Assembly: GCA_900170005.1 (NCBI GenBank)
Contig: LT827128.1
Span: forward strand, 1,240,001-1,304,000
Length of the DNA: 64,000 bases
DNA from: Gordonibacter massiliensis (ex Traore et al. 2017)
Lineage (GTDB): Bacteria > Actinomycetota > Coriobacteriia > Coriobacteriales > Eggerthellaceae
Direction of reading: 5' to 3'
In this document: piece by piece, positions 1-64,000 of the stretch
Position numbering within the stretch: position 1 is the stretch's first letter
Layout: every line of letters starts with the position of its first letter
The notes under the pieces: model-generated
What the model saw: only the letters and a program-made list of their open reading frames with translations
The model's database searches: none
Told to the model about the DNA's origin: nothing
Made by a program: the position numbers and the translations under genes

Positions 1-99
1 GGAGCGGCCGGTCGCGTCGGCCATCTCCTGCATGGTGATGTCGAGGTCTTCGCGCAGCGCCCGAATGCGCCCCGCCACCTCTTCGATGTTCGGCTCCAT
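1..99 (-). CDS. XRE-family regulator, N-terminal 33 residues only
   Basis: The start codon is at 99 and the gene runs off the left edge, so only 33 residues are visible (MEPNIEEVAGRIRALREDLD and onward). The pattern of helices ending in ITMQEMADATGRS is the beginning of an XRE helix-turn-helix domain. A good ribosome site (GGAGG, about 14 nt upstream) supports this start. The complete XRE-cupin regulator at 57293-57868 begins in a similar way, so this may also be a cupin-type regulator, but the sensing domain is outside the window. Function beyond DNA binding is unknown. Confidence 0.75.
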   Translation of the reverse strand, partial: MEPNIEEVAGRIRALREDLDITMQEMADATGRS

Positions 100-461
100 A
101 GAAGTCGCAAGACCTCCTTCTGCTGTGACGCGGCATCGCCGCCAAAACGATGCCTGGCCGATGAAAAGTCTTCATATTGTATAGCACTTTAGTCGGTTGC
201 AGTGCGAGAAGGGTGAAATCTCCGCAGGCGGCGGCGACGCTCCCAGGAAAACGGACGCCCTCCCTGCCGATGCGCACCGCCCCACACGGCAGTCCGACCC
301 CGCGCACCGGAGAGGGGCTTCGAATCGCGCGATCCGCGAACACCCCGATCAAAGCGCGAAACACAACGCTCGGGTATTGCGGCCGACTTCCCTTTCTGCT
401 ACTTTAGTGCAATAATTTCATTGTGTACGTTACCAATAAGCTAGTGATCGCGAGAAAGCGA
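100..461. other. Intergenic region between the XRE gene and the GGDEF-EAL gene
   Basis: This 360-base gap holds the minus-strand promoter at 178-186 and a plus-strand extended -10 candidate (TGC-AATAAT, AATAAT at 411-416). Initiation from the latter would fall near 423, which makes the upstream GTG codon at 423 an unlikely start for the following gene. Nothing else is recognised; short open frames here have no coding features. Confidence 0.5.
178..186 (-). promoter_or_regulatory. Extended -10 promoter candidate for the XRE gene
   Basis: The minus strand reads TGC-TATACA, an extended -10 box about 80 nt upstream of the XRE start codon. No convincing -35 is present. The same TGnTAT form recurs at several other starts in the window. 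Confidence 0.4.
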
Positions 462-2090
462 ATGAAGAACGAGAGCATGCCCGACGACTCGTCGCGAGGC
501 GGGAGTCGCCGCAGAGAGGCGTCCTTCGGGACAAGGGACCGGGCAGGACGGCGGGCTCTGCTCGCGGCCGCCGTCCTGCTCGTCGCGCTCGTCTCGGCCC
601 TGCTCGCGTTCAACGCCGTCCAACTCCAGAAGGCCGCGAACCTGGCGACCGAACGACACGGAAGCGACGTTTCCGCCCAGATAGCGGCCATCGTCGGCGT
701 CGCGATGCTCGCCTTCGCGGCGATCCTGCTCGTCATGCTCGCCCTGGAGCGAAGCCATCGCCGAAGCATAGAGGAGATCGCCTTCGTCGACCCCCTGACC
801 GGAGGCATGTCCGCGTCTCGGTTCCGCATCGTCTGCGAAGAGCTCCTCGGCCGTGCGGGCGCGGAGGAGTGGAGCATCGTCGCCCTGAATGTGCGCGACT
901 TCCGCCTGATCAACGAGAGCTTCGGAAACGAACGGGGCAACGACGTGCTGCGCCATATCCTGCGCGTGATCGACGGGCGCCTGGGCGTGGGCGAGGCGGT
1001 CGCGCGGGGCGAGGCCGATCACTTCTACCTGCTGCTGAGGGAGGGCGATCCCGCGTCCATCGAAGACCGCGTCGAGCGCATCGCGGAGGATGCGAACGCG
1101 TTCAACGCGAACCGGGAGCATCCGTACTACCTGGTTTTGAATTGCGGCGTCTACCTTGTCGAGGACGAAGGGCTGGACGTCGCAGCCATGATCGACCGCG
1201 CGAACGACGCGCGCAAGGGCCTCCCTACCCGCTCGGACGCGCTGTGCCGTTTTTACGACGCCGCGGTCGTGGAGCGCCTCCAGCGCGAGAAAGAGCTGGC
1301 GAACCTGCTGGACGGTTCGATAAAAAACCGCGACTTCATCGTCACCCTGCAGCCCAAGGTGCGCCTTTCCGACGGCAAGGTGGCCGGAGCGGAAGCCCTC
1401 GTGCGCTGGCACCACCCCCAGAAGGGCGTCATCAGCCCCGCCGAGTTCGTGCCCGTATTCGAGAAGACGGGCGCCATCGTGAAGATCGACCTGCTGATGT
1501 TCGAGCAGTCGTGCGAGTTTTTGGCGCGCTGGATCGCGGCGGGGCGCGAACCCGTCCCCGTGTCGGTCAACCTCTCGCGCAGGCATTTCGAGGATCCCGG
1601 GTTCCTGGCGCCGTTCGTCCGCATAGCCGACGAGCACGGCGTGCCGCACGGCCTCGTCGAGATGGAGATGACCGAGTCCATATTCTTCGACGACGAGGCC
1701 ATCGGCAACGTGAAGAAGGCGGTCGACGCCATGCACGACCACGGCTTCACCTGCTCGCTCGACGACTTCGGGTCGGGCTACTCGTCGCTCGGCCTTCTCA
1801 AGGAGTTCGACGTCGACGCGCTCAAGCTCGACCGTTCCTTCTTCCTGGACGATTCGAGCCGCGCCCGCGACGTGGTGGAGTCCATCGTGGGCCTTGCGAA
1901 CAAGCTGGGCCTGACGACCGTGGCCGAAGGCATCGAGGACGGCGAGCGGCTGCGCTTCCTGCGCGCCGTCGGGTGCGACCTCGTGCAAGGCTACGTGTTC
2001 TCGAAGCCCCTGCCCTGCGACGAGTTCGAACGCTGGGCGGACGCGCACGGCGCCGCGGCGCTACGGAACGACGACCCGCTTCAGCCCTGA
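462..2090 (+). CDS. Membrane GGDEF-EAL protein, probable cyclic-di-GMP phosphodiesterase
   Basis: Two closely spaced hydrophobic segments (about residues 34-58 and 73-97) leave almost no extracellular loop. A GGDEF domain and then an EAL domain follow. The GGDEF signature is degenerate (RGEADHF), so cyclase activity is unlikely. The EAL domain (about residues 285-530) keeps its usual catalytic motifs: AEALVRW, NLSRRHF, EMTES, LDDFGSGYSS, LKLDRSF, VAEGIED and QGY. The likely role is hydrolysis of c-di-GMP, with the GGDEF part regulatory. The start is uncertain: GTG 423 would be leaderless given the -10 box at 411, and ATG 462 or 477 have weak ribosome sites. The 3' end overlaps the convergent GntR gene by 30 bases. 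Confidence 0.85.
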   Translation: MKNESMPDDSSRGGSRRREASFGTRDRAGRRALLAAAVLLVALVSALLAFNAVQLQKAANLATERHGSDVSAQIAAIVGVAMLAFAAILLVMLALERSHRRSIEEIAFVDPLTGGMSASRFRIVCEELLGRAGAEEWSIVALNVRDFRLINESFGNERGNDVLRHILRVIDGRLGVGEAVARGEADHFYLLLREGDPASIEDRVERIAEDANAFNANREHPYYLVLNCGVYLVEDEGLDVAAMIDRANDARKGLPTRSDALCRFYDAAVVERLQREKELANLLDGSIKNRDFIVTLQPKVRLSDGKVAGAEALVRWHHPQKGVISPAEFVPVFEKTGAIVKIDLLMFEQSCEFLARWIAAGREPVPVSVNLSRRHFEDPGFLAPFVRIADEHGVPHGLVEMEMTESIFFDDEAIGNVKKAVDAMHDHGFTCSLDDFGSGYSSLGLLKEFDVDALKLDRSFFLDDSSRARDVVESIVGLANKLGLTTVAEGIEDGERLRFLRAVGCDLVQGYVFSKPLPCDEFERWADAHGAAALRNDDPLQP

Positions 2091-3512
2091 CGCGCCGGCC
2101 CGCTCGAAAAAGGCCGGGACGGCCTCGAGCAGAACCCGGTAATAGGAGCCCATGGCGCGCGCGAGCCCCTGCGCGTCGCCCGCGCGCACGCAGGCGAGCC
2201 CCTCGAGGCCCAGGGAGCGCTGCTCGCGCGTGGAGGCGCCCGTCGGGCCGAAGAACGCGAAGAAGCGGCCCCAAAGCATGAGCTGGCCCAGCTCGTTCAT
2301 CACCACCTGGAAGGACGGGAAGGGCAGGTTGTCCACGAGCGCCCGCATGAGCGCGGTGGGCACGGCCCATTCATCCTCGTCGCAGGCGAGAAGCCCCTCG
2401 ACGTCGCGGGCGACGGCTTCCATGCGTCCCTCCACCGTGCCCACCGCGGCGGGAATGATGACGCACAGCATCTGCAGCGCGTCGACGAACGCCTCGATGT
2501 CGCGCCTGATGGAGCCGTCGGCGAGCGCGCGGCGATCGAAGGAGATGTCGGAGAGGCTGACGCGCGTGCCGCACCCGTTCACCGTGCGCGCCACGCCGAT
2601 CATGTTGAGGATGCCCATCGTCTTCTGCACGGTCGAGGGCGACACGCCGTAGGCATCGGCCAGCTCGGCGATGGACGGCAGGTCGTCGCCGTCGGCGAAC
2701 TCGCCGTTGTAAATGCGCAGCACCAGGTCGCGGGCGACTTGCGCGAAGACGCGCTCCCGTCCCGCCCGGGCGCTCCACTTGAAGGCCGGCTCGCTCGACC
2801 GCACGCCCGGATAGGCCTCGGCCAGCTCGTCGAGGTACGCCTCCACGTACGTCGCCGTGTCCCGGTACATCCGCCCGAACCTCCGCTGCACCTCGCGGTC
2901 GTCGCCGAGCGAAAGCGATTCGACCGCCCAGGCGAACGTCCCGTCCATGTCCTCCATCGCACGCGCGTAGGGAGCCGAGAACCCGGGGAACGTCGGCACC
3001 GTGCAGGCGCGCTCGATGCTTGCGTAGCATTCGGAAAGCAGCGGGTTGCCCGTCTTCCCCAGCAGGCGGTGCAGCAGGGTCGACGACCGGCGGAGCCGCC
3101 AGTCGCCCTTGTCGGGCGCGTCACCCACCTGCGCGGCGGCGCGCTCGAACGCGCGGAAATCGTCCTCGTCGCAGAAGCGGGCGGCGAAGGCGAACAGCGG
3201 CGGCATGACGAGCTCGAACGTGCGATAGCAGTCGAGGATGCCGTCCTTGCGGGCAAGGAGCGACCGTATGCCCCGCTCGTCGGCCTCGGACGCCCGATAG
3301 GTTACCACCGCCCGCTTGCGCTCCTCGGTGGCTATGTAGCCGTCGGCGCGCAGGGCCGCCAGCACGTCGCGCACCGTCCTGATGCCCACGCCGTAGCGCT
3401 TGCACAGGTCGTTCATAGAGGGAAGCACGTCGCCGTGGCGCATCGTGCCGTCGGCGATCTGGCCCGACAGGTCGCCGTACACGTACCCGAACAACGTCGT
3501 TTTCTCTTCCAT
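2061..3512 (-). CDS. GntR-family regulator with two winged-helix domains
   Basis: This 483-residue protein has two GntR-type DNA-binding domains. The first is N-terminal (GDVLPSMNDLCKRYGVGIRT), the second central (DGDDLPSIAELADAYGVSPS). Each is followed by a helical region that resembles no effector domain I know. Ordinary GntR proteins have one such domain and are about 240 residues, so this looks like an internal duplication or fusion. It may bind two half-sites within one chain. The target is unknown; the nearest genes are glpX upstream and the convergent c-di-GMP phosphodiesterase. Hydrophobic patches in the second half are not clear membrane helices. Confidence 0.75.
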   Translation of the reverse strand: MEEKTTLFGYVYGDLSGQIADGTMRHGDVLPSMNDLCKRYGVGIRTVRDVLAALRADGYIATEERKRAVVTYRASEADERGIRSLLARKDGILDCYRTFELVMPPLFAFAARFCDEDDFRAFERAAAQVGDAPDKGDWRLRRSSTLLHRLLGKTGNPLLSECYASIERACTVPTFPGFSAPYARAMEDMDGTFAWAVESLSLGDDREVQRRFGRMYRDTATYVEAYLDELAEAYPGVRSSEPAFKWSARAGRERVFAQVARDLVLRIYNGEFADGDDLPSIAELADAYGVSPSTVQKTMGILNMIGVARTVNGCGTRVSLSDISFDRRALADGSIRRDIEAFVDALQMLCVIIPAAVGTVEGRMEAVARDVEGLLACDEDEWAVPTALMRALVDNLPFPSFQVVMNELGQLMLWGRFFAFFGPTGASTREQRSLGLEGLACVRAGDAQGLARAMGSYYRVLLEAVPAFFERAGASGLKRVVVP

Positions 3513-3630
3513 GGGCTTCTTTCTTCTCGAACGAGTCAGCCTCCCTCGGCGGCGGGCGCCCCTCGGGTTGTCCGAAGACGCTCTTCGCCCGCTCGCGCGG
3601 GTCCTCGGGGCACGGCGGTTTCTTGCGGGG

Positions 3631-4602
3631 CTAGCCGAACCGGACGCTGCCGTTCTCGCCGCAGCGGCACGTCTTGACGAAGCGGACCGTTCGTTCGGCG
3701 GCGTTCATGACGAGGCTCTCGGTGGTCACGCACCCGTGGGCCTTCGACACGCCGGACACCATCTCGCCGTCGGTCACGCCGCACGCGATGAAGGCCGCGT
3801 CGCCCGTGCGCACGAGCATGTCCATGGTGAGCACGCCGTCCAGGTCGACGTCGGCGGTCTGCTCGGCGCGGCAGCGCTTTTCCTCGCCGTCCTTGTCGAG
3901 GTCGAAACGCAGACGACCCATGAACACGCCGCCGATGGCCTTGAGGCCGACAGCCGACAGCACGCCCTCGGGCGCGCCTCCCGCACCCAAATACAGGTCG
4001 ATGCCCGTGCCGGGAACGGCCGCCGCGATGGCGCCGAACACGTCGCCGTCGCCGATGAGCCGCACGCGCGCGCCGGCGTCGCGCACGGCCTGGACGAGTC
4101 CCGCGTGGCGGTCGCGGTCGAGGATGCACACGTTCACCTCGCCCACCGGCTTGCCCAGCGCCTCGGCCACCGCGGCCACGTTCTCGGCGGGCGACTTGTC
4201 GACGTGCACGGCTCCGGCGGCGGCAGGGCCGGCGGCGATCTTCTGCAGATAGGTGTCGGGGGCGAACAGCAGCGTGCCGCGCGGGGCCACGGCGATGGCG
4301 GTGAGCGCGTTCGGCTTGCCGCATGCGCACAGATCCGTGCCCTCCAGCGGGTCGACCGCGATGTCGACCTCCTCGCCGCCGAGGCCCACCTCCTCGCCGA
4401 TGTAGAGCATGGGCGCCTCGTCGCGCTCGCCCTCGCCGATGACGATGCGGCCCGAGAAGGCGATGCTGTTGAGCGCCTCGCGCATGGCCGTGGTGGCCGC
4501 TTCGTCGGCAGCCATCTTGTCGCCCTTGCCGATCCACTCCGCCGACGCGATGGCGGCCCTTTCGGCCACGCCGAGCATTTCCAGGATGCGTGCTGGTTGC
4601 AT
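3631..4602 (-). CDS. glpX: Class II fructose-1,6-bisphosphatase GlpX
   Basis: The protein hydrolyses fructose-1,6-bisphosphate to fructose-6-phosphate in gluconeogenesis. Family signatures are present: IGEGERDEAPMLYIGEEVG near residue 60, DPLEGTDL near residue 90, and the C-terminal TTESLVMNAAERTVRF. The length, 323 residues, is normal for the family. I chose the start at 4602 (MQPARILEML) because AAAGGCGGGG lies just upstream; a longer frame adds 24 residues that do not resemble the family. It follows rsmB after 96 bases on the same strand and may be co-transcribed with def-fmt-rsmB. Confidence 0.93.
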   Translation of the reverse strand: MQPARILEMLGVAERAAIASAEWIGKGDKMAADEAATTAMREALNSIAFSGRIVIGEGERDEAPMLYIGEEVGLGGEEVDIAVDPLEGTDLCACGKPNALTAIAVAPRGTLLFAPDTYLQKIAAGPAAAGAVHVDKSPAENVAAVAEALGKPVGEVNVCILDRDRHAGLVQAVRDAGARVRLIGDGDVFGAIAAAVPGTGIDLYLGAGGAPEGVLSAVGLKAIGGVFMGRLRFDLDKDGEEKRCRAEQTADVDLDGVLTMDMLVRTGDAAFIACGVTDGEMVSGVSKAHGCVTTESLVMNAAERTVRFVKTCRCGENGSVRFG

Positions 4603-4698
4603 GTCCCCGCCTTTCTGACTTCCCGCCTGCCAAACGTCGCGCGGGCGCAAGGCAGATCCGCCCGATTCTAGCATCTTCGCAATCGGATGGGCCCCGCG

Positions 4699-6213
4699 TC
4701 ACCGCTTGCGCGCGAACCTCACGGCGAAATGCGCGTCGGGGGTGCCGGGCGCGAGCCGCGTGGCCACGCACGCACGGCCGGCGATGGGTGCCAGCTCGAA
4801 GTCCGCGCCTTCCGGGCTCTCCAGAAAGCGCTTCACCACGGCGTTGTTCTCGACGTGCGCGACGGTGCACGTGGCGTACGCCAACTGCCCGCGCGGGGCC
4901 ACGTGCCCGGCGGCCGAGCGCAGAAGCGCCAGGCCGAGCGCGGCCAGGTCGCCCATGCGCTCCTCGGTGAGGCGCCAGCGGATCTCGGGATGGCGGCGCA
5001 GCGTGCCCAGCCCCGAGCACGGCGCGTCGATGAACACGGCGTCGAAAAGCCGCGCCCCCAGCACGTCGTCGAGCCTGGTCGCGTCACCCGTCAGGGCCTC
5101 GGCGACGTGCGCGCCGTACGTCCGCGCGCGCTCGCGCAGAAGGTCGGTCTTGAACGCGTGGTTGTCGAGCGCCACGAGCTCCATCTGGCTGCCGTAGGCG
5201 CGCAGGGCTCCGCTTTGAAGCAGGATGGTCTTCGTGCCGCGCCCGGCCCCCACCTCCAGAAACGAGGCGGGCATGTGCGCGGGAAGGACGCTTTCGGCCA
5301 CGAGCTGCGAGGCGGCGTCGGACACGAGCACCTTGCCCTGCGCGAACAGGCGCTTGACGCGGCCGTCTTGCAGCACGCGCGGGTCGGGCACCCGCAAGCA
5401 GCCCGGCACGGCCGCGCCGTCGATCTCCACGGGAGCAACCGCCGATCCCGCCTGCGCGAACGTCGAGCGCACCTCCTCGAGCGTCGCCTCGATCTCGTTC
5501 ACGGCCACGAACAGCGGCGCGGGCTCGTTCGAGGCGCGCATGAAGTCCACGGCCGCCTGCGGGCCCACATCGGCGATGAGCCGCTTGGCCAGCCACAGGG
5601 GGAACGCGTGCAGGCGCGCGAGCGCGGCCACGTCGCGGGTGGGGTCGCCGAAGGGGAACGCCTCCTTCATGGCAACCACGCGGCGCAGCACGGCGTTGCC
5701 GAGCCCCGCCGCGCGGGGCTGCACGAAGCGCACGAGCTCGACGCCCTGGTCGACGGCGGCGTGGGGGCTCTTGTTCAGGAACAGGATCTCGTAGACGGCT
5801 ATGCGCAGCGCGTCGCGCACGTCGTCCTGCACGTCGGCGGGACTGTTGAGCGCGCGGTCGAGGGCTTCGTCGAGCGTGCCGACGCAGCTGGCCACGCCCA
5901 GCGCGAGGAGCGTGGCGAACGCGCGGTCCTCGGGGCTCATGTCCGACTTGTCGATGCGCGCGGCGATGAGGTCCTGGGCGTAGGCGTCGCGGCGGCGCAC
6001 CTCGCGGCCGACGTCGAGCGCCGCGAGGCGGGCCGGGCTCGCCTTCGATGGGCGCTCCTTGCGGGCGGGTTCCGCGGAACCGCCGCCCTGCGCGCGAGAG
6101 GGGCCTCCCTGCGGCTTGCGGGGACGGTCGCCGCGCGAGGCGTTCCGCCCATCGGATGCGCGGCCGGCCATGCCGGGCTCGGACGGACGCTTGCGCGCGC
6201 GATCGTCACTCAT
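4699..6213 (-). CDS. rsmB: 16S rRNA cytosine-C5 methyltransferase RsmB
   Basis: This SAM-dependent enzyme methylates a cytosine of 16S rRNA. A basic, low-complexity extension (about 50 residues) precedes a NusB-like RNA-binding domain and the Rossmann catalytic domain. The SAM loop (VGAGRGTKTI), motif IV with its proline-cysteine (DAPCSGLGTLRRHPE) and the catalytic cysteine (YATCTV) are all visible. The 504-residue length exceeds the usual 430-450 because of the N-terminal extension. It overlaps fmt by 8 bases, so the two are translationally coupled. Confidence 0.92.
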   Translation of the reverse strand: MSDDRARKRPSEPGMAGRASDGRNASRGDRPRKPQGGPSRAQGGGSAEPARKERPSKASPARLAALDVGREVRRRDAYAQDLIAARIDKSDMSPEDRAFATLLALGVASCVGTLDEALDRALNSPADVQDDVRDALRIAVYEILFLNKSPHAAVDQGVELVRFVQPRAAGLGNAVLRRVVAMKEAFPFGDPTRDVAALARLHAFPLWLAKRLIADVGPQAAVDFMRASNEPAPLFVAVNEIEATLEEVRSTFAQAGSAVAPVEIDGAAVPGCLRVPDPRVLQDGRVKRLFAQGKVLVSDAASQLVAESVLPAHMPASFLEVGAGRGTKTILLQSGALRAYGSQMELVALDNHAFKTDLLRERARTYGAHVAEALTGDATRLDDVLGARLFDAVFIDAPCSGLGTLRRHPEIRWRLTEERMGDLAALGLALLRSAAGHVAPRGQLAYATCTVAHVENNAVVKRFLESPEGADFELAPIAGRACVATRLAPGTPDAHFAVRFARKR

Positions 6214-7162
6214 GGACGGCCCCCCATGCGAGCGAGCCTTGCTTGATGCCCTGCACCCCGGCGGCGAACGCCTTGGCGTCCATGTCCTGCTTGCCGTCGG
6301 GCTTGACCGCCAAGACCTCGGCGGCGGCGTCGGAGAAGCCCAGGAACAGCCGCTTTCCAGCGAAGCGCACCTCGCCCGGGGCCATGCCGTCGGCGAGCTC
6401 GCGAGCGCGCGCGTCCTCGAGGGTCCGCAGCGCTCGCACGGTCACGGGACGCCCGGCCACGCGCGCGCGGGAAGGATGGGCGGAGCTGGAGGCGCGCACC
6501 TTGCGCACCGCCGTCGCGGCGTCGTCCTCGGGCGCGGGGTTCAGCTCGCCCTTCTCCACCTTGGAGGCGTAGGTGACCTGCGCCTCGTCCTGCTCCGTCC
6601 ACTCGGCCACGCCGCTGGCCACGTGCACGAGGGCCGTGAGCAGCGCGTGCGAGCCCAGGTTCGCCAGCTCGTCGGTGAGCTCCGGCGCCGTTTTGGCGTC
6701 GACGCGGGCCGTGCGGCACACGCAGAAGGCGCCCGTGTCCAGACCCTCCTCCATGCGCATGACGCATACGCCCGTCTCCACGTCGCCGGCGAGTATCGCG
6801 CGCTCGACCGGCGCCGCGCCGCGCCAGCGAGGCAGAAGCGACGCGTGCACGTTCAGGCAACCGTACACGGGGATGTCGAGCACGGCCTTCGGCAGGATGG
6901 CGCCGTAGGCGGCCACGCACACGACGTCGGGCTCCAGGGCCGCCAGCTCGACCTGCGCGGCCTCGTCGCGCAGCGTGCGCGGCGTGCGCACGGGCAGCCC
7001 CAAACGCTCGGCCGCGCGCTTGACCGGCGAGGGCTCGAGCGCCTTGCCGCGCCCGCGCACGGCGTCGGGACGCGTGTACACGGCCACGACCTCGTGCTGC
7101 TGGGACAAGTCTTCCAGAATGGTGGCCGCGAACTCCGGCGTGCCCATGAACACCACGCGCAT
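6206..7162 (-). CDS. fmt: Methionyl-tRNA formyltransferase
   Basis: Fmt transfers a formyl group from 10-formyl-THF to initiator Met-tRNA. The N-terminus MRVVFMGTPEFAATILEDL is typical, the catalytic asparagine-histidine region reads LNVHASLLPRWRGAAP, and the aspartate loop follows (VMRMEEGLDTG). The C-terminal OB-like domain is present, giving 318 residues, close to the family size. The start at 7162 lies 2 bases after the def stop codon. This def-fmt-rsmB order is common in bacteria. Confidence 0.95.
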   Translation of the reverse strand: MRVVFMGTPEFAATILEDLSQQHEVVAVYTRPDAVRGRGKALEPSPVKRAAERLGLPVRTPRTLRDEAAQVELAALEPDVVCVAAYGAILPKAVLDIPVYGCLNVHASLLPRWRGAAPVERAILAGDVETGVCVMRMEEGLDTGAFCVCRTARVDAKTAPELTDELANLGSHALLTALVHVASGVAEWTEQDEAQVTYASKVEKGELNPAPEDDAATAVRKVRASSSAHPSRARVAGRPVTVRALRTLEDARARELADGMAPGEVRFAGKRLFLGFSDAAAEVLAVKPDGKQDMDAKAFAAGVQGIKQGSLAWGAVHE

Positions 7163-7164
7163 GA

Positions 7165-7710
7165 TCAGCGCACCCGTGTTTCGAGCGACGTCTCGCCCGG
7201 CTTCGCGCCCGCGGCGCGCGCGGCCTCGTAGTCGCGCAGCGCCTGGATGCGCGCGACGGGGTCGCAGCGCTCGAACATGGTGATGCCGTCCAGGTGGTCG
7301 AGCTCGTGCTGCAGGCAGCGGCCCAGAAGCTCGTCGCCCTCGATCTCCCACTCCTCGCCGTCCAGGTCGAAGTAGCGCACGCGCGCCCACGGCGGGCGCG
7401 CGATGGGCACCGAGATGCCGGGGCACGACAGGCACCCCTCGCCCTCCACCACCGGGTCGCCTTGCGTCTCCACCAGCACGGGGTTCACCAGCACGATGGG
7501 GTCCTGCTCGCCGGACTCGGACTGGTCGCAGTCCACCACCACGAGCCGCTTGGCCACGCCTAGCTGGGGCGCGGCGATGCCGCAGCCGTCGTTCTTGTAC
7601 ATGGCCTTGGCCATCTGCTTCGCCAGCTTGCGCAGGCTCTTGTCATCGAAATCGCACGGCTCGCACACCGTGTTCAATATAGGGTTGGGTGATTGCACGA
7701 TGGTGATCAC
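7165..7710 (-). CDS. def: Peptide deformylase
   Basis: The enzyme removes the formyl group from nascent peptides. All three family motifs are present: GCGIAAPQLG, EGCLSCPG and QHELDHLDG, which supply the metal ligands Cys, His and His plus the catalytic Glu. The GTG start at 7710 gives MITIVQSPNPIL, the usual beginning. It is the first gene of the def-fmt-rsmB cluster, so Met-tRNA formylation and deformylation are encoded together. The length is 181 residues. Confidence 0.95.
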   Translation of the reverse strand: MITIVQSPNPILNTVCEPCDFDDKSLRKLAKQMAKAMYKNDGCGIAAPQLGVAKRLVVVDCDQSESGEQDPIVLVNPVLVETQGDPVVEGEGCLSCPGISVPIARPPWARVRYFDLDGEEWEIEGDELLGRCLQHELDHLDGITMFERCDPVARIQALRDYEAARAAGAKPGETSLETRVR

Positions 7711-8006
7711 GTCGGCACGTCCTTTTCGTTCTATCGCAGGCGTCCCGGCGCAGGCCGGGACGCGGAAAACTCCTTATGGAGCCATTGTGCGGTTTCGATG
7801 GTTCTTTGTCCAGTAGCATGCGGCAAACATCCACAAGCACCGAAGCCCGAAACGATGGGCGGCGAAGCCGCCGGAGTCGAAGGATTCCCGCACGGTGCCA
7901 ACTGCGGGGCTTCCGGCTATCGCCGCACGGGACCCTCCGACTGCGCAGACTGCGTCTGCTTCGCTCAGGATGACAGGAAGGGGAGACAACCTCCCCCGCC
8001 TGCGTG
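7711..8006. other. Intergenic region with a 10-bp hairpin
   Basis: A GC-rich hairpin at 7740-7763 (arms GCGTCCCGGC and its complement, loop GCAG) lies 5' of def on the minus strand. It has no U-tract, so it is not an obvious intrinsic terminator. The rest of the 296 bases shows no gene; the plus-strand frame across it has no family resemblance. Confidence 0.45.
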
Positions 8007-8945
8007 TTACTTGTCCACCACGATCTCCTTGAGGCTGGCGGCCAAGCCGGCCACGCCTTGGATGTCGGAGGGGATGATGATCTTCGTGGCCTGGCCGTCG
8101 GCCACCTTCTTCAGGGCCTCGAATGCCTGGAGCGTGAGCACGGCGTTGTCGGCGCCGGCCTCGCGCACCATGCGGATGCCGTCGGCCGTGGCCTGCTGCA
8201 CGTTCAGGATGGCCGACGCCTCGCCCTCGGCCTCGCGGATCTGCTTCTCCTTCTCGGCCTCGGCTGCCAGGATGACCGACTGCTTCTCCGCCTCGGCGGC
8301 CAGGATCTGGGCCTGCTTGTTGCCCTCGGCCACCGTGATGGCCGACTGCTTCTCGCCCTCGGCCAGAAGGATGGCCTCGCGCTTCTCGCGCTCGGCCTTC
8401 ATCTGCTTCTCCATGGCCTGCTGGATGGCGGCGGGCGGCGTGATGTTCTTCACCTCCACGCGGTTCACCTTGATGCCCCACGCGTCGGTGGCCTCGTCTA
8501 GGATGGAGCGCATCTTGGCGTTGATGGTGTCGCGCGACACGAGCGTGGTGTCGAGCTCCAGATCGCCGATGATGTTGCGCAGCGTGGTGGCGGCCAGGTT
8601 CTCGATGGCGATGAGCGGGTTCTCCACGCCGTAGGCGTAGAGCTTCGGGTCCATGATCTTGAAGAACACGACCGAGTCGATGGACATGGTCACGTTGTCC
8701 TTCGTGATGACGGGCTGAGGCGGGAAGTCGGCCACCTGCTCTTTCAAGGTGATGCCCGAGCGCACGCGGTCGATGAACGGGATCTTGACGTGCAGACCGT
8801 TGTTCCAGGTGGTGAGGTACGAGCCCAGGCGCTCCACGATGGCGGCCTGCGCCTGCGGGACGATCTTGATGCAGGTGACCGAGAACAGCACCACGAGCAC
8901 CACGATCACGATGATGGCGACGGTGAGCGGATCGAATCTGATCAT
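8007..8945 (-). CDS. SPFH/band-7 (stomatin-like) membrane protein
   Basis: One N-terminal membrane helix (residues 8-28) is followed by a band-7 domain (VPQAQAAIVERLGSYL, about residues 28-190). A long Ala/Glu/Lys-rich coiled-coil follows (about 190-270, repeated AEGEKQ and AEAEKQ units) and then a short C-terminal segment. The length (312 residues) matches QmcA/stomatin-like scaffold proteins that oligomerise at the membrane. The start at 8945 overlaps the NfeD stop by 4 bases (ATGA). SPFH-NfeD pairing is a well-known conserved operon linked to membrane microdomains. The client protein is unknown. Confidence 0.92.
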   Translation of the reverse strand: MIRFDPLTVAIIVIVVLVVLFSVTCIKIVPQAQAAIVERLGSYLTTWNNGLHVKIPFIDRVRSGITLKEQVADFPPQPVITKDNVTMSIDSVVFFKIMDPKLYAYGVENPLIAIENLAATTLRNIIGDLELDTTLVSRDTINAKMRSILDEATDAWGIKVNRVEVKNITPPAAIQQAMEKQMKAEREKREAILLAEGEKQSAITVAEGNKQAQILAAEAEKQSVILAAEAEKEKQIREAEGEASAILNVQQATADGIRMVREAGADNAVLTLQAFEALKKVADGQATKIIIPSDIQGVAGLAASLKEIVVDK

Positions 8946-9373
8946 TGGGAAGCCTTCCTCTCGACGATGAGTTTGACGCTTTCTTGGCCGACGACGCGCA
9001 CGACCGCGCCGACGGGGATAACGGAGCCGTCGGCCGAACGCGCGGCCCAGGTCATGCGGTCGTCCGTCTCGACGCGGCCCGTGAGGCCCTTGTCGTCCAG
9101 CTCCTCGCACACCACGGCCGTGCGTCCGACGACCGTGGGCTCTTCCCGCTTGCCGCGGTCGCGGTACTTCACGAACACGGGGCGCAGGCCCACGAGGCAG
9201 GCCACCGACACGATGAGGAACACGACGATCTGCATGAACAGGTCGGCGCCGAGCAGGTTCGCGGCGAACGCGAAGAGGGCGCCGATGAAGAACCACATGG
9301 TGATGAGGCCGAGCGACGCTATTTCGACGATGCCCATCAGGGCGGCGACTCCCAGCCAGACGAAGGGGCTCAT
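8942..9373 (-). CDS. NfeD-like membrane protein
   Basis: This small protein (143 residues) has two to three hydrophobic segments in the first 75 residues (VWLGVAALMGIVEIASLGLI and onward). A C-terminal OB-fold domain follows, with the family pattern VGRTAVVCEELDDKGLTGRV and GAVVRVVGQE. It is the short NfeD form without the ClpP-like protease domain. It is coupled to the SPFH gene by a 4-base overlap, and the two presumably form one membrane complex. It follows dnaG after about 90 bases. Confidence 0.9.
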   Translation of the reverse strand: MSPFVWLGVAALMGIVEIASLGLITMWFFIGALFAFAANLLGADLFMQIVVFLIVSVACLVGLRPVFVKYRDRGKREEPTVVGRTAVVCEELDDKGLTGRVETDDRMTWAARSADGSVIPVGAVVRVVGQESVKLIVERKASQ

Positions 9374-9463
9374 GGCGGACTCCTTTCTCTCCGTTCGAGT
9401 ATACCATCCGCGCGCCTCAGCCGAAGCGGTGATGCGGGGCCTTGCGGGCAATTTGCGAAGACG

Positions 9464-11377
9464 TTACTCGGAGACGAACGGCTTGTGGGCCAGGCGGCGT
9501 CGGGTCAGGTCCTTCTGCATAGCGGTGACGCTCTGGAACAGCATCTCGTACTCGTCGGCGGGCAGAAGCGACGGGTCGGACAGCTGCGCGCGCAGGGCCG
9601 CCACGGCGTCCTCGGCGTCGCCGATGCCCAGCTCCTCCACCAGGAAGCGCGCCACCTCACGAGGGTCCGCCGAGCCCGCCATCGAGCCCGAGGTGAGGAT
9701 GTTCGGCGCCTGCGGGAGCGTGCGCGCCGCGTCGCTGACGACGCGCGCGGCGGGCGCGGCGGGGTCCTCGGCGAGCGTGGCCAGCATGCTCTGCGCGAGG
9801 GCGGCGTGCGCCGGCTCGTGCCACTGCGTCTGCGCGAGGGCGTCGGCGTGGACGAGGGCGAGATCGGGATGCTGCGCCGCGAGGCTGAGGAACTCGCGCT
9901 CGAAGCGGCGGCGGTTGAGCTCGGGCTGCGACAACCCCGAGCGGCGTGCGGCTCCGCCGGCGTCCCCTGCGACGCCGGCGCCTTCCGCAGCGGGAGGCGT
10001 CGCCGCAGCGCGGCGCGGCTCCTCGCCGGCGTCGGCCTCGCCCGTGCGGCGCGGCGGCTCGAGGCGCGCGAGCTGGTCGAGCACGTCCTGTTCGCGGGCG
10101 CGGCAGCGGCTGGCTATCTGCACGGCGTAGTCCTTGGCCAGAAGCGAGTCCTTGATGGGCGCGAGCACCGAGAGCGCGTCGACGAGCGCGCGCGAGCGCC
10201 CCTCGGCGCTGGTCAGGTCGTGCGCGGCCAAGCGGCGCTCGATGCCGTACTTCAGCAGGGGACGCGCGTCGGCGATGAGCGCGCGCAGCGCGTCGGCCCC
10301 GCGCGCGCCCACGAACTCGGCGGGATCAAGGTTGTCGGGCAGCGTCACGGCGGCCAGCTCCACCTTCGCCCGCCCCGCCTCCGGCGTCATGGAGTCGTCG
10401 ATGAACCCGAGCGCACGGTCGGCGGCGCGCTGGCCCGCCTCGTCGCCGTCGAACAGGTACACGATCTTGTGCTGCGCATGGCGCGACAGCAGCCGGATGT
10501 GGCGCAGCGTGAGGGCTGTGCCGAGCGTGGCCACGGCGTTGGCGATGCCGGCTTCGTGCAGCGCGATGACGTCGGTGTAGCCCTCCACCACCACGGCCAC
10601 GCCCGTGGCCGCCATGGCCGCCTTCGCGTGGTCGAGCCCGTAGAGCACCTGCGACTTGTGGAACACGGGCGTCTCCTGCGAGTTCAGGTACTTCGGCTCC
10701 CCTTTGCCGATGACGCGGCCGCCGAACGCGATGCACTCCCCCTGCGCGTCGTTGATGGGGAAGATCACGCGGTTGAAGAAGCGGTCGCGCAGCTTGCCGC
10801 CGCGATCCTTCATGGCCACGTTCGCCTCGACCATCTCCTCGGCGTTGAACCCCTGCGCCGTCAGGTGCCGCACGAGCTTGCCGTGCCCCGGAGCGAAGCC
10901 CAGCTGCCAGCGCTTCGGCACGTCTCCGCCCAGGCCGCGCCCCGCCAGGTAGCTGCGCGCGGCGGCGGCGTCGGGCTCGGGGTTGCGCATGAGCTGGGTG
11001 TGGTAGAACGCGGCGGTCGCCTCGCACACGGCCTTGAGGCGCGCCTTCTTGCTGTTCGCCACGCCGGGGCGCCCGCCCGTCTCGGCGATGTCGATGTGCG
11101 CGCGCTCGGCCAGCTTGCGCACGGCCTCGGGAAACGAGAGGTCTTCCGTCTTCATGAGGAAGCCGAACACGTCGCCGCCCTCGCCGCAGCCGAAGCAGTG
11201 CCACAGCTGCAGCACCGGGTCGATCTTGAAGGAGGGGGTCTTCTCGTGGTGCAGCGGGCAGCAGCACCAGAAGTCGCGGCCGCGCTGCTTCACGGGCGAG
11301 CGCTCGCCGATGATGGCCACGAGGTCGCTCGCCTCGCGGACCTTCTGGATGTCCTCTTCGCTGATGGTGCCCGCCAT
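9464..11377 (-). CDS. dnaG: DNA primase
   Basis: The primase makes RNA primers at the replication fork. The N-terminal CHC2 zinc-binding domain has the cluster CCPLHHEKTPSF with WHCFGCGEGGDVFGF. The catalytic core contains the Toprim motifs VVEGYTDVIALHEAG and VYLFDGDEAGQRAADRA. The 637-residue length is normal. A low-complexity Ala/Pro-rich linker (about residues 435-475) separates the core from the C-terminal helicase-binding domain. The start at 11377 follows the small membrane-protein gene at 11387 by 9 bases. Confidence 0.96.
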   Translation of the reverse strand: MAGTISEEDIQKVREASDLVAIIGERSPVKQRGRDFWCCCPLHHEKTPSFKIDPVLQLWHCFGCGEGGDVFGFLMKTEDLSFPEAVRKLAERAHIDIAETGGRPGVANSKKARLKAVCEATAAFYHTQLMRNPEPDAAAARSYLAGRGLGGDVPKRWQLGFAPGHGKLVRHLTAQGFNAEEMVEANVAMKDRGGKLRDRFFNRVIFPINDAQGECIAFGGRVIGKGEPKYLNSQETPVFHKSQVLYGLDHAKAAMAATGVAVVVEGYTDVIALHEAGIANAVATLGTALTLRHIRLLSRHAQHKIVYLFDGDEAGQRAADRALGFIDDSMTPEAGRAKVELAAVTLPDNLDPAEFVGARGADALRALIADARPLLKYGIERRLAAHDLTSAEGRSRALVDALSVLAPIKDSLLAKDYAVQIASRCRAREQDVLDQLARLEPPRRTGEADAGEEPRRAAATPPAAEGAGVAGDAGGAARRSGLSQPELNRRRFEREFLSLAAQHPDLALVHADALAQTQWHEPAHAALAQSMLATLAEDPAAPAARVVSDAARTLPQAPNILTSGSMAGSADPREVARFLVEELGIGDAEDAVAALRAQLSDPSLLPADEYEMLFQSVTAMQKDLTRRRLAHKPFVSE

Positions 11378-11386
11378 GAGCCGCCG

Positions 11387-11578
11387 CTACCTCCGCCTGT
11401 TCTGCTTCGCCAGCACGAGGTTCACCAGGAACAGGGCGCCGAACAGGATGGCGGGCACGAACTCGCCGAGCTCCGGCTGGCCCTCGCCCGCGTTCATGTA
11501 CGCGAGCACCAGGCTGCCCGCCATCAAGACGAAGCTCGCCACCGCGATCGCCGCGTACACCCCTTCTCTGTTCCTCAT
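11387..11578 (-). CDS. Small two-helix membrane protein
   Basis: I recognise no family. The 63-residue product has two hydrophobic segments (VYAAIAVASFVLMAGSLVLA and FVPAILFGALFLVNLVLA) and an arginine-rich tail, KQNRRR. The start at 11578 (MRNREGVYAA) is chosen because the upstream extension is basic and unlike a protein. It sits 9 bases before dnaG on the same strand and is probably co-transcribed with it. Confidence 0.6.
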   Translation of the reverse strand: MRNREGVYAAIAVASFVLMAGSLVLAYMNAGEGQPELGEFVPAILFGALFLVNLVLAKQNRRR

Positions 11579-11706
11579 GCGCCGCCTTCCCGATTCGTCG
11601 TTTCGCACAGTATAGCGCAAGCGCGGCCGCGCCGAGCCGCCAAGGAAGCGGCTTGCCAACCGGACGCTTACAGAGCCGTGCAATCCCGGCCGCGGATGCG
11701 CGGCGT

Positions 11707-11715
11707 TGCTATGCT
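11707..11715 (+). promoter_or_regulatory. Extended -10 promoter candidate for the baeRF7-like gene
   Basis: TGC-TATGCT occurs about 60 nt upstream of the start codon at 11777. The -35 is not distinct. Confidence 0.4.
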
Positions 11716-11776
11716 TTCGGTGTTTCACGCCGGCCCGTCAAAGCCGGGGCACGCAAGCGATCACGGAGGTTTTCAC

Positions 11777-12943
11777 ATGGAAGACGCAATCTCGATACTT
11801 ACGGACTTCGACGCGGCCCTTTTCGAGCACGCTGAGCCTCCCTTGGTATCGCTCTACCTGCCCACGCACGGCCGCGCCGGCGCAGAGGAGGACCGCATCG
11901 AGTTCAAGAACCTCGTCGAAGAGGCGCGCGGCAAGCTGGCGCAGGAGTTCGAGCACCGCGAGCACACGGGCCTCGACGCGCGCCTCGACGAGGTTGCCAC
12001 GCGCTTCGAGGAGCTGGCCAGCCCCGCTTCCGGCGGCAGCCTGGCCGTGCTCGCGGGCAACGACCGCACCTATATCTACCGGCCGGGCTACGAGATAGGG
12101 CCCCTCGCGTTCGTCGGCGAGCGGTTCTACGTGCGTCCTTTGCTGAGGAACTTCCAGTTCGGCTCGCGCTACTTCCTGCTGGGGCTGTCGGCCGACCGCT
12201 TCGCCCTCGTGCGCGGCGACTTCGGCTCGCTCGAGCGCGTGGAGCTCCCCGCCGACGTGCTGGATGAGTTCAGCGAGGAGTTCCCCCTCGTGTACGACGG
12301 CCACGAGGGCGCGCTGGACTACTCGTCGCTCGAGAACCACCTGCCTCCCTACCACGGATGGAAGTCGCGCAACGACGTGCGGAAGGAAGAGGCCGGGAAG
12401 TTCTTCCAACACGTGAACAAGGCGGTGACGGACTACCTGGCGGCCGAAACCGGGCTGCCGGTGATCCTGGTGAGCCTGCCCGAGCACCAGACCGCGTTCC
12501 GCCGCATCTCCACGGTGCCGAACCTGCTGGACGAGGGCGTCGAGAAGGACATCGGCGGCATCGACGCGCCCGAGCTGCTGGACGCCGCGAAGGCCGTCAT
12601 CGAGCATGCGCGCGAGGCGCGCGCGGATGCGCTGCTGGAGAAGCTGGGCGACGCCGAGCCGCACGGCGGCGGCTCCACCGACCTCGCGGCCATCGGGCTG
12701 GCGCTCGTGGAGCGCAAGGTGCGCGCGCTGTTCGCAGCCGAGGACGCCTACATCCCCGGCGGCTTCGACGAGGCGACCGGCGAGGTGAGCCTGTTCGAAC
12801 GCGAGCCCCACGGCCGTTTCCAAGGCCCCGAGCTCGCCGACGCCTTCGCGCGCGCCGCGCTCGCCCAAGACGCGGAGGTGTTCGAGCTTCCCGCCGAGAA
12901 GATCCCCGGCGACACCGGCATGGCCGCGCTGTACCGGTACTGA
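11777..12943 (+). CDS. baeRF-type protein (bacterial release-factor-1-like family, probably family 7)
   Basis: The 388-residue protein has the layout of the bacterial homologues of archaeal/eukaryotic release factor 1. The N-terminal segment PLVSLYLPTHGRAGAEEDRI and the following block RPLLRNFQFGSRYFLLGLSA are typical of the baeRF families. A central acidic region and a C-terminal domain with PAEKIPGDTGMAALYRY follow. The family is predicted to act on ribosomes or RNA, but the true role is not established. The ATG at 11777 has a strong GGAGG 7 bases upstream. It stands alone between divergent and co-directional genes, so context adds little. Confidence 0.65.
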   Translation: MEDAISILTDFDAALFEHAEPPLVSLYLPTHGRAGAEEDRIEFKNLVEEARGKLAQEFEHREHTGLDARLDEVATRFEELASPASGGSLAVLAGNDRTYIYRPGYEIGPLAFVGERFYVRPLLRNFQFGSRYFLLGLSADRFALVRGDFGSLERVELPADVLDEFSEEFPLVYDGHEGALDYSSLENHLPPYHGWKSRNDVRKEEAGKFFQHVNKAVTDYLAAETGLPVILVSLPEHQTAFRRISTVPNLLDEGVEKDIGGIDAPELLDAAKAVIEHAREARADALLEKLGDAEPHGGGSTDLAAIGLALVERKVRALFAAEDAYIPGGFDEATGEVSLFEREPHGRFQGPELADAFARAALAQDAEVFELPAEKIPGDTGMAALYRY

Positions 12944-12960
12944 TCGAATCGGCGGCACGC

Positions 12961-13057
12961 GCGCGGGCCCCAACCCGGCAAGCCCGCGCCCCTTGCCGAC
13001 GGGTGTCGCCTGAAACGGTCGGTTTTCCCGCCGAAAGCGACCGTTTCGGGCGACACC
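12961..13057. repeat. Two palindromes downstream of the baeRF7-like gene
   Basis: The first palindrome has 8-bp arms at 12961-12968 and 12982-12989. The second has 20-nt arms at 13002-13021 and 13038-13057 with a single mismatch, which would be a G-U pair in RNA, and a 16-nt loop. No U-tract follows. They could be a factor-dependent terminator or a dispersed palindromic element. Confidence 0.6.
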
Positions 13058-13138
13058 TTGCCGGCAAGGCACGCTACAATGTCCTCGACACCCACGACGC
13101 GCGCCGCCGCGGCGGCGCCTTCTTCGCAGAGGACGATT

Positions 13139-14383
13139 ATGGAACGCAGGAGCATACCCTATCTCACGCTCGATCCCGAGATCGAGGCCGCCATCCGGGC
13201 CGATCGCGCGGCCGGGCGCATGCACCCGCACGCCTTCGACGACGCGAACGTCACCCGGCGCGAGGCGAAGCCCCACGACGAGGCCACGCTCGCCCGGCCC
13301 GCGTTCGCGCGCGACATCGAGAAGATCCTGAACGTGCCCGCCTACAACCGCTACGCCGACAAGACGCAGGTGTTCTCCTTCGTGGAGAACGACGACATCT
13401 GCCGGCGCGGCCTGCACGTGCAGCTGGTGAGCCGCGTCGCGCGCGGCATCGGCTCGCTTCTGGGGTTGAACTGCGAGCTCATCGAGGCCATCGCGCTCGG
13501 GCACGACGTGGGCCACACGCCGTTCGGACATGCGGGCGAGCGCTACCTGTCGCAGTGCTACCACGAGCGCACGGGGCGCTACTTCAACCACAACGTGCAC
13601 TCCGTGCGCGTGCTCGACCGGCTGTACCGCCGCAACATCAGCCTGCAGACGCTCGACGGCGTGCTCTGCCACAACGGGGAGTTCGCCCAGCAGGTGCTGC
13701 GCGTGGGCGGCACGGCCGACTTCGCCGCGCTCGACGGCCTGGTGGAGGCGTGCACGGCCGACGAGCGCGCCATCAAGCGCCTGCGCCCCTCCACGCTCGA
13801 AGGTTGCGTCGTGCGCGTGGCGGACATGATCGCCTACGTGGGCAAGGACCGCTACGACGCCATCGACATGGGCGTGGTGCCGTCGCTCGACGTGTTCGAC
13901 TCCGACGTCATCGGCCGCGACAACGCGCGCATCATCAACAACCTCACGGTGGACATCGTGAACAACAGCTACGGCACCGACCGCATCGCCCTGAGCGAGG
14001 CCGTGTTCCAAGACCTCAAGCGGGCGAAGCGCCAGAACTACGAGCTCATCTACAGCCGAGAGGGCTTCGCGAACGGCGCGGGCAACGTGGTGGAGGAGAT
14101 GTTCGAGGAGCTGTACGCCCGCCTGCTCGACGACCTCGAGCGCGGCGACGAGCGCTCGCCCGTGTTCAGGCACCATGTATCGAACCTGGCCGCGCGGTCG
14201 CTGTCCGTCAAGCCCGCCGACTACCTGGCCGGCGAGCCGAACCAGATCGTCGTGGACTACCTGGCGTCCATGACCGACAGCTACTTCATGGCGCTGTACG
14301 CGCACCTGTTCCCGCGCAGCGGCCGGCGCGTCTTCGCGCGCGGCTACTGCGCCGACTTGGAGGAGGAGGGCCGCGCCCGATGA
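13139..14383 (+). CDS. HD-domain dGTP triphosphohydrolase-like protein
   Basis: The HD metal-binding pattern is present: an H in the block DDICRRGLHVQLVSRVARGI, then IALGHDVGHTPFGHAGERYL with the HD pair, and a later D in VVRVADMIAYVGKDRYDAID. This matches the Dgt/SAMHD1-like superfamily, which hydrolyses dNTPs. The 414-residue length is in range for the shorter dGTPase-like branch. I chose ATG 13139 (MERRSIPYLTLDPEIEAAI) over an upstream start that lies in low-complexity sequence; AGAGG precedes it. The stop overlaps the next gene by 4 bases. Substrate preference cannot be read from sequence. Confidence 0.85.
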   Translation: MERRSIPYLTLDPEIEAAIRADRAAGRMHPHAFDDANVTRREAKPHDEATLARPAFARDIEKILNVPAYNRYADKTQVFSFVENDDICRRGLHVQLVSRVARGIGSLLGLNCELIEAIALGHDVGHTPFGHAGERYLSQCYHERTGRYFNHNVHSVRVLDRLYRRNISLQTLDGVLCHNGEFAQQVLRVGGTADFAALDGLVEACTADERAIKRLRPSTLEGCVVRVADMIAYVGKDRYDAIDMGVVPSLDVFDSDVIGRDNARIINNLTVDIVNNSYGTDRIALSEAVFQDLKRAKRQNYELIYSREGFANGAGNVVEEMFEELYARLLDDLERGDERSPVFRHHVSNLAARSLSVKPADYLAGEPNQIVVDYLASMTDSYFMALYAHLFPRSGRRVFARGYCADLEEEGRAR

Positions 14384-14925
14384 AGCTGCTCGTCGCATCC
14401 GACCTCCACGGCGCGGCGCCCGCCGTGCGCGCGCTCGCGGCGCGCGTCGAGGCCGAGGCCCCCGACCGCGTGATCCTGCTGGGCGACCTGTTGTACCACG
14501 GGCCCCGCAACGATCTGCCGCACGGCTACGCGCCCAAGGAGGTGGCCCCTATCCTGAACGGCTGGGCGGGGCGCGTCACGGCGGTGCGCGGCAACTGCGA
14601 CGCCGAGGTGGACCAGATGGTGCTGGACTTCCCCTGCATGGCCGACTACGCCCTGGTGGAGGTCGACGGGCACGCGCTCTACCTCACCCACGGCCACGTG
14701 GCGCGCATGACGCCCGACGACCCGCCCCCGCTCTCCCCCGGCGACGCGTACCTTTCGGGCCACACCCACGTGAAAACGCTCGAAGCGCGCGACGGCGTGC
14801 TGTTCGTCAACCCCGGCAGCACGTCCATCCCCAAGGACGGCTCGGCGAGCTACGCCGTGTACGAGCGCGGCGCGTTCGCCCTCAAGTCGCTTTCCGGGGA
14901 AACGCTCGCCGAAGGCGGCTGGTAG
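14380..14925 (+). CDS. yfcE: YfcE/MJ0936-family metallophosphoesterase
   Basis: A compact calcineurin-like phosphodiesterase (181 residues) with all metal-ligand motifs: SDLHG, GDLLYHGPRN, RGNCDAEVD, LTHGH and GHTHV, plus NPGSTSIPKD near the end. The family hydrolyses phosphodiesters in vitro; the natural substrate is unclear. It is translationally coupled to the dGTPase-like gene by an ATGA overlap, which suggests related nucleotide turnover. Confidence 0.9.
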   Translation: MKLLVASDLHGAAPAVRALAARVEAEAPDRVILLGDLLYHGPRNDLPHGYAPKEVAPILNGWAGRVTAVRGNCDAEVDQMVLDFPCMADYALVEVDGHALYLTHGHVARMTPDDPPPLSPGDAYLSGHTHVKTLEARDGVLFVNPGSTSIPKDGSASYAVYERGAFALKSLSGETLAEGGW

Positions 14926-14983
14926 GCGCCTTCGGCCTCGCTGGGAAATTTTCCGACGTTTTCGTCACACGCGCGGACCTTCG

Positions 14984-15015
14984 CTTGTCCAATGCATGAG
15001 AGGGCATCGGACAAG
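14984..15015 (+). other. Leader hairpin of the sigma-factor gene
   Basis: CTTGTCC at 14984-14990 pairs with GGACAAG at 15009-15015, and an inner ATGC/GCAT pair extends the stem. It lies 80 bases upstream of the sigma-factor start. A GGAAA...CGTCA pair just upstream (about 14944-14967) resembles an ECF promoter, but its spacing is shorter than usual. Confidence 0.4.
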
Positions 15016-15094
15016 CCCCATGCGGAACGGCCGGAGAAGGCCTGCGCGCGCCCGATGCCCGCGAACGGCCGACGAAGAAGGAGAAGAGGACCGC

Positions 15095-15967
15095 ATGACC
15101 GACGAGAACGCATTGATCGACGCCGCGCTCGCAGGGGACGAGAAAGCCCTGGGCGAGCTGCTGGCAAGCGTGCAGGACCAGGTGTTCAACCTGGCGCTGC
15201 GCATGCTGGGCACCGTGCCCGACGCCGAGGACGCCACGCAGGAGGTGCTGGTGAAGGCGTGCACGCGCCTGTCCGGGTTCCGCCGCGAGAGCACGTTTTC
15301 CACCTGGGCGTTCCGCATCGCGCTCAACCACCTGGCCACGTACCGCAAAGGGCTGTTCGCCGAGCGCCCCGTGAGCTTCGACGTGTACGGCGAGGACATC
15401 GCCTCCGGGCGCGAGCGCGACGTGCCCGACCTGTCCGGCGGCGCGGACCGCGGCCTGTTGGAGCGCGAGCTGAAGGTGTCGTGCATGCACGGCATGCTGC
15501 AGTGCCTGGACGTGGAGGGGCGCAGCGCGTTCGTGCTGGGCACCATGTTCAAGATGGACAGCCGCGCGGCCGCCGACGCGCTCGGCATCACGCCCGAGGC
15601 GTACCGGCAGCGGCTCTCGCGCGCGCGGGCGCGCATGGCCGCGTTCTTGACCACGTACTGCGAGGCGGCCGGGGGCTCCTGCCGCTGCGCCCGGCGCGTG
15701 GACTACGCCATCGCCACGCACCGCATCGATCCCGCCCGTCCCGGCTGGCAGGCGCTCGAAACGCTCGCGGACGACCCGACGGGCGCGCAGGGCGCCGAAG
15801 CCGACGCCGGCCCTTCCGTCGAGGAGCGAGCCGACGCCATGGAGGCGCTCGACGACGCGTCGGGCGTGTTCGCGTCGCTGCCGCGCTACCGCTGCCCCGC
15901 CGACGCGGCCGCGTTCGCCCGCAACCTCGTGGCATCCGACGTGTTCGCGCGGGCGGTGTCCGAATGA
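15095..15967 (+). CDS. ECF-type RNA polymerase sigma factor with a C-terminal extension
   Basis: Region 2 (ALGELLASVQDQVFNLALRM, then DAEDATQEVLVKACTRLSGF and TFSTWAFRIALNHLATYRKG) and region 4 (SRAAADALGITPEAYRQRLS) are clear in the first 190 residues. The C-terminal 100 residues include a small cysteine cluster, GGSCRCARRVDYAI, and an alanine-rich tail. The total, 290 residues, is longer than a minimal ECF factor. No anti-sigma gene is adjacent, so regulation may go through the extension. ATG 15095 follows AAGGAGAAGAGGA, a strong ribosome site. Confidence 0.85.
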   Translation: MTDENALIDAALAGDEKALGELLASVQDQVFNLALRMLGTVPDAEDATQEVLVKACTRLSGFRRESTFSTWAFRIALNHLATYRKGLFAERPVSFDVYGEDIASGRERDVPDLSGGADRGLLERELKVSCMHGMLQCLDVEGRSAFVLGTMFKMDSRAAADALGITPEAYRQRLSRARARMAAFLTTYCEAAGGSCRCARRVDYAIATHRIDPARPGWQALETLADDPTGAQGAEADAGPSVEERADAMEALDDASGVFASLPRYRCPADAAAFARNLVASDVFARAVSE

Positions 15968-16043
15968 CGGCCGCGCAGGGTGCCGGGGCTGGCGCTGATA
16001 CACAACTGACGATGAAGAAGAAACGCAGAGGGGAGAGATAAGT

Positions 16044-16134
16044 CGCGCGGGCTCGCTCCCTCTTCGTGTCGGCGAACCAGGCGCGGTCGTTGTGCGCCTG
16101 GTTCGCCGACACGAAGAGGGAGCGAGCCCGCGCG
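16044..16134. repeat. 41-bp perfect inverted repeat over the DUF2461 start
   Basis: Arms 16044-16084 and 16094-16134 are perfectly complementary with a 9-nt spacer (GGTCGTTGT). The right arm is coding sequence of the DUF2461 gene; the left arm contains its only in-frame start codon. No typical terminator U-tract is present. Confidence 0.95.
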
Positions 16135-16710
16135 CTCGCGTCCTTCGACGCCCTGGTGGCCGAGGTGCAGGGCCTCGCGGGCGCGTTCGACCCGGCCGTG
16201 CTGGGCCACGATCCGAAGAAGCTCGCGTTCAAGCTCACCCGCGACACGCGCTTCTCGAACGACAAGTCGCCCTACAACCCGTCGCTGCGCGCCCACGTGG
16301 GCCCGGCGGGCAAGCTGCCCGTGCCCGTGGGCTACTACCTCATGGTCAAGCCGGGCGGGCGCTCGTTTCTGGGAGGCGGGCTGTTCGCCGCGATGTTCAA
16401 GGACGCCACCGAGCGCGTGAGGCGCGCCATCGCCGCGAACGGCAGCGAATGGGAGCGGATCGTGGCCGGCCTCGCGCCGTTGCAGGTGGAGGGCGAGGCC
16501 CTCAAGCGCGTGCCGCAGGGCTTCGACGCGGCGCATCCGCAGGCCGCGTGGCTGAAGTTCAAGAGCTGGTACGTGGAGCTGCCCGTGTCCGACGAGGACG
16601 TGGCCGCGCCCGGCTTCGCGGCGCAAGCCGCTCGGGAGTTCGAGCGCATGAAGCCGCTGAACGACTTCCTCAACCGGGCGCTCGAGGGCTTCCAGATGCC
16701 TGCGCGCTGA
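16066..16710 (+). CDS. DUF2461 protein with a rearranged 5' end
   Basis: The body matches the DUF2461/TIGR02453 family: AWFADTKRERA, then KLAFKLTRDTRFSNDKSPYN, PVGYYLMVKPGG and FLGGGLF. The biochemical function of the family is unknown. The N-terminus is abnormal. Family members usually read N-N/D-R-x-W-F just before the conserved tryptophan, but here the residues are RSLCAWF. The opposite-strand reading of the same segment gives HNDRAWF, the family-typical version. The GTG at 16066 has no ribosome site close by; the nearest purine-rich site is about 30 bases upstream. The usual 10-20 N-terminal residues appear to be missing. It may be a recently damaged gene. Confidence 0.7.
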   Translation: MSANQARSLCAWFADTKRERARALASFDALVAEVQGLAGAFDPAVLGHDPKKLAFKLTRDTRFSNDKSPYNPSLRAHVGPAGKLPVPVGYYLMVKPGGRSFLGGGLFAAMFKDATERVRRAIAANGSEWERIVAGLAPLQVEGEALKRVPQGFDAAHPQAAWLKFKSWYVELPVSDEDVAAPGFAAQAAREFERMKPLNDFLNRALEGFQMPAR

Positions 16711-16718
16711 CGGCCCGT

Positions 16719-16751
16719 CCGGGTGCGGAAGCGGACCGCTTCCGCACCCGG
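16719..16751. terminator. Bidirectional palindrome between convergent genes
   Basis: Arms of 16 bp (16719-16734 and 16736-16751) lie between the ends of the DUF2461 gene and the convergent GGDEF gene. No clear U-tract is present on either strand, so the terminator role is inferred from position and stability. Confidence 0.6.
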
Positions 16752-16767
16752 GCCGGAGCCGGCGTCC

Positions 16768-18036
16768 CTACGCCCGCTCCCCTTCGTCGTCGGACGTCCG
16801 CGCGCGCCGCGTGCGCGCGCGGGCCTTCTCCTCGTACATGCGCCCGTCGGCGCGGCGGTGCACGTCCCGAAGGTCCTCGCCCTCGCCGCACAGCGCCCAT
16901 CCCACCGACAGCGACACCGGACGCCCCTCGACCGTCGCGTCCGCGCAGGCCACGCGCAGATCGCAGGCCAAATTCCGCGCGCCCTCCTCGTCGAGCTCGA
17001 AGCAGCAGACGGCGAACTCGTCGCCGCCCACCCGGTACACCGGCCCCACGTCCTCGCAGCGCCCGGCCACGATCTCGGCCGCCGTGCGGATAAGCTCGTC
17101 GCCCGCGGCGTGGCCCAGCTCGTCGTTCACCGTTTTCAGCCCGTCGAGGTCGATGGCGACGATGCCCGAAACCCTCGTGCCCGCACGGTTCCAGTTCTCC
17201 ACGTCCACCTCGAACGCGTTGCGGCTCTTGAGCTTCGTCAGGTAGTCGGTGTTCGCGAGGTCGCGGTAGGCGGGGTTCGAGATGCGCCGGAACAGCACCA
17301 CCGCAACGGCAACCGCCACCAGGCAGAACAGCGCCCCGATGACGGGCGTGCCGAAGCGCACGGTGCGGAACGCCTCGAACTGGCGCTCCGCGTCGAACTC
17401 GATGCCTATCACGCCCACCACGCGCTCGTCGGCGTGGATGGGATAGTACGACACGAAGATATGCCCCCAGTCCGTGGACTTGATGTCGGTGGGGTACACG
17501 ATCTCGTTGGCCAGCGCCCGCTCCATCTCGTCGACGATCTCGGGCTCGATGGGGTCGCCGGGGTAGCGGAAGTCCTCGCTGTCGGACGGGAGGCCGTCCA
17601 CGACGTAGATGAGCGCGCCGTCGTCGGCGCGCTTCGCCGTGTACAGGTAGCGCACGCCCGTGCCGGCCTTGACGCGCTTGAACGCCTCCTTCATCTCGCG
17701 GTAGGCCCCGTATGCGGCGTCGTCGGGATCGTCGACGTCGGCCGCCTGGTCGATGGTGGCGAACGTGGATTTGTCGAGCGAATCCTCCACGTACGAGTAG
17801 ATGCTGTCGGAGCGTTCCTTGAGCGTCTCGATCATGTCGCGGTAGGTCACCTGGTAGTTGAACGCGTACACGCACAGAAACGACAGCGCCACCACCGCGG
17901 CCACGATGACCGACACTTGTACGTCGACCCGGCTCCAACGGCCCGATCGCGATTTGCCGTGCTGCATGCCCGTGACCGCCTTCGCCTTGCCGACGGCGTA
18001 CCGCGCCGTCGGCCCTTTGACCTTCAACCTTTTCAT
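16768..18036 (-). CDS. Membrane-bound diguanylate cyclase
   Basis: A short N-terminal cytoplasmic part is followed by a first membrane helix (VSVIVAAVVALSFLCVYAFN), an extracytoplasmic domain of about 175 residues, a second helix (VIGALFCLVAVAVAVVLF) and a C-terminal GGDEF domain. The sensor region contains YLYTAKRADDGALIYVVDG, which looks like a Cache-type fold. The cyclase signature RVGGDEF is intact, as is AIDLDGLKTVND, so c-di-GMP synthesis is expected. The start at 18036 is ATG but lacks a good ribosome site. It lies 55 bases downstream of the membrane LuxR gene on the same strand and may share its transcript. Confidence 0.85.
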   Translation of the reverse strand: MKRLKVKGPTARYAVGKAKAVTGMQHGKSRSGRWSRVDVQVSVIVAAVVALSFLCVYAFNYQVTYRDMIETLKERSDSIYSYVEDSLDKSTFATIDQAADVDDPDDAAYGAYREMKEAFKRVKAGTGVRYLYTAKRADDGALIYVVDGLPSDSEDFRYPGDPIEPEIVDEMERALANEIVYPTDIKSTDWGHIFVSYYPIHADERVVGVIGIEFDAERQFEAFRTVRFGTPVIGALFCLVAVAVAVVLFRRISNPAYRDLANTDYLTKLKSRNAFEVDVENWNRAGTRVSGIVAIDLDGLKTVNDELGHAAGDELIRTAAEIVAGRCEDVGPVYRVGGDEFAVCCFELDEEGARNLACDLRVACADATVEGRPVSLSVGWALCGEGEDLRDVHRRADGRMYEEKARARTRRARTSDDEGERA

Positions 18037-18091
18037 TGTATCGCAAAAAGCTCCGCGCGAAGCGCGCGAACGATCCCCTGGGACCTGCGGT

Positions 18092-19684
18092 TCAGCGCCC
18101 CGACAGGCGGCGCTCCGTGCGCTCGCCCAGGTCGATGAGCTCTTGGCGGCCGTGCACGCCGCATTTCCCGTAGATGCGGCGCAGATGGGTGTCCACCGTG
18201 CTCTTGGAGATGAAGAACTCGGCCGCGATGCGCTCGCCCGTGCGCCCCTTGAGCGCGAACGGCAGGATCTCGGCCTCGCGCTTGGACAGGCCGCACTCGG
18301 AGGCGATGAGCGCGCACGCGTCGTCGAAGCGGTCGGCCTCGCGCGCGATGACGGACAGCGCGCGGAAGTCGCGCTCGGTGAACAGGAACAGGCAGGCGTA
18401 GAGGGCGGCGAGCCCGGCGCAGGCCACCACGACGTAGGGCGTCTGCTCCGTGCCGGACACCACGTCGATGACGTTGCCGAGGGCGATGCCGGCCACCTCT
18501 CCCGCGAACAGCGCCGTGAAGCCCCGCGCGAACGAGAGCGCCGCATCCTGCCCCGTGATGCGCGCCATGACCAGGAACAGCGATTCGAGCACGGCGGAAA
18601 GGCCCAGGTAGCCCGCCAGCACGATGGCCTCACCGGGCACGCCGAACTCGCCGAGCACCGGCACGAACAGGAAGCCCGCCATCATCACGAGCACGGCCAG
18701 GCGGTACACGCCGTCGAGCGGCCCCTCGGGCTCGGAGGGCGCGAACCCGTCGGCCGAGGCGTCGGCCGGGCCGCCGCCGGACGGCGCGCCCTCGGGATCG
18801 AGGCCGCCCGTGGCCAACAGCTGCATCGCGGCCACGCAGAACAGCACGAACAGCAAGAGGGTCGCCGGAAACGCGGGCGTGGAGGCCATGCCGGGGTCGG
18901 AGCCGTACGTTTCCATGAAGCCGGCGGCCAGGCCGAACAGCACGGTGCCCGCCGCCATCTTCAGCGAGAGGCGCGCCGTCTGCTCGCGCTCGGCGCTCGT
19001 GGCCAGGAGGGCGCGCAGGGAAAGCGGCGCGGACTCCCCCTTCGCGGGGCCGTCGGCGCGCTCCCCGCAAGACGAGCCGTCGCTCGCCGGCTCCGCGCCT
19101 CCGGCGGCAGGCGCCAGCACGTCGCCGCCGTCGCCCGCCGGGCGGGAGAGCCCCTTGAGCGCCCACGCGCTGCCGAGCGGCAGCAGCTTCAGCACGAGCG
19201 CCGCGCCGACCATCGGCACGGTCGCCACGGCGAAGCAGGCCGTGGCCCCCACCGCCGAGCCCACGAACACGGCGGGCAGCGCGCGCGCCAAGGGCAGCCC
19301 ACCCAGCGCGCGGCCCCACGCCGCCAGCATGAGGCCCGCGGGAAGCCCCACGAGCGCTGCCTCGACCACGAGTCCCGCGGAGTTCGAGCCCCCGGACAGC
19401 GCGGGCACGACGGATCCCAGCACGAGCAGCACGGCGTAGCACCACAGAAGCGGTCGCGCGAGCAGCGCGCCGCGTGCCTTGGGCGACGCCACGCGCAACA
19501 GCGCGAAGGACACCATCATGAACAGCAGCGTGCCGAACAAATCGGCGCGCTCGAAGGACAGAACGCCGTCGCCGAACGCCCGGTTCGCGCCCATGTAGAA
19601 CAACGAGAACACGAACCCCTGGTTGCAGGCGAATCCCGCGACGGCGCTCAGGGAGGCCCTGCCGCCATGACGATGCGCGCCCAT
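18092..19684 (-). CDS. LuxR-type regulator with a polytopic membrane domain
   Basis: The 530-residue protein has about ten to twelve hydrophobic segments, then a C-terminal LuxR helix-turn-helix (LSKREAEILPFALKGRTGER and ISKSTVDTHLRRIYGKCGVH). A low-complexity Gly/Ser/Ala loop occupies about residues 180-230 and another follows near 310. This architecture is common in Eggerthellaceae, where many copies accompany respiratory genes; that is known from the group, not shown here. The signal is unknown. ATG 19684 follows GGAAAGGAGGCCCGC. The neighbouring cyclase gene suggests a shared transcript but not necessarily a shared pathway. Confidence 0.85.
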   Translation of the reverse strand: MGAHRHGGRASLSAVAGFACNQGFVFSLFYMGANRAFGDGVLSFERADLFGTLLFMMVSFALLRVASPKARGALLARPLLWCYAVLLVLGSVVPALSGGSNSAGLVVEAALVGLPAGLMLAAWGRALGGLPLARALPAVFVGSAVGATACFAVATVPMVGAALVLKLLPLGSAWALKGLSRPAGDGGDVLAPAAGGAEPASDGSSCGERADGPAKGESAPLSLRALLATSAEREQTARLSLKMAAGTVLFGLAAGFMETYGSDPGMASTPAFPATLLLFVLFCVAAMQLLATGGLDPEGAPSGGGPADASADGFAPSEPEGPLDGVYRLAVLVMMAGFLFVPVLGEFGVPGEAIVLAGYLGLSAVLESLFLVMARITGQDAALSFARGFTALFAGEVAGIALGNVIDVVSGTEQTPYVVVACAGLAALYACLFLFTERDFRALSVIAREADRFDDACALIASECGLSKREAEILPFALKGRTGERIAAEFFISKSTVDTHLRRIYGKCGVHGRQELIDLGERTERRLSGR

Positions 19685-20024
19685 GCGGGCCTCCTTTCCG
19701 TCGACGTCGAAAGCCCCATGATACCGCAAAGAGCCAGGCACGTCGGTCGAAACGGAGGCGCGCCTGCAAAACCAGCACGCGCGCGAGAACTTCCGCCAAT
19801 CGCCTGAACGGCAAGGAGGGACCGTATCAGCAGCGCCGATCCCCCGTCCCTGCAGGGGCCGCATCGAAAGCCGTCGAACCATGCGTTTCGGCGGCCGTCC
19901 CCGTAGAAGATATGACCGATGAAAATCGGTAGAGCCTCCTTTATGTAGGTCGTGGGTTAGGCGACAATCGTTTTCGTCAAAGAAAGCGCAGTCGATTACC
20001 ACATACAAAGAGAAGGAGGCTCCG
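19685..20024. other. Intergenic region containing the IS110 left flank
   Basis: The first part (to about 19800) is the upstream region of the LuxR gene with no certain promoter. The last 110 bases form the leader of the transposase, described separately. The exact left boundary of the insertion sequence cannot be seen because IS110 elements usually lack terminal inverted repeats. Confidence 0.5.
19915..20022 (+). ncRNA. Structured leader of the IS110 transposase, candidate bridge RNA region
   Basis: A hairpin at 19915-19930 (ACCGAT-GAAA-ATCGGT) is followed by a 10-nt sequence, GAGCCTCCTT at 19932-19941. It is perfectly complementary to AAGGAGGCTC at 20013-20022, which contains the ribosome site of the transposase. 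IS110-family elements are known to encode a bridge RNA in a non-coding end. I infer that this leader could be part of it, but the target- and donor-binding loops are not identified. Confidence 0.4.
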
Positions 20025-21107
20025 ATGAGGTATTCTACCATTGTCGGCATCGACACGCATGCAAGGAAGAACTCCGTCTGCGCGCTGGATACCAAGACAG
20101 GCGAGATCACCCAGGCCACCCTTTCCGCCGATCCGGACCAGCTCGTCTCTTGGATTGAAAAGGGCGGCTTCGCCAAACCCGTGCATTGCGTCTACGAGTC
20201 GGGGCCCACCGGCTTCGGCCTCGCCCGCGCGCTCGTCGAGGCGGGCGTCCCCTGCACGGTGGCCGCCGCCTCCAAGCTCCCCCGAAGGACCGACAAGCAG
20301 AAAAACGACAAGCGCGACGCCCAGTGGCTCGCCCGCATGGCGGCGGCGGGCTCGGTAAGGGCGGTCTACATCCCCACGCCCGAGCAGGAGTCCCTGTGCC
20401 ACCTCTCGAGGCTGCGAGACGAGGCGGCGCGCGACCTCAAGCGGGCGCGGCAACGGGTCGCCTCGTTCCTGCTGCTCACCCGCACCTCCTACACGCTCAC
20501 CAAGAAGCGCTGGACCAAGAGGTTCTACGAGTGGTCGGCCGCCTACGAGTTCCCCTGCGAGGGGGACACGTTCGCATTCCGCTCGAAGGTCAACGCCGCC
20601 CTGCGCTGCGAGGAGCGCTTGCGCGAGATCGAGGACGAGATGGAACGGGCGGCGGCCGGCTCGCCCGACGTGTCCAAGGCCATGGAGCGGCTTTTGTGCA
20701 TCCACGGCATCGGCAAGGTCACCGCGTTCGCGCTCGTGTGCGAGGTCTACGACTTCCACCGATTCTCGAAAGGCTCGGCCTTCGCCTCGTTCGTCGGCCT
20801 CGTCCCCTCCGAGAGCTCCAGCGGGGCCAAAGAGGCGCGGGGCCCTATCGCGAAAACCGGCAACTCGCACCTGCGGCGCCTGCTCATGGAGGCGGCCGGA
20901 TGCTACTCCAACCGCGTGAAGGCGGTGAAGCTGGAGGACGGGCGCATCCCCGAAGCCGTGCGCGCCAAGGTGGAGAAGTGCGCCTCCCGCCTCAAGAAGA
21001 GAAGGGAGCGTCTGAGGGAGCGGAAGGTCCCGGCCAACAAGGCCAAGGTGGCCGTCGCGCGGGAGCTGTGCGAGTGGATCTACTACATAATGGTGGTGCC
21101 CGCCTAA
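20025..21107 (+). CDS. IS110-family transposase (DEDD recombinase)
   Basis: The N-terminal DEDD/RuvC-like domain shows VGIDTHARKNS (first Asp), YESGPTGFGLARAL (Glu) and NDKRDAQWLA (Asp pair). A helical middle precedes the C-terminal Tnp_20 domain: LLCIHGIGKVTAFALVCEVY with the later serine-rich segment VPSESSSGAKEARGPIAKTG. The 360-residue protein is intact, with ATG at 20025 and a strong GAAGGAGG. The enzyme recombines DNA through a programmable bridge RNA in studied relatives. Coding is complete, so the element may still be active. Confidence 0.92.
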   Translation: MRYSTIVGIDTHARKNSVCALDTKTGEITQATLSADPDQLVSWIEKGGFAKPVHCVYESGPTGFGLARALVEAGVPCTVAAASKLPRRTDKQKNDKRDAQWLARMAAAGSVRAVYIPTPEQESLCHLSRLRDEAARDLKRARQRVASFLLLTRTSYTLTKKRWTKRFYEWSAAYEFPCEGDTFAFRSKVNAALRCEERLREIEDEMERAAAGSPDVSKAMERLLCIHGIGKVTAFALVCEVYDFHRFSKGSAFASFVGLVPSESSSGAKEARGPIAKTGNSHLRRLLMEAAGCYSNRVKAVKLEDGRIPEAVRAKVEKCASRLKKRRERLRERKVPANKAKVAVARELCEWIYYIMVVPA

Positions 21108-21239
21108 GACAGCGCCGTTCCCATAGAGCCTTTTGCATCCTGTTCGTTTGTCGATGGCGCCTCGGACGACCCGCGATTGCCCTATGCACAGCCCCCCTCA
21201 AGGGCCGCGTGCGATCGTAGAATCGGCTCGCATGATCCG

Positions 21240-21425
21240 ATCAACAAGCGGAAACCGTCCAGCCGAAGGCATCTAAATGCGGCAACCAAGCCCCGTCCTC
21301 GGGGCGGCGACACGCGGATATGAGACTGTTCACAGTGCTTGACGCAGGAAAACGCGTCTGACATCCGGCAAGATGCAAAGCGGCGGCCCCCGGCCCGTCC
21401 GGCCAGACGGGCCGGGGGCCTTTTT
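21240..21425 (+). ncRNA. Candidate small RNA ending in a strong terminator
   Basis: Successive short hairpins occur: GCAT/ATGC at 21270-21281, GCCCCG/CGGGGC at 21290-21305, and GACGC/GCGTC near 21341-21359. The terminator at 21385-21425 closes the segment. No open frame fits and I recognise no RNA family. It could also be the 3' end of the transposase transcript. Confidence 0.3.
21385..21425 (+). terminator. Rho-independent terminator
   Basis: A 14-bp perfect stem (21385-21398 with 21407-21420), an 8-nt loop and TTTTT at 21421-21425 make a classic intrinsic terminator on the plus strand. Confidence 0.85.
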
Positions 21426-21462
21426 GCCATGATCTCGTTGTTGACAAGACATCGGTCATATG

Positions 21463-21539
21463 AGGGCAAGGGCTCTGACCTTGCCGCCTACCCGCGGAAA
21501 ACGTGCCTTGTCGAGCGGCAAGGGCAGAGCCCTTGCCCT
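21463..21539. repeat. Hairpin element with a 25-bp stem
   Basis: An outer perfect stem of 15 bp (21463-21477 with 21525-21539) and an inner stem of 9 bp (21479-21487 with 21515-21523) are separated by one mismatch. The apical loop has 27 nt. The right side also contains a smaller hairpin, GCAAGGGC-AGA-GCCCTTGC. Confidence 0.85.
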
Positions 21540-21677
21540 ACGGGGACGCAGAATCGGTCCTTTTGATACACCCCTGCCGCGCGACCGTCGAAAACGGGCG
21601 GTTCGACGGCTTTCGACACAGCGCCTCTCGCACCGTTCGAGCCGGGCGCGCCGGGTCGAACGAAGGCGCCCAACAAC

Positions 21678-21714
21678 GGACACGCGCCCGTGCGGAAGGC
21701 ACGGGCGCGTGTCC
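21678..21714 (-). terminator. 16-bp perfect hairpin downstream of tatA
   Basis: Arms 21678-21693 and 21699-21714 enclose a 5-nt loop. On the minus strand it follows tatA and is succeeded by GTTGTTG, only a weak U-rich stretch, so it is a probable but atypical terminator. Confidence 0.6.
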
Positions 21715-21790
21715 GAGCGCGACGAGGGAGTTCGCGCTCAAGGGAGGGAAGCGCCTGCGCGCCGAAGCGCGCAGCGCGGGAAACGGCTGG

Positions 21791-22057
21791 CTAGGCGGCC
21801 TTGCGGGCGCGCACCTTCTTCGTGGACTTGGGCTCGTCGCCCTCTTCCTCGTCGTCGGCTGCTTCCTCGGACTCGACGATCTCGGCGTCCTCCTCGGAAT
21901 CCTTGATCTTCTTGTCGCCGCCCAACCCTTCGCGCAGGTTCTTGACCGTGGAGCCCAGGGCGGAGCCGAGCTTCGGCAGGTTCTTCGGGCCGAAGATGAG
22001 CAGGATAACGCCGAGGATGATAAGCAGTTCGGGCATGCCCATTCCGAGGATCTTCAT
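21791..22057 (-). CDS. tatA: Sec-independent translocase component TatA
   Basis: A single N-terminal membrane helix (GMPELLIILGVILLIFGPKN) is followed by the amphipathic helix with the FGPKNLPKLG hinge. The acidic-then-basic tail ends in STKKVRARKAA. It forms the pore of the twin-arginine export system. The length is 88 residues. The Moco oxidoreductase at 50580-52988 carries a Tat signal and would be an export substrate. No tatC is in the window. Confidence 0.93.
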   Translation of the reverse strand: MKILGMGMPELLIILGVILLIFGPKNLPKLGSALGSTVKNLREGLGGDKKIKDSEEDAEIVESEEAADDEEEGDEPKSTKKVRARKAA

Positions 22058-22218
22058 GTACGCCTCCTATGCGTCGGGGGCTTGCCCCCATCGGTTTCAA
22101 CAGCATCGGAGTATGGGCCACGAGCCGCCGCGCGGCTATCGTGCAGACGGCTGATTTTTGTCATGCGGGCTCTCCGCTCCTTGTCATGCAAACGGCGTAC
22201 AAGTGCGTTTCCGCAGGT

Positions 22219-23619
22219 CTACTCGTCGATAAGCGCACGTCCGGCAAGGTGTCCCATAACGGATGCCATCATAAGGCCGCGCGTCCAGCCGCTCGAGTCG
22301 CCCAGGCACCGCAGGCCCCGCACGCTCGTGCGGAAGCGCTCGTCCATCTTCACCCGGTTGCTGTAGAACTTGAGCTCGGGCGAGTACAGCAGCGTCTCGG
22401 GCGCGGCGAAGCCGGGCACCACCTCGTCCACGGCCAGCATGAAGGCCAGGATGTTCGTCATGGCGCGGTACGGCATGGCCGCCGTGATGTCGCCCGCCAC
22501 CGCGTCGCCCAGCGTGGGCACGACGTTGCCGCGGCGCAGCTCCTTGTCCCAGGTGCGCTTGCCGTCCAGGATGTCGCCCAGGCGCTGCACGAGGATGCGC
22601 CCGTCGCCCAGCATGTTCGTGAGCTCGCCCACCTTCTGCGCGTAGGCGATGGGCTGGTCGAACGGCTCCGAGAAGTTGTGCGAGCACAGGATGGCCAGAT
22701 TCGTGTTCGGCGACTTGCGCTCCTTGTAGGAGTGCCCGTTCACCACGGCGAGCCCGGCGTCGTAGTTCTCCTGGCTCACGAACCCGCCGGGGTTCTGGCA
22801 GAACGTGCGCACCTTGTTCTTGAAGGGCTTGGGGTAGCCGATGAGCTTGCTCTCGTAGAGCACGTCGTTCACCGTGCGCATGACCTCGTTGCGCACCTCC
22901 ACCCGCACCCCGATGTCCACGGGTCCGGGCCCGTGGGCTATGCCGTGCTCGCGGCACATGCGCTCGAGCCAGTCGGCCCCGCGCCGACCGGTGGCCACCA
23001 CGGTATGGCCCGCGCGTATCTCCTCCGCGCCGCCGGGGCCCTCCACGCGCACTCCCTTGCAGCGGTCGCCCTCCACGACGACCTGCGTGCACGTGGTGCG
23101 GAAGCGCAGATCGACGCCCGCGTCCAGCAGATGGCGTTCGAGGCGCGCGTACAGGGCGCGTGCGCGCTCGGTGCCCAGATGGCGCAGCGGGCAGTCCACG
23201 AGCTTGAGGCCCGCCTTGATGGCGCGCAGGCGTATCCCGTCCACTTCGGGCCGGGGCCCCGCGCCCTCCACGCGCTCGTCGGCGCCGAAGGCCAGGTACA
23301 CCCCGTCCACCTCGGCGATGGCCGCCTGCACCGCCTCGTGGCCCAGAAGGTCGGGCAGGTCGCCGCCCACCTCGCTCGACAGCGAGAGCTTCCCGTCGGA
23401 GAACGCCCCCGCCCCCGAGAACCCCGTCGTGATGCGGCACGGCTCGCAGCCCGCGCAGGGGCCTCCCGCTTGCTTGGGGCAGACGCGGTCCTCCACGGCC
23501 AGGCCCTTGTCAACCATGACGATGCGCCCCGCGTACCCGCGCTCGACAAGCGCGAGCGCGCAGAAGATGCCGGCGGGTCCCGCGCCGACGATGACGACGT
23601 CCGTGTCCTGTGCGCCCAT
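22219..23619 (-). CDS. FAD-dependent dehydrogenase (COG2509-type)
   Basis: The N-terminal Rossmann motif VVIVGAGPAGIFCALALVER binds FAD. A cysteine-rich stretch follows (CPKQAGGPCAGCEPC, about residues 45-60), typical of this uncharacterised dehydrogenase family. The conserved TGFSGAGAFSDGKLSLSSEV follows, and near the C-terminus LYSPELKFYSNRVKMDERFR and GDSSGWTRGLMMASVMG. The start at 23619 is preceded by GGAGGCGCGCC. It lies upstream of tatA in the same direction with about 160 bases between, so co-transcription is possible. The substrate is unknown. Confidence 0.85.
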   Translation of the reverse strand: MGAQDTDVVIVGAGPAGIFCALALVERGYAGRIVMVDKGLAVEDRVCPKQAGGPCAGCEPCRITTGFSGAGAFSDGKLSLSSEVGGDLPDLLGHEAVQAAIAEVDGVYLAFGADERVEGAGPRPEVDGIRLRAIKAGLKLVDCPLRHLGTERARALYARLERHLLDAGVDLRFRTTCTQVVVEGDRCKGVRVEGPGGAEEIRAGHTVVATGRRGADWLERMCREHGIAHGPGPVDIGVRVEVRNEVMRTVNDVLYESKLIGYPKPFKNKVRTFCQNPGGFVSQENYDAGLAVVNGHSYKERKSPNTNLAILCSHNFSEPFDQPIAYAQKVGELTNMLGDGRILVQRLGDILDGKRTWDKELRRGNVVPTLGDAVAGDITAAMPYRAMTNILAFMLAVDEVVPGFAAPETLLYSPELKFYSNRVKMDERFRTSVRGLRCLGDSSGWTRGLMMASVMGHLAGRALIDE

Positions 23620-24026
23620 GGCGCGCCTCCTTCGCTTGTGCGCGCCGCGGTGCGCGCGCGTTCCGGCCCCTATTGTAGCGCACCGCATCCCGTCCGGCCG
23701 CAGCGGGCCGGGCGGCGCTACCGCGCCGTTGGCTTCCGTTCCTCGGACCGCCGGCAGCCCCCTGCGCTTGAACGACCGGGCGACCCGACGCCTGCCGTCG
23801 TGCCGCCGTCGGCCGCGCCGCCACGCTCGCGCGTCCCGGCGCAGGGACGGCCGATCGTGGAGAATCGTTGCAGGTCCTGTGATGACGGCGTGCCCGCCCT
23901 GTGTTGGTTCGGCGGGTTTCGAAGCCTTCCTCACCTCGGGCGTTGCCGTTTCGTTACCATCGTGAGCCGACGGCCGCACACCCACTCCAAACGCACCCGA
24001 CACGGCCGTGGAAAGGATGCTGATCC
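23620..24026. other. Intergenic region, 407 bases
   Basis: It lies between the divergent FAD dehydrogenase and C39-like genes and so should hold both promoters. A GC-rich imperfect hairpin is visible near 23675-23728, bounded by GTAGCGC and GCGCTAC. No clear promoter or gene was found. Confidence 0.4.
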
Positions 24027-24787
24027 ATGGCATCGCGCGCTCTTCCGACGGCGCTCGCTCATCTCGCGGCGCTCGTCCTGCTCCTTCTGATCTGCCTGCC
24101 CGCCCAGCGGGCCGAGGCCGCGCCGCTCTCGGCCGACGTTGCCGCGACGTCCCTCGTTTCGGACCCCTCGCCCTTCCCCCGCTTCCCACCGCGACGGCCT
24201 CTTGCGCCCCCGTCTCGCTCTCCCCCCTCGAAGCGGGCGCCTCCTCCGACCTCGAGGTCCTGGCCACGGCGCAGGCCGTCTACGAACGGCAGCAGGCCGA
24301 GCGGGCCGAAGCCGCGGCCGCCCAGCGCACCGACAAGGTGCTCGCCTACGACCCGGCGCTCATCGCGGCCATCGGCAACCAGGCGAACGGAAGCCACACG
24401 GTGTGCTGTCCCGGCTACGCCTGCGCGTACGGCGATGCCGTGCTCACCGGCCAGGCGAGGGACCACGCCGCTTACGGCTGCGGCTGCTGCACCTGGCCGG
24501 GATGAGGCGGCGGCGACTCGTCGTTCCGCTCGCTCGGATCGGACGCGGCGCTGCTGCGCGAGGCCTACGACGAGATAGCGGCCGGGCGCCCCACCGTCGC
24601 GCACGTGTCCGGCCCGTACGGCGAGCACTGGATCTGCCTCATCGGCTACCGGGGCGCCCAGGATCCCGACGCGCTCACGCTGGACAACTTCGTGGCGCTC
24701 GATCCCGCGAACGGACAGGAGGTCGTCGCCTCCTACCGTTACGTGCCCTACGGCGACGCCTGCGAGCACGTGAGCGACCTGCGTTAA
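24027..24787 (+). pseudogene. Broken C39/papain-like secreted peptidase gene
   Basis: A signal peptide reads from 24027 (ALAHLAALVLLLLICLPAQR, then AEAAPLS). The mature part continues in another frame from about 24190 (SLSPLEAGASSDLEVLATAQ, IGNQANGSHTVCCPGYACAY). A TGA at 24503-24505 then interrupts that frame after CGCCTWPG, and the same frame resumes with GGGDSSFRSLGSDAALLREA and HVSGPYGEHWICLIGYRG. Two lesions are therefore needed to explain it: one frameshift in a C-rich run near 24175-24195 and one nonsense codon. The cysteine block and the later GEHW-I-x-x-I-G-Y resemble C39-like papain-fold proteins. Sequencing error for the frameshift is possible. Confidence 0.7.
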
Positions 24788-24808
24788 GCCCCTGCGACGG
24801 CGCGCCCG

Positions 24809-25892
24809 TCAGAACAGCGGGAGGGTGGCCTTCGGTAGCGGCGGCATCGCGCGCTCGGTCACCACGTCGTCCGGCCGCAATTGGTCGCAGAGCATCGGCG
24901 CGTGCGGATCGTAGCGCGTAAGACGCCACGGAGTCCCGTCGTCCGCGAGGGCGACCCTCGGTTTCGCGCCGCCCGCTCGCTCCCCTTGCGCCGCATCGGC
25001 TTCCGCGCACGCCCCCGCCGGCCCGACGACGGACGCATGCGCCCCCTGGCCGGCACCGTCCGTCCAGCGCGCCCCCGGGTTCGCGTAGCAGTAGACGCAG
25101 GCGTTGGCGCACGTGTCGTACGTTCCCACGTCCACGCTGGGCGCGCAGCGGCACGCGCCCGTCGCCGACGGAGAGCCCGGTCGCGCCTCCACTCCGGCCA
25201 CGCGCGCCACAAGCGCCGCGTCGATGCAGCCCGCGCCCGCGAGGCCCGCCTCCGCGAGCGCGGGATCGCCGCATCCGCCCACCTCCATGCCGTGCGCCGC
25301 GCCTATCTCGGCCAGCTTGAGCGAAAGCGCGGCTTTGCGCTCCTGCGCCACGCCGTGCAGCCCGAGCGCCTCCAGACGCGGTGCGATCTTGGGGTACGCG
25401 TCCAAAAAGCTCCTTCTTCCCCCTCGCTTCTCTCCTTCGTTCTTGAGGGAGAAAGGAGAGAAGGAACGCAGATGGTGCTCCTCCTCCACTCTGTTTTTCG
25501 TCGTCATCTTCCTCTTTGTCTTCTGCACCGCTTCTCCGCCCCCCGCCTCGCTCCGTGCCTCTCGCGCGGGCCAGGGCTCGGAACGTCTCGACGAGCACGG
25601 CCTTGCGCGGCAGCCCGGCCTCCACGTCGGAGCCGTAGGCGTTGAGCGTGAACTGCACGAACCACGGCGCGGGCGAAACCCGTTCCAGCCGGTCGAGCCG
25701 CGCCAGCAGCGGCACGGGGTCCTTCGTCCAAAACGCGATGCAGTCCACGGCGCGCCCGTCGAGCGCCACCCGGCTCACCTGCGCGCGGTTCATCGGGTTG
25801 CGCACGAGGGCGTAGCCCTCCTCCAAGCGGTTCAGCATCCAGTCCATGAAGAACCGGGGTATGTCCGTGCGCCGCGACGCGCTGACGATCAC
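24809..25892 (-). pseudogene. DUF1848 Fe-S protein gene, interrupted in the middle
   Basis: The N-terminal third reads well from GTG 25892 (IVSASRRTDIPRFFMDWMLN, then AFWTKDP and FVQFTLNAYG). The C-terminal part reads in a different frame from about 25411 (FLDAYPKIAPRLEALGLHGV) and keeps the cysteine motif CANACVYCYAN. Between them (about 25412-25577) is an A/G-rich segment that encodes no family sequence and includes an 11-bp inverted repeat (25427-25437 with 25453-25463). The core usually found here, including a WRYDP-like stretch, is absent. The total length is not a multiple of three. The gene appears inactivated by a small insertion-deletion event. The intact family is a predicted iron-sulfur, radical-SAM-like protein of unknown function. 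Confidence 0.75.
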
Positions 25893-25924
25893 AGGGCCCT
25901 CCTCGCCATGCCGGAATCGCTTCG

Positions 25925-25953
25925 AACATACCACAGGAAGCTGCATCATGCAA
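25925..25953 (-). promoter_or_regulatory. Promoter candidate of the DUF1848 gene with an overlapping palindrome
   Basis: The minus strand has TTGCAT (25948-25953) and TATGTT (25925-25930) with a 17-base spacer and an extended TGG before the -10. An inverted repeat, TGCAA/TTGCA, at about 25949-25968 overlaps the -35 and could be an operator. Confidence 0.45.
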
Positions 25954-26010
25954 ACATTTGTTCTTGCACTGCCATTCCCGAGCGGACGCAGCCGACTCCT
26001 TGTCCAACGC

Positions 26011-26040
26011 GAAAGCGGGCCCCGGTTTCCCGGGGCCCGC
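26011..26040 (-). terminator. Terminator of hppA
   Basis: An 11-bp GC stem (26015-26025 with 26030-26040) has a 4-nt loop, and on the minus strand TTTCG follows. It lies 29 bases after the hppA stop codon. Confidence 0.75.
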
Positions 26041-26068
26041 GAAAGCGCTCGTATGCGATCGGTTCGGC

Positions 26069-28207
<2,139 letters not shown>

Positions 28208-28287
28208 GTGTTTCCTCCTTGGTTCGTCCGTTACTGACGATGCGGCCTTCTCACCGGGCATTGTGGTGGGAAGATCGCAACTGCCTC

Positions 28288-28315
28288 ATTTTAGGGGATT
28301 CGAAGATAATGTGAA
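28288..28315 (-). promoter_or_regulatory. Promoter of hppA
   Basis: The minus strand shows TTCACA (28310-28315) and TAAAAT (28288-28293) with a 16-base spacer, about 80 bases before the GTG start. Both hexamers match consensus at five of six positions. Confidence 0.6.
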
Positions 28316-28453
28316 GGGGAAATCGAGGTTTTTTGGAGGTGCGCCCGTATCGGCCCGTCAGGCGGTCGCGCTTCGCCGACCGGCTCGCCGCTCGCCGGCG
28401 CTCGCGGCCGAAACCGCCGGGATCTCGGGTATGATGGAACATTCTTATATGCG

Positions 28454-30505
28454 ATGCGTTCGAACGTTCATGATCGAGGAGTGCTTTATGACCTTGAGCC
28501 GGCCCCGCCTCTCCGCGCGCGCCCCGAAGTCATCGGCGCGCTGCTCGGCGCCGCCTTCGCCCTGGGGCTTTGCGCGTACGCCGCCGCCGGGTTCGCCGAC
28601 GCGCCTTGGCAGGCGGTGGCGGCGGCCGCCCTCGCGATAGCGGCCTGCTCCTGCGCGCCGCTCGCCCGCGGCCGCCTGCCCGAGCGCGGCCGGCGCGCGG
28701 CCGGCGCCGCGCGCCCCTTCGCCGTGGCGCTCGCCGTGCCGGCGGGCTTCTACCTGCTGGAGCGGCCTTGGAACGACGGCCTGTTCGCCATGGACCCCTA
28801 CTACGCGGCGGCGAACCTGTGCGTGCTCGCGCTCCTGTTCGCCGTCGTGTACTTCGCAGGGCAGCGCTCCCGCGCGTCCGTGGCGGCGTTCTTGGCGGCC
28901 TGCCTCGCGGCCGGCGTGGCGAACCATTTCGTCATCGCGTTCAAGGGCCAGCCCATCGTGCCGGCAGACCTCTTCGCGCTCTCGACGGCGGCCTCGGTGG
29001 GTTCGGGCTACACCTTCGCGCTCGACGCGCGGCTGCTCGAGGCCCTGTCGGCCTTCGCCGCATGCTGCGCGGTGCTCGCGTTCCTGCCGAAGGTGCCGGC
29101 CACACCGCGTCGCGTCGCGGCCAACGCCGTGTGCGCCCTGGCCGTGGCGGGATGCTTCGGCTGGTGGATGGGGTCCTACGACATCGAGGAGGCCTATGCC
29201 TGCCCGGTGGACGTGTGGGGCGTTAAGGAGTCCTACGCCGAACGCGGGTCGGCCCTGTGCTTCCTGAAGCGCGTCCAGGACCTGAGCCCCGCCGAGCCCG
29301 ACGGCTACGACCCCGACGGCGTGGCGGCGCTGCTCGGCGAACTCGCCGACGGCGCACCCGAGGCGATCGACGGGGCCGAGGCTCCTACCGTGATAGCCAT
29401 CATGAACGAGACGTTCTCGGATCTCTCGCGCTACCCCGGCCTCGCAGGCACCGACGCGCGTCCCGCCCACTACTACGAGATCGCAAAGGAAGCGCTCGAA
29501 GCGGGCGACGCGTACGTTTCGGCACTCGGCGGCGGCACGTGCAACAGCGAGTTCGAGTTCCTCACCGGCTCGAGCATGGGGCACCTCGGCGGCGGCGTGT
29601 ACCCTTACGTGCTGTACGACCTCGACGGTGCCGAGAGCCTCGTGTCGTACTTCGCCGGGCTTGGCTACGCGACCCACGCCGTCCACCCGGCCGAAAGCAC
29701 GAACTGGCGCCGCGACCGCGTGTACGACCAGCTGGGCTTCGACGAGTTCGCCGACCAGTCCGCATTCGAGGGCGCCGACATGCTGCGCGGGCTCACCACC
29801 GACCGCGCGACGTACGACTACGTGCTCGATCTGCTGGAAGCCGACGAGCGCCCGCAGTTCGTCTTCGACGTGACCCTGCAGAACCACGGGGGCTACGATG
29901 TGGGCGGCCTGTCCGACGAGCTAGCCGTGAGCGTTCCGCTCGGCGACGGCAGCACGTCATCGGAGCTCGACGAGTACGCGAGCGTCATCCGTCAGGCCGA
30001 CCGCGATCTCGCCTACCTCGTGGACAGGCTGAACGCGCTCGACAGACCCGTCGTGCTGTGCTTTTTCGGCGACCACCAACCCGGCTTCAGCGACTGGCTG
30101 TTCGAAGCCACCCATGACGGCGCCGCAGCCGACGACCTCGGGCTCGAGGCCGTGCAGAAGCGCTACACCGTGCCGTACCTTATCTGGGCGAACGACTCCG
30201 CCCGCGCGCAGGGCGCACACGCGTCGAACGTCGCCGCAGGCGAACGCACGAGCCTCAACTACCTGGGATCGAAGCTGGTGGAGGCCGCGGGCCTGCCCAC
30301 GACGGGCTACCAGCGCTTCCTGCTGGCCATGCGCGAGGCGCTCCCCGCCATCAACCTCAACGGCTTTCTGACCGCCGACGGCGTCTGGCACGGCTTCGGC
30401 GACGAGGACGCCGGGAACGCCGACGCGCTGGAGGCGCTCCACGCCTACGCGACCGTGCAATACGACAACCTGTTCAACAAAGATTCAACCTGGTCGGCAA
30501 GGTAA
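28454..30505 (+). CDS. LTA-synthase-like membrane sulfatase
   Basis: About five hydrophobic segments in the first 240 residues are followed by an extracellular sulfatase/phosphatase-fold domain. Catalytic features are MNETFSDL (metal Glu), GGGTCNSEFEFLTGSS with the threonine nucleophile, and FFGDHQPG (Asp-His). This resembles LtaS and related polyglycerol- or phospho-glycan transferases, which build cell-envelope polymers. The 683-residue length fits. The start is unclear: ATG 28454 has no ribosome site. An out-of-frame ATG at 28488 has a better one (GAGGAGTGCTTT), which hints at a recent frameshift or a misplaced start. Confidence 0.8.
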   Translation: MRSNVHDRGVLYDLEPAPPLRARPEVIGALLGAAFALGLCAYAAAGFADAPWQAVAAAALAIAACSCAPLARGRLPERGRRAAGAARPFAVALAVPAGFYLLERPWNDGLFAMDPYYAAANLCVLALLFAVVYFAGQRSRASVAAFLAACLAAGVANHFVIAFKGQPIVPADLFALSTAASVGSGYTFALDARLLEALSAFAACCAVLAFLPKVPATPRRVAANAVCALAVAGCFGWWMGSYDIEEAYACPVDVWGVKESYAERGSALCFLKRVQDLSPAEPDGYDPDGVAALLGELADGAPEAIDGAEAPTVIAIMNETFSDLSRYPGLAGTDARPAHYYEIAKEALEAGDAYVSALGGGTCNSEFEFLTGSSMGHLGGGVYPYVLYDLDGAESLVSYFAGLGYATHAVHPAESTNWRRDRVYDQLGFDEFADQSAFEGADMLRGLTTDRATYDYVLDLLEADERPQFVFDVTLQNHGGYDVGGLSDELAVSVPLGDGSTSSELDEYASVIRQADRDLAYLVDRLNALDRPVVLCFFGDHQPGFSDWLFEATHDGAAADDLGLEAVQKRYTVPYLIWANDSARAQGAHASNVAAGERTSLNYLGSKLVEAAGLPTTGYQRFLLAMREALPAINLNGFLTADGVWHGFGDEDAGNADALEALHAYATVQYDNLFNKDSTWSAR

Positions 30506-30768
30506 AAACCGAAGCCGCGCCGCGCCTTCCGCAAAGCATCTTGGTTCAAAAGGCCGGCTATCCGACGATTGCACGAGTCGCAGAACCCGGCCGCTCGGCA
30601 CCGCCGGCTTTCACGCAACACGACATCGTGTCGCCTCCTCGCCGGGCTTTGATAGGGGAAATCTCCCCTTCTACCGCGCACTTTCGCCCATTGGCCACGC
30701 TGCCTCGCGTCCGATCGGGAAGAGCGCGGTGGCACGTCGCCTATCGGCCGTCCCCAAGGAGGAAACCG
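30506..30768. other. Intergenic region, 263 bases
   Basis: A short hairpin, AGGGGA/TCCCCT, near 30654-30671 may terminate the sulfatase gene. No promoter is certain. Base composition is less GC-rich than the neighbours. Confidence 0.35.
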
Positions 30769-31962
30769 ATGAGAGCCTTTGCCGGAATAGCGCTTGCTAT
30801 GGCGCTGCTAGCCTTGCCAGGATGCGCGACCGACATCCCCGACGATGCGCGCGAGTACCTTGAGCGCCAGGCAGAGCCGTTCGACCTCGAGCTGCCGCTT
30901 GCGAGCGGAAGCCTCGGCAACGTCGACGGCTACCGAGTGTTCCTCGTCGGAGAAACCCACACGAAGGCGAAGGACAAGCAAGCCGAGAAAATGCTCGTGC
31001 GCTATTTCCACGAGCACGAAGGCGTGCGCTACCTTCTTTGGGAGACCGGCTTCGGCAGCGGCTTGCTGTTGGACCACTATCTCCAAACGGGCAGTGCGGA
31101 CGAGCTGGATTTCTACCTGGGGCAGTTGAACGGCACGATGGGCTACACCCAAGAGGAGCGTGATTTCTGGATTTGGCTCCGGGAGTACAATGCCACCCTG
31201 CCCGACCAGCAAAAACTCCGTGTGATCGGGTTGGACATCGACCACCAGCCCGAGACTGCCGCCCAGGGCCTCTTTCTGCTCGCTGACGACTCCGCCGCAG
31301 TCGGCGAGGCCTTCACGTCAACCTTGGAAGAGGCCCGTAGCGGAGATGTCCGGGCTTTGGAGAAGCTGGGTCAGGCGATACGCGAGCAGCCAGACGAAGC
31401 GAAGACGACATTCGGCGATTCGTACGGATGGGCGGTGCAGTTCGCCGAGAACTTCGATCGCACCGCGCGCTACTATCGGGAGACGGACGAGGAACGATCC
31501 TCGAAATCGAACGACTTGCGCGACGAGGCGATGATGGCGAACTTCCGGTTCGTCGCGGAAAGCTATCCGCAGGAGACCTTCTTCGGCACGTTCGGAAGCG
31601 AGCACGTTCTCCAGAGCGCCTGCGAGACTGAATTCTGCTCCGATGCGTACAACCGGTTTGCCATGCGGCTCGATGCGGCAGGATCGCCCGCCGAGGGAAC
31701 GGTGTGCTCCATCTTGCTCGCCCACACAGAGCAGGGCATCATCTTCCGCAGCTACTCGCCTTCCAACGGGGATATCGACTACCGACCGCTCGAAGACTGG
31801 TTCGGCCAGGACACGCTCTTCTCGCTCGACGATCCGAGCAGCCCCTTTGCTTTGGAGCAGAACCTCGTCAACCGGGGCGTTGACGCGAGCCTTTCCACGA
31901 CGGACTACTTCCAGAAACTGGTGCTGCTGTCGGACTCGCCGGATTGCAGGTCCCTCGGCTAG
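30769..31962 (+). CDS. Lipoprotein with an erythromycin-esterase/ChaN-like domain
   Basis: The start is a signal peptide with lipobox (FAGIALAMALLALPGCATDI, Cys at 20), so the protein is probably anchored outside the membrane. The domain begins VFLVGETHTKAKDKQAEKML, and WETGFGSGLLLDHYL follows. The glutamate-histidine pair GETH and the later RVIGLDIDHQ resemble the EreA/ChaN-like fold. That fold includes erythromycin esterases and haem-binding proteins, so the chemistry here is not certain. The strong ribosome site AAGGAGGAAACCG precedes ATG 30769. It stands alone and converges on ribF. Confidence 0.55.
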   Translation: MRAFAGIALAMALLALPGCATDIPDDAREYLERQAEPFDLELPLASGSLGNVDGYRVFLVGETHTKAKDKQAEKMLVRYFHEHEGVRYLLWETGFGSGLLLDHYLQTGSADELDFYLGQLNGTMGYTQEERDFWIWLREYNATLPDQQKLRVIGLDIDHQPETAAQGLFLLADDSAAVGEAFTSTLEEARSGDVRALEKLGQAIREQPDEAKTTFGDSYGWAVQFAENFDRTARYYRETDEERSSKSNDLRDEAMMANFRFVAESYPQETFFGTFGSEHVLQSACETEFCSDAYNRFAMRLDAAGSPAEGTVCSILLAHTEQGIIFRSYSPSNGDIDYRPLEDWFGQDTLFSLDDPSSPFALEQNLVNRGVDASLSTTDYFQKLVLLSDSPDCRSLG

Positions 31963-31975
31963 TCCGCTGCCGTGC

Positions 31976-32899
31976 CTACAGGTTGTCCCTCACCCACTGG
32001 ATGTTGCCCTTGACGGTGGCGATGAGCTCGGCCACGTCGTCGAACTTGCGCATGGGGCGCAGCCAGTGCAAAAACTCCACCTTGACGGGACGGCCGTAGA
32101 GGTCGCCGTCGAAGTCCAGCAGGTGCACTTCGCAGGTGGCCGTGGCGCGGTCGGCGAACGTGGCCGCCACGCCCACGTTCACGGCCGCCTTGTAGCGCGC
32201 GCCGTCCACGGTGGCGTAGGCGGCGTACACGCCGTCGCCGAGGGCGCGCAGCTGGTCGCGCACCGCGAGGTTGGCCGTGCGGAATCCCATGTCGGCGCCC
32301 TCCCCGCGACCCGGCTCCACCGTGCCGGTGACGAAGTACGGGCGTTCGAGCAGGCGGTTCGCCTCCTCGATGTCGCCGTCGGCCAAAAGCAGGCGTATGC
32401 GCGTGGCCGTGATGGGCGCGCCGTCGGCCCCCTTGAGGTCGTGCGGCACCACGTGCGTGCCGGCGACGGCGCCCCACGCCTCCAGCTCGCGCACGGTTCC
32501 CGCCGCGCGGGCGCCGAACTTGAAGTCGTACCCCACGTGCAGGTACGCGGGGGCCGTGCCGTCGAACGTGGCCTCGAGGAACTGTTGGGGGGAGAGCGCC
32601 GCGAACGCGTGCGTGAACGGCAGCACGACCACGGCGTCCACCCCGGTGGACGCGAGCATGGCCAGGCGCTCCTCGTTCGTCATGAGCTTCTTCAGGCGGT
32701 CGGGGTGGAACACCTCGTCGGGATCGATGTCGAACGTGAGCGCGACGCTCGCGCCGCCGGCGCGGCGCGCCGTGTCCCGCGCCTGCGACAGCAGGTAACG
32801 GTGCCCCGCGTGCACCCCGTCGAACACGCCGAACGCGCACGACGTCCCCTCGAAGAACGCGTGGTCGAAGCCTTCCCCCACCTCATAGATCTCTGCCAC
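31976..32899 (-). CDS. ribF: Bifunctional riboflavin kinase/FAD synthetase
   Basis: The enzyme makes FMN and then FAD. The adenylyltransferase domain shows AFGVFDGVHAGHRYLL and the RTANL segment of the kinase domain appears in GFRTANLAVRD; the C-terminal EFLHWLRPMRKFDD is typical. Length 307. It is the last gene of the rimP operon and overlaps truB by 17 bases. FAD supply matters for the flavoproteins elsewhere in the window, but no regulatory link is visible. Confidence 0.94.
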   Translation of the reverse strand: MAEIYEVGEGFDHAFFEGTSCAFGVFDGVHAGHRYLLSQARDTARRAGGASVALTFDIDPDEVFHPDRLKKLMTNEERLAMLASTGVDAVVVLPFTHAFAALSPQQFLEATFDGTAPAYLHVGYDFKFGARAAGTVRELEAWGAVAGTHVVPHDLKGADGAPITATRIRLLLADGDIEEANRLLERPYFVTGTVEPGRGEGADMGFRTANLAVRDQLRALGDGVYAAYATVDGARYKAAVNVGVAATFADRATATCEVHLLDFDGDLYGRPVKVEFLHWLRPMRKFDDVAELIATVKGNIQWVRDNL

Positions 32900-33896
32900 G
32901 AGACACCCCCGTCTGGAACACGCACCGCGCCTTGTAGGCGGCGCGAGCCTCGTCGTATGCGTACAGGGCCACCAGCTTGTTCTCCGCTATCACGGCCACG
33001 ACCTCGTCGTTGCGCGGCCCCTCGCAGCTCTCGCGGACGCCCGCCGTGCAGGCGCACAGCTCGGCTTCCAACGTGGAACGCCGGCGCTCGAAGAGCACGG
33101 TGGAGCCGGGAAGCGCGCCCCCGTTGCGCACGGTTCGCGCCAGCTCCTCGTCGGCGAAGACGAAGCGCGCGCCCAGCAGGCGCACCGGGTCGAGCGCCGC
33201 GCGGTCCTTCTCTTCGGCCAGCGTCTCCAGCGTGACGCACTCCTCCAGGCGCAGCAGGCCCAGCTGCGTGCGCTCGAGCGCCGCCACGTGCGCGGGGCAT
33301 CCCAGGGTCACGCCCGCGTCGCGTGCGAGCGCGCGGATGTAGGTGCCCTTCGACACGTGGAACTCCACGTCCCACGAGGGCAGCTCGCAGCCGTCGCCCG
33401 CCTCGTGCACCGCCAGAAGGCGCGCCTCGTGCACCACGATGTCGCGCGGCGCCAGATCGATGATGGTGCCGCGGCGCGCCTCGTCGCAGGCCTTCTTGCC
33501 GTTCACCTTGATGGCGGAGTACGCCGGCGGCAGCTGCTTGCGCGCGCCCGCGAGGCCCTCTGCGAACGATGCGGCGAAGGAGGCGTCCAGCACGCGCTCG
33601 GGCACGTCGCCCGTGCGCACGACCTCCCCCTCGGCGTCGTCGGTGGTGGTGGCCGCGCCGAAGGCGATGCGCACGCGATAGCGCTTGTCATGGCCCACGA
33701 GATAGGCGTCCAAGCGCGTGGCCGGGCCCACGCAGATGGGCAGCACGCCCGTGGCCATGGGGTCGAGCGTTCCCGTGTGCCCCACGCGCCGCTCGTCGAA
33801 GATGCGCCGGCAGCGGTTGACCACGTCGTGCGAGCTCATGCCCGCGGGCTTGTTGACCCCCACGACCAGGGAGAGTCCCGAAGTGCCTCGCTTCAC
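32883..33896 (-). CDS. truB: tRNA pseudouridine-55 synthase
   Basis: TruB isomerises U55 in the T-arm of tRNA. The N-terminal signature GVNKPAGMSSHDVV, the catalytic aspartate motif GHTGTLDPMATGVLPICVG and YSAIKVNGKKACDEAR are present. The C-terminal portion is longer than minimal (337 residues). It overlaps nrnA by 4 bases at its 5' end and ribF by 17 bases at its 3' end. Confidence 0.94.
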   Translation of the reverse strand: MKRGTSGLSLVVGVNKPAGMSSHDVVNRCRRIFDERRVGHTGTLDPMATGVLPICVGPATRLDAYLVGHDKRYRVRIAFGAATTTDDAEGEVVRTGDVPERVLDASFAASFAEGLAGARKQLPPAYSAIKVNGKKACDEARRGTIIDLAPRDIVVHEARLLAVHEAGDGCELPSWDVEFHVSKGTYIRALARDAGVTLGCPAHVAALERTQLGLLRLEECVTLETLAEEKDRAALDPVRLLGARFVFADEELARTVRNGGALPGSTVLFERRRSTLEAELCACTAGVRESCEGPRNDEVVAVIAENKLVALYAYDEARAAYKARCVFQTGVSRGRDL

Positions 33897-34900
33897 GCCC
33901 CGCGCTCCCCCGTGTCCAGCGCGTCGGACAGAAGCGCGCTCACGCGCTCGACCGCCGCGTCCATCGAACCCGCCAAGGTGAAGCCGGCCGCCGCCTTGTG
34001 ACCGCCGCCGCCCATCGTGCGCGCGAGCGCCGCCACGTCCGTGCCGTCTTTCGCGCGGAAGCTGCCGCGCACCGAGTCGCCCTGGTCACGCAGCATGCAC
34101 GCCACGCGCACACCGCGCAGGGAGCGCAGCGCGTCGATGATGGGCTCGGCGTCGGCCTTGACGGCCCCCGTGTCTTCGAAGTCGGCGCGATTCACCCAGC
34201 TGAGCGCGTAGGCCCCGCCGGCCCCGAAGCGCATGCGCTCGATGGCCAGCGCCTCGAGCCTCACCGAGGGCAGCGAGCGGTTCTGGAAGATGTGCCGCGC
34301 GACGGCGGCGGGGTCGGCGCCCGCCTCCACCATGGCAGCGCCCGCCGCGAGCGCGGCGGCGTCGGTGTTCTGGTACTGGAAGCGCCCCGTGTCGGTGACG
34401 AGGCCCGTGTAGCAGCACGTGGCGAGCTCGGCTCCGCGCTCGGCGCCCATGAGGCCCGCGAGCTCCCACACGAGCATCGTCGTGGCCGCGGTGTCCGGGT
34501 CGACGTAGGCGAGGTCGCTCATGCGCTCGTCGAACGCGTGGTGGTCGACGGTGACCGAGAAGTCGCACGCGTCCAGAAGGCGCGCGGCGGCGGAGTTCAT
34601 GCGGTCGCGCATGGGCACGTCCACCGCCACGAACGTGGAGGCGGAGCCCGCGTAGGTCGTGGCGGGTGCAAGCTCGTCGGCGCCCGGCAAGAACGCCAGG
34701 CGCACGTCGATGGGCTCGTCTTTCGCCAGCAGGCACACGGCCCGCTTGCCGAGCGACCGCAGCGCGTGCATGAGCCCGAGCTGCGAGCCTATGCAGTCGC
34801 CGTCAGGGCTCACGTGCCCACAGATGACGAAGTCGTCGCGCTCGAGCAGCGCGGCGGCCAGCTCGGGCAGGGTCGTGTTCGTTTGGGGCGTGACGCTCAT
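33893..34900 (-). CDS. nrnA: DHH-family phosphoesterase (NrnA-like oligoribonuclease/pAp phosphatase)
   Basis: The DHH motifs are clear: HVSPDGDCIGSQLGL, VDHHAFDERMSD, GLVTDTGRFQY and the DHHA1 glycine motif GGGGHKAAAGFTL. Such enzymes degrade short RNA oligomers and 3'-phosphoadenosine phosphate. Start at 34900 overlaps the rbfA stop by 4 bases. The position between rbfA and truB is standard for Actinobacteria and Firmicutes. Confidence 0.92.
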   Translation of the reverse strand: MSVTPQTNTTLPELAAALLERDDFVICGHVSPDGDCIGSQLGLMHALRSLGKRAVCLLAKDEPIDVRLAFLPGADELAPATTYAGSASTFVAVDVPMRDRMNSAAARLLDACDFSVTVDHHAFDERMSDLAYVDPDTAATTMLVWELAGLMGAERGAELATCCYTGLVTDTGRFQYQNTDAAALAAGAAMVEAGADPAAVARHIFQNRSLPSVRLEALAIERMRFGAGGAYALSWVNRADFEDTGAVKADAEPIIDALRSLRGVRVACMLRDQGDSVRGSFRAKDGTDVAALARTMGGGGHKAAAGFTLAGSMDAAVERVSALLSDALDTGERGA

Positions 34901-35352
34901 GCGTCCTCCCCGTCCCGCGCGCTCTCCTCGGCCTGCTGCTCGGCGACGCGCTCGCTCGCGAACGCGTCGGCGTCGGCAGGCACGTCGGCGTCCGTCGGCG
35001 CCGCCACGGCGCTGCGACGCGCGTCGGCCGCGAGCGCGCTCGCGATGCGCTCCGCCTGGTCGACGCTCTGGTCCAGCAGGAAGCGCAGCTCGGGCGCCAC
35101 GCGCCACGAGAGCTTCCGCGCCATGAGCGAGCGGATGCGCCCGGCCGCCTTCTGGAAGGCCGCCGCCACGTCGTCGTAGCGCTCGGGCTCGGTGGTGTAG
35201 AACACGTTGCACACGCTGCGATCGTAGCTGACCTCGCAGCCCGTGACGGTGACGAGCTCCAAGCGCGGATCGGATATCTCGAACAGCAGGATGCTCGCGA
35301 TGACCTCGCGCGCCTGCTCGTTGACCTTGCGGTTGGAAGAACCCTGCTTCAT
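34897..35352 (-). CDS. rbfA: Ribosome-binding factor A
   Basis: RbfA helps mature the 30S subunit. The conserved KH-like core is visible: KVNEQAREVIASILLFEISD, LVTVTGCEVSYD and LMARKLSWRVAPELRFLLDQ. A C-terminal acidic/alanine tail of about 40 residues (PTDADVPADADAF onward) extends the protein to 151 residues. Its ATG at 35352 lies about 130 bases after the structured element 35481-35597. Confidence 0.93.
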   Translation of the reverse strand: MKQGSSNRKVNEQAREVIASILLFEISDPRLELVTVTGCEVSYDRSVCNVFYTTEPERYDDVAAAFQKAAGRIRSLMARKLSWRVAPELRFLLDQSVDQAERIASALAADARRSAVAAPTDADVPADADAFASERVAEQQAEESARDGEDA

Positions 35353-35480
35353 GATGCCGCCTCCTTCTTCACTGTTCTTTCTTCTCTTCTTCTAAAGAGA
35401 GGGATACCGCTCTCGCAGGTTATCGCATCGTCGAAGCAGACGGACGCGCTAGGGCAAACGGTAGCCATATAGTTTCAATA

Positions 35481-35597
35481 GCAACAGGGGGTGGCACGGT
35501 GTCCACCAAGCGAGTTCCGCACGAGCCGAAACGTCCAGCGGACGTTTCGCGCGAGCAGGACTGCCGAGCGACTGGACATCGCGCCACCCCCTGTTGC
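35481..35597 (-). repeat. Structured element, copy A (infB-rbfA gap)
   Basis: The outer perfect stem is 15 bp (35481-35495 with 35583-35597). It continues, after one mismatch, through about nine pairs (35497-35505 with 35573-35581, one G-U). A 10-bp apical hairpin, CGAAACGTCC-AGC-GGACGTTTCG, lies at 35528-35550. The conserved single-stranded blocks between are nearly identical to copy B at 62242-62353, while the stems differ yet stay paired. It lies within the rimP operon transcript. Confidence 0.8.
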
Positions 35598-35645
35598 GGG
35601 CCGGGTTGAAAGGCACCCACCTTCCAACCCGCGCCTCGATCATCG

Positions 35646-38423
35646 TTATTCCGTGCGCTCGACTTCCTTCACCTGGTAGCCCTCGATGGTGTCTCCCACC
35701 TTGAGGTCCTGGAACTTCTCGATGCCGATGCCGCACTCGTAGCCTTGCTTCACGGACTTCACGTCGTCCTTGAAGCGGCGCAGGCTGGCCATGACGCCCT
35801 CGAAGATCACGGTGCCGTCGCGCACGATGCGCACCTTGTCGTCGCGGTGGATCTCGCCTTCGGTGATGTAGCAGCCGGCGATGGTGCCCACCTTCGGCAC
35901 CTTGAACGTCTCGCGCACCTCGGCGATGCCGGTGTCCTCCTCCACGATGTCGGGGGACAGCAGGCCCACGCGCGCGGCGTTGATCTCCTCGATGGCCTGG
36001 TAGATGACGCGGTACAGGCGGATGTCCACCTTCTCCTTCTCGGCCTGGGTCTTCGACTTGCCCGTGGGGCGCACGTTGAAGCCGATGATGATGGCGTCGG
36101 AGGCGGAGGCCAGCGTGACGTCGGTCTCGGTGATGCCGCCCACGGCCGAGTGCACGATGTTGATGCGCACCTCGGACTGGTCCATCTTCTCGAACGCGTC
36201 GCGCAGCGCCTCGATGGAGCCCTGCACGTCGGCCTTCACGATGAGGTTCAGGTCGGTCTGCTTGCCCTCCTCGATGCGGCTGAACAGGTCGTCCAGGCTC
36301 ACGTGGGACTTCGTCTCCTGCTCGGCCAGGCGGGCGCGCAGCGCGCGCTCCTCGGCGAGCTTGCGGGCGTCGCGCTCGTCCTCGAACACGCGGAACTCGT
36401 CGCCGGCCGTGGGCACGCTGTTCAGGCCCAGGATCTCGACCGGGTCGGCGGGCAGCGCGGCGTCGACGTGCTTGCCGCGCGGGTCCACCAGGGCGCGCAC
36501 GCGTCCGTAGGACGTGCCGGCCACCACGATGTCGCCCGGGCGCAGGGTGCCGCGCTGCACGAGCACGGTGGCCACGGGGCCGCGTCCCTTGTCGAGGTTC
36601 GCCTCGATGACGAAGCCGGAAGCCTCGGCATTGGGGTTGGCCTTGAGCTCGAGCACGTCGGCCTGCAGGATGATGGTCTCCAGCACGTCGTCGATGTGCA
36701 GGCGCTGCTTGGCCGACACCTCCACGAACATGTTCGAGCCGCCCCACTCCTCGGGGATGACGCCGTACTCGGTGAGCTCCTGGCGCACGCGGTCGGGGTT
36801 CGCGCCCGGCTTGTCGATCTTGTTCACCGCCACCACGATGGGCACGTTGGCCGCCTTCGCGTGGTTGATGGCCTCGATGGTCTGCGGCATGACGCCGTCG
36901 TCGGCGGCCACCACCAGCACGATGACGTCGGTGATGAGGGCGCCGCGGGCGCGCATGGCCGTGAACGCCTCGTGGCCCGGCGTGTCGATGAACGTGATCT
37001 GCTTGCCGTCGATCTCCACGACCGACGCGCCGATGTGCTGCGTGATGCCGCCGGCCTCGCTGGCCACGACGCCCGTGTCGCGGATGGCGTCCAGAAGCGA
37101 CGTCTTGCCGTGGTCGACGTGGCCCATGACGGTGACCACGGGCGGACGGGGCATAAGGTCCTCGTCCTTGTCGTGGTACACGACCGCGTACTCCTCCTCG
37201 GGCGACACGACGCGCACCTTGCGCCCCATGTCGTCGGCGATGAGCTCCACCAAGTCGTCGCCCATGGACTGCGTGAGCGTGAGCACCTGCCCCAGCATGA
37301 ACAGGCGCTTGATGATGTCGTTGGGCTGCACGCCCAGAAGCTCGGCGAACTTGGCCACGGTCGCGCCCTGCGGGATCTCCACCACGGAGTCGTCCAGCAC
37401 GAGCGTGGGGTCGAGGCCCTTCTCGATGGCCTCCATCTCCAAGCGCTCGCGGTTCTCGGCCTCGCGCTTCTCCTTGCGCTTCTTGCGGCGCCCCTCGCCC
37501 TCGTGGGACGTGGCGGCGGCCACGGCGGCGCGGGCCTCGGCCAGCACCTTGTCGCGCTGGAGCTTCTCGGCCTGCACGGCCATCTGGGCGTAGCGGTCCT
37601 CGCCGGAGGGCTGCTGCTGCGCCTCGAGCTCGGGCACGATCTGCTCGAACGAGCCGCGCTTGCCCTTCTTCGGGCCGCGCTCCGGCTTGCCGCCCTTGCG
37701 CGCGGCGTCCTTGGCGCCGCCGGCCGGTGCCGCGCCGCCCTGCTTCTTCTGGGCCTCGATGCGCTGCTTCTCGGCCTCGATCTGCGACAGCAGCGAGTCG
37801 AAGCCGGAAGCCTTCTTCGCGCCGATCACCGGAGCGGGCTTCGGGGCGGAAGCGGACGAGGAGCCCTTCTGCTTCTTGGCGTTGCGCTGGCGCAGGGCCT
37901 CTTCCACGGCCTGCTTCTTCGCGACCTCGGCCATGGCCTTGGCCTGGCGGGCGCGGGCGCGGGCCTCGGCGGCCTCGCGGGCCACGCGCTCCTTCTCGCT
38001 CTCGATCTGGCTTGCCAGGTTCTCGAACGGCGAGGGGGCGGGAGCCTTGGCCGGCTTGTCCGCGGCAGGGGCCTGTCCCGCTTCGGAAGCCTCGGCCTCG
38101 GCGGCCTCGCGGCGGGCGCGCTCGGCCTCGCGGGCGGCGCGCTCCTGCTCCACGGCCTCGCGGCGGGCGCGCTCCTCCTCGGCCTTCTTGGCCTCGGCCT
38201 CGGCGCGCTCTTCGGCGAGCTTGCGGGCCTCTTCGTCCTCCAGCTGGCCCGCGCGCTGCTTGATCTCGGGCTCCAGGTTCTTCCTGATCTTTGCCACGTA
38301 GGCGTCGGCGAGCATGCTCGCATGGCTCTTCGCGGGTATCTTCATCTCGTGCAGCTTGTCGAGCAATTCCTTGCTCGTCATGTCGAATTCCTTCGCCAAC
38401 TCATGTACGCGCATGCTGGCCAT
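35646..38423 (-). CDS. infB: Translation initiation factor IF-2
   Basis: IF-2 is the GTPase that positions initiator tRNA. The N-terminal IF2_N motif [20 protein letters not shown] is followed by a long charged Ala/Glu/Arg-rich linker (about residues 60-330). The G domain has [29 protein letters not shown] and [11 protein letters not shown], and the C-terminal domains are complete to residue 925. ATG 38423 follows GGGAAGAGGAGTGG. It is flanked by rnpM/ylxR and rbfA in the standard order. Confidence 0.97.
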
Positions 38424-38440
38424 ATACCACTCCTCTTCCC

Positions 38441-38719
38441 TTACGCTTCGCGCAGCGCCGAAGACACCTCGGCTGCGATTCGTTCCAACTCATCGTGATC
38501 GAGCTTCGTCTTCAGCGCCCGTTCAAGCTTTCTGGTCCTGCATGCGGCGGCGAAGCACGCCTCGGAGCATACGTACGCCCCCCGCCCCGGCGCACGGCCG
38601 GTGTCGTCGAACGCCACGGAGCCGGACGGCGTGCGCACCACGCGGTGCAGCTCGGCCTTGCCGGCGAGCTTCCCGCATGCGATGCAGCTGCGCTGCCGTT
38701 TGTTCGTCTCCGTCGTCAT
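38441..38719 (-). CDS. ylxR: YlxR/RnpM RNA-binding protein (DUF448)
   Basis: This 92-residue basic protein has the family pattern [20 protein letters not shown] and [16 protein letters not shown]. It is placed between nusA and infB as in most bacteria. Its homologue in Firmicutes (RnpM) binds the RNase P RNA, so a role in RNA processing is likely. ATG 38719 is chosen because the longer upstream frame is arginine-rich and not family-like. Confidence 0.9.
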
Positions 38720-38747
38720 CCGTCGTCTCGCTCGCTTCCCTTTGCCG

Positions 38748-39965
38748 CTATTCCCCGTCGAGATCGGCGTGCACGCCGCAGTACCGGCTGCCCGGACGGG
38801 CATGGTTGCGGCAGCGGGCGCCGTCCTCGCTGACGTAGGCGCACAAACCCGCCTCGTCGTCGGCTTCCACGTCCTCGTCGATGAGCATGTTGTCGCCTGC
38901 GGACAAGGGCTCGCCGGCGAACGAAGCGCTCTTGATGTCGATGTGCCAGCCCGTGAGGCGCGCGGCCAAACGCGCGTTCTGGCCCTCCTTGCCGATGGCC
39001 AGCGACAGCTGGTCGTCGGGGACGATGACGGTGGCGTAGTGGTTGTCCTCGTCGATGATGACGTTCGTCACCTTCGCAGGAGAGAGCGCGTTGGCCACGT
39101 AGGTGCCGGGGTCCTCGTGCCACTGGATGACGTCCACGCGCTCGTTGCGCAGCTCCTCCACCACCATGCGCACGCGGCTGCCCTTCGGGCCGACGCAGGC
39201 GCCCACCGGGTCGAGGTTCGCCTCGCGCGAGGACACCGCGATCTTCGAACGGGCGCCGGGCTCGCGGGCGATGGACTTGATCTCCACCATGCCGTCGTAG
39301 ATCTCCGGCACCTCGATCTCGAACAGGCGGCGGATGAGGTCCGGGTGCGTGCGCGACACCACGATGGCCGGGCGCGCCTGCTCGCCGCGCATCTTCGGCG
39401 CGTCGGAGTTCGGGTCGCGCACCTCGATGATGAGTACCTTGAGGCGCTGGTTGTGGCGGTAATGCTCGTTGGACGGGCGCTCGTTGCGCTCGTTCGGGTT
39501 GCGCTTCTGGTCGTAGTGCGGAAGCTCCGCCTCCACGCCGTCGCGGATCTTGATGATGGTGAAGTCCGGCGTGCCCTGCAGCACCGTGCCCGTGACCAGA
39601 TCGCCCACGCGGCCCGAGAACTCCTCGTAGATGGACTGGCGGCCGGCCTCGCGCACGATGGAGGCGATGACGCCCTTCGCGTTCTGCGCGGCGATGCGGC
39701 TCACGTCGGCCGGCGTGACGTCGCGCTCCTCGAACTCGCTGTACTCGCCGGTCTCCTCGTCGGGCTCGCCCACGGGCACGAGCTCGTACACGTAGATGTG
39801 ACCCGTCTGGCGGTCGATGGTCACGCGCGCGTCCCACTCGAGGTCGAGGATGCGCTCGTAGCTCTTGGCCAGCGACTGCTCCAGGCGCTCGATAAGGTAG
39901 AACTCGTCAATCTTTCGCTCGTGGGCCAGCGCCTGCAAGGCCTCGATCAGTTCTGAAGTTGCCAC
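38748..39965 (-). CDS. nusA: Transcription factor NusA with a cysteine-rich C-terminal extension
   Basis: NusA modulates pausing and termination. The N-terminal domain ([20 protein letters not shown]), S1 domain ([20 protein letters not shown]) and KH domains ([38 protein letters not shown]) are complete. After residue 365 an acidic linker leads to [20 protein letters not shown] followed by [11 protein letters not shown]. This Cys-Cys-His-Cys-His arrangement looks like a small zinc knuckle and is not part of the standard NusA fold. Length 405. It follows rimP after 15 bases. Confidence 0.95.
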
Positions 39966-39980
39966 GTCTGAAGTCCTTTC

Positions 39981-40451
39981 CTATGAGCTGAAATCGATCG
40001 CGCCTTTGAGGTGGGCGCGTTTGATGTCGGATACGGGGATGGGCACGATCGCGCCGTCGACGTCGAGTTCCACCGCGTCGCCTTCCACGCGCGCGATGGT
40101 GCCGGTGAAGGCGCTGCGGCCATCGAGCGGCGACGTCGTCTTCACCACGGCCGTCTCGCCGGCGAAGCGCGCGAAGTGCTCGGGCGTGCGCAGCGGGCGG
40201 TCGATGCCGGGCGACGACACCTCCAGCGTGTAGGCGCCGGGGAACGGGTCGAGCTCGTCCATGATCTCGTTGATCCATACCTGGGCCGCCGAAAGCTCGT
40301 CAAAGCTCACGCCGTCGGGCGTATCTATATACACGCGAATCGTGGGGGCCTTTTTCGCGCCCACCACCTCCACGGTGACGATCTCCACGCCCTCCGCGTC
40401 GGCTCGGGAAGCCAGCGCGTCGAGCAGCTGCTGTTCCTTCTTGCTGAGCAC
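39981..40451 (-). CDS. rimP: Ribosome maturation factor RimP
   Basis: RimP assists 30S assembly. The domain shows IRVYIDTPDGVSFDELSAAQ and YTLEVSSPGIDRPLRTPEHF, the conserved RimP motif, and the C-terminal Sm-like domain (FTGTIARVEGDAVELDVDGA). Length 156. It is the first gene of the eight-gene operon rimP-nusA-ylxR-infB-rbfA-nrnA-truB-ribF. Confidence 0.94.
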   Translation of the reverse strand: MLSKKEQQLLDALASRADAEGVEIVTVEVVGAKKAPTIRVYIDTPDGVSFDELSAAQVWINEIMDELDPFPGAYTLEVSSPGIDRPLRTPEHFARFAGETAVVKTTSPLDGRSAFTGTIARVEGDAVELDVDGAIVPIPVSDIKRAHLKGAIDFSS

Positions 40452-40560
40452 GTCCGTCTCCTCTCGCCCCGGCGCGCCTTCTCCCGCGCGCCGTCGTGCC
40501 GTGTCCCGGCGGCCGCGCCCCTCCCGTTTGACGAACGGAAGCGATGCGACCCCCTACAAA

Positions 40561-40589
40561 CAAAGAAAGCGGGAACAGGCCCACTTTCT
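40561..40589 (-). terminator. Attenuator-like hairpin in the rimP leader
   Basis: On the minus strand a stem of ten pairs (40580-40589 with 40564-40573, one U-G) and a 6-nt loop is followed by TTGTTTGT. It lies between the promoter at 40652-40680 and the rimP start, so it could terminate early transcripts. NusA autoregulation of this operon is known in other bacteria; here it is inferred. Confidence 0.5.
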
Positions 40590-40651
40590 CATGTTTCGAA
40601 AGTATGGTGCGCACGTACCTCTCACCCACATCGTGCGCGTTTGCTTTGACG

Positions 40652-40680
40652 TTTATACCATAATTCGCGGCTCTTGCCTA
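40652..40680 (-). promoter_or_regulatory. Promoter candidate of the rimP-nusA-infB operon
   Basis: Minus-strand TAGGCA (40675-40680) and TATAAA (40652-40657) are 17 bases apart, and TGG before the -10 makes it extended. It is about 200 bases upstream of rimP. Confidence 0.55.
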
Positions 40681-40763
40681 GTGCGGCCATCAGGCCAATC
40701 GCAATCTCCTCATATTTAGCGGGGCGCGGGGCGACGGAAAGCGACGCTGCGCCGATGCCCCCG

Positions 40764-40787
40764 AGAAAGGCAACCTCCCAAGGGAGG
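40764..40787 (-). terminator. Terminator candidate of the cohesin-like gene
   Basis: On the minus strand CCTCCC-TT-GGGAGG (40774-40787) is followed by TTGCCTTTCT. The stem is short and the U-run interrupted. Confidence 0.4.
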
Positions 40788-40839
40788 AAAGGTCGCGCCG
40801 GAGCCGTCCGCCGTTCCGAATCTGTCGCGGGCAGATTGG

Positions 40840-41640
40840 CTAGCGTAGGGATTTGCGGCGGGCAAGGACGACGAGCGCGCCGGCGCCGACGACGGCCATG
40901 CCGCAGGCGGCCAGCGTCGTCGCGAGGTTGTCGCCCGTGGTCACCAGCGGGGAATCGGTGCCGGACGGAGCTCCCGGGCTCCGGTTCGCCGAGCCGTCGG
41001 ACCCCGAGCCGTTGCCCGAACCCGAGCCGGTGCCCAACCCGTCGCCCGTGCCGCTTTCCGTGCCGGATCCGTCGCCCTTGTCGGCGTCGTCGTCGCCGGC
41101 GGGCGGCGTGGGCGGGTTCGGGGAACCCTCCTCCGCCACAGTAACCGTGTACACATTGGGCAGGGTCATGCCCGCATCGATCTTTTCATGCGCGGCATTC
41201 ACGGTCTCGAAAGAAACCACCTCGAGACCGAGCTTCGTTCCCTCGTCCGCTTCGAAAGATATATTGCCCAGGCTCAGCGTTTTTCCGGCAAACAGGTTGT
41301 CGTCGCTCACCAAATAGATGCTGATGCTGCTCTTGCCATCAACGAGGCCATAGCGAACCTCCTGAACCTTCTCGCTCTTCAGCTCGTCGGCGAAGTCGAA
41401 TTTCGCTTCCACGGCTTGCGGATCAAGGGCTTCGATCACCACCGTCAACTTCAAGGCGCGCACATCATCGGGCGCTCGGACGGGCAGCGCCAACTCCACT
41501 GCCACCTTATTGGAATCGGGGTCTTGCTTGAACGTAACCCCGGGGTCGACGTCCGCCAAAGCGATACCCGGGATCAGCGCGAGGCAGAGGGCGAGCGCCG
41601 CGAACGCGCCCGCGGCAAGTTTCTTCATCGTGTCAGTCAT
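40840..41640 (-). CDS. Cohesin-like surface protein with a sortase-type C-terminus
   Basis: The 266-residue product starts with a signal peptide (LAAGAFAALALCLALIPGIA). A beta-rich domain of about 135 residues follows (VTFKQDPDSNKVAVELALPV, then YGLVDGKSSISIYLVSDDNL and LSLGNISFEAD). This strand pattern is reminiscent of cohesin domains, but I have no alignment. An Asp/Gly/Ser/Thr linker follows, and a C-terminal anchor: PLVTTGD, a hydrophobic helix and the basic tail ARRKSLR, a variant of the LPxTG type. It lies 29 bases after the M60 protease gene, which carries a dockerin-like segment. The pair may form a surface complex. Confidence 0.6.
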   Translation of the reverse strand: MTDTMKKLAAGAFAALALCLALIPGIALADVDPGVTFKQDPDSNKVAVELALPVRAPDDVRALKLTVVIEALDPQAVEAKFDFADELKSEKVQEVRYGLVDGKSSISIYLVSDDNLFAGKTLSLGNISFEADEGTKLGLEVVSFETVNAAHEKIDAGMTLPNVYTVTVAEEGSPNPPTPPAGDDDADKGDGSGTESGTGDGLGTGSGSGNGSGSDGSANRSPGAPSGTDSPLVTTGDNLATTLAACGMAVVGAGALVVLARRKSLR

Positions 41641-41669
41641 ATCTCCAACCGTTCCTCTCGCGGTGCGGG

Positions 41670-44600
41670 CTAGTGGTTGCTCGGAGCGGATGCGGCGCCG
41701 TTGAACTCGATGTCGGGCAGCGTGTCCGGCACGCTCGCCAGCAGCGAGTCGCTCGTCAGGCGCTGGCCCTCGTTCGTCAGCGCGTCGTCCACGCGGTAGA
41801 GCTCGGCGCGAACCTGCTTCGGCAGCCGCATCTTCTCGAGCGCCGCGGGCTCGATCCAGTACACCCAGCGGCCCTCGGACGTCTCGCCGAGCATCGCGTC
41901 GCCCGGATCGGGCGCGAGGATGATCTGGTTCGCAACCAGGTTGCCGGCGGCGTCCGCACCGCCCACCACGTTGCCGTCGGCGTCGTAGAGCACGACGACG
42001 TTGTAGGCCGGGTTGCCCTTGTACGAACCGGTGAACACGAGCGACCCCTTCGGAATGGACCGCGCCGCCTGGCCCTCCATGGCCTGCTGGTACACGAAGT
42101 CGCTCTTGAGGATGCCGATGGCCGGAACGCCGTCGGCGTCGAACAGCTCCACGTTGTCGCCGGAGGGACCGAACACGTCGATCTCGCCGACGGACAGCTC
42201 CTTGCCTGCCTGGCCCGTGCCCGTGATGCGCAGGTAGCGCGCGTCGTAGGTGCAGACCCACGGGTCTTCGCCGTTGTCGAAGTAGAGCGTGGCGGCACCG
42301 TCGTCGCCCAGCTGCAAGCTTCCCTCTTTGATAACGGTGTAGGTCTCGCCGTCCAGGCTCGTTTCTATGCGATAGGCCCCCAACGCCGCGCCTTCGCCCT
42401 TGAGCGTGTAGCGCACGACCGTCACCGGCGTCGATGTGCCCATGTCGATGGTCAGGTAGGGGTCGCCCTCGGCAGACGCGCCCGTGAACGCGGTGGCGGC
42501 GTCGCCGTCCACGGCGAGCGCGGAAGCCGGCTGAGGCTCGGGTGCGTCGGGATCGTCGTCGGTCGCGGGCGGAACCGCATCCTGCACGGAGACCATGTTC
42601 GTGTCCACCGTCCAGCCGGCCTTGTCCTGCAATCCGTCGCCGGAGAGCTTCACCGCGTCGAGCGTCGTCGGTGCCGAGCGGTTGAGGAACTTGTCCACGG
42701 CCGTCACCTCGTAGGCCACGGCGCGGTTGCCGAGCGACGAGGCGTCGTCCTCGTACGTGCCGTCGGTGGAGAAGCCCACCACCTCGCGCTGCGGCTGGCC
42801 GCCCGCGTAGGTGATGCGGGCGATCTCGTAGCCGAGCACGGAATCGCCTGCGGAAGCGTCGGCGCCCAGCGTCAGCACGACCTCGCTGCCGCTCGCCTCC
42901 GCCGAAGCCTTCACGACGTCCTTCCCGGCCACGGCGCCAACGTCTTCGTGGGCGCGCGCCCAGCCGCGAGCGTCGTCGTTCGCGTAGCAGATCGCGCGCT
43001 CCTCGGCAGGGAACTGCTTCACGTACGCGGCCGTGGTCGCGTCGGCCGCGATGCCCCAACGCTCGAAGAACTCCGTGAGGTCGCGCTCGGCCGCGGCGCT
43101 CGCCAAGCGCATGATGTTCTGGCTCTCGCCGCCGTCCAAGACGAGCGCGACGCCGTCGGGCGCGGGCGCCGTGCCCGGGCGGCGGGCGTAGCTGTCCACG
43201 CGGGCGAAGAAGTTGTTCTCGAACGCCTCCTGGTAGGTGCCGTACAGCTGGTAGGGCTCGCCCGCATCGTAGGCCAGCGCGAGCTGCCAGTACATGGCCA
43301 ACTGGGTGAACACGCTGCCCGTGCGGCCCTCGTCGCCCGAGGTCACGCGCTGGTACACGTCGTCGTACGAGAAGCGGGTCGAACCGTAGGGGCTTCCCTC
43401 GGAGCCGTACGTGTCGATGGTGCGCGCCAGCTGCGCGAAGTAGTTGTTCGTCACCTCGGCGTAGGCGTACTGGGACTGGTTGATGTTGTGCCCGATCTCG
43501 TGCGCGATGCCCCAGCCGAACAGGTTGCCGGACGCCTTCGCGCCGCTCTCGTCGAACACCGCCGGGTTGGCCTTCGCGAGGCCCGGCACCGAGCCCCACT
43601 CGATGCCGATGTGGTTGCCCGCCGCGTACATGAAGGCGCCCGCCCCCATGCGCGTGTAGCGGATGTTCAAATGCTGCGAGGGCAGCGAGTTGGCCGTGAC
43701 CACCGCGGCGGGCGTGCCGTCGGCGAACGAGCTCGCGAGGCCCTTGCGCTGGTAGAACAGCTCCATCATCTGATCCATCGCGTCGAGCGAGCTGAGCAGC
43801 TTCCGCGCCCGCGCGTCCGTGGAGCCCTCGCCCAGGCCCGCGAGGATCTGCTGGGCGGGCACCGAGTACATCATCTGGTCGAGCAGGACGTCGGTGGCGT
43901 TCAGCACGCAGTTCTGCGCGTCGTAGGCGTACTGCACGGCGGCGTTGTCGCCGCCCGCATGCACCTCGTCATGGCGCGCCTCGAGCTGCGGCACGTAGGC
44001 TTCCAGCTCTTGGACGTACGCCGTCGTGCGCGCCAGGCGCTCGGCCGGGTCGTCCACGTGGTACAGGTCGAGGGAAGGCGTCGCGGAGGCCCCGCTCACG
44101 CGCACGCCCCAGTCGTCGGCGTTCGAGTCGCCCGTGTACTCCACGTAGAGCTGGCCGCCCTTCTCGAAGTCGAGCGTGGAGAGCTGCGGGATGGTCACCT
44201 CGTTGCGGCCCGCCTTGAGCGTGGCGAGCACCTTCGTGGCCCCGCCTTCGGCGTGCTGCTGCGACAGCACGAGCCGCAGCGGCGCGCTCGAGCCGGTGGC
44301 CTTGCCCGCCGCGCCTGCGTAGACGACGATCTCGTCGCCCGCCGCGGCCACCGCGCCCAGGGGCTGCCAGGCGTTCAGACCGCCGATGCCGAGGCTGCGC
44401 GAGCTGTCGCGCTTGGCGGAGATGGCGTTGTGCACGCGCACCGTACCCTCGAGGCCCTCGGTCGCCAGCAGCTTGCGAGCGGAATCGAGCTCGGTTTGGA
44501 GCGCCGTGCGGTACGGATGGAATTCGCCGCTGACCTCGTCGGGCGTGTCGAGGCCCCGCTGGAGCGCGTCGATGCCCTCGACGGTCACGCTGCCCTTGAG

Positions 44601-46982
44601 CTCGAGGTGCAGGTCGTCGGCGTACAGCGCCATGATGTCGGCCTCAAGGCTGTCGTAGGCGTGGAACCGCATCTCGGCGATGACCACGTTCGGCGCCCAC
44701 CAGGCGCGCCCGGTAGCCACCTTGACCTTGCCGGTGGTGACGGGCTCGGCCAGCTTCGCCAGCGCGTACTTGCGGCCGTTCTGGCCCGTGCGCATCTGCA
44801 CGGCAGCGTCCGCCGTCTTCCACGCGCCGGCTTCGTCGACGTAGCTCACGTTGACCTTCCCGAACGGCACGCCGTCCTGCACCTCGGCGAACGAGATCAT
44901 GCCGAGCGTCTGCGGTTCGTCGAACTCCACGGTGACGCCCTTGTTCGAACCGGGGTAGTATCCGCCCTCGTCCCAGTCGTTCACCTGCAAGTACGATCCG
45001 TAGTTGTCGTCGAAGAGGCCGAGCGCGCTCTTGGCCGTGCCGCTCACGGCATCGAGCGGGCTGTCCACCATGGAGCCGCGGCCGTACGTGGCCGATGCGA
45101 TGTGCGAGAGGTAGGCGCCTTCGGCGTTCTTCGTGTTCACCAACCGGTATTCCGGAAGCTGCGCCGGGTTGACGTTCGTGGTGCGCGCCGTCGCCGCGAG
45201 CGAGGCGCCGCTTTCGCCTATCTCGTTGACGCCCGTCACGTACACCTGGTATTCGGTGTCGTCTTTCAAACCCGTCACCTGGTACGATGCCGATGCGATG
45301 CCGCCGATCCTCGTGTAGGCGCCGCCCTCGTCGGCCTTCTCGCGGTAGAACAGGTTGTAGGAGTCGGTGTCCTCCATGTTCTTCCAGCTGACGGATAGGC
45401 TGCGGTACGCGCCGACGACCTTGAGGCCCTCGGGCGCGTCGGGTTTGCTGGTGGTCTTCGGCGTGACCTTGGCTTCGGTCGACCACGGGCTGCGCCAGTC
45501 GCCGTTCACGGAGCGCACCTTGATGGCGAACTCGGTGCCGTTCGCGATCTTCTTTCCGCCGAACGAGGTGACGGTGAGCGAGACAGCCGTGGTGCGCTTG
45601 ACCTCTTCCGTGCCGTTGGCGCTGATGGAGAGCTCGTAGCCCGTCACATTGGTGGAAGCGTCCCACGAGACGGTGAACTTCTTGCTGCCGGGCTCGGCTT
45701 TCAGGTTCTCCGGCACGCTCATATCGGGCTCGGGAATGCGTTCGGCCATGTCGTTCAGGAACTCGACCTTGGATATCTCGGCGAGGTTGGCGCCACCGGA
45801 TGTCTTGGTGATGGTGAGCGTGACCTTCTTCACGGCGATCTGGCCGCCGAAATCGATGACGATGGTGCCGTCATTGCCGATCGTTGCCGTGGGAGCCGCC
45901 GCCCGCGAGCGGAAGAAAGCGGCACGCGGATCGTGCTTAGGTATGGCGACGTCTTCATAGGAGCCGTCCGCGAACTCCACGCGCACGGCGCCCTGCTCCA
46001 CGGCGCCCTCGCTTTGCGGTGGCACGCTGATAACCATGCCGTCGACCAGCGGAGCCGCGTCGCCGTTCGGGGCGAGATCGAAGTCGACCACCACGGGATT
46101 GCTTTCCGTGATGGGGTTCTGCGACTCGAAGGTGACCGGCGACGCGCCCGCAAGCAGTTCGGCCGGATCGCTCGACGCCTTGATACCGTCGTTCACCTCG
46201 GCTTTCACCGCCGCAGCCGAAACAGACCGCGCCAACGTGGCGTCGATCTGGCCCTTGCCGATGTTCGCGGCGGCTATCTGGAGGTCGGCGAGCGTGACGG
46301 AACCGTCGCCGTCCATGTCACAGGAGGATTCGTAGGCGGACGATTCGAGCACGTCGACAATAGCCGCGGCGTCGGTGCTGTCGATGACGCCGTCGCCCGT
46401 GGCGTCGCCCGACAGCATCACGCCCGGGTGCGCCGCTTCCAAATTCACCAGCAGGTCGCCCGTGCGCAGCTCCAAGGACACGGCGTCGGCCTTGACCTCG
46501 ATCTGTTGACGATAGGACAGGAAGCCGGGCGCGCTCACCGTGAGCTCGTAGACGCCGTCGGCCAAATCATCGAAGCGCACGGTGCCCTGAGGGTCCGCCG
46601 CGGAAAGCTCGGCCGTCTCGGTGCGGCTGTAGCCGTCGGGTCCCGCAAGCAGAACGGCGTACGAAGCGGAGGGCGCCGTCTCGCCGTCCGCAGCGGCGTC
46701 GAGAACGGCCGTGCGACCCTCGATCAGCGTCGCGCGCACGGAACCCGCCTGCACGGGAGCGGCGGGAGCTTCGTCATCGATTGGTGCGGCCTCCTCGTCG
46801 GGAGACGGCAGCGACGCCGGCTGGAACGCGGGCGTCTCGGATTCCTCGGAAGGAGCGGTGGGTTCCTGGATCTCGCCCGGTTGCGGGTCATCGCCGTCTG
46901 CGGCGTAGGCCGGGACGGTGCACAACGAGGAAGCCAGGACGACGGCGAGCGCCGCCGACAGCACACGGGGACTGCGTTTCAT
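41670..46982 (-). CDS. Secreted M60-like metallopeptidase with FN3, discoidin and dockerin-like domains
   Basis: A 1770-residue exported protein. Order: signal peptide (RVLSAALAVVLASSLCTVPA, to about residue 28); an acidic/proline region; a dockerin-like pair of calcium loops at about residues 185-245 (SGDATGDGVIDSTDAAAIVD and CDMDGDGSVTLADL); two fibronectin-III domains (about 420-600); a discoidin-like domain (about 655-770); the M60 peptidase core with HEIGHNINQ at about residue 1160 and a downstream glutamate; and a second discoidin-like domain (about 1480-1600). M60 enzymes cut O-glycosylated mucins. No C-terminal sorting signal is present, so attachment may rely on the cohesin-like neighbour. 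ATG 46982 is chosen over an upstream frame that lacks a signal peptide. Confidence 0.85.
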   Translation of the reverse strand: MKRSPRVLSAALAVVLASSLCTVPAYAADGDDPQPGEIQEPTAPSEESETPAFQPASLPSPDEEAAPIDDEAPAAPVQAGSVRATLIEGRTAVLDAAADGETAPSASYAVLLAGPDGYSRTETAELSAADPQGTVRFDDLADGVYELTVSAPGFLSYRQQIEVKADAVSLELRTGDLLVNLEAAHPGVMLSGDATGDGVIDSTDAAAIVDVLESSAYESSCDMDGDGSVTLADLQIAAANIGKGQIDATLARSVSAAAVKAEVNDGIKASSDPAELLAGASPVTFESQNPITESNPVVVDFDLAPNGDAAPLVDGMVISVPPQSEGAVEQGAVRVEFADGSYEDVAIPKHDPRAAFFRSRAAAPTATIGNDGTIVIDFGGQIAVKKVTLTITKTSGGANLAEISKVEFLNDMAERIPEPDMSVPENLKAEPGSKKFTVSWDASTNVTGYELSISANGTEEVKRTTAVSLTVTSFGGKKIANGTEFAIKVRSVNGDWRSPWSTEAKVTPKTTSKPDAPEGLKVVGAYRSLSVSWKNMEDTDSYNLFYREKADEGGAYTRIGGIASASYQVTGLKDDTEYQVYVTGVNEIGESGASLAATARTTNVNPAQLPEYRLVNTKNAEGAYLSHIASATYGRGSMVDSPLDAVSGTAKSALGLFDDNYGSYLQVNDWDEGGYYPGSNKGVTVEFDEPQTLGMISFAEVQDGVPFGKVNVSYVDEAGAWKTADAAVQMRTGQNGRKYALAKLAEPVTTGKVKVATGRAWWAPNVVIAEMRFHAYDSLEADIMALYADDLHLELKGSVTVEGIDALQRGLDTPDEVSGEFHPYRTALQTELDSARKLLATEGLEGTVRVHNAISAKRDSSRSLGIGGLNAWQPLGAVAAAGDEIVVYAGAAGKATGSSAPLRLVLSQQHAEGGATKVLATLKAGRNEVTIPQLSTLDFEKGGQLYVEYTGDSNADDWGVRVSGASATPSLDLYHVDDPAERLARTTAYVQELEAYVPQLEARHDEVHAGGDNAAVQYAYDAQNCVLNATDVLLDQMMYSVPAQQILAGLGEGSTDARARKLLSSLDAMDQMMELFYQRKGLASSFADGTPAAVVTANSLPSQHLNIRYTRMGAGAFMYAAGNHIGIEWGSVPGLAKANPAVFDESGAKASGNLFGWGIAHEIGHNINQSQYAYAEVTNNYFAQLARTIDTYGSEGSPYGSTRFSYDDVYQRVTSGDEGRTGSVFTQLAMYWQLALAYDAGEPYQLYGTYQEAFENNFFARVDSYARRPGTAPAPDGVALVLDGGESQNIMRLASAAAERDLTEFFERWGIAADATTAAYVKQFPAEERAICYANDDARGWARAHEDVGAVAGKDVVKASAEASGSEVVLTLGADASAGDSVLGYEIARITYAGGQPQREVVGFSTDGTYEDDASSLGNRAVAYEVTAVDKFLNRSAPTTLDAVKLSGDGLQDKAGWTVDTNMVSVQDAVPPATDDDPDAPEPQPASALAVDGDAATAFTGASAEGDPYLTIDMGTSTPVTVVRYTLKGEGAALGAYRIETSLDGETYTVIKEGSLQLGDDGAATLYFDNGEDPWVCTYDARYLRITGTGQAGKELSVGEIDVFGPSGDNVELFDADGVPAIGILKSDFVYQQAMEGQAARSIPKGSLVFTGSYKGNPAYNVVVLYDADGNVVGGADAAGNLVANQIILAPDPGDAMLGETSEGRWVYWIEPAALEKMRLPKQVRAELYRVDDALTNEGQRLTSDSLLASVPDTLPDIEFNGAASAPSNH

Positions 46983-47049
46983 GTTCGTTTTCCGTTTCTC
47001 GCCAGCTATTACGTAGGTGCGGGAAAGTCCCGCGAAATATGCGAGTGGA

Positions 47050-47080
47050 ATAATACCATAAAAGGTAACGAGAAGGTAAC
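47050..47080 (-). promoter_or_regulatory. Promoter and direct-repeat site upstream of the M60 gene
   Basis: The minus strand has an extended -10, TGG-TATTAT (47050-47058). Immediately upstream are two direct copies of GTTACC (47064-47069 and 47075-47080), 11 bases apart. Their position over the -35 region suggests an activator site, one helical turn apart. Confidence 0.5.
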
Positions 47081-47230
47081 GGAAAGTCGCAAACGAGCAG
47101 CCTGACAAGGGACGCGAGGCGGAAGCCCTGCATAAGGATGTAGACGCACGGCGAAGACCCTTGCTTTATACGTATTTTTCGATGTATTATTTACTGTATA
47201 TTTGACATAATGAGCGACAAGGAGTGCAGC

Positions 47231-47548
47231 ATGGTGCAATTCGAGAAGATATACCCGGTGTCGGCCATGCAGCGCAAGCAAGGAGAACTTAAGCAAGCAG
47301 CCCAGGAGGGCATCGTTCGCATCACGGAAAACGGCTCCGCCGCCTATGTTTTCTGCTCGGAAGAGGTGTTCCTGAACACGCTCGACCAAACCGCCCGCGA
47401 AGCGGCCTATGCGGCGCGGCTCGACGAGGTGCTCGCCCGCGGACGGGACGACGTCGCCTCCGGCCGTTACCACACCGACCCTGACGCGGCTTTGAGCGCT
47501 ATCGAGGCCATACGCTCGTCGATGGGGCTGGCAGATGAAGAAGGCTAA
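47231..47548 (+). CDS. Phd/YefM-type antitoxin
   Basis: A 105-residue protein with the N-terminal fold KIYPVSAMQRKQGELKQAAQ and VRITENGSAAYVFCSEEVFL, typical of Phd/YefM antitoxins that bind DNA and the toxin. The acidic C-terminal tail (SMGLADEEG) fits toxin binding. ATG 47231 follows CAAGGAGTGCAGC; an upstream ATG at 47210 adds seven residues and has no ribosome site. It overlaps the toxin start by 14 bases. Confidence 0.8.
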   Translation: MVQFEKIYPVSAMQRKQGELKQAAQEGIVRITENGSAAYVFCSEEVFLNTLDQTAREAAYAARLDEVLARGRDDVASGRYHTDPDAALSAIEAIRSSMGLADEEG

Positions 47549-47807
47549 GGTTGTTTTCACCCATGGGTTCGAACGGGACGTGGCCGCCAAGGTGGGGCGC
47601 GCCTCGAAGCGAAAGGAAATCGTCGACGTCGCCATGCTCGTTGCCGACATGCCCGCCCTCGGAAGCACGAACGTTCCAGCCTCCGTCATCGACAAGTACG
47701 GAGACGGCGTGAGGAAGGCGGTCGTATCCCCCTTCCTCATCGTGTACGAGCTGCAAGACGGCGAGGCGCGCATGATGGGTCTTCTGCACGAACGGGAAGC
47801 TTACTGA
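47535..47807 (+). CDS. RelE/ParE-family toxin
   Basis: A 90-residue basic protein encoded just after and overlapping the antitoxin. The core FTHGFERDVAAKVGRASKRK and the closing FLIVYELQDGEARMMGLLHE fit the RelE/ParE fold, though the usual catalytic residues cannot be assigned with certainty. Target, ribosome-dependent mRNA or gyrase, is therefore open. The 3' end overlaps the convergent torD-like gene by 7 bases. Confidence 0.75.
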   Translation: MKKAKVVFTHGFERDVAAKVGRASKRKEIVDVAMLVADMPALGSTNVPASVIDKYGDGVRKAVVSPFLIVYELQDGEARMMGLLHEREAY

Positions 47808-48610
47808 GGGTTCCCGATGGCGGCGCAGAGCGCCTCGGCCACCTCCGCGATGCCCAGGTAGTAACCGTCCGGCGCGCTTTCGGCCACGCGCTCGCGGAAC
47901 GCCGTCGCCCACGATGCGGGATGCTCGCGCGCGAACGCGCGCAGGCGCGCCTCGGTCCCACCATGCTCTTTCGCGATCCCGTCGCGGGCCGCGTCCGCAG
48001 CCGAACCGTCCGCGGCACGAACGGCCGCCCCGCCTGCGGTGTTCGGATCCTCGCAAGCGGAAGCCCGCGCGGCGATGCGGCGGCAGAGCTCGGCGGCGTA
48101 GAGCAGCTCGATGCCCAGGTGGTCGGCGTACTGGTTGCTGCCGCCCGCCAGCTCCAGGCCGGCCTCGCGCAGCAGGTCCTGCATGGCCACGGTGGCGCGG
48201 CCGAAGCCCACCTCCCCCACGCCCCCGCCGCGGGCGTACATCGTCTCCCACGGCGGGGCGGCGGGTTTGGGCGGACCGATGAAGAGGCGCGCGTACTCCA
48301 CGTTCGCGCGCCTCACGGCCGCATCGACCTCCGGGCTCGCAACCCGGAGGTCGTGCACGCGGGCCTTCATGCGCGCGAGAGCGCGCTCCGTCGCCTCGCC
48401 GCAGGCGGGGGCGCCGTCGGCGGCAAGCCCGCCGCACACCGCTAGCCCCGCGCCGAACTCGTCCCAAAACGCCTCGTCCAGACCGAACGCCGTCTCGACC
48501 GTCAGGGGCGAGAGTAGGCTGTTGCCCAGAAACGCGAGCCGCTCCGCCAGCAGCCCCCACCGCTTCGACGCGTCGGCGCCTTCGAGCGCCCCGCCTTGCA
48601 CGGTCGTCAT
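47801..48610 (-). CDS. TorD-family chaperone of the Moco oxidoreductase
   Basis: This 269-residue alpha-helical protein resembles the TorD/DmsD family (RWGLLAERLAFLGNSLLSPL, EYARLFIGPPKPAAPPWETM, YADHLGIELLYAAELCRRIA). Such proteins bind Tat signal peptides and guard cofactor insertion. An alanine-rich loop occupies about residues 190-220. It is the last gene of the operon and overlaps the nrfD-like gene by 4 bases. Confidence 0.85.
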   Translation of the reverse strand: MTTVQGGALEGADASKRWGLLAERLAFLGNSLLSPLTVETAFGLDEAFWDEFGAGLAVCGGLAADGAPACGEATERALARMKARVHDLRVASPEVDAAVRRANVEYARLFIGPPKPAAPPWETMYARGGGVGEVGFGRATVAMQDLLREAGLELAGGSNQYADHLGIELLYAAELCRRIAARASACEDPNTAGGAAVRAADGSAADAARDGIAKEHGGTEARLRAFAREHPASWATAFRERVAESAPDGYYLGIAEVAEALCAAIGNPQ

Positions 48611-49932
48611 TTCGCGGGCGCCGGGGTCGTTTTTCCCGCAGGAACGGAAGGGGCGCACCCCGCGGCCGCCGGAGCGCCGCCCACCGTCGGCGCCGCGTCG
48701 GCCGGGGCCAGCCCCGCCGCCACGTCGTCGGCCAGGGCGGGAGCCGGGTCGTAGCTCAAGAACAGCTTGGTGAGCACCAAGAAGGCCAGCACGCCCAACG
48801 CGAACATGCCCACCACGATCATGAGCTCGGGCAGCGTGGGCGCGTACGAGCTGGTCACGGCCCAGGCGTCCATGCCGGCCGCCCCGTGCGAGGACGACGA
48901 GCCCGTGATGAGCCCCGGCGCGCCCGCCACGTTCGGGTAGAGGAAGCTGGTGAACAAGAGCCAGACGCGCTTGCAGAACACGCCCACCACCACGCCGGCC
49001 GACGCCAGCGCAACGAGCCCCATGCGGCGGCGGTTCTTCGCGAACACGAGGATGCAGAACGGGATGATCACGCCCACGATGACCTCGGTCCAGAAGAACG
49101 GCGCGGTGACGCCCGTGAACAGCGCGGCGAGCTCTTCCATGCCGTGCTCCGTGCCCGGATACGCCATCGTGAGGATCTCGCAGCCCACCATGTAGCCGTC
49201 CACGGCGATGCACACGGCCAGCAAGCCCGCCAGGTTCGCGATGAGCTTCTTCGACGTGGCGAACACCTTGGCGCGGTTCATCCACAGAAGCCCCAGCAGC
49301 AGAAGCGCCAGGCCCGAGTCCATGGCCGAGGCCACGAACAGCGGCGCCATGATGGTGGAGTACCAGCCGGCGCGCGCGATCTGCAGACCGAAGATCCAAG
49401 CCGTCACGGAGTGCACGAGGATGGCCACCGGCAGGGCGAAGCGGCTCACGACGGCCACCTTGTCCTGCGCGCCGGGCTTCTTCGACGTCATGAAGTACAG
49501 GTACACGAGGTTGATAACAAGGTACGTGGTGATGACGCAGATGTCCCACAGAAGCGGCGACATGAAGTTCGGCGATGCGAACAGGTTCAGCAGGCGCACG
49601 ATGCCGCCCAGGTCGATGAGCACGAACGCGCCGGCGATGCAGATGCACACGAGCGACACGAGGATGGCGGGCAGCGCCACCTTCTTGTACTCCTTCACAT
49701 GGAAGATGGACGCGGACGACGCCACGATGAGGCCGCCGGCCGAGAGCCCGACGAAGAACATGAAGCAGGCGATGTAGAGGCCCCACGACGTGCCGTTAGA
49801 CATACCGGTGACGCCCAAGCCGCCCATGAACTGCCAGACGTACGCCCCCGCGCCGGCCAGCACGAGCACCGCCAGCACGGCGAAGGCGACCTTGTACCCG
49901 GTCGAGAGGTTCTTGAGATTCGAGAAATTCAC
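48607..49932 (-). CDS. nrfD: NrfD-family membrane anchor subunit
   Basis: An integral membrane protein with nine to ten helices (441 residues), including GTSWGLYIACFMFFVGLSAG and WDICVITTYLVINLVYLYFM. It matches the NrfD/PsrC family that exchanges electrons with the quinone pool. The C-terminal Ala/Pro-rich tail (PAPALADDVAAGLAPADAAP and onward) is low complexity. It follows the iron-sulfur subunit after 12 bases. Confidence 0.9.
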   Translation of the reverse strand: MNFSNLKNLSTGYKVAFAVLAVLVLAGAGAYVWQFMGGLGVTGMSNGTSWGLYIACFMFFVGLSAGGLIVASSASIFHVKEYKKVALPAILVSLVCICIAGAFVLIDLGGIVRLLNLFASPNFMSPLLWDICVITTYLVINLVYLYFMTSKKPGAQDKVAVVSRFALPVAILVHSVTAWIFGLQIARAGWYSTIMAPLFVASAMDSGLALLLLGLLWMNRAKVFATSKKLIANLAGLLAVCIAVDGYMVGCEILTMAYPGTEHGMEELAALFTGVTAPFFWTEVIVGVIIPFCILVFAKNRRRMGLVALASAGVVVGVFCKRVWLLFTSFLYPNVAGAPGLITGSSSSHGAAGMDAWAVTSSYAPTLPELMIVVGMFALGVLAFLVLTKLFLSYDPAPALADDVAAGLAPADAAPTVGGAPAAAGCAPSVPAGKTTPAPAK

Positions 49933-49944
49933 GTTGCTTCCTCC

Positions 49945-50568
49945 CTAGCCGATATAGAACAGTTGCGGGCGGGTGCCCTTTTCTTCCAGCAGATGGTGGA
50001 CGTCGACGGCGCGCTCGCGGGCGAGCTTGGAGATGTCGCTCTCGGGATCGTCCAAATCGCCGAACGTGCGGGCGCGGGCCGGGCACACGCGCACGCACAT
50101 GGGCACGTCGCCCGAATCGGTGCGCTCCTTGCACAGCGTGCACTTCTCCATGACGCCCTTATTGCGCACGGGCACGCGCGCGTCGCCGTAGTTGACGTCG
50201 GGGTCGCGCACGGGCTCGTCCCAGTTGAACACGCGGGCGTTGAAGGGGCAGGCCGCCATGCACATGCGGCAGCCGATGCACTTGTCGTAGTCGATCTCCA
50301 CGCGGCCTTTCTCGTCCTTGTAGGTCGCGCCCGTGGGGCACACCTTCAGGCAAGCCGCGTTCTCGCAGTGCTGGCACTGCACGGGCAGGTACGTGCGCGT
50401 GAGGTTGGGGTACTCCCCCACGGCGCCGTCCATGGTGTCCACACCCTCGGTGAGGATGCGGTTCCAGAGCATGCCCATGGGCACGTTGTTCTGCATCTTG
50501 CAGGCGTTCGCGCAGGTGTGGCACCCCACGCAACGCTCCTTGTTGATGGCTATGGCCAGTTTCGTCAT
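49945..50568 (-). CDS. Four-cluster ferredoxin subunit (DmsB/NrfC-like)
   Basis: The 207-residue protein carries four [4Fe-4S] motifs: CVGCHTCANACKMQNNVP, CQHCENAACLKVCPTGA, CIGCRMCMAACPFNARVF and CTLCKERTDSGDVPMC followed by CPARA. It links the catalytic and membrane subunits. ATG 50568 (MTKLAIAINKERCVGC) follows GGGGGGCAGCC. It lies 11 bases after the catalytic subunit. Confidence 0.92.
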   Translation of the reverse strand: MTKLAIAINKERCVGCHTCANACKMQNNVPMGMLWNRILTEGVDTMDGAVGEYPNLTRTYLPVQCQHCENAACLKVCPTGATYKDEKGRVEIDYDKCIGCRMCMAACPFNARVFNWDEPVRDPDVNYGDARVPVRNKGVMEKCTLCKERTDSGDVPMCVRVCPARARTFGDLDDPESDISKLARERAVDVHHLLEEKGTRPQLFYIG

Positions 50569-50579
50569 GGCTGCCCCCC

Positions 50580-52988
50580 TTAGGCTTTCTTCACTTGGAC
50601 GAGCGTGTCCGAGAACGGGATGACCGGGCCTGTGGCCAGCTCGTAACCGCGCTCGATCATGGTGTCGTTCGTCACGCTCTGGAGGTTCCCGGACGCGAGG
50701 TAGTCGGCCGAGGCGCCCTCGATCATGCGCGCCGAGCCGGGCCGCACGGCGGGGTTCTCCTTCACCCGGCACTGGAAGCTGCCGCGCTCGTTGAACACCT
50801 CCACCGTGCCGTCGGCCTCGATGCCGCGCGAGGCGAGCTCGGCGGGGTTCAGCTCCACGTAGGGCTCGTAGTACTGCTGGATCCACGAGGCGTCGGCGAA
50901 CTGGTTGTGGATGCGGAAGCGCGAGCGCACGTTCGCCAGCTGCAGCGGGTAGCTCTCGCGCGCGGGGTTGCCTTCGTAGGCCTCGGACGGATCCTCGTAG
51001 GTGGGCAGCGCCTGGCCGAAGTCCACGAGGTTGTCGTAGTACACGTCCATGCGGCCGGACGTCGTGCCGAACACGAGGTCGGGGAATTCCAGGCGGGGCT
51101 TCTCGATGCCCTCGAGCGGGTAGGCGCCGTGGTTCTCGTTGATCGCCTCGACGGTGAGCGCGCTGGTGTAGAGGTCCTCCGAGTTGGCCAGCATGGCGTC
51201 CACCCATTCCCGCGAGGTCTTGGGCAACGCGTCGGCCACGCCCAGGCGCTCGGCCAGCTCGCGCTGGATGCGGAAGTCGGTGCGCGCCTCGAACAGCGGC
51301 TCGATGACCTTGTTCTGCAGCACCAGCTGGTTGTAGCCCACCTTCAGGTTGCCCACCTCCTCCTCGTTCTCGAAGCGGGTGGCCGCGGGCAGCACGATGT
51401 CGGCCCACTTGGCGCCCTCGGTGAAGTAGGGGTCGATGGACACGATGAAGTCGAGGTTCTTCGCCCATTCGAGGGTGGTGTTCATGTTGGCGTAGTGCTG
51501 CTGGAAGAAGTCGCCGCAGCAGATGAAGGCGCGCACCTTGTTGGCCTTCGTGCGCATGTCGTAGGCCGCCATCTCGTCGTCGGCGGAGGCCAACTCCTCG
51601 GGCAGCTCCCAGCTGGCGAGGTTGCCAGTGTAGCCGTTCCAGGCGCCGCCCACGAACACGCCGATGTTGGCGCCGGGCTTGCAGATGTTGCCCGTGAGCG
51701 CGGCGAGCACGGCGGCCGCGTGGCCGGCGATGTCGGCGTTGGCCATCTTGTCGTTGCCGCCCCACCCGAGCGCGATGGACGCGGGGCCGTCCTGCGCGTA
51801 GGCCCGGGCCAGCTCCTCGATGCGCGCGGCCGGGATGCCCGTCTTCTCGGACGCCCAGGCGAGGGTGTGGGGCTTCTGGTTCTCTTTGAACAGGGTGAAC
51901 ACGGTGGCGTAGGTTGCGCCGCCCTCGGTGTAGCGGCCCTCGAGCGCCGGACGGGCCGCGGCCGTGTAGGGCACGCGCGCGTTCGCGGAGGCATCCCACA
52001 CGAAAAAGGGGTTCTGCTCGCCGGTTTCCGGCTCCTCGGCGGCCGGGTCCTCGGCGTGGTCGCGCACGAGCTTGCCGGTCTTCTCGTCCACCAGGTACGG
52101 GAAGGCGGTGTGGGCGGCCATGAACTCCTCGTCGCACCACCCGTTGTCGACGATGGCGCTGGCCATGCCCAAGAACAGCGCGGCGTCGGTGCCGGGCGCG
52201 ATGGGAATCCACTCGTCGGACTTCGACGCCGTGGTGGAGAAGTGCGGGTCGACGGTGATCATCTTCGCCCCGGCCTCCTTGGCCTCGAAGAACAGGCGCA
52301 CCTGCGGCAGCGTGGACTCGCAGAAGTTGCTGCCCACGGTGAGCACCATGTTGGCGTTGACCCAGTCGCGCGCCTCGCCCGTGGCGTAGGCGTAGCCGCC
52401 GCCGTGGCCGATGGCCGGGTCCAGGCCGTTGCCCGTGCCGTTGTCGATGCCGCCCATGCCGCCGGTCTGCGCGCCCAGCATGGGTGCGAGGAACGGGAAG
52501 CTGGCCTCGGTGGTGGCCCCCACCATCACGCAGTCGCGGCCGTGCTCCTTCTGCAGCCGGGCGAGGTTGTCGACGATCTCGTCGTAGGCCTCGTCCCAGC
52601 TGATGGGCTCGAACTCGTTCGCGCCGCGCTCGCCCACGCGCCGCAAAGGCGTCTGGATGCGGTGCGAGCCGTAGATGTGCTGCACCTCCGAGATGCCCTT
52701 GAGGCAGATGGTCTCGTAGCGGTCGTCCACGCAGTCGTTCGGCTCGACCTTCACCAGGCGGCCGTCGCGCACGGTGCACTTGAGCGGGCACATGCCGCCG
52801 CAGTGCCCCTGGTGGTACGTGCAGGCCGTGCGCTCCTCGCCCGCGACCGCCGCCTCGGCGCCGGCCGGCCCGATGCCCGCGTACGCCTTCGCCGGGGCAA
52901 GCCAGCCCCCCGTCGAGAACATGCCCGCCGCCGCGGCCGCGCCGCAGGCCGCAGACCCTTTGAGGAACCCGCGCCTCGTCAGCTCCAT
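50580..52988 (-). CDS. Tat-exported molybdopterin oxidoreductase (DMSO reductase family)
   Basis: The catalytic subunit (802 residues) begins with a Tat signal, ELTRRGFLKGSAACGAAAAA. The N-terminal cluster motif reads CTYHQGHCGGMCPLKC with a fourth cysteine in ETICLKG. Moco-binding regions follow (SFPFLAPMLGAQTGGMGGID, MITVDPHFSTTASKSD, IALGWGGNDKMANAD) and the C-terminal dinucleotide domain (PLQLANVRSRFRIHNQFADA). This family reduces or dehydroxylates diverse substrates in Eggerthellaceae; the substrate here is unknown. It is the first gene of the operon and faces the PucR-type regulator. Confidence 0.92.
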   Translation of the reverse strand: MELTRRGFLKGSAACGAAAAAGMFSTGGWLAPAKAYAGIGPAGAEAAVAGEERTACTYHQGHCGGMCPLKCTVRDGRLVKVEPNDCVDDRYETICLKGISEVQHIYGSHRIQTPLRRVGERGANEFEPISWDEAYDEIVDNLARLQKEHGRDCVMVGATTEASFPFLAPMLGAQTGGMGGIDNGTGNGLDPAIGHGGGYAYATGEARDWVNANMVLTVGSNFCESTLPQVRLFFEAKEAGAKMITVDPHFSTTASKSDEWIPIAPGTDAALFLGMASAIVDNGWCDEEFMAAHTAFPYLVDEKTGKLVRDHAEDPAAEEPETGEQNPFFVWDASANARVPYTAAARPALEGRYTEGGATYATVFTLFKENQKPHTLAWASEKTGIPAARIEELARAYAQDGPASIALGWGGNDKMANADIAGHAAAVLAALTGNICKPGANIGVFVGGAWNGYTGNLASWELPEELASADDEMAAYDMRTKANKVRAFICCGDFFQQHYANMNTTLEWAKNLDFIVSIDPYFTEGAKWADIVLPAATRFENEEEVGNLKVGYNQLVLQNKVIEPLFEARTDFRIQRELAERLGVADALPKTSREWVDAMLANSEDLYTSALTVEAINENHGAYPLEGIEKPRLEFPDLVFGTTSGRMDVYYDNLVDFGQALPTYEDPSEAYEGNPARESYPLQLANVRSRFRIHNQFADASWIQQYYEPYVELNPAELASRGIEADGTVEVFNERGSFQCRVKENPAVRPGSARMIEGASADYLASGNLQSVTNDTMIERGYELATGPVIPFSDTLVQVKKA

Positions 52989-53113
52989 ACGGTCCTTCCT
53001 CTCTTCGTTCGCTCTTCGTTTTTTCCAGAATGGATGTTTTTCGACGGCGCACAGTGTATGGAGGCGACGGAAGCCCGTCATCGTTCCGTCGGCCGAAATC
53101 AGGCCCGCCGATT

Positions 53114-53130
53114 TTGTGCATTATGTACAA
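53114..53130. promoter_or_regulatory. 17-bp operator-like palindrome between the Moco operon and its regulator
   Basis: TTGTGCATTATGTACAA is a near-perfect inverted repeat (three positions off). It lies about 126 bases upstream of the oxidoreductase start and about 140 bases upstream of the PucR-type gene, in a short AT-rich patch, and could regulate both. Confidence 0.45.
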
Positions 53131-53272
53131 TGCCGTAAGATATACCTGATGAGATAAGTAATTGTCATGCGAACGAGATGCTTGCGTGGCCGGCGCGTCA
53201 CCGAGCGACGCGCGCCGCCCGTGCCGCTCGCGGGCCGAAAACCGCACCTCGCGGCCTTGAGGAGGAACGACC

Positions 53273-54859
53273 GTGAACTTCAACCTCGACCTCGTGCTCG
53301 CCGAATTGGCCGACCTGGCCCCGACGGCGCGCTACCGCCACGACTCGCGGCTCGACCTCGACCGCATCGAGGTGTTCGGGCCCCTAAGCGTTCCGCGCGC
53401 CGAGAGCCTGTTCGTGATCGACGCGGACTCGTTCGCCGCATTGGACGCCGACTTCGCCGAGGCGGGATCCTTCCTGGTGCTGGGAGCCGATGCCCCGCCG
53501 AAGAACGCGGAGGAAACGTGCGCGCCGCCCGCGTTGTACGTTCCCGCCGGAGATGCGCTTCCCGCACCCAGCGAGATGCTCGCGCGCCTGCTGGACATGC
53601 GCACGCGCCTGGACGCATGGTCGGAGGCCCTGCTCACGGCCATGGCGCGGGACGCCCCTTTGCAGGAGGTGTTCGACCTAGCCGCACAGCGGTTCGCGAA
53701 CCCCCTCATGCTCTCCGACGCCACGCTGTACTTCGTGCTGGTGGCGGGCAAGCTGCCCGAGGAGCTGGACGACCGGCTGTGGACGTCGGCCATCGCGACG
53801 GGCGCATGCCCCATCGAGCTGTGCATGGAGGCATGGGCGGCGGGCTCGTCGGATCCTTGCGCGCAGGATCGGGCGTTCCTCATGGACAACGCCACCGGCG
53901 ACGGGCGCAGCTACCTCGTGCGCAACCTCATGTGCGGCGAGGCGTACTACGGATGCTTCGAGCTCGTGGACGTGAACGCGCCGTTCGAGCCGGCCGACTT
54001 CGCGCTCGTGGACTACTTCGGCAACCTGCTTTCGCTCGTGATGCCGCACCAGAGCCGGCCGCAACCGGCCGAAGGGGCGCTCGGACCGCTGCGCGATTTG
54101 CTGGACGGGCGGTCGGTGCGCCCGCAGGTGCTGGAGTGCGCGCTGCGCAAAGCGGGCTGGCGTGCCGACGACCGCTTCTTCGTCGCGCGCTTCAGCGCCG
54201 CCGAACCCGCCGAGGACGCCGGGGCGCGCGGCCAGACGGTGCGGCTCGTCGCCGAGGTCTACCCGCTCGCCCGCTTCTTCGATGACGGACCTGCGGCGTT
54301 CATGGTGGCGCGCGACGCCGACTACCCGTTGGCCGCGTTCCATGCGCGCCACGCGGCCCGCGAGGTCGATGCCGGCGCAGAGCCGCGGTTCCGCGCGGGC
54401 TTCTCGTCCCTGTTCGCCAACTTCTCGCTCGTGCGCACGGCTGCCGACCAGGCAACGCTCGCCTACGACCTCGTGGACGACGCGGAGGTAGGCGGCGCGT
54501 TCGGCTCCACGCTGTCGTGCTTCTACGACGACTGCTGGTTCGAGGACCTGCGCGTGCGCCTGGGTTTGGACACGGACGCGGCGTGGCTGCTCGACCACGC
54601 CGCCGTGGCGCTCGCGCGCGCCGACGCCGAGGACGGCGCCGCGTACGTGGAGACGGCGCTGGCCTACCTCGAGCACGGCTGCAACGCCACGCGCACGGCC
54701 GAGGCCCTGTTCATCCACCGCAACACGCTGGCCTACCGCCTGAAGCGGATCAAGGCCCTGTCCGGCATCGACCTCGAGAGCCCCGTCGCCGGCAACGTCG
54801 ACCTGCTGCGCGTGTTCCTGTCGTGCAAGCTGCTGGCCCGCCCCGGTCGATCGACCTGA
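53273..54859 (+). CDS. PucR-type helix-turn-helix regulator
   Basis: A 528-residue protein. The C-terminal HTH_30 domain is clear (YLEHGCNATRTAEALFIHRN and TLAYRLKRIKALSGIDLESP). The central part has the GGDEF-like fold typical of the PucR/CdaR family, and the N-terminal part is a sensor of unknown ligand. The GTG start at 53273 follows TTGAGGAGG. It is divergent from the Moco oxidoreductase operon, the usual arrangement for a local regulator, so the oxidoreductase substrate may be its ligand. Confidence 0.85.
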   Translation: MNFNLDLVLAELADLAPTARYRHDSRLDLDRIEVFGPLSVPRAESLFVIDADSFAALDADFAEAGSFLVLGADAPPKNAEETCAPPALYVPAGDALPAPSEMLARLLDMRTRLDAWSEALLTAMARDAPLQEVFDLAAQRFANPLMLSDATLYFVLVAGKLPEELDDRLWTSAIATGACPIELCMEAWAAGSSDPCAQDRAFLMDNATGDGRSYLVRNLMCGEAYYGCFELVDVNAPFEPADFALVDYFGNLLSLVMPHQSRPQPAEGALGPLRDLLDGRSVRPQVLECALRKAGWRADDRFFVARFSAAEPAEDAGARGQTVRLVAEVYPLARFFDDGPAAFMVARDADYPLAAFHARHAAREVDAGAEPRFRAGFSSLFANFSLVRTAADQATLAYDLVDDAEVGGAFGSTLSCFYDDCWFEDLRVRLGLDTDAAWLLDHAAVALARADAEDGAAYVETALAYLEHGCNATRTAEALFIHRNTLAYRLKRIKALSGIDLESPVAGNVDLLRVFLSCKLLARPGRST

Positions 54860-55284
54860 CGGAGACGTGTCGACCAGGATTGGGGAATGTCGACGACTCC
54901 GCCTGCGCCAAACCAAGCCCAGGCTGCCATCGGCCTCATGGGGCCAATGGCGCCATGAGGCACCTCTTTGGCACAAAAATCACCGATTCCCCCCTGTGCT
55001 CGGCACGTTGCCCGCAACATCAAAACGCGCGAACTGGGCAAACAGTCGGCACGCTCGACCGCAAACGAGCTACAGGGGCTTTTTTCAAACCCAAGCAGGG
55101 GGACATCGGTGATTTTTGTGCTTTGCGAGGGCCTGGCCGCATTCGGCTTAGCCCGAGGAACCGACCCGGCAGGTGCAAGGGCGCACGCATGCCGAGAGCC
55201 GCGCTCGATCAGCTCGCGTGCGCCCCGCACCGGCGCACGCGAGCCCTACCCCAAAAAACCGTTCTTTTTTGGGAGGTCCGTTTC
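54860..55284. other. Intergenic region with a MITE-like element
   Basis: The 425-base gap between the PucR-type gene and the acyl-CoA synthetase end contains the inverted-repeat element at 54971-55121. The right part (55150-55284) has a short CG-rich palindrome and a run of A/T near 55255-55270 (CCCCAAAAAACCGTTCTTTT), where CAAAAAA and TTTTTTG can pair and which may terminate the synthetase gene. No gene is seen. Confidence 0.5.
54971..55121. mobile_element. MITE-like element with 17-bp terminal inverted repeats
   Basis: The ends GCACAAAAATCACCGAT (54971-54987) and its complement (55105-55121) are perfect. A further 7-bp pairing, CCCCCTG/CAGGGGG, lies inside. CTTTG occurs directly before the left end (54966-54970) and at the right end (55121-55125), which suggests a 5-bp target duplication. 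No coding sequence is present inside. Confidence 0.6.
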
Positions 55285-56973
55285 CTACTTCCCGGCTTTG
55301 ACCAGATCTTCGGCCATTTCGCGCAGCTTGAACTTCTGCACCTTCATGGACGGGGTCATGGGGAAGTCGGCCACGAAGAACACGCGCTTGGGCACTTTGT
55401 AGCGGGCGATGCGCGGGATGGACCACGCACGCACGTCGTCCTCGGTCATGTCCTCGTAGCCGGGGCGCACGCGGATGAACGCGCCCACGATCTCGCCGAG
55501 CCGCTCGTCGGGGATGCCCACCACCTGCGCGTCCAGCACGCCGGGCATGGTGAGCAGGAAGTTCTCCACCTCGAGCGGGTAGATGTTCTCTCCGCCGCGG
55601 ATGATCATGTCCTTGATACGGCCCGTCACGCGGTAATAGCCGTCCTCGTCCACCGTGCCGAGGTCGCCCGAGTGCAGATAGCCGTCGGCGTCGATGGCGC
55701 GCGCCGTCTCCTCGGGCATCTTGTAGTAGCCCTTCATCACGTTGTAGCCCTTGCAGCACAGCTCCCCCGGCTCGCCCACGCCGCAGATGTGCCCGTCGGC
55801 GGGGTCGATCACCCGCACGTCCACCGGCGGATGCTTGCGGCCCACCGTCTCGCACTTGTGCTCGATGTCGTCGTCGGCGCTCGTCTGCGTGAACACGGGG
55901 CTCGTCTCGGTGAGGCCGTAGCAGATGGTGATCTCCTTCATGAACATCTTGTCCATGACCTCGCGCATGGTCTCGGGCGGGCAGGGGCTGCCGGCCATGA
56001 TGCCCGTGCGCAGGCTGGAGAGGTCGAACGTGTCGAAGTCGGGGTGGTTGAGCTCGGCGATGAACATGGTGGGCACGCCGTACACGCTGGTGGCGCGCTC
56101 TTTGTGGATGGCCTGCAGCACGAGCCCCGCGTCGAAGTCCTCCACGATGATCATGGTGGAGCGGTGCGTGAGGTTGGCCATGACGCCCAGCACGCAGCCG
56201 AAGCAGTGGAAGAACGGCACCGGCAGCGTCACGCGGTCGTCGGGTCCGAGCTTCTGGCCCTCGCCGATGTAGAAGCCGTTGTTCAGGATGTTGCGGTGCG
56301 TGAGCATGACGCCTTTCGGGAAGCCCGTGGTGCCGGACGTGTACTGCATCATCACCACGTCGTTGTTGTCGAAGTGAGTCTCCGCCTCGGCCAAGGCGTC
56401 CTCAGGCACGTGCTGGCCGAGCAGCACGAGCTCCGGCACGCTGTAGCAGCCGCGGTGCTTCTCGGGGCCCATGTAGATGATGTTCTTGAGGTGCGGGTAC
56501 GTTTCCGATTCCAGGTAGCCGCGCTGCTGCGTGAGCGTCTCGGGCACGAGCTCGCGGATGATCTGCAGGTAGTCCACGTCGCGGTAGGCGTCGATGACGC
56601 AGAGCGCCTTCATGTCGGACTGTTTCAGCACGTAGTCCAGCTCGTGGCTCTTGTACACGGGGTTCACCGTGACCATGACCACGCCGATCTTGGCCGTGGC
56701 GTACATGAACGTGAGCCAATCGGGGATGTTGCGCGCCCACACGCCCAGGTGGTCGCCCGGACGCATGCCGATGGCGAGCAGGCCGCGCGCCAGGTTGTCG
56801 GTACGCTCGTCGAAGTCGCGGTACGTCCAGCGCAGCGCGCGATCGGGGTACACGACGAACTCGTGGTCGGGATCGACGGCTACCTGGTCGCGGAAGTAGC
56901 GGCCGATGGTCTTCTCGGAATGGAGCGGGTAGTCGGGGTCGCCCGGGACGGGGGCGGCGGTGGCTTCGGGCAT
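55285..56973 (-). CDS. AMP-dependent acyl-CoA synthetase
   Basis: This ANL-superfamily enzyme activates a carboxylic acid to its CoA ester. Motifs: [20 protein letters not shown] (P-loop-like), [32 protein letters not shown] and [15 protein letters not shown], with the C-terminal lysine in [15 protein letters not shown]. The 562-residue length fits medium/long-chain or aryl-acid ligases; the substrate cannot be read. ATG 56973 is used because GAAAGGAACC lies just upstream. The upstream neighbour on the strand is an XRE-cupin regulator, separated by palindromes. Confidence 0.9.
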
Positions 56974-56997
56974 GGCGGTTCCTTTCTCGCAGGTCGA

Positions 56998-57106
56998 CCG
57001 TAGGGGCGATCTCATGATCGCCCGCTCGCGCAAAGCGCGAGAACGCGGCCCTCGGTTGCTTTTCCGGCTTGCGCCGGAACGGGCGATCAGGAGATCGCCC
57101 CTACGG
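56998..57106. repeat. Palindromic element with three nested hairpins
   Basis: A 16-bp outer stem (56998-57013 with 57091-57106), a 10-bp inner stem (57015-57024 with 57080-57089) and two further 7-bp hairpins inside (CTCGCGC/GCGCGAG and TTCCGGC/GCCGGAA). The arrangement is like a cloverleaf and resembles REP or MITE-type units. Confidence 0.85.
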
Positions 57107-57169
57107 GATCAACTTTGTCGCAGGTAGAACGAAAGGCGCACAGGTTGGCGCTAGTAAGTCAGCGAGGGC

Positions 57170-57263
57170 GCCTGCGGTGCTCGAGATTCGCGGGATCGCG
57201 GAGGCGAAGCGTACTTCGGTACGCGAGCCTCAGGGATCGTGCGAAGATCGGGTGCCGCAGGCG
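57170..57263. repeat. Long imperfect palindrome with a TTCG loop
   Basis: Two arms of about 35-45 nt mirror each other around the sequence GTAC-TTCG-GTAC at 57211-57222, with roughly a quarter of positions mismatched in the outer part. A UUCG loop on a GC stem is a very stable RNA hairpin. Confidence 0.7.
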
Positions 57264-57276
57264 GCCGCAGCGTCGA

Positions 57277-57310
57277 GTGTATACCCCGATCGTCAGATCG
57301 GGGTATACAC
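57277..57310 (-). terminator. 15-bp hairpin over the stop codon of the XRE-cupin gene
   Basis: Arms 57277-57291 and 57296-57310 are perfect. On the minus strand the left arm is coding and the 4-nt loop begins with the TGA stop codon. No U-tract follows, so its terminator role is inferred. Confidence 0.6.
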
Positions 57311-57868
57311 GACGGCCAGGAACTTCGCCTTCTGGCCGTCGTGGGCGCGCACCTGGTGGGGCACGATGGAATCGTAGTAGATGCTCTCGCCGGGGTGCAG
57401 CACGTAGACGTCCTTGCCGTACTCGATCTCGATGCAGCCTTCCATGCCGTAGAGCCATTCCTCGCCCTCGTGGCCCACCAGCTCGTGGTCGGTCTCGCCG
57501 GTGGGGTCCACCGTGATGACGAACGGGTCCATGTGGCGCGAGGGCCGCCCGGCGGCCAGGCTGAAATACGAGAGGTCGCCGCCCGAGGTGGTCTCCAGGC
57601 TCTTCACGCGCTCGACCTCGGCCATCTGCTCGCGGTCGATGTAGGCGGGGCCCAGGTTCTCGTCGTCGTCCATGAGCGTGCCCAGGCGCACGCCCAGCGC
57701 GCGGGTGATCTTGATGAGCGGTGCGAGGGACGCGGGCACGTCGCCCGCCTCCAGCCCCTCGATGACGGACACGTCGCTTCCGCAGCGATCGGCCAGATCC
57801 TGCTGCGACAGATGGTGCGCCTCGCGCAGCGTGGCGATCTTCTTCCCCAGCTTGTTGTCTTCGTCCAT
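57293..57868 (-). CDS. XRE-family regulator with a cupin domain
   Basis: A 191-residue protein: an XRE helix-turn-helix (KIATLREAHHLSQQDLADRC, residues 9-62) followed by a cupin domain (about 105-185; HELVGHEGEEWLYGMEGCIE and YVLHPGESIYYDSIVPHQVR). Such regulators sense small ligands. ATG 57868 follows GAGGGGGACCACGCC; a longer frame upstream is not typical. The downstream acyl-CoA synthetase on the same strand may be its target. The gene's 3' end is part of a perfect hairpin. Confidence 0.88.
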   Translation of the reverse strand: MDEDNKLGKKIATLREAHHLSQQDLADRCGSDVSVIEGLEAGDVPASLAPLIKITRALGVRLGTLMDDDENLGPAYIDREQMAEVERVKSLETTSGGDLSYFSLAAGRPSRHMDPFVITVDPTGETDHELVGHEGEEWLYGMEGCIEIEYGKDVYVLHPGESIYYDSIVPHQVRAHDGQKAKFLAVVYTPI

Positions 57869-57990
57869 GGCGTGGTCCCCCTCGTTGTTCGACGCTTCGA
57901 ATCGTATGCCGGCCATTATCCCCCGAGAACGATCGCAAAGCACCCCTTGAAAAGGCGTTTGAGGGCACAGCGGCGGCGAAGGGCGCGCGG

Positions 57991-57999
57991 TGCTATACT
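57991..57999 (+). promoter_or_regulatory. Extended -10 promoter candidate of the MFS gene
   Basis: TGC-TATACT occurs 53 bases before the ATG at 58052. The -35 is not distinct. Confidence 0.45.
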
Positions 58000-58051
58000 T
58001 TCGGGCGGCCTGCGGTTGCGCGGGTCGAACGACTTCGAGGGGAGAAAGTCA

Positions 58052-59254
58052 ATGCAGCTGGTGCATCCGCAGAAGCGTTTGGGGCCGCGCTCGTTCTTCG
58101 TATGCGCGCTGGCTATCAACCTGATGCTCATTTTGTCCATCGACCTGTACGTGCCGGCGTTGCCGAGCATGCAGCGCGCGTTCGCCGTGTCGGAGGCGTA
58201 CCTCAACCTCACGGTGTTCGCGTTCTTCGCTTTCTCGGCCGTGGGCGTGGTGCTGGCTGGGCCCCTGAGCGACCGCTTCGGACGCAAGCCCGTGATGGTG
58301 GCGGCGTGCGGGCTGTTCGCCGTGTCGTCGCTGGCCTGCACGCTGGCCCCGTCCGTGGAGGCGCTCGTGGCGTTCCGCATCGGACAGGCGCTGGGCTACG
58401 GCGCAGTCATCACCATCGAGACGGCGCTCATCAAGGACGCCTACGCCGGAAGCGACCTGCAGCTGGCCATGACCACGCTGCAATCGCTCATCATCATAGG
58501 CCCGGCGGCGGCCCCGTTTCTGGGCACGTTCATCCTCACGCTGACGGACTGGCGCGGCGTGTTCGCCTTCCTCACCGCGTGCGGCGTTTTAGCCTTCGCG
58601 CTGTCGCTGCTGATCTCCGAAACGCACCCGCGCGAGGAGCGCTCCGAAGGCGGCGTGGGCGCGTCGCTCGCCGCGATGATGCGCGGGGTCGCACGGCTCG
58701 TGCGCGACCGGCCGTTCATGGCGCTCGCCCTGTTCATGGGCGTGGCGGGCATGCCGTACTTCGCGTTCATCGCCGTGGTGAGCTACGTGCTCATGGACTT
58801 CTTCGCCGTGTCGTACCTCACGTACAGCCTGGTGTACGCCGCGGCGTGCGTCGTGACCATCGTGGCACCCTACGTGTACGTGGCGCTGTCGAAGCGCATG
58901 AGCGTGCGCGCCATCCTGAAGCTGTGCGTGGTGCTGACGGCGGCCTCGTTCGCCTGCATGGCGCTGTTCGGCATGGCGGGACCGTGGCCGTTTCTCCTGG
59001 CGTTCGTGCCCTACGCGCTGGCCGAGGGCATCGTGCGCCCCATGGCGTTCGTGGTGCTGCTGGACCAGCCGCCCGACCGGGTGGGCGCCGCCTCGTCGTT
59101 CTCGAACTTCTCGTACAGCATCCTCACGTCGGTGGCCACCGTCATAGCCACGCTGGCCTGGCCGAACTTCATCGTGGGCATAGCGGTGCTGACCGCCGGC
59201 ACCGCCATGGTAATGGTGGTGCTGTACCTGTGGGGATTGCGGAAGAGAAAATAG
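58052..59254 (+). CDS. MFS transporter, Bcr/CflA-type drug exporter
   Basis: Twelve hydrophobic segments in 400 residues. The first loop carries the Bcr/CflA-type pattern DLYVPALPSM (residues 31-40) and the MFS signature GPLSDRFGRKPVM between helices 2 and 3. The family exports drugs or metabolites by proton antiport; the substrate is unknown. ATG 58052 follows GAGGGGAGAAAGTCA. It is divergent from the XRE-cupin gene, which could regulate it. Confidence 0.9.
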   Translation: MQLVHPQKRLGPRSFFVCALAINLMLILSIDLYVPALPSMQRAFAVSEAYLNLTVFAFFAFSAVGVVLAGPLSDRFGRKPVMVAACGLFAVSSLACTLAPSVEALVAFRIGQALGYGAVITIETALIKDAYAGSDLQLAMTTLQSLIIIGPAAAPFLGTFILTLTDWRGVFAFLTACGVLAFALSLLISETHPREERSEGGVGASLAAMMRGVARLVRDRPFMALALFMGVAGMPYFAFIAVVSYVLMDFFAVSYLTYSLVYAAACVVTIVAPYVYVALSKRMSVRAILKLCVVLTAASFACMALFGMAGPWPFLLAFVPYALAEGIVRPMAFVVLLDQPPDRVGAASSFSNFSYSILTSVATVIATLAWPNFIVGIAVLTAGTAMVMVVLYLWGLRKRK

Positions 59255-59372
59255 CTTGCGATTCTCCGCATTTTGAGAAGTAGCATGCTATACTGGTTTC
59301 GGTTGGCTCACCCTAACCCGATGAAATGATTCGTGGGACAGCCTTGTCATCGGATCATGATAGTCGGGAGTG

Positions 59373-59452
59373 TGCTATGATGCAGACATCACCTACCGCG
59401 TGCCTCGGGCTCGCGGCCCATCGGAGCCGTGCGAACGGCTCCGATTCTTTTT
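59373..59452 (+). ncRNA. Candidate short RNA or attenuated leader
   Basis: An extended -10 box (TATGAT at 59376-59381) would start a transcript near 59388 that ends at the terminator 59422-59452, about 65 bases. It could be a small RNA or the leader of the NYN remnant downstream. Confidence 0.35.
59422..59452 (+). terminator. Rho-independent terminator
   Basis: A 9-bp stem, CGGAGCCGT with ACGGCTCCG (59422-59430, 59435-59443), a 4-nt GCGA loop and TTCTTTTT at 59445-59452. Confidence 0.85.
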
Positions 59453-59460
59453 CTCGCTCC

Positions 59461-59601
59461 ATGGGAGCCCTAAATACCCACCTGAAGGCACGTGCGTACA
59501 TCGACGGCTTCAACCTTTTCTCCTATTTAAAAAGCTCTCAAATGCCGACATCGGTTCAACTTGGAAATGGACGAGTGGCAGTGAAACCCAAAACTTGGTA
59601 G
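59461..59601 (+). pseudogene. Remnant of an NYN-domain (LabA-like) gene
   Basis: A 46-residue frame contains RAYIDGFNLFSYLKSS, the usual opening of NYN-domain ribonucleases, where the aspartate is a metal ligand. The family normally continues for over 120 more residues, but here the frame ends after VAVKPKTW. No downstream continuation in other frames was recognised. It is probably a truncated gene; a genuine short protein is less likely. Confidence 0.5.
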
Positions 59602-59624
59602 CCTAGCTTCGCGAAGCCGAGGCG

Positions 59625-59673
59625 CACGAAAACGCCCTCCCCTGCCTCGGGTTTCGCGAGGAGCGGGAGGGCG
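59625..59673 (-). terminator. Terminator of the DUF1269 gene
   Basis: On the minus strand CGCCCTCCC pairs with GGGAGGGCG (59633-59641 with 59665-59673), an inner stem extends it, and TTTTCGTG follows. Confidence 0.75.
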
Positions 59674-59771
59674 CCTGGGATTCTCGTATCGAATGAGGCA
59701 ATCCCTTCTCGGGATGTATTCGGGCGAAGCGCCGCACGGATTAAGCGGGCGGCTTCGTCGACGTCGAGTGC

Positions 59772-60260
59772 CTAGTTCTTGAAGAGGGCGTGCTTCAGCT
59801 CTTCCTCGTCCTTGACGGAAAGCGACGTCTGCAGCACTTCGCCGCCGAACGGGCGGATGGCGTCGATGAACTTGTCGGTGGTCATCTCGTCGACCACCAT
59901 GAACACGGCCGCGCTGTCGTCGGAGGAGAGCAGGTTGCGCACGCGGTCTTGGAAGTCTTTGTCCACGCCGTGCTTGACGATGGCGCCCGTCAGCGCGCCG
60001 ATGCCGGCGCCGAGCGCCGCACCGAACACGGGCACGAAGAACAGCAGGCCGAACAGCACGCCCCAGAACAGCCCCCACACCGTGGAGGTGCCCACCTTCG
60101 AGCCAGGCGTGACGACGTCGTACTTGCCGTCGGCACGTCGGGCTACGACGGCGACGGACTGCAGGCTGACGATGAGGTTCTTGTCAAGGTCGAGAACCTT
60201 CTGGTAGGCGGACTTCGCTTCCGCCTCGCTCGGGTATCCGAGCACGATGAGAGTGCTCAT
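59772..60260 (-). CDS. DUF1269-family membrane protein
   Basis: A 162-residue protein beginning STLIVLGYPSEAEAKSAYQK. A central glycine/alanine-rich hydrophobic segment (GLFWGVLFGLLFFVPVFGAA, LGAGIGALTGAIV) splits two cytoplasmic parts. This layout matches the DUF1269 family, often stress-related and of unknown function. ATG 60260 is preceded by GAAAGGAGCCCC. It stands alone with its own terminator. Confidence 0.85.
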   Translation of the reverse strand: MSTLIVLGYPSEAEAKSAYQKVLDLDKNLIVSLQSVAVVARRADGKYDVVTPGSKVGTSTVWGLFWGVLFGLLFFVPVFGAALGAGIGALTGAIVKHGVDKDFQDRVRNLLSSDDSAAVFMVVDEMTTDKFIDAIRPFGGEVLQTSLSVKDEEELKHALFKN

Positions 60261-60559
60261 ACTGGGGCTCCTTTCGATGGTTTGCTTCGAAGCCCCACTG
60301 TAAAGCCCTGCGACCGGGGAAAGACGGAAGGGGGCGCGTTTGCCTCCTGTTCGACACCGTGGCGTAAGCGAGCCGCAGCGCGAGGGCGGCGCTTCCGGTA
60401 GCGGCCCGTTGAGGCGGCCTGCTGGCCGTCCCAACGAAGATCGCCGCATTCGAAAACTAGCAGTCCATCCTGACATAAGGGCAACCGCCGCCGAAAAACG
60501 AGCGGCCGGCCCCGTGCGCACGGGGCCGGCCGAAAGAAAAGGAGGATGCGCTCTGTTTC
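60261..60559. other. Intergenic region between DUF1269 and fixX
   Basis: The 299 bases hold the upstream region of the DUF1269 gene and the terminator of the fix operon (60494-60532). A purine-rich stretch and several short palindromes (for example GGGGCTTCG/CGAAGCCCC near 60275-60295) are visible. No gene is seen. Confidence 0.45.
60494..60532 (-). terminator. Terminator of the fix operon
   Basis: A perfect 30-nt palindrome (60503-60532) gives a GC-rich stem; on the minus strand the run TTTTT (60494-60498) follows. It lies 27 bases after the fixX stop codon. Confidence 0.8.
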
Positions 60560-60859
60560 CTAGCCGAAGCGGTACTCCACGCCCATGGTGGGCTGGGGGT
60601 TCTCCCACTTCCTGACGATGGTGGAGCCGCAGGCTATGCGGCAGGTGCCGCACTCGAGGCAGCCCGCGTAGTCGAAGGACTTCTTGCCCTCGGCGTCGAC
60701 CTTGTAGAGGGCCGCCGGGCACACGCGCACGAGCTTCAGGAACTCCTCCGTGTCGGGGTCGTCGACCAGCTCGATGTGCGCGCTCTCCTCGTCCACCTCG
60801 TACTTGTCCAGCGCCAGGAACTCGTCGACGTTGACCGTGATCTCGGCTACCTTGCTCAT
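60560..60859 (-). CDS. fixX: FixX-like ferredoxin
   Basis: A 99-residue ferredoxin-like protein with C in VRVCPAALY and the cluster CLECGTCRIACG. It receives or donates electrons to the FixC flavoprotein in the electron-transfer flavoprotein complex. The C-terminal ENPQPTMGVEYRFG is typical of FixX. Start 60859 overlaps the fixC stop by 4 bases. Confidence 0.9.
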   Translation of the reverse strand: MSKVAEITVNVDEFLALDKYEVDEESAHIELVDDPDTEEFLKLVRVCPAALYKVDAEGKKSFDYAGCLECGTCRIACGSTIVRKWENPQPTMGVEYRFG

Positions 60860-62157
60860 AGGGCCTTCACCGCGCCTCTCACTTCCTTGGCGAGCTTGAA
60901 CAGCCCGCGCTTCTTCACTATGGGCATCATGCGCTTCACGAGCGGCTTCTGCGGCGCGCCGTCCACGCTGAACATGGCGTTGAAGACCTCCTTGACCATC
61001 ACCGGGTAGTCGGTGAACATCGAGCTCCAGCTCTCCATGACGTGCGGCCACTTGGAGAAGGTCTTCAGGTCCTGGATGACGAAGGAGCCCTCCATCCTCG
61101 CCTTGTAGGAGGAAAGCCCCGCCTCGCTCACGTCGCCCTCGTCGATGGCCTCGACCGCGGCCTCGCCCGCCATCTGGCCGGAGGCCACCGCGAAGTCCAT
61201 GCCGCGCACCTGGTAGCCCATGTTCATGCACAGGCCCGCCGTCTCGCCGGCCACCAGGCAGCCGTCGAAGACGTACTTGGGCACCATGCCGTAGCCGCCC
61301 TCGGGCACCATGTGGCCGGAGTGCTCGACGAGCTTGGCGCCCTTGATGATCGGCGCGACCGCCGGGTGGCTCTTGAAGTCCTCGAGCATCTGGTACACCG
61401 GATGGGGGTTCGAGGCGTCGGCCGCCGTGGAGATGGTGGCGACGAGGCCGAGCGAGACGGAGTCCCTGTTCGTGTAGAGGAACCCTCCGCCGACGCTGCC
61501 GTGCGTGCAGTCGCCGACGAACAGCATCGCCGCGCCCTCGCCCTCCGGCACGAGGAAGCGGTCCTCGATCTGGGAGGCCGGCAGCTCGAAGACCTGCTTG
61601 ATCCCGACCGCCATCTGGGAGGGCTTGGGCCTCGGGTTGCCGAGGCACCTCTCGGACAGGATCGGGTTCACGCCCTCGGCGAGGATGGTCACCTGCGCGG
61701 TGATCTCGTCCTCTCCCGCGCGCACGCCGACCACGCGGCCGGCGCCGTCCTTGATGAGCTCCTCCACGGCGATGCCGCAGATGTACTCGGCGCCCGCGTC
61801 CTCGGCCTTCGAGGCCAGCCACTGGTCGAAGGGCGCGCGCAGCACGGCGTAGGAGTCCCTGCCCTCCTCCGCGAGCTCGGGGCTCGTGAAGTCGATGGCC
61901 ATCTGCGAGGCGGGGTCCATGAAGGCCATGCGCTCGTGGGTGATCTTGCGCTCGAGCGGCGCCTCGGACTCGAAGTCCGGGAACACCTTCTTGAGCGAAT
62001 GCGAGTAGATGCGCCCGCCGGTCATGTTCTTCGCGCCGGCGAAGTTGCCGCGCTCCACGACGAGCACGCTCTTGCCGGCCGACGCGGCCGTGTAGGCCGC
62101 CACGGCCCCGGCGCAACCCGAGCCCACGACGATGACGTCGAAATCGGTTTCAGACAC
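60856..62157 (-). CDS. fixC: FixC-like electron-transfer flavoprotein oxidoreductase
   Basis: FAD-binding Rossmann motif VIVVGSGCAGAVAAYTAASA at the N-terminus, then GGRIYSHSLKKVFPDF, the second FAD motif region (VAGETAGLCMNMGYQVRGMD) and a C-terminal helical part. Length 433 fits FixC/ETF-QO family. With FixA, FixB and FixX it forms the complex that moves electrons to quinone or ferredoxin, and bifurcates in related systems. GTG 62157 follows GAGAGGGGAGAAC. It lies 84 bases after the structured element. Confidence 0.92.
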   Translation of the reverse strand: MSETDFDVIVVGSGCAGAVAAYTAASAGKSVLVVERGNFAGAKNMTGGRIYSHSLKKVFPDFESEAPLERKITHERMAFMDPASQMAIDFTSPELAEEGRDSYAVLRAPFDQWLASKAEDAGAEYICGIAVEELIKDGAGRVVGVRAGEDEITAQVTILAEGVNPILSERCLGNPRPKPSQMAVGIKQVFELPASQIEDRFLVPEGEGAAMLFVGDCTHGSVGGGFLYTNRDSVSLGLVATISTAADASNPHPVYQMLEDFKSHPAVAPIIKGAKLVEHSGHMVPEGGYGMVPKYVFDGCLVAGETAGLCMNMGYQVRGMDFAVASGQMAGEAAVEAIDEGDVSEAGLSSYKARMEGSFVIQDLKTFSKWPHVMESWSSMFTDYPVMVKEVFNAMFSVDGAPQKPLVKRMMPIVKKRGLFKLAKEVRGAVKAL

Positions 62158-62241
62158 GTTCTCCCCTCTCTCTTCCTTCTCTTTTTCCAACACGGTAGGG
62201 CGCCCTGCCGCCGCGCAGCGGGAGCGAGGGCGGTAGACGGA

Positions 62242-62353
62242 GGGAAGGGGCCGGCGGCGCCCACCAAGCGAGTTCCGCACGAGCCGAAACGCCCAGCGGG
62301 CGTTTCGCGCGAGCAGGACTGCCCGAGCGACTGGGCGTTGCCGGCCCCTTCCC
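62242..62353 (-). repeat. Structured element, copy B (fixB-fixC gap)
   Basis: A 14-bp perfect outer stem (62242-62255 with 62340-62353), about eight more pairs, and the apical hairpin CGAAACGCCC-AGC-GGGCGTTTCG. The blocks between stems match copy A (35481-35597) almost base for base, while the stems differ but remain complementary. It lies within the fix transcript in the same orientation as copy A in its operon. Confidence 0.8.
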
Positions 62354-62370
62354 GGGTGGGTCGAATGGTC

Positions 62371-63258
62371 TTACAGCGCCGCAGCCAGCTTGGGCAGCAC
62401 GTCCTTCAGATCACCGACGATGCCGTAGTCGCACTGCCTGAAGATGGGCGCGCTCTTGTCCTTGTTGATCGCGAACAGGGCGCCCGCGCGGTTCACGCCC
62501 ACCATGTGCTGCATCTGGCCGGACACCCCCACGCCCACGTACACCTTCGGCGAGAGCATGACGCCCGACACGCCGATGTACGACTCACGCGGCATCCAAT
62601 CAGCGCCTTCGGCGATGGGACGCGTGCACCCGCATTCGCCGCCCAGCTTGGCGGCCAGATCGTGCATGAGCTGCAAGTCCGCTTCTTCCGTGAAGCCGCG
62701 GCCGGCCGCCACCACCACGTCGGCGGCGGACAGGTCGACGTCGCTCTTCGGCAGATCCTTCGCCTCGACCACGCGCAGGGCGCGGGCCGGCGCGATGAAA
62801 GCGGCCTCTTCCACGACGTCGGTCCCGGTGGCGCCGGACTCGTCGAACACGCCGGCGCCCACCGTGTAGACGGCCGTGCCGCCGGCGGCCTTGCTCTTGC
62901 GCTGGCCCACGCCGCCGAAGTACATGGTGGCGGCCAGGTCGCCGTCGAACTCGATGACGTCGGTGATGGCGGCGGTGCCCAGGTGGGCCGCGAGCCGACC
63001 GGCGAGGACCTTCATGCGGCGGGTGGGCTCCACGAGCACCGCGGCCGGCGCCTCGGCGTCGACAACGGCGTTCACGCTGGCGTAGGCGTCGTCAAGGGAG
63101 CAGCCATCGGGCACGTCGATGTGCACCGCCTTGTCGGCGATGCCGGCAGCAGCCTCCACGCCGGGGGCTATCAGCACCACTTCGTCGGCCATCGCGCGGG
63201 CGCCCGCGCACAGGGTGTGCGCGGCAACAGGGGTTTCGGCGATAACGCATGCTTTCAT
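62371..63258 (-). CDS. fixB: FixB-like electron-transfer flavoprotein alpha subunit
   Basis: The ETF alpha family C-terminal domain is visible: VVVAAGRGFTEEADLQLMHD, LGGECGCTRPIAEGADWMPR, YIGVSGVMLSPKVYVGVGVS and AINKDKSAPIFRQCDYGIVG. Length 295 is shorter than bacterial EtfA but normal for FixB. Start ATG 63258 lies 18 bases after fixA. It is followed by a 213-base gap holding copy B. Confidence 0.92.
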   Translation of the reverse strand: MKACVIAETPVAAHTLCAGARAMADEVVLIAPGVEAAAGIADKAVHIDVPDGCSLDDAYASVNAVVDAEAPAAVLVEPTRRMKVLAGRLAAHLGTAAITDVIEFDGDLAATMYFGGVGQRKSKAAGGTAVYTVGAGVFDESGATGTDVVEEAAFIAPARALRVVEAKDLPKSDVDLSAADVVVAAGRGFTEEADLQLMHDLAAKLGGECGCTRPIAEGADWMPRESYIGVSGVMLSPKVYVGVGVSGQMQHMVGVNRAGALFAINKDKSAPIFRQCDYGIVGDLKDVLPKLAAAL

Positions 63259-63276
63259 GTTTTGATCCTGCCTTTC

Positions 63277-64000
63277 CTACAGGGCCGCTTTGAGCGCGGC
63301 CGCGAACTTTTCGATGTCGCCGTCGACCGAGGCGTCGAGCACCTCGAGCTTGCGCTCGGCCTGCTCGGGGGCCTTCGTCTCGGCCACGTCGACGACCGGT
63401 GCCGGAACATCCGAGGCGGCATCCACCGTCGAAGGCTTCTTGCCGGCGGCCAGGATGTCCTTCATGCCGGGGATGCGCGGCAGGGCCGCGTCGGGCACCA
63501 CGCTCACCACGGCGGGCAGATCGACCCGAACGGTTTGGATCTGCGCCTCGAGCATGCGGTCGCACGTGGCCACGTCGCCGTCGACGGCGATGGAGCATGC
63601 GGCCGTGACCACGGGCAGGCCCAACGCGTCGGCCAGCTGCACGTCCACCTGCTGGGCGTAGTTGTCGGCCGAGCCGTCGCCGCACACGACGAGATCGGCG
63701 CCCATCGGGCCGACGAGCTTCGCCAGCATGGCGGCGGTCGCATGGGCGTCGAGGTCGGCGCACGCGTCGTCGGCCACCATCACCAGCTCGTCCACGCCGC
63801 GGGCGAGCACGCCCTTCTTCAGCTTCGAGTCGTCGGCCTTCGCGTCGGCCACCGACACCACGGTCACCTTCGACCCCTCGTGCTGCGCCGCCAACTGGGC
63901 CGCAGCCTCGATGGCGTTGAGATCGTATTCCGACACGATGCGGTGCGCTTTCGAAAAGTCGAGCGCACCGTCGCCCGCAACCAGGATGTCCTGGTCGTCG
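63277..64000 (-). CDS. fixA: FixA-like electron-transfer flavoprotein beta subunit, 5' end outside window
   Basis: The frame continues to the right edge (DQDILVAGDGALDFSKAHRI, then VSEYDLNAIEAAAQLAAQHE), so the true start lies beyond 64000. The ETF beta signature DLVVCGDGSADNYAQQVDVQ followed by LADALGLPVVTAACSIAVDG is clear. The internal GTG at 63936 could be mistaken for a start. The 3' end is 18 bases from fixB. Confidence 0.9.
   Translation of the reverse strand, partial: DDQDILVAGDGALDFSKAHRIVSEYDLNAIEAAAQLAAQHEGSKVTVVSVADAKADDSKLKKGVLARGVDELVMVADDACADLDAHATAAMLAKLVGPMGADLVVCGDGSADNYAQQVDVQLADALGLPVVTAACSIAVDGDVATCDRMLEAQIQTVRVDLPAVVSVVPDAALPRIPGMKDILAAGKKPSTVDAASDVPAPVVDVAETKAPEQAERKLEVLDASVDGDIEKFAAALKAAL

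Follow-up and report, generated by a model that had tools for sequence, protein, structure and literature searches.

A dispersed hairpin element of Coriobacteriia with a conserved core, free but paired stems and a preferred strand: a probable mobile palindromic element

Results

Two copies of a hairpin element in one 64-kb window

We examined a 64,000-nt stretch of the Gordonibacter massiliensis genome (the window), which contains two copies of one hairpin-forming sequence. Copy A lies in the gap between rbfA and infB, 48 nt from the infB stop codon, and copy B lies between an ETF alpha gene and a FAD-dependent oxidoreductase gene; at each site the element strand is antisense to both genes (Table 1). 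Copy A comprises a 67-nt core flanked by 25-nt arms, and copy B comprises 22-nt arms around a 68-nt core. Copy A with its flanks folds at -85.1 kcal/mol (z = -7.2), a value matched by 0 of 200 dinucleotide shuffles.

Table 1. Coordinates (window numbering) of the two copies, the parts of copy A and the genes beside it
Feature	Position	Strand	Remarks
rbfA, left neighbour of copy A	34897..35352	-	Pfam RBFA, E 1.4e-25
Copy A, whole hairpin, long form	35481..35597	+	Model match 35494-35584, 96.7 bits
Copy A left arm, variable outer stem	35481..35505	+	25 positions against 35573-35597, one mismatch
Copy A conserved core, 5' strand	35506..35525	+	Identical in A and B; conserved columns of alignment A1
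Copy A apical 10-bp hairpin, 3-nt loop	35527..35549	+	Missing from the short form
Copy A conserved core, 3' strand	35550..35572	+	First 16 nt identical in A and B; conserved A1 columns
Copy A right arm, variable outer stem	35573..35597	+	Partner of 35481-35505
infB, right neighbour of copy A	35646..38423	-	Pfam IF-2 and IF2_N; ORF
Copy B, whole hairpin, long form	62242..62353	+	Model match 62252-62343, 104.9 bits

A preliminary description of copy A held that its single-stranded blocks are almost the same in copy B and that the stems change in matching ways. Both quoted blocks are in fact identical in the two copies, and the apical, closing and outer stems differ by matching changes as claimed. 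The first core block (20 nt) has two matches in the window at up to three mismatches, both exact, where 0.01 would be expected by chance. The second (16 nt) has two exact matches in the window and six at up to three mismatches against 3.3 expected; taken alone, the latter number is not significant.

An unfiltered scan of the 64-kb window with the covariance model described below gave nothing above 23.2 bits besides copies A and B. The strongest of the weak matches (22-23 bits, both strands) falls on an inverted repeat at 16044-16134 that is very long and nearly perfect, its loop measuring 7 nt, and which we guess to be a fold-back (template-switch) duplication of coding sequence.

A family spread through the Coriobacteriia

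Searches of whole genomes bear out the earlier claim that the element is dispersed. At up to three mismatches the 20-nt core block occurs at 19 places in the genome of origin, and the reversed control at none. The covariance model was built on 50 of 61 copies from five congeneric genomes; the 61 copies are 64 motif matches minus 3 judged to be chance folds, and 7 of 57 candidate rows, being near-duplicates or in a shifted register, were left out of the alignment (A1). The model gives 34 matches in the genome of origin (E <= 0.001), and the counts in four single-contig genomes are 34, 29, 18 and 31. Matches were obtained in 79 of the family's 138 genomes, in 174 of 396 genomes of the class Coriobacteriia and in 16 of 296 genomes of a phylum sample, one of these lying outside the class; few candidates were scored in these three scans, and their per-genome counts are lower bounds. 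Copy number varies within genus g22 (at least 29, 12, 1 and 0 per genome). Among the matches listed, the core occurs in records of Gordonibacter, Paraeggerthella, Adlercreutzia, Ellagibacter, Enteroscipio and Rubneribacter. Genomes G192, G259 and G270 (genus g52) are, at a guess, Collinsella-like.

Carriage by phages or plasmids was considered and rejected: phage sequences held no copies, plasmids gave one weak Collinsella match only, and a single 17-mer match in viral sequences was not confirmed by the model. Matches of 18 nt in Agromyces, Burkholderiales, Acidobacteria and Lachnospiraceae were also discarded, none of them scoring below a model E of 0.01 (the best, L109, reached 18.5 bits, E 0.028). 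A low-threshold search at the 34 loci of the genome of origin revealed no decayed, opposite-facing second element beside single copies; it returned one weak match in the same direction (L294, 19.0 bits).

A conserved core between stems that vary and remain paired

Each copy forms one long hairpin consisting of an outer stem and an asymmetric conserved core, to which the long form adds an apical hairpin. Conservation is confined to the core; the outer stem and the apical hairpin vary yet remain paired. In A1 (50 rows), paired cells make up 96.6% of the total, where shuffling gives a mean of 79.5% and slid controls go down to 28-48%. Both sides are changed in 244 cells against 71.5 after shuffling, and 20 of the 31 pairs show a two-sided change in at least one row. 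RNAalifold, applied to the alignment, returned the same 31 pairs unaided, and the compensating stems proposed from copies A and B are a trait of the family. The preliminary description had staked its reading on the existence of further copies with maintained stems; many copies were found, and their stems are kept.

Two CGAG/CGAG contacts lie in the core and could be read as tandem G-A pairs. The contact is swapped for other complementary pairs (e.g. CACGA/TCGTG) in copies from genomes of another family (presumed Collinsella-like), and one pair flanking it is flipped from C-G to G-C in two copies of the genus. A kink-turn was considered for the core and rejected, since the core does not appear to fit the kink-turn consensus.

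Catalogued long forms measure 102-134 nt in Eggerthellaceae (median 113, 80 copies) and 93-157 nt elsewhere (median 113, 38 copies), and short forms, which lack the apical hairpin, measure 81-107 nt (median 87, 24 copies). One shared site holds a short form in genome G000 and a long form in G003, with nearly the same outer stems. The arms of catalogued elements are 14-44 nt long, the Eggerthellaceae median being 23 nt, and shorter or interrupted stems occur among a few of the model matches. In the genome of origin, the copies L017 and L019 carry a similar extra core insert of ~70 nt, although they occupy different sites and their outer stems are unrelated.

When outer stems were compared between sites of the same genome, their likeness was no greater than expected from column composition (0.439 observed, 0.44 predicted), so no source-to-daughter pair is visible. 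Changes at the same site were tallied in 18 orthologous pairs, picked by hand, whose stems could be aligned. In these stems 358 base pairs were unchanged and 34 had undergone a double Watson-Crick change (28 transitions and 6 transversions). A further 28 had changed on one side and stayed paired via G-U, whereas 9 one-sided changes produced a mismatch, and there were 9 differences of length, mostly at stem ends; if changes were independent, we estimate that about 3 double changes would be expected against the 34 observed. Variation in the apical stem likewise consists of paired changes, G-U intermediates being almost absent, and close relatives differ by multi-base paired changes and a paired indel.

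The hairpin has a preferred strand

G-U pairs of the '+' strand are A-C mismatches on the opposite strand, and the two are far from equally frequent. A core-anchored count over the first 18 pairs of 167 copies with one core type gave 261 G-U and 52 A-C; G-U is the more frequent in 120 copies and A-C in 9, with 38 equal. This count imposed no stem requirement, and it treats related copies without regard to kinship.

The bias was then broken down by context in a catalogue of 145 elements, which demanded a good stem with G-U allowed and whose counts therefore lean towards G-U. In Eggerthellaceae the ratio of G-U to A-C is 57 to 10 where both neighbours are antisense, 20 to 3 in the 12 copies called inside oppositely read genes, and 21 to 1 inside genes read in the sense direction; it is 39 to 11 in the other genomes, all contexts pooled. 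At least 3 of the 23 'inside a gene' calls of our home-made gene caller look false (L004, L010 and L316), all in the sense class. Since copies in either orientation to the gene show the bias, the strand is a property of the element and not of the host transcript. Host mRNA is not the target of selection, the main argument against that reading being the bias inside antisense genes. Folding energies with DNA parameters weakly favour the '+' strand (87 versus 53 of 142 copies). For the core alone the '+' strand is not favoured, being the more stable in 69 of 142 copies with DNA parameters and in 45 of 142 with RNA parameters.

Placement at gene edges and flanking signals

Coding sequence is nearer the right end of the element in 108 of 116 copies with genes called on both sides, whether the adjoining gene starts or stops there. 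The right-hand gene is antisense in 47 of the 61 copies of the genus. Some copies are sense and precede a called start codon by 13-36 nt, some stand directly upstream of a ribosome-binding site, and in some genomes outward-facing pairs of elements bound intergenic regions. Loci L257, L260, L265, L278, L280, L304 and L305 (from genomes G259, G270, G192 and G341) each show such a pair within one intergenic region, with model matches about 65-194 bp apart.

No U-tract follows the right arm (T at positions 1-6 in 1, 10, 8, 2, 10 and 6 of 61 copies), which rules out an intrinsic terminator. A promoter belonging to the element was rejected as well, TAnnnT counts being near or below expectation in every bin. 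A short motif, (C/A)AGGTN, is found on the right-hand side of 54 of the 107 copies from Eggerthellaceae and of 3 of the other 38, with a left partner in some only.

Two other repeats were noted. A different palindrome at window positions 56989-57129, with a GTAG-bearing (REP-like) arm, is flanked on both sides by CGCAGGT(C/A)GA, and a similar motif stands to the right of about half of the element copies studied in Eggerthellaceae. A third dispersed repeat, GGATCCTTCGACTC..GCTCAGGATGACA, recurs to the left of elements (L317, L324, L301 and others); it accompanies 6 of 24 copies in G057 plus G067, and part of it accompanies 4 of 27 copies in G000.

Copies within proteins, empty sites and nesting

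Some copies reside in frame inside conserved proteins and have empty sites in congeners. Pfam domains were identified in ten host ORFs (glutamine amidotransferase, RNB, ABC, acyltransferase, GATase_5 with AIRS_C, M18, DUF1385, TsaD and CcmF_C), and the names HisH, RNase R, ABC-F, PurL and fabD are inferred from these domains and the sequence. In HisH and RNase R a single domain match spans the insert. The element is present in HisH in five of seven aligned genomes (one copy each in G000, G003, G057 and G059, two in G001, none in G056 and G058), and the protein is continuous across the empty forms. The pair in G001 (L057) consists of one long and one short element, consecutive and in frame. An M18 aminopeptidase carries the element in one of four genomes (G057); it is absent from three congeners, and the protein is continuous when the site is empty. 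In-frame palindromes are reportedly frequent in Rickettsia, going by the title of a 2002 paper by Ogata.

Reading by eye of ten G057 sites in three congeners found 3 of 30 occupied and 27 empty; no target-site duplication was established at these empty sites. At the empty fabD site of a congener the stem sequence is missing, which suggests that the element carries its own stem to a new site. For the same reason a derivation of the outer stem from target DNA by snapback is not supported as a general rule, and we rejected it.

At four loci one element sits within the apical portion of a second, and three of these loci belong to one orthology cluster. Sites are also shared between genera: 31 clusters contain 90 of the 145 elements, some of these clusters joining paralogous or neighbouring copies.

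Comparison with known families

The preliminary description knew of no family with this core, and Rfam 15 agrees, no family matching at its cut-off. The window gave no Rfam 15 match; 25 loci searched up to E = 1 gave six, all below cut-off. Two of these coincide with an element: they belong to one microRNA family and fall on the two strands of L013, scoring 28.9 and 28.1 bits where the cut-off is 142. The remaining four fall outside the elements. The Collinsella-1 RNA motif (RF01700) was named from the same bacterial class, according to a table in PMC2864571. It gave no match up to E = 1 in 20 element loci from order-level relatives and was rejected as a name for the element.

The closest likeness in traits is to the Rickettsia palindromic elements (RPE), which passages of PMC10969869 describe as dispersed palindromic repeats found between genes and in frame in unrelated genes, frequent in-frame palindromes being known chiefly from Rickettsia. 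Our element is a palindromic repeat of similar size (~100-150 bp), lying both between genes and in frame in unrelated genes (HisH, M18, RNase R and others), and there are congeners in which such sites are empty. It differs in its hosts, which are Coriobacteriia where RPE belong to Rickettsiales, and in its free compensating outer stem, strand rule, asymmetric conserved core and long and short forms; the two are likened by traits and not by sequence homology, and we do not count the element among the RPE.

REP sequences and REPINs, characterised in parts of PMC3733652 as short dispersed hairpins, sometimes dimers, share that general form. They are tagged by GTAG/CGTC and linked to RAYT, whereas neither tag is found at the stem base of the element (flanks of 61 copies), its stem sequence is not conserved, and the copy-rich genomes G000, G057, G067 and G270 have no Y1 transposase. 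This enzyme (PF01797), the sole mobility enzyme searched, is present in 9 of 16 copy-rich genomes and in 4 of 11 with none or one copy, and is absent from G000, G005, G032, G057, G067, G192 and G270; since its presence does not track the copies, Y1/RAYT was rejected as the mobiliser. MITEs such as ERIC and BOX are likewise small, non-autonomous, palindromic and multi-copy, and ORF fusions are reported for some in passages of PMC10969869. MITEs are marked by terminal inverted repeats shared with a parent IS and by target-site duplication; the element shows only a weak end motif, the (C/A)AGGTN described above.

Fremin and Bhatt (PMC8040213) report, in the passages available, 3161 candidate structured RNAs from human microbiomes, some palindromic. 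The one Collinsella example in those passages differs from the element, being 51 bp long and upstream of L7/L12; their catalogue may nevertheless contain an unnamed entry for the element. No description of the element was found in the open-access literature, a weak negative whose scope takes in neither most subscription papers nor the supplementary models of PMC8040213.

Discussion

We consider it probable that the family is a mobile DNA palindrome of Coriobacteriia, non-autonomous and operating in the manner of the Rickettsia palindromic elements. Copies that sit in frame in unrelated enzymes, nested copies, uneven copy numbers among genomes and sites that are empty in congeners all argue for mobility, and a strand that is fixed whatever the transcript points to a single-stranded hairpin as the acting form, more likely DNA than RNA. 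The '+' strand would fold into the hairpin while single-stranded, most likely as DNA in replication, repair or transposition, and a trans-acting enzyme would be guided by the core and by the paired shape, not by the sequence of the stem. The conserved core would then be the likely recognition module, with the long free stem read by shape. Copies would persist where they do least harm, at gene edges and in in-frame linkers and loops of proteins, and could survive in frame because the element is often free of stops in several frames. At shared sites the pairing might be kept by continued use by the mobility machinery, by strand-biased correction at the DNA level or by a host function. Several points count against this reading. 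Sites shared by different genera suggest long residence more than ongoing transposition, which speaks against recent activity, and pairing kept after insertion implies a constraint there that a purely selfish element would not need. The search for a partner enzyme, which covered Y1 transposase, gave none that tracks the copies, no target-site duplication was established, the outer stems reveal no source-to-daughter pair, the folding energies favour the '+' strand weakly and not for the core alone, and the copies in the G-U count are related to one another.

The preliminary description took the conserved core and compensating stems as the mark of a selected RNA, or DNA hairpin, structure. The structured family, the compensating stems and the invariant core have stood; the simplest such case, an RNA selected in the gap between infB and rbfA, is not supported, the '+' strand being antisense to both genes. 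More broadly, an RNA from the '+' strand, whether a small RNA or a protein-bound cis element, could keep its stems through selection. The strong covariation, the tolerance of G-U chiefly on one strand, the shared-site changes that pass mostly through G-U and the sense copies shortly upstream of called start codons would all suit it, but the right-hand gene is mostly antisense in the genus, the strand rule persists inside oppositely read genes, no marked promoter signal stands at a fixed distance, no U-tract follows, several copies are in-frame protein inserts and the host genes are functionally unrelated. We therefore regard such an RNA as unlikely, and the DNA hairpin that the preliminary description had given in brackets fits better.

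It is more improbable still that the '+' hairpin serves as a directional transcription boundary, stopping or processing transcription from the non-coding side and so shielding the right-hand gene. Such a role would explain why the right end is nearer coding sequence and why outward-facing pairs bound intergenic regions in some genomes. It leaves unexplained, however, the copies within proteins and those directly upstream of ribosome-binding sites, its stem is not followed by a U-tract, and the side bias would also be expected if the inserted unit had extra DNA on its left. In quasi-palindrome correction, template switching on a hairpin copies one arm onto the other. Were this mutation bias acting alone, with neither function nor present mobility, pairing would be kept in any context and with any stem sequence, and the paired variation of the apical stem nearly devoid of G-U intermediates, the multi-base paired changes and the paired indel among close relatives would follow. 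In its simple form, however, it predicts equal numbers of G-U and A-C, against the 261 and 52 counted, and it accounts neither for the conserved asymmetric core nor for the spread to many sites; of the explanations considered, we give it the least credence.

Beyond the mobile palindromic element, we offer as a tentative possibility a class-wide system in which the core marks a strand-specific single-stranded DNA hairpin, an active process on that strand keeps arbitrary arms complementary at each site, and an enzyme moves the unit into harmless places that include protein linkers. If this were true, it would represent an undescribed mechanism of mobility or of hairpin maintenance, and protein-coding palindromes would not be peculiar to Rickettsiales. 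The hosts are gut bacteria, many of them cultivable, and their conserved enzymes offer an extensive series of orthologous sites, some occupied and some empty, so that the origin, tolerance and loss of inserts are now testable. The one-sided wobble rule provides a way, from sequence alone, to ask which strand of a palindrome matters, and strong covariation of a bacterial intergenic hairpin does not by itself imply a functional RNA. We also note a possible likeness to attC sites, in the placement just after a stop codon and the folding of the antisense strand.
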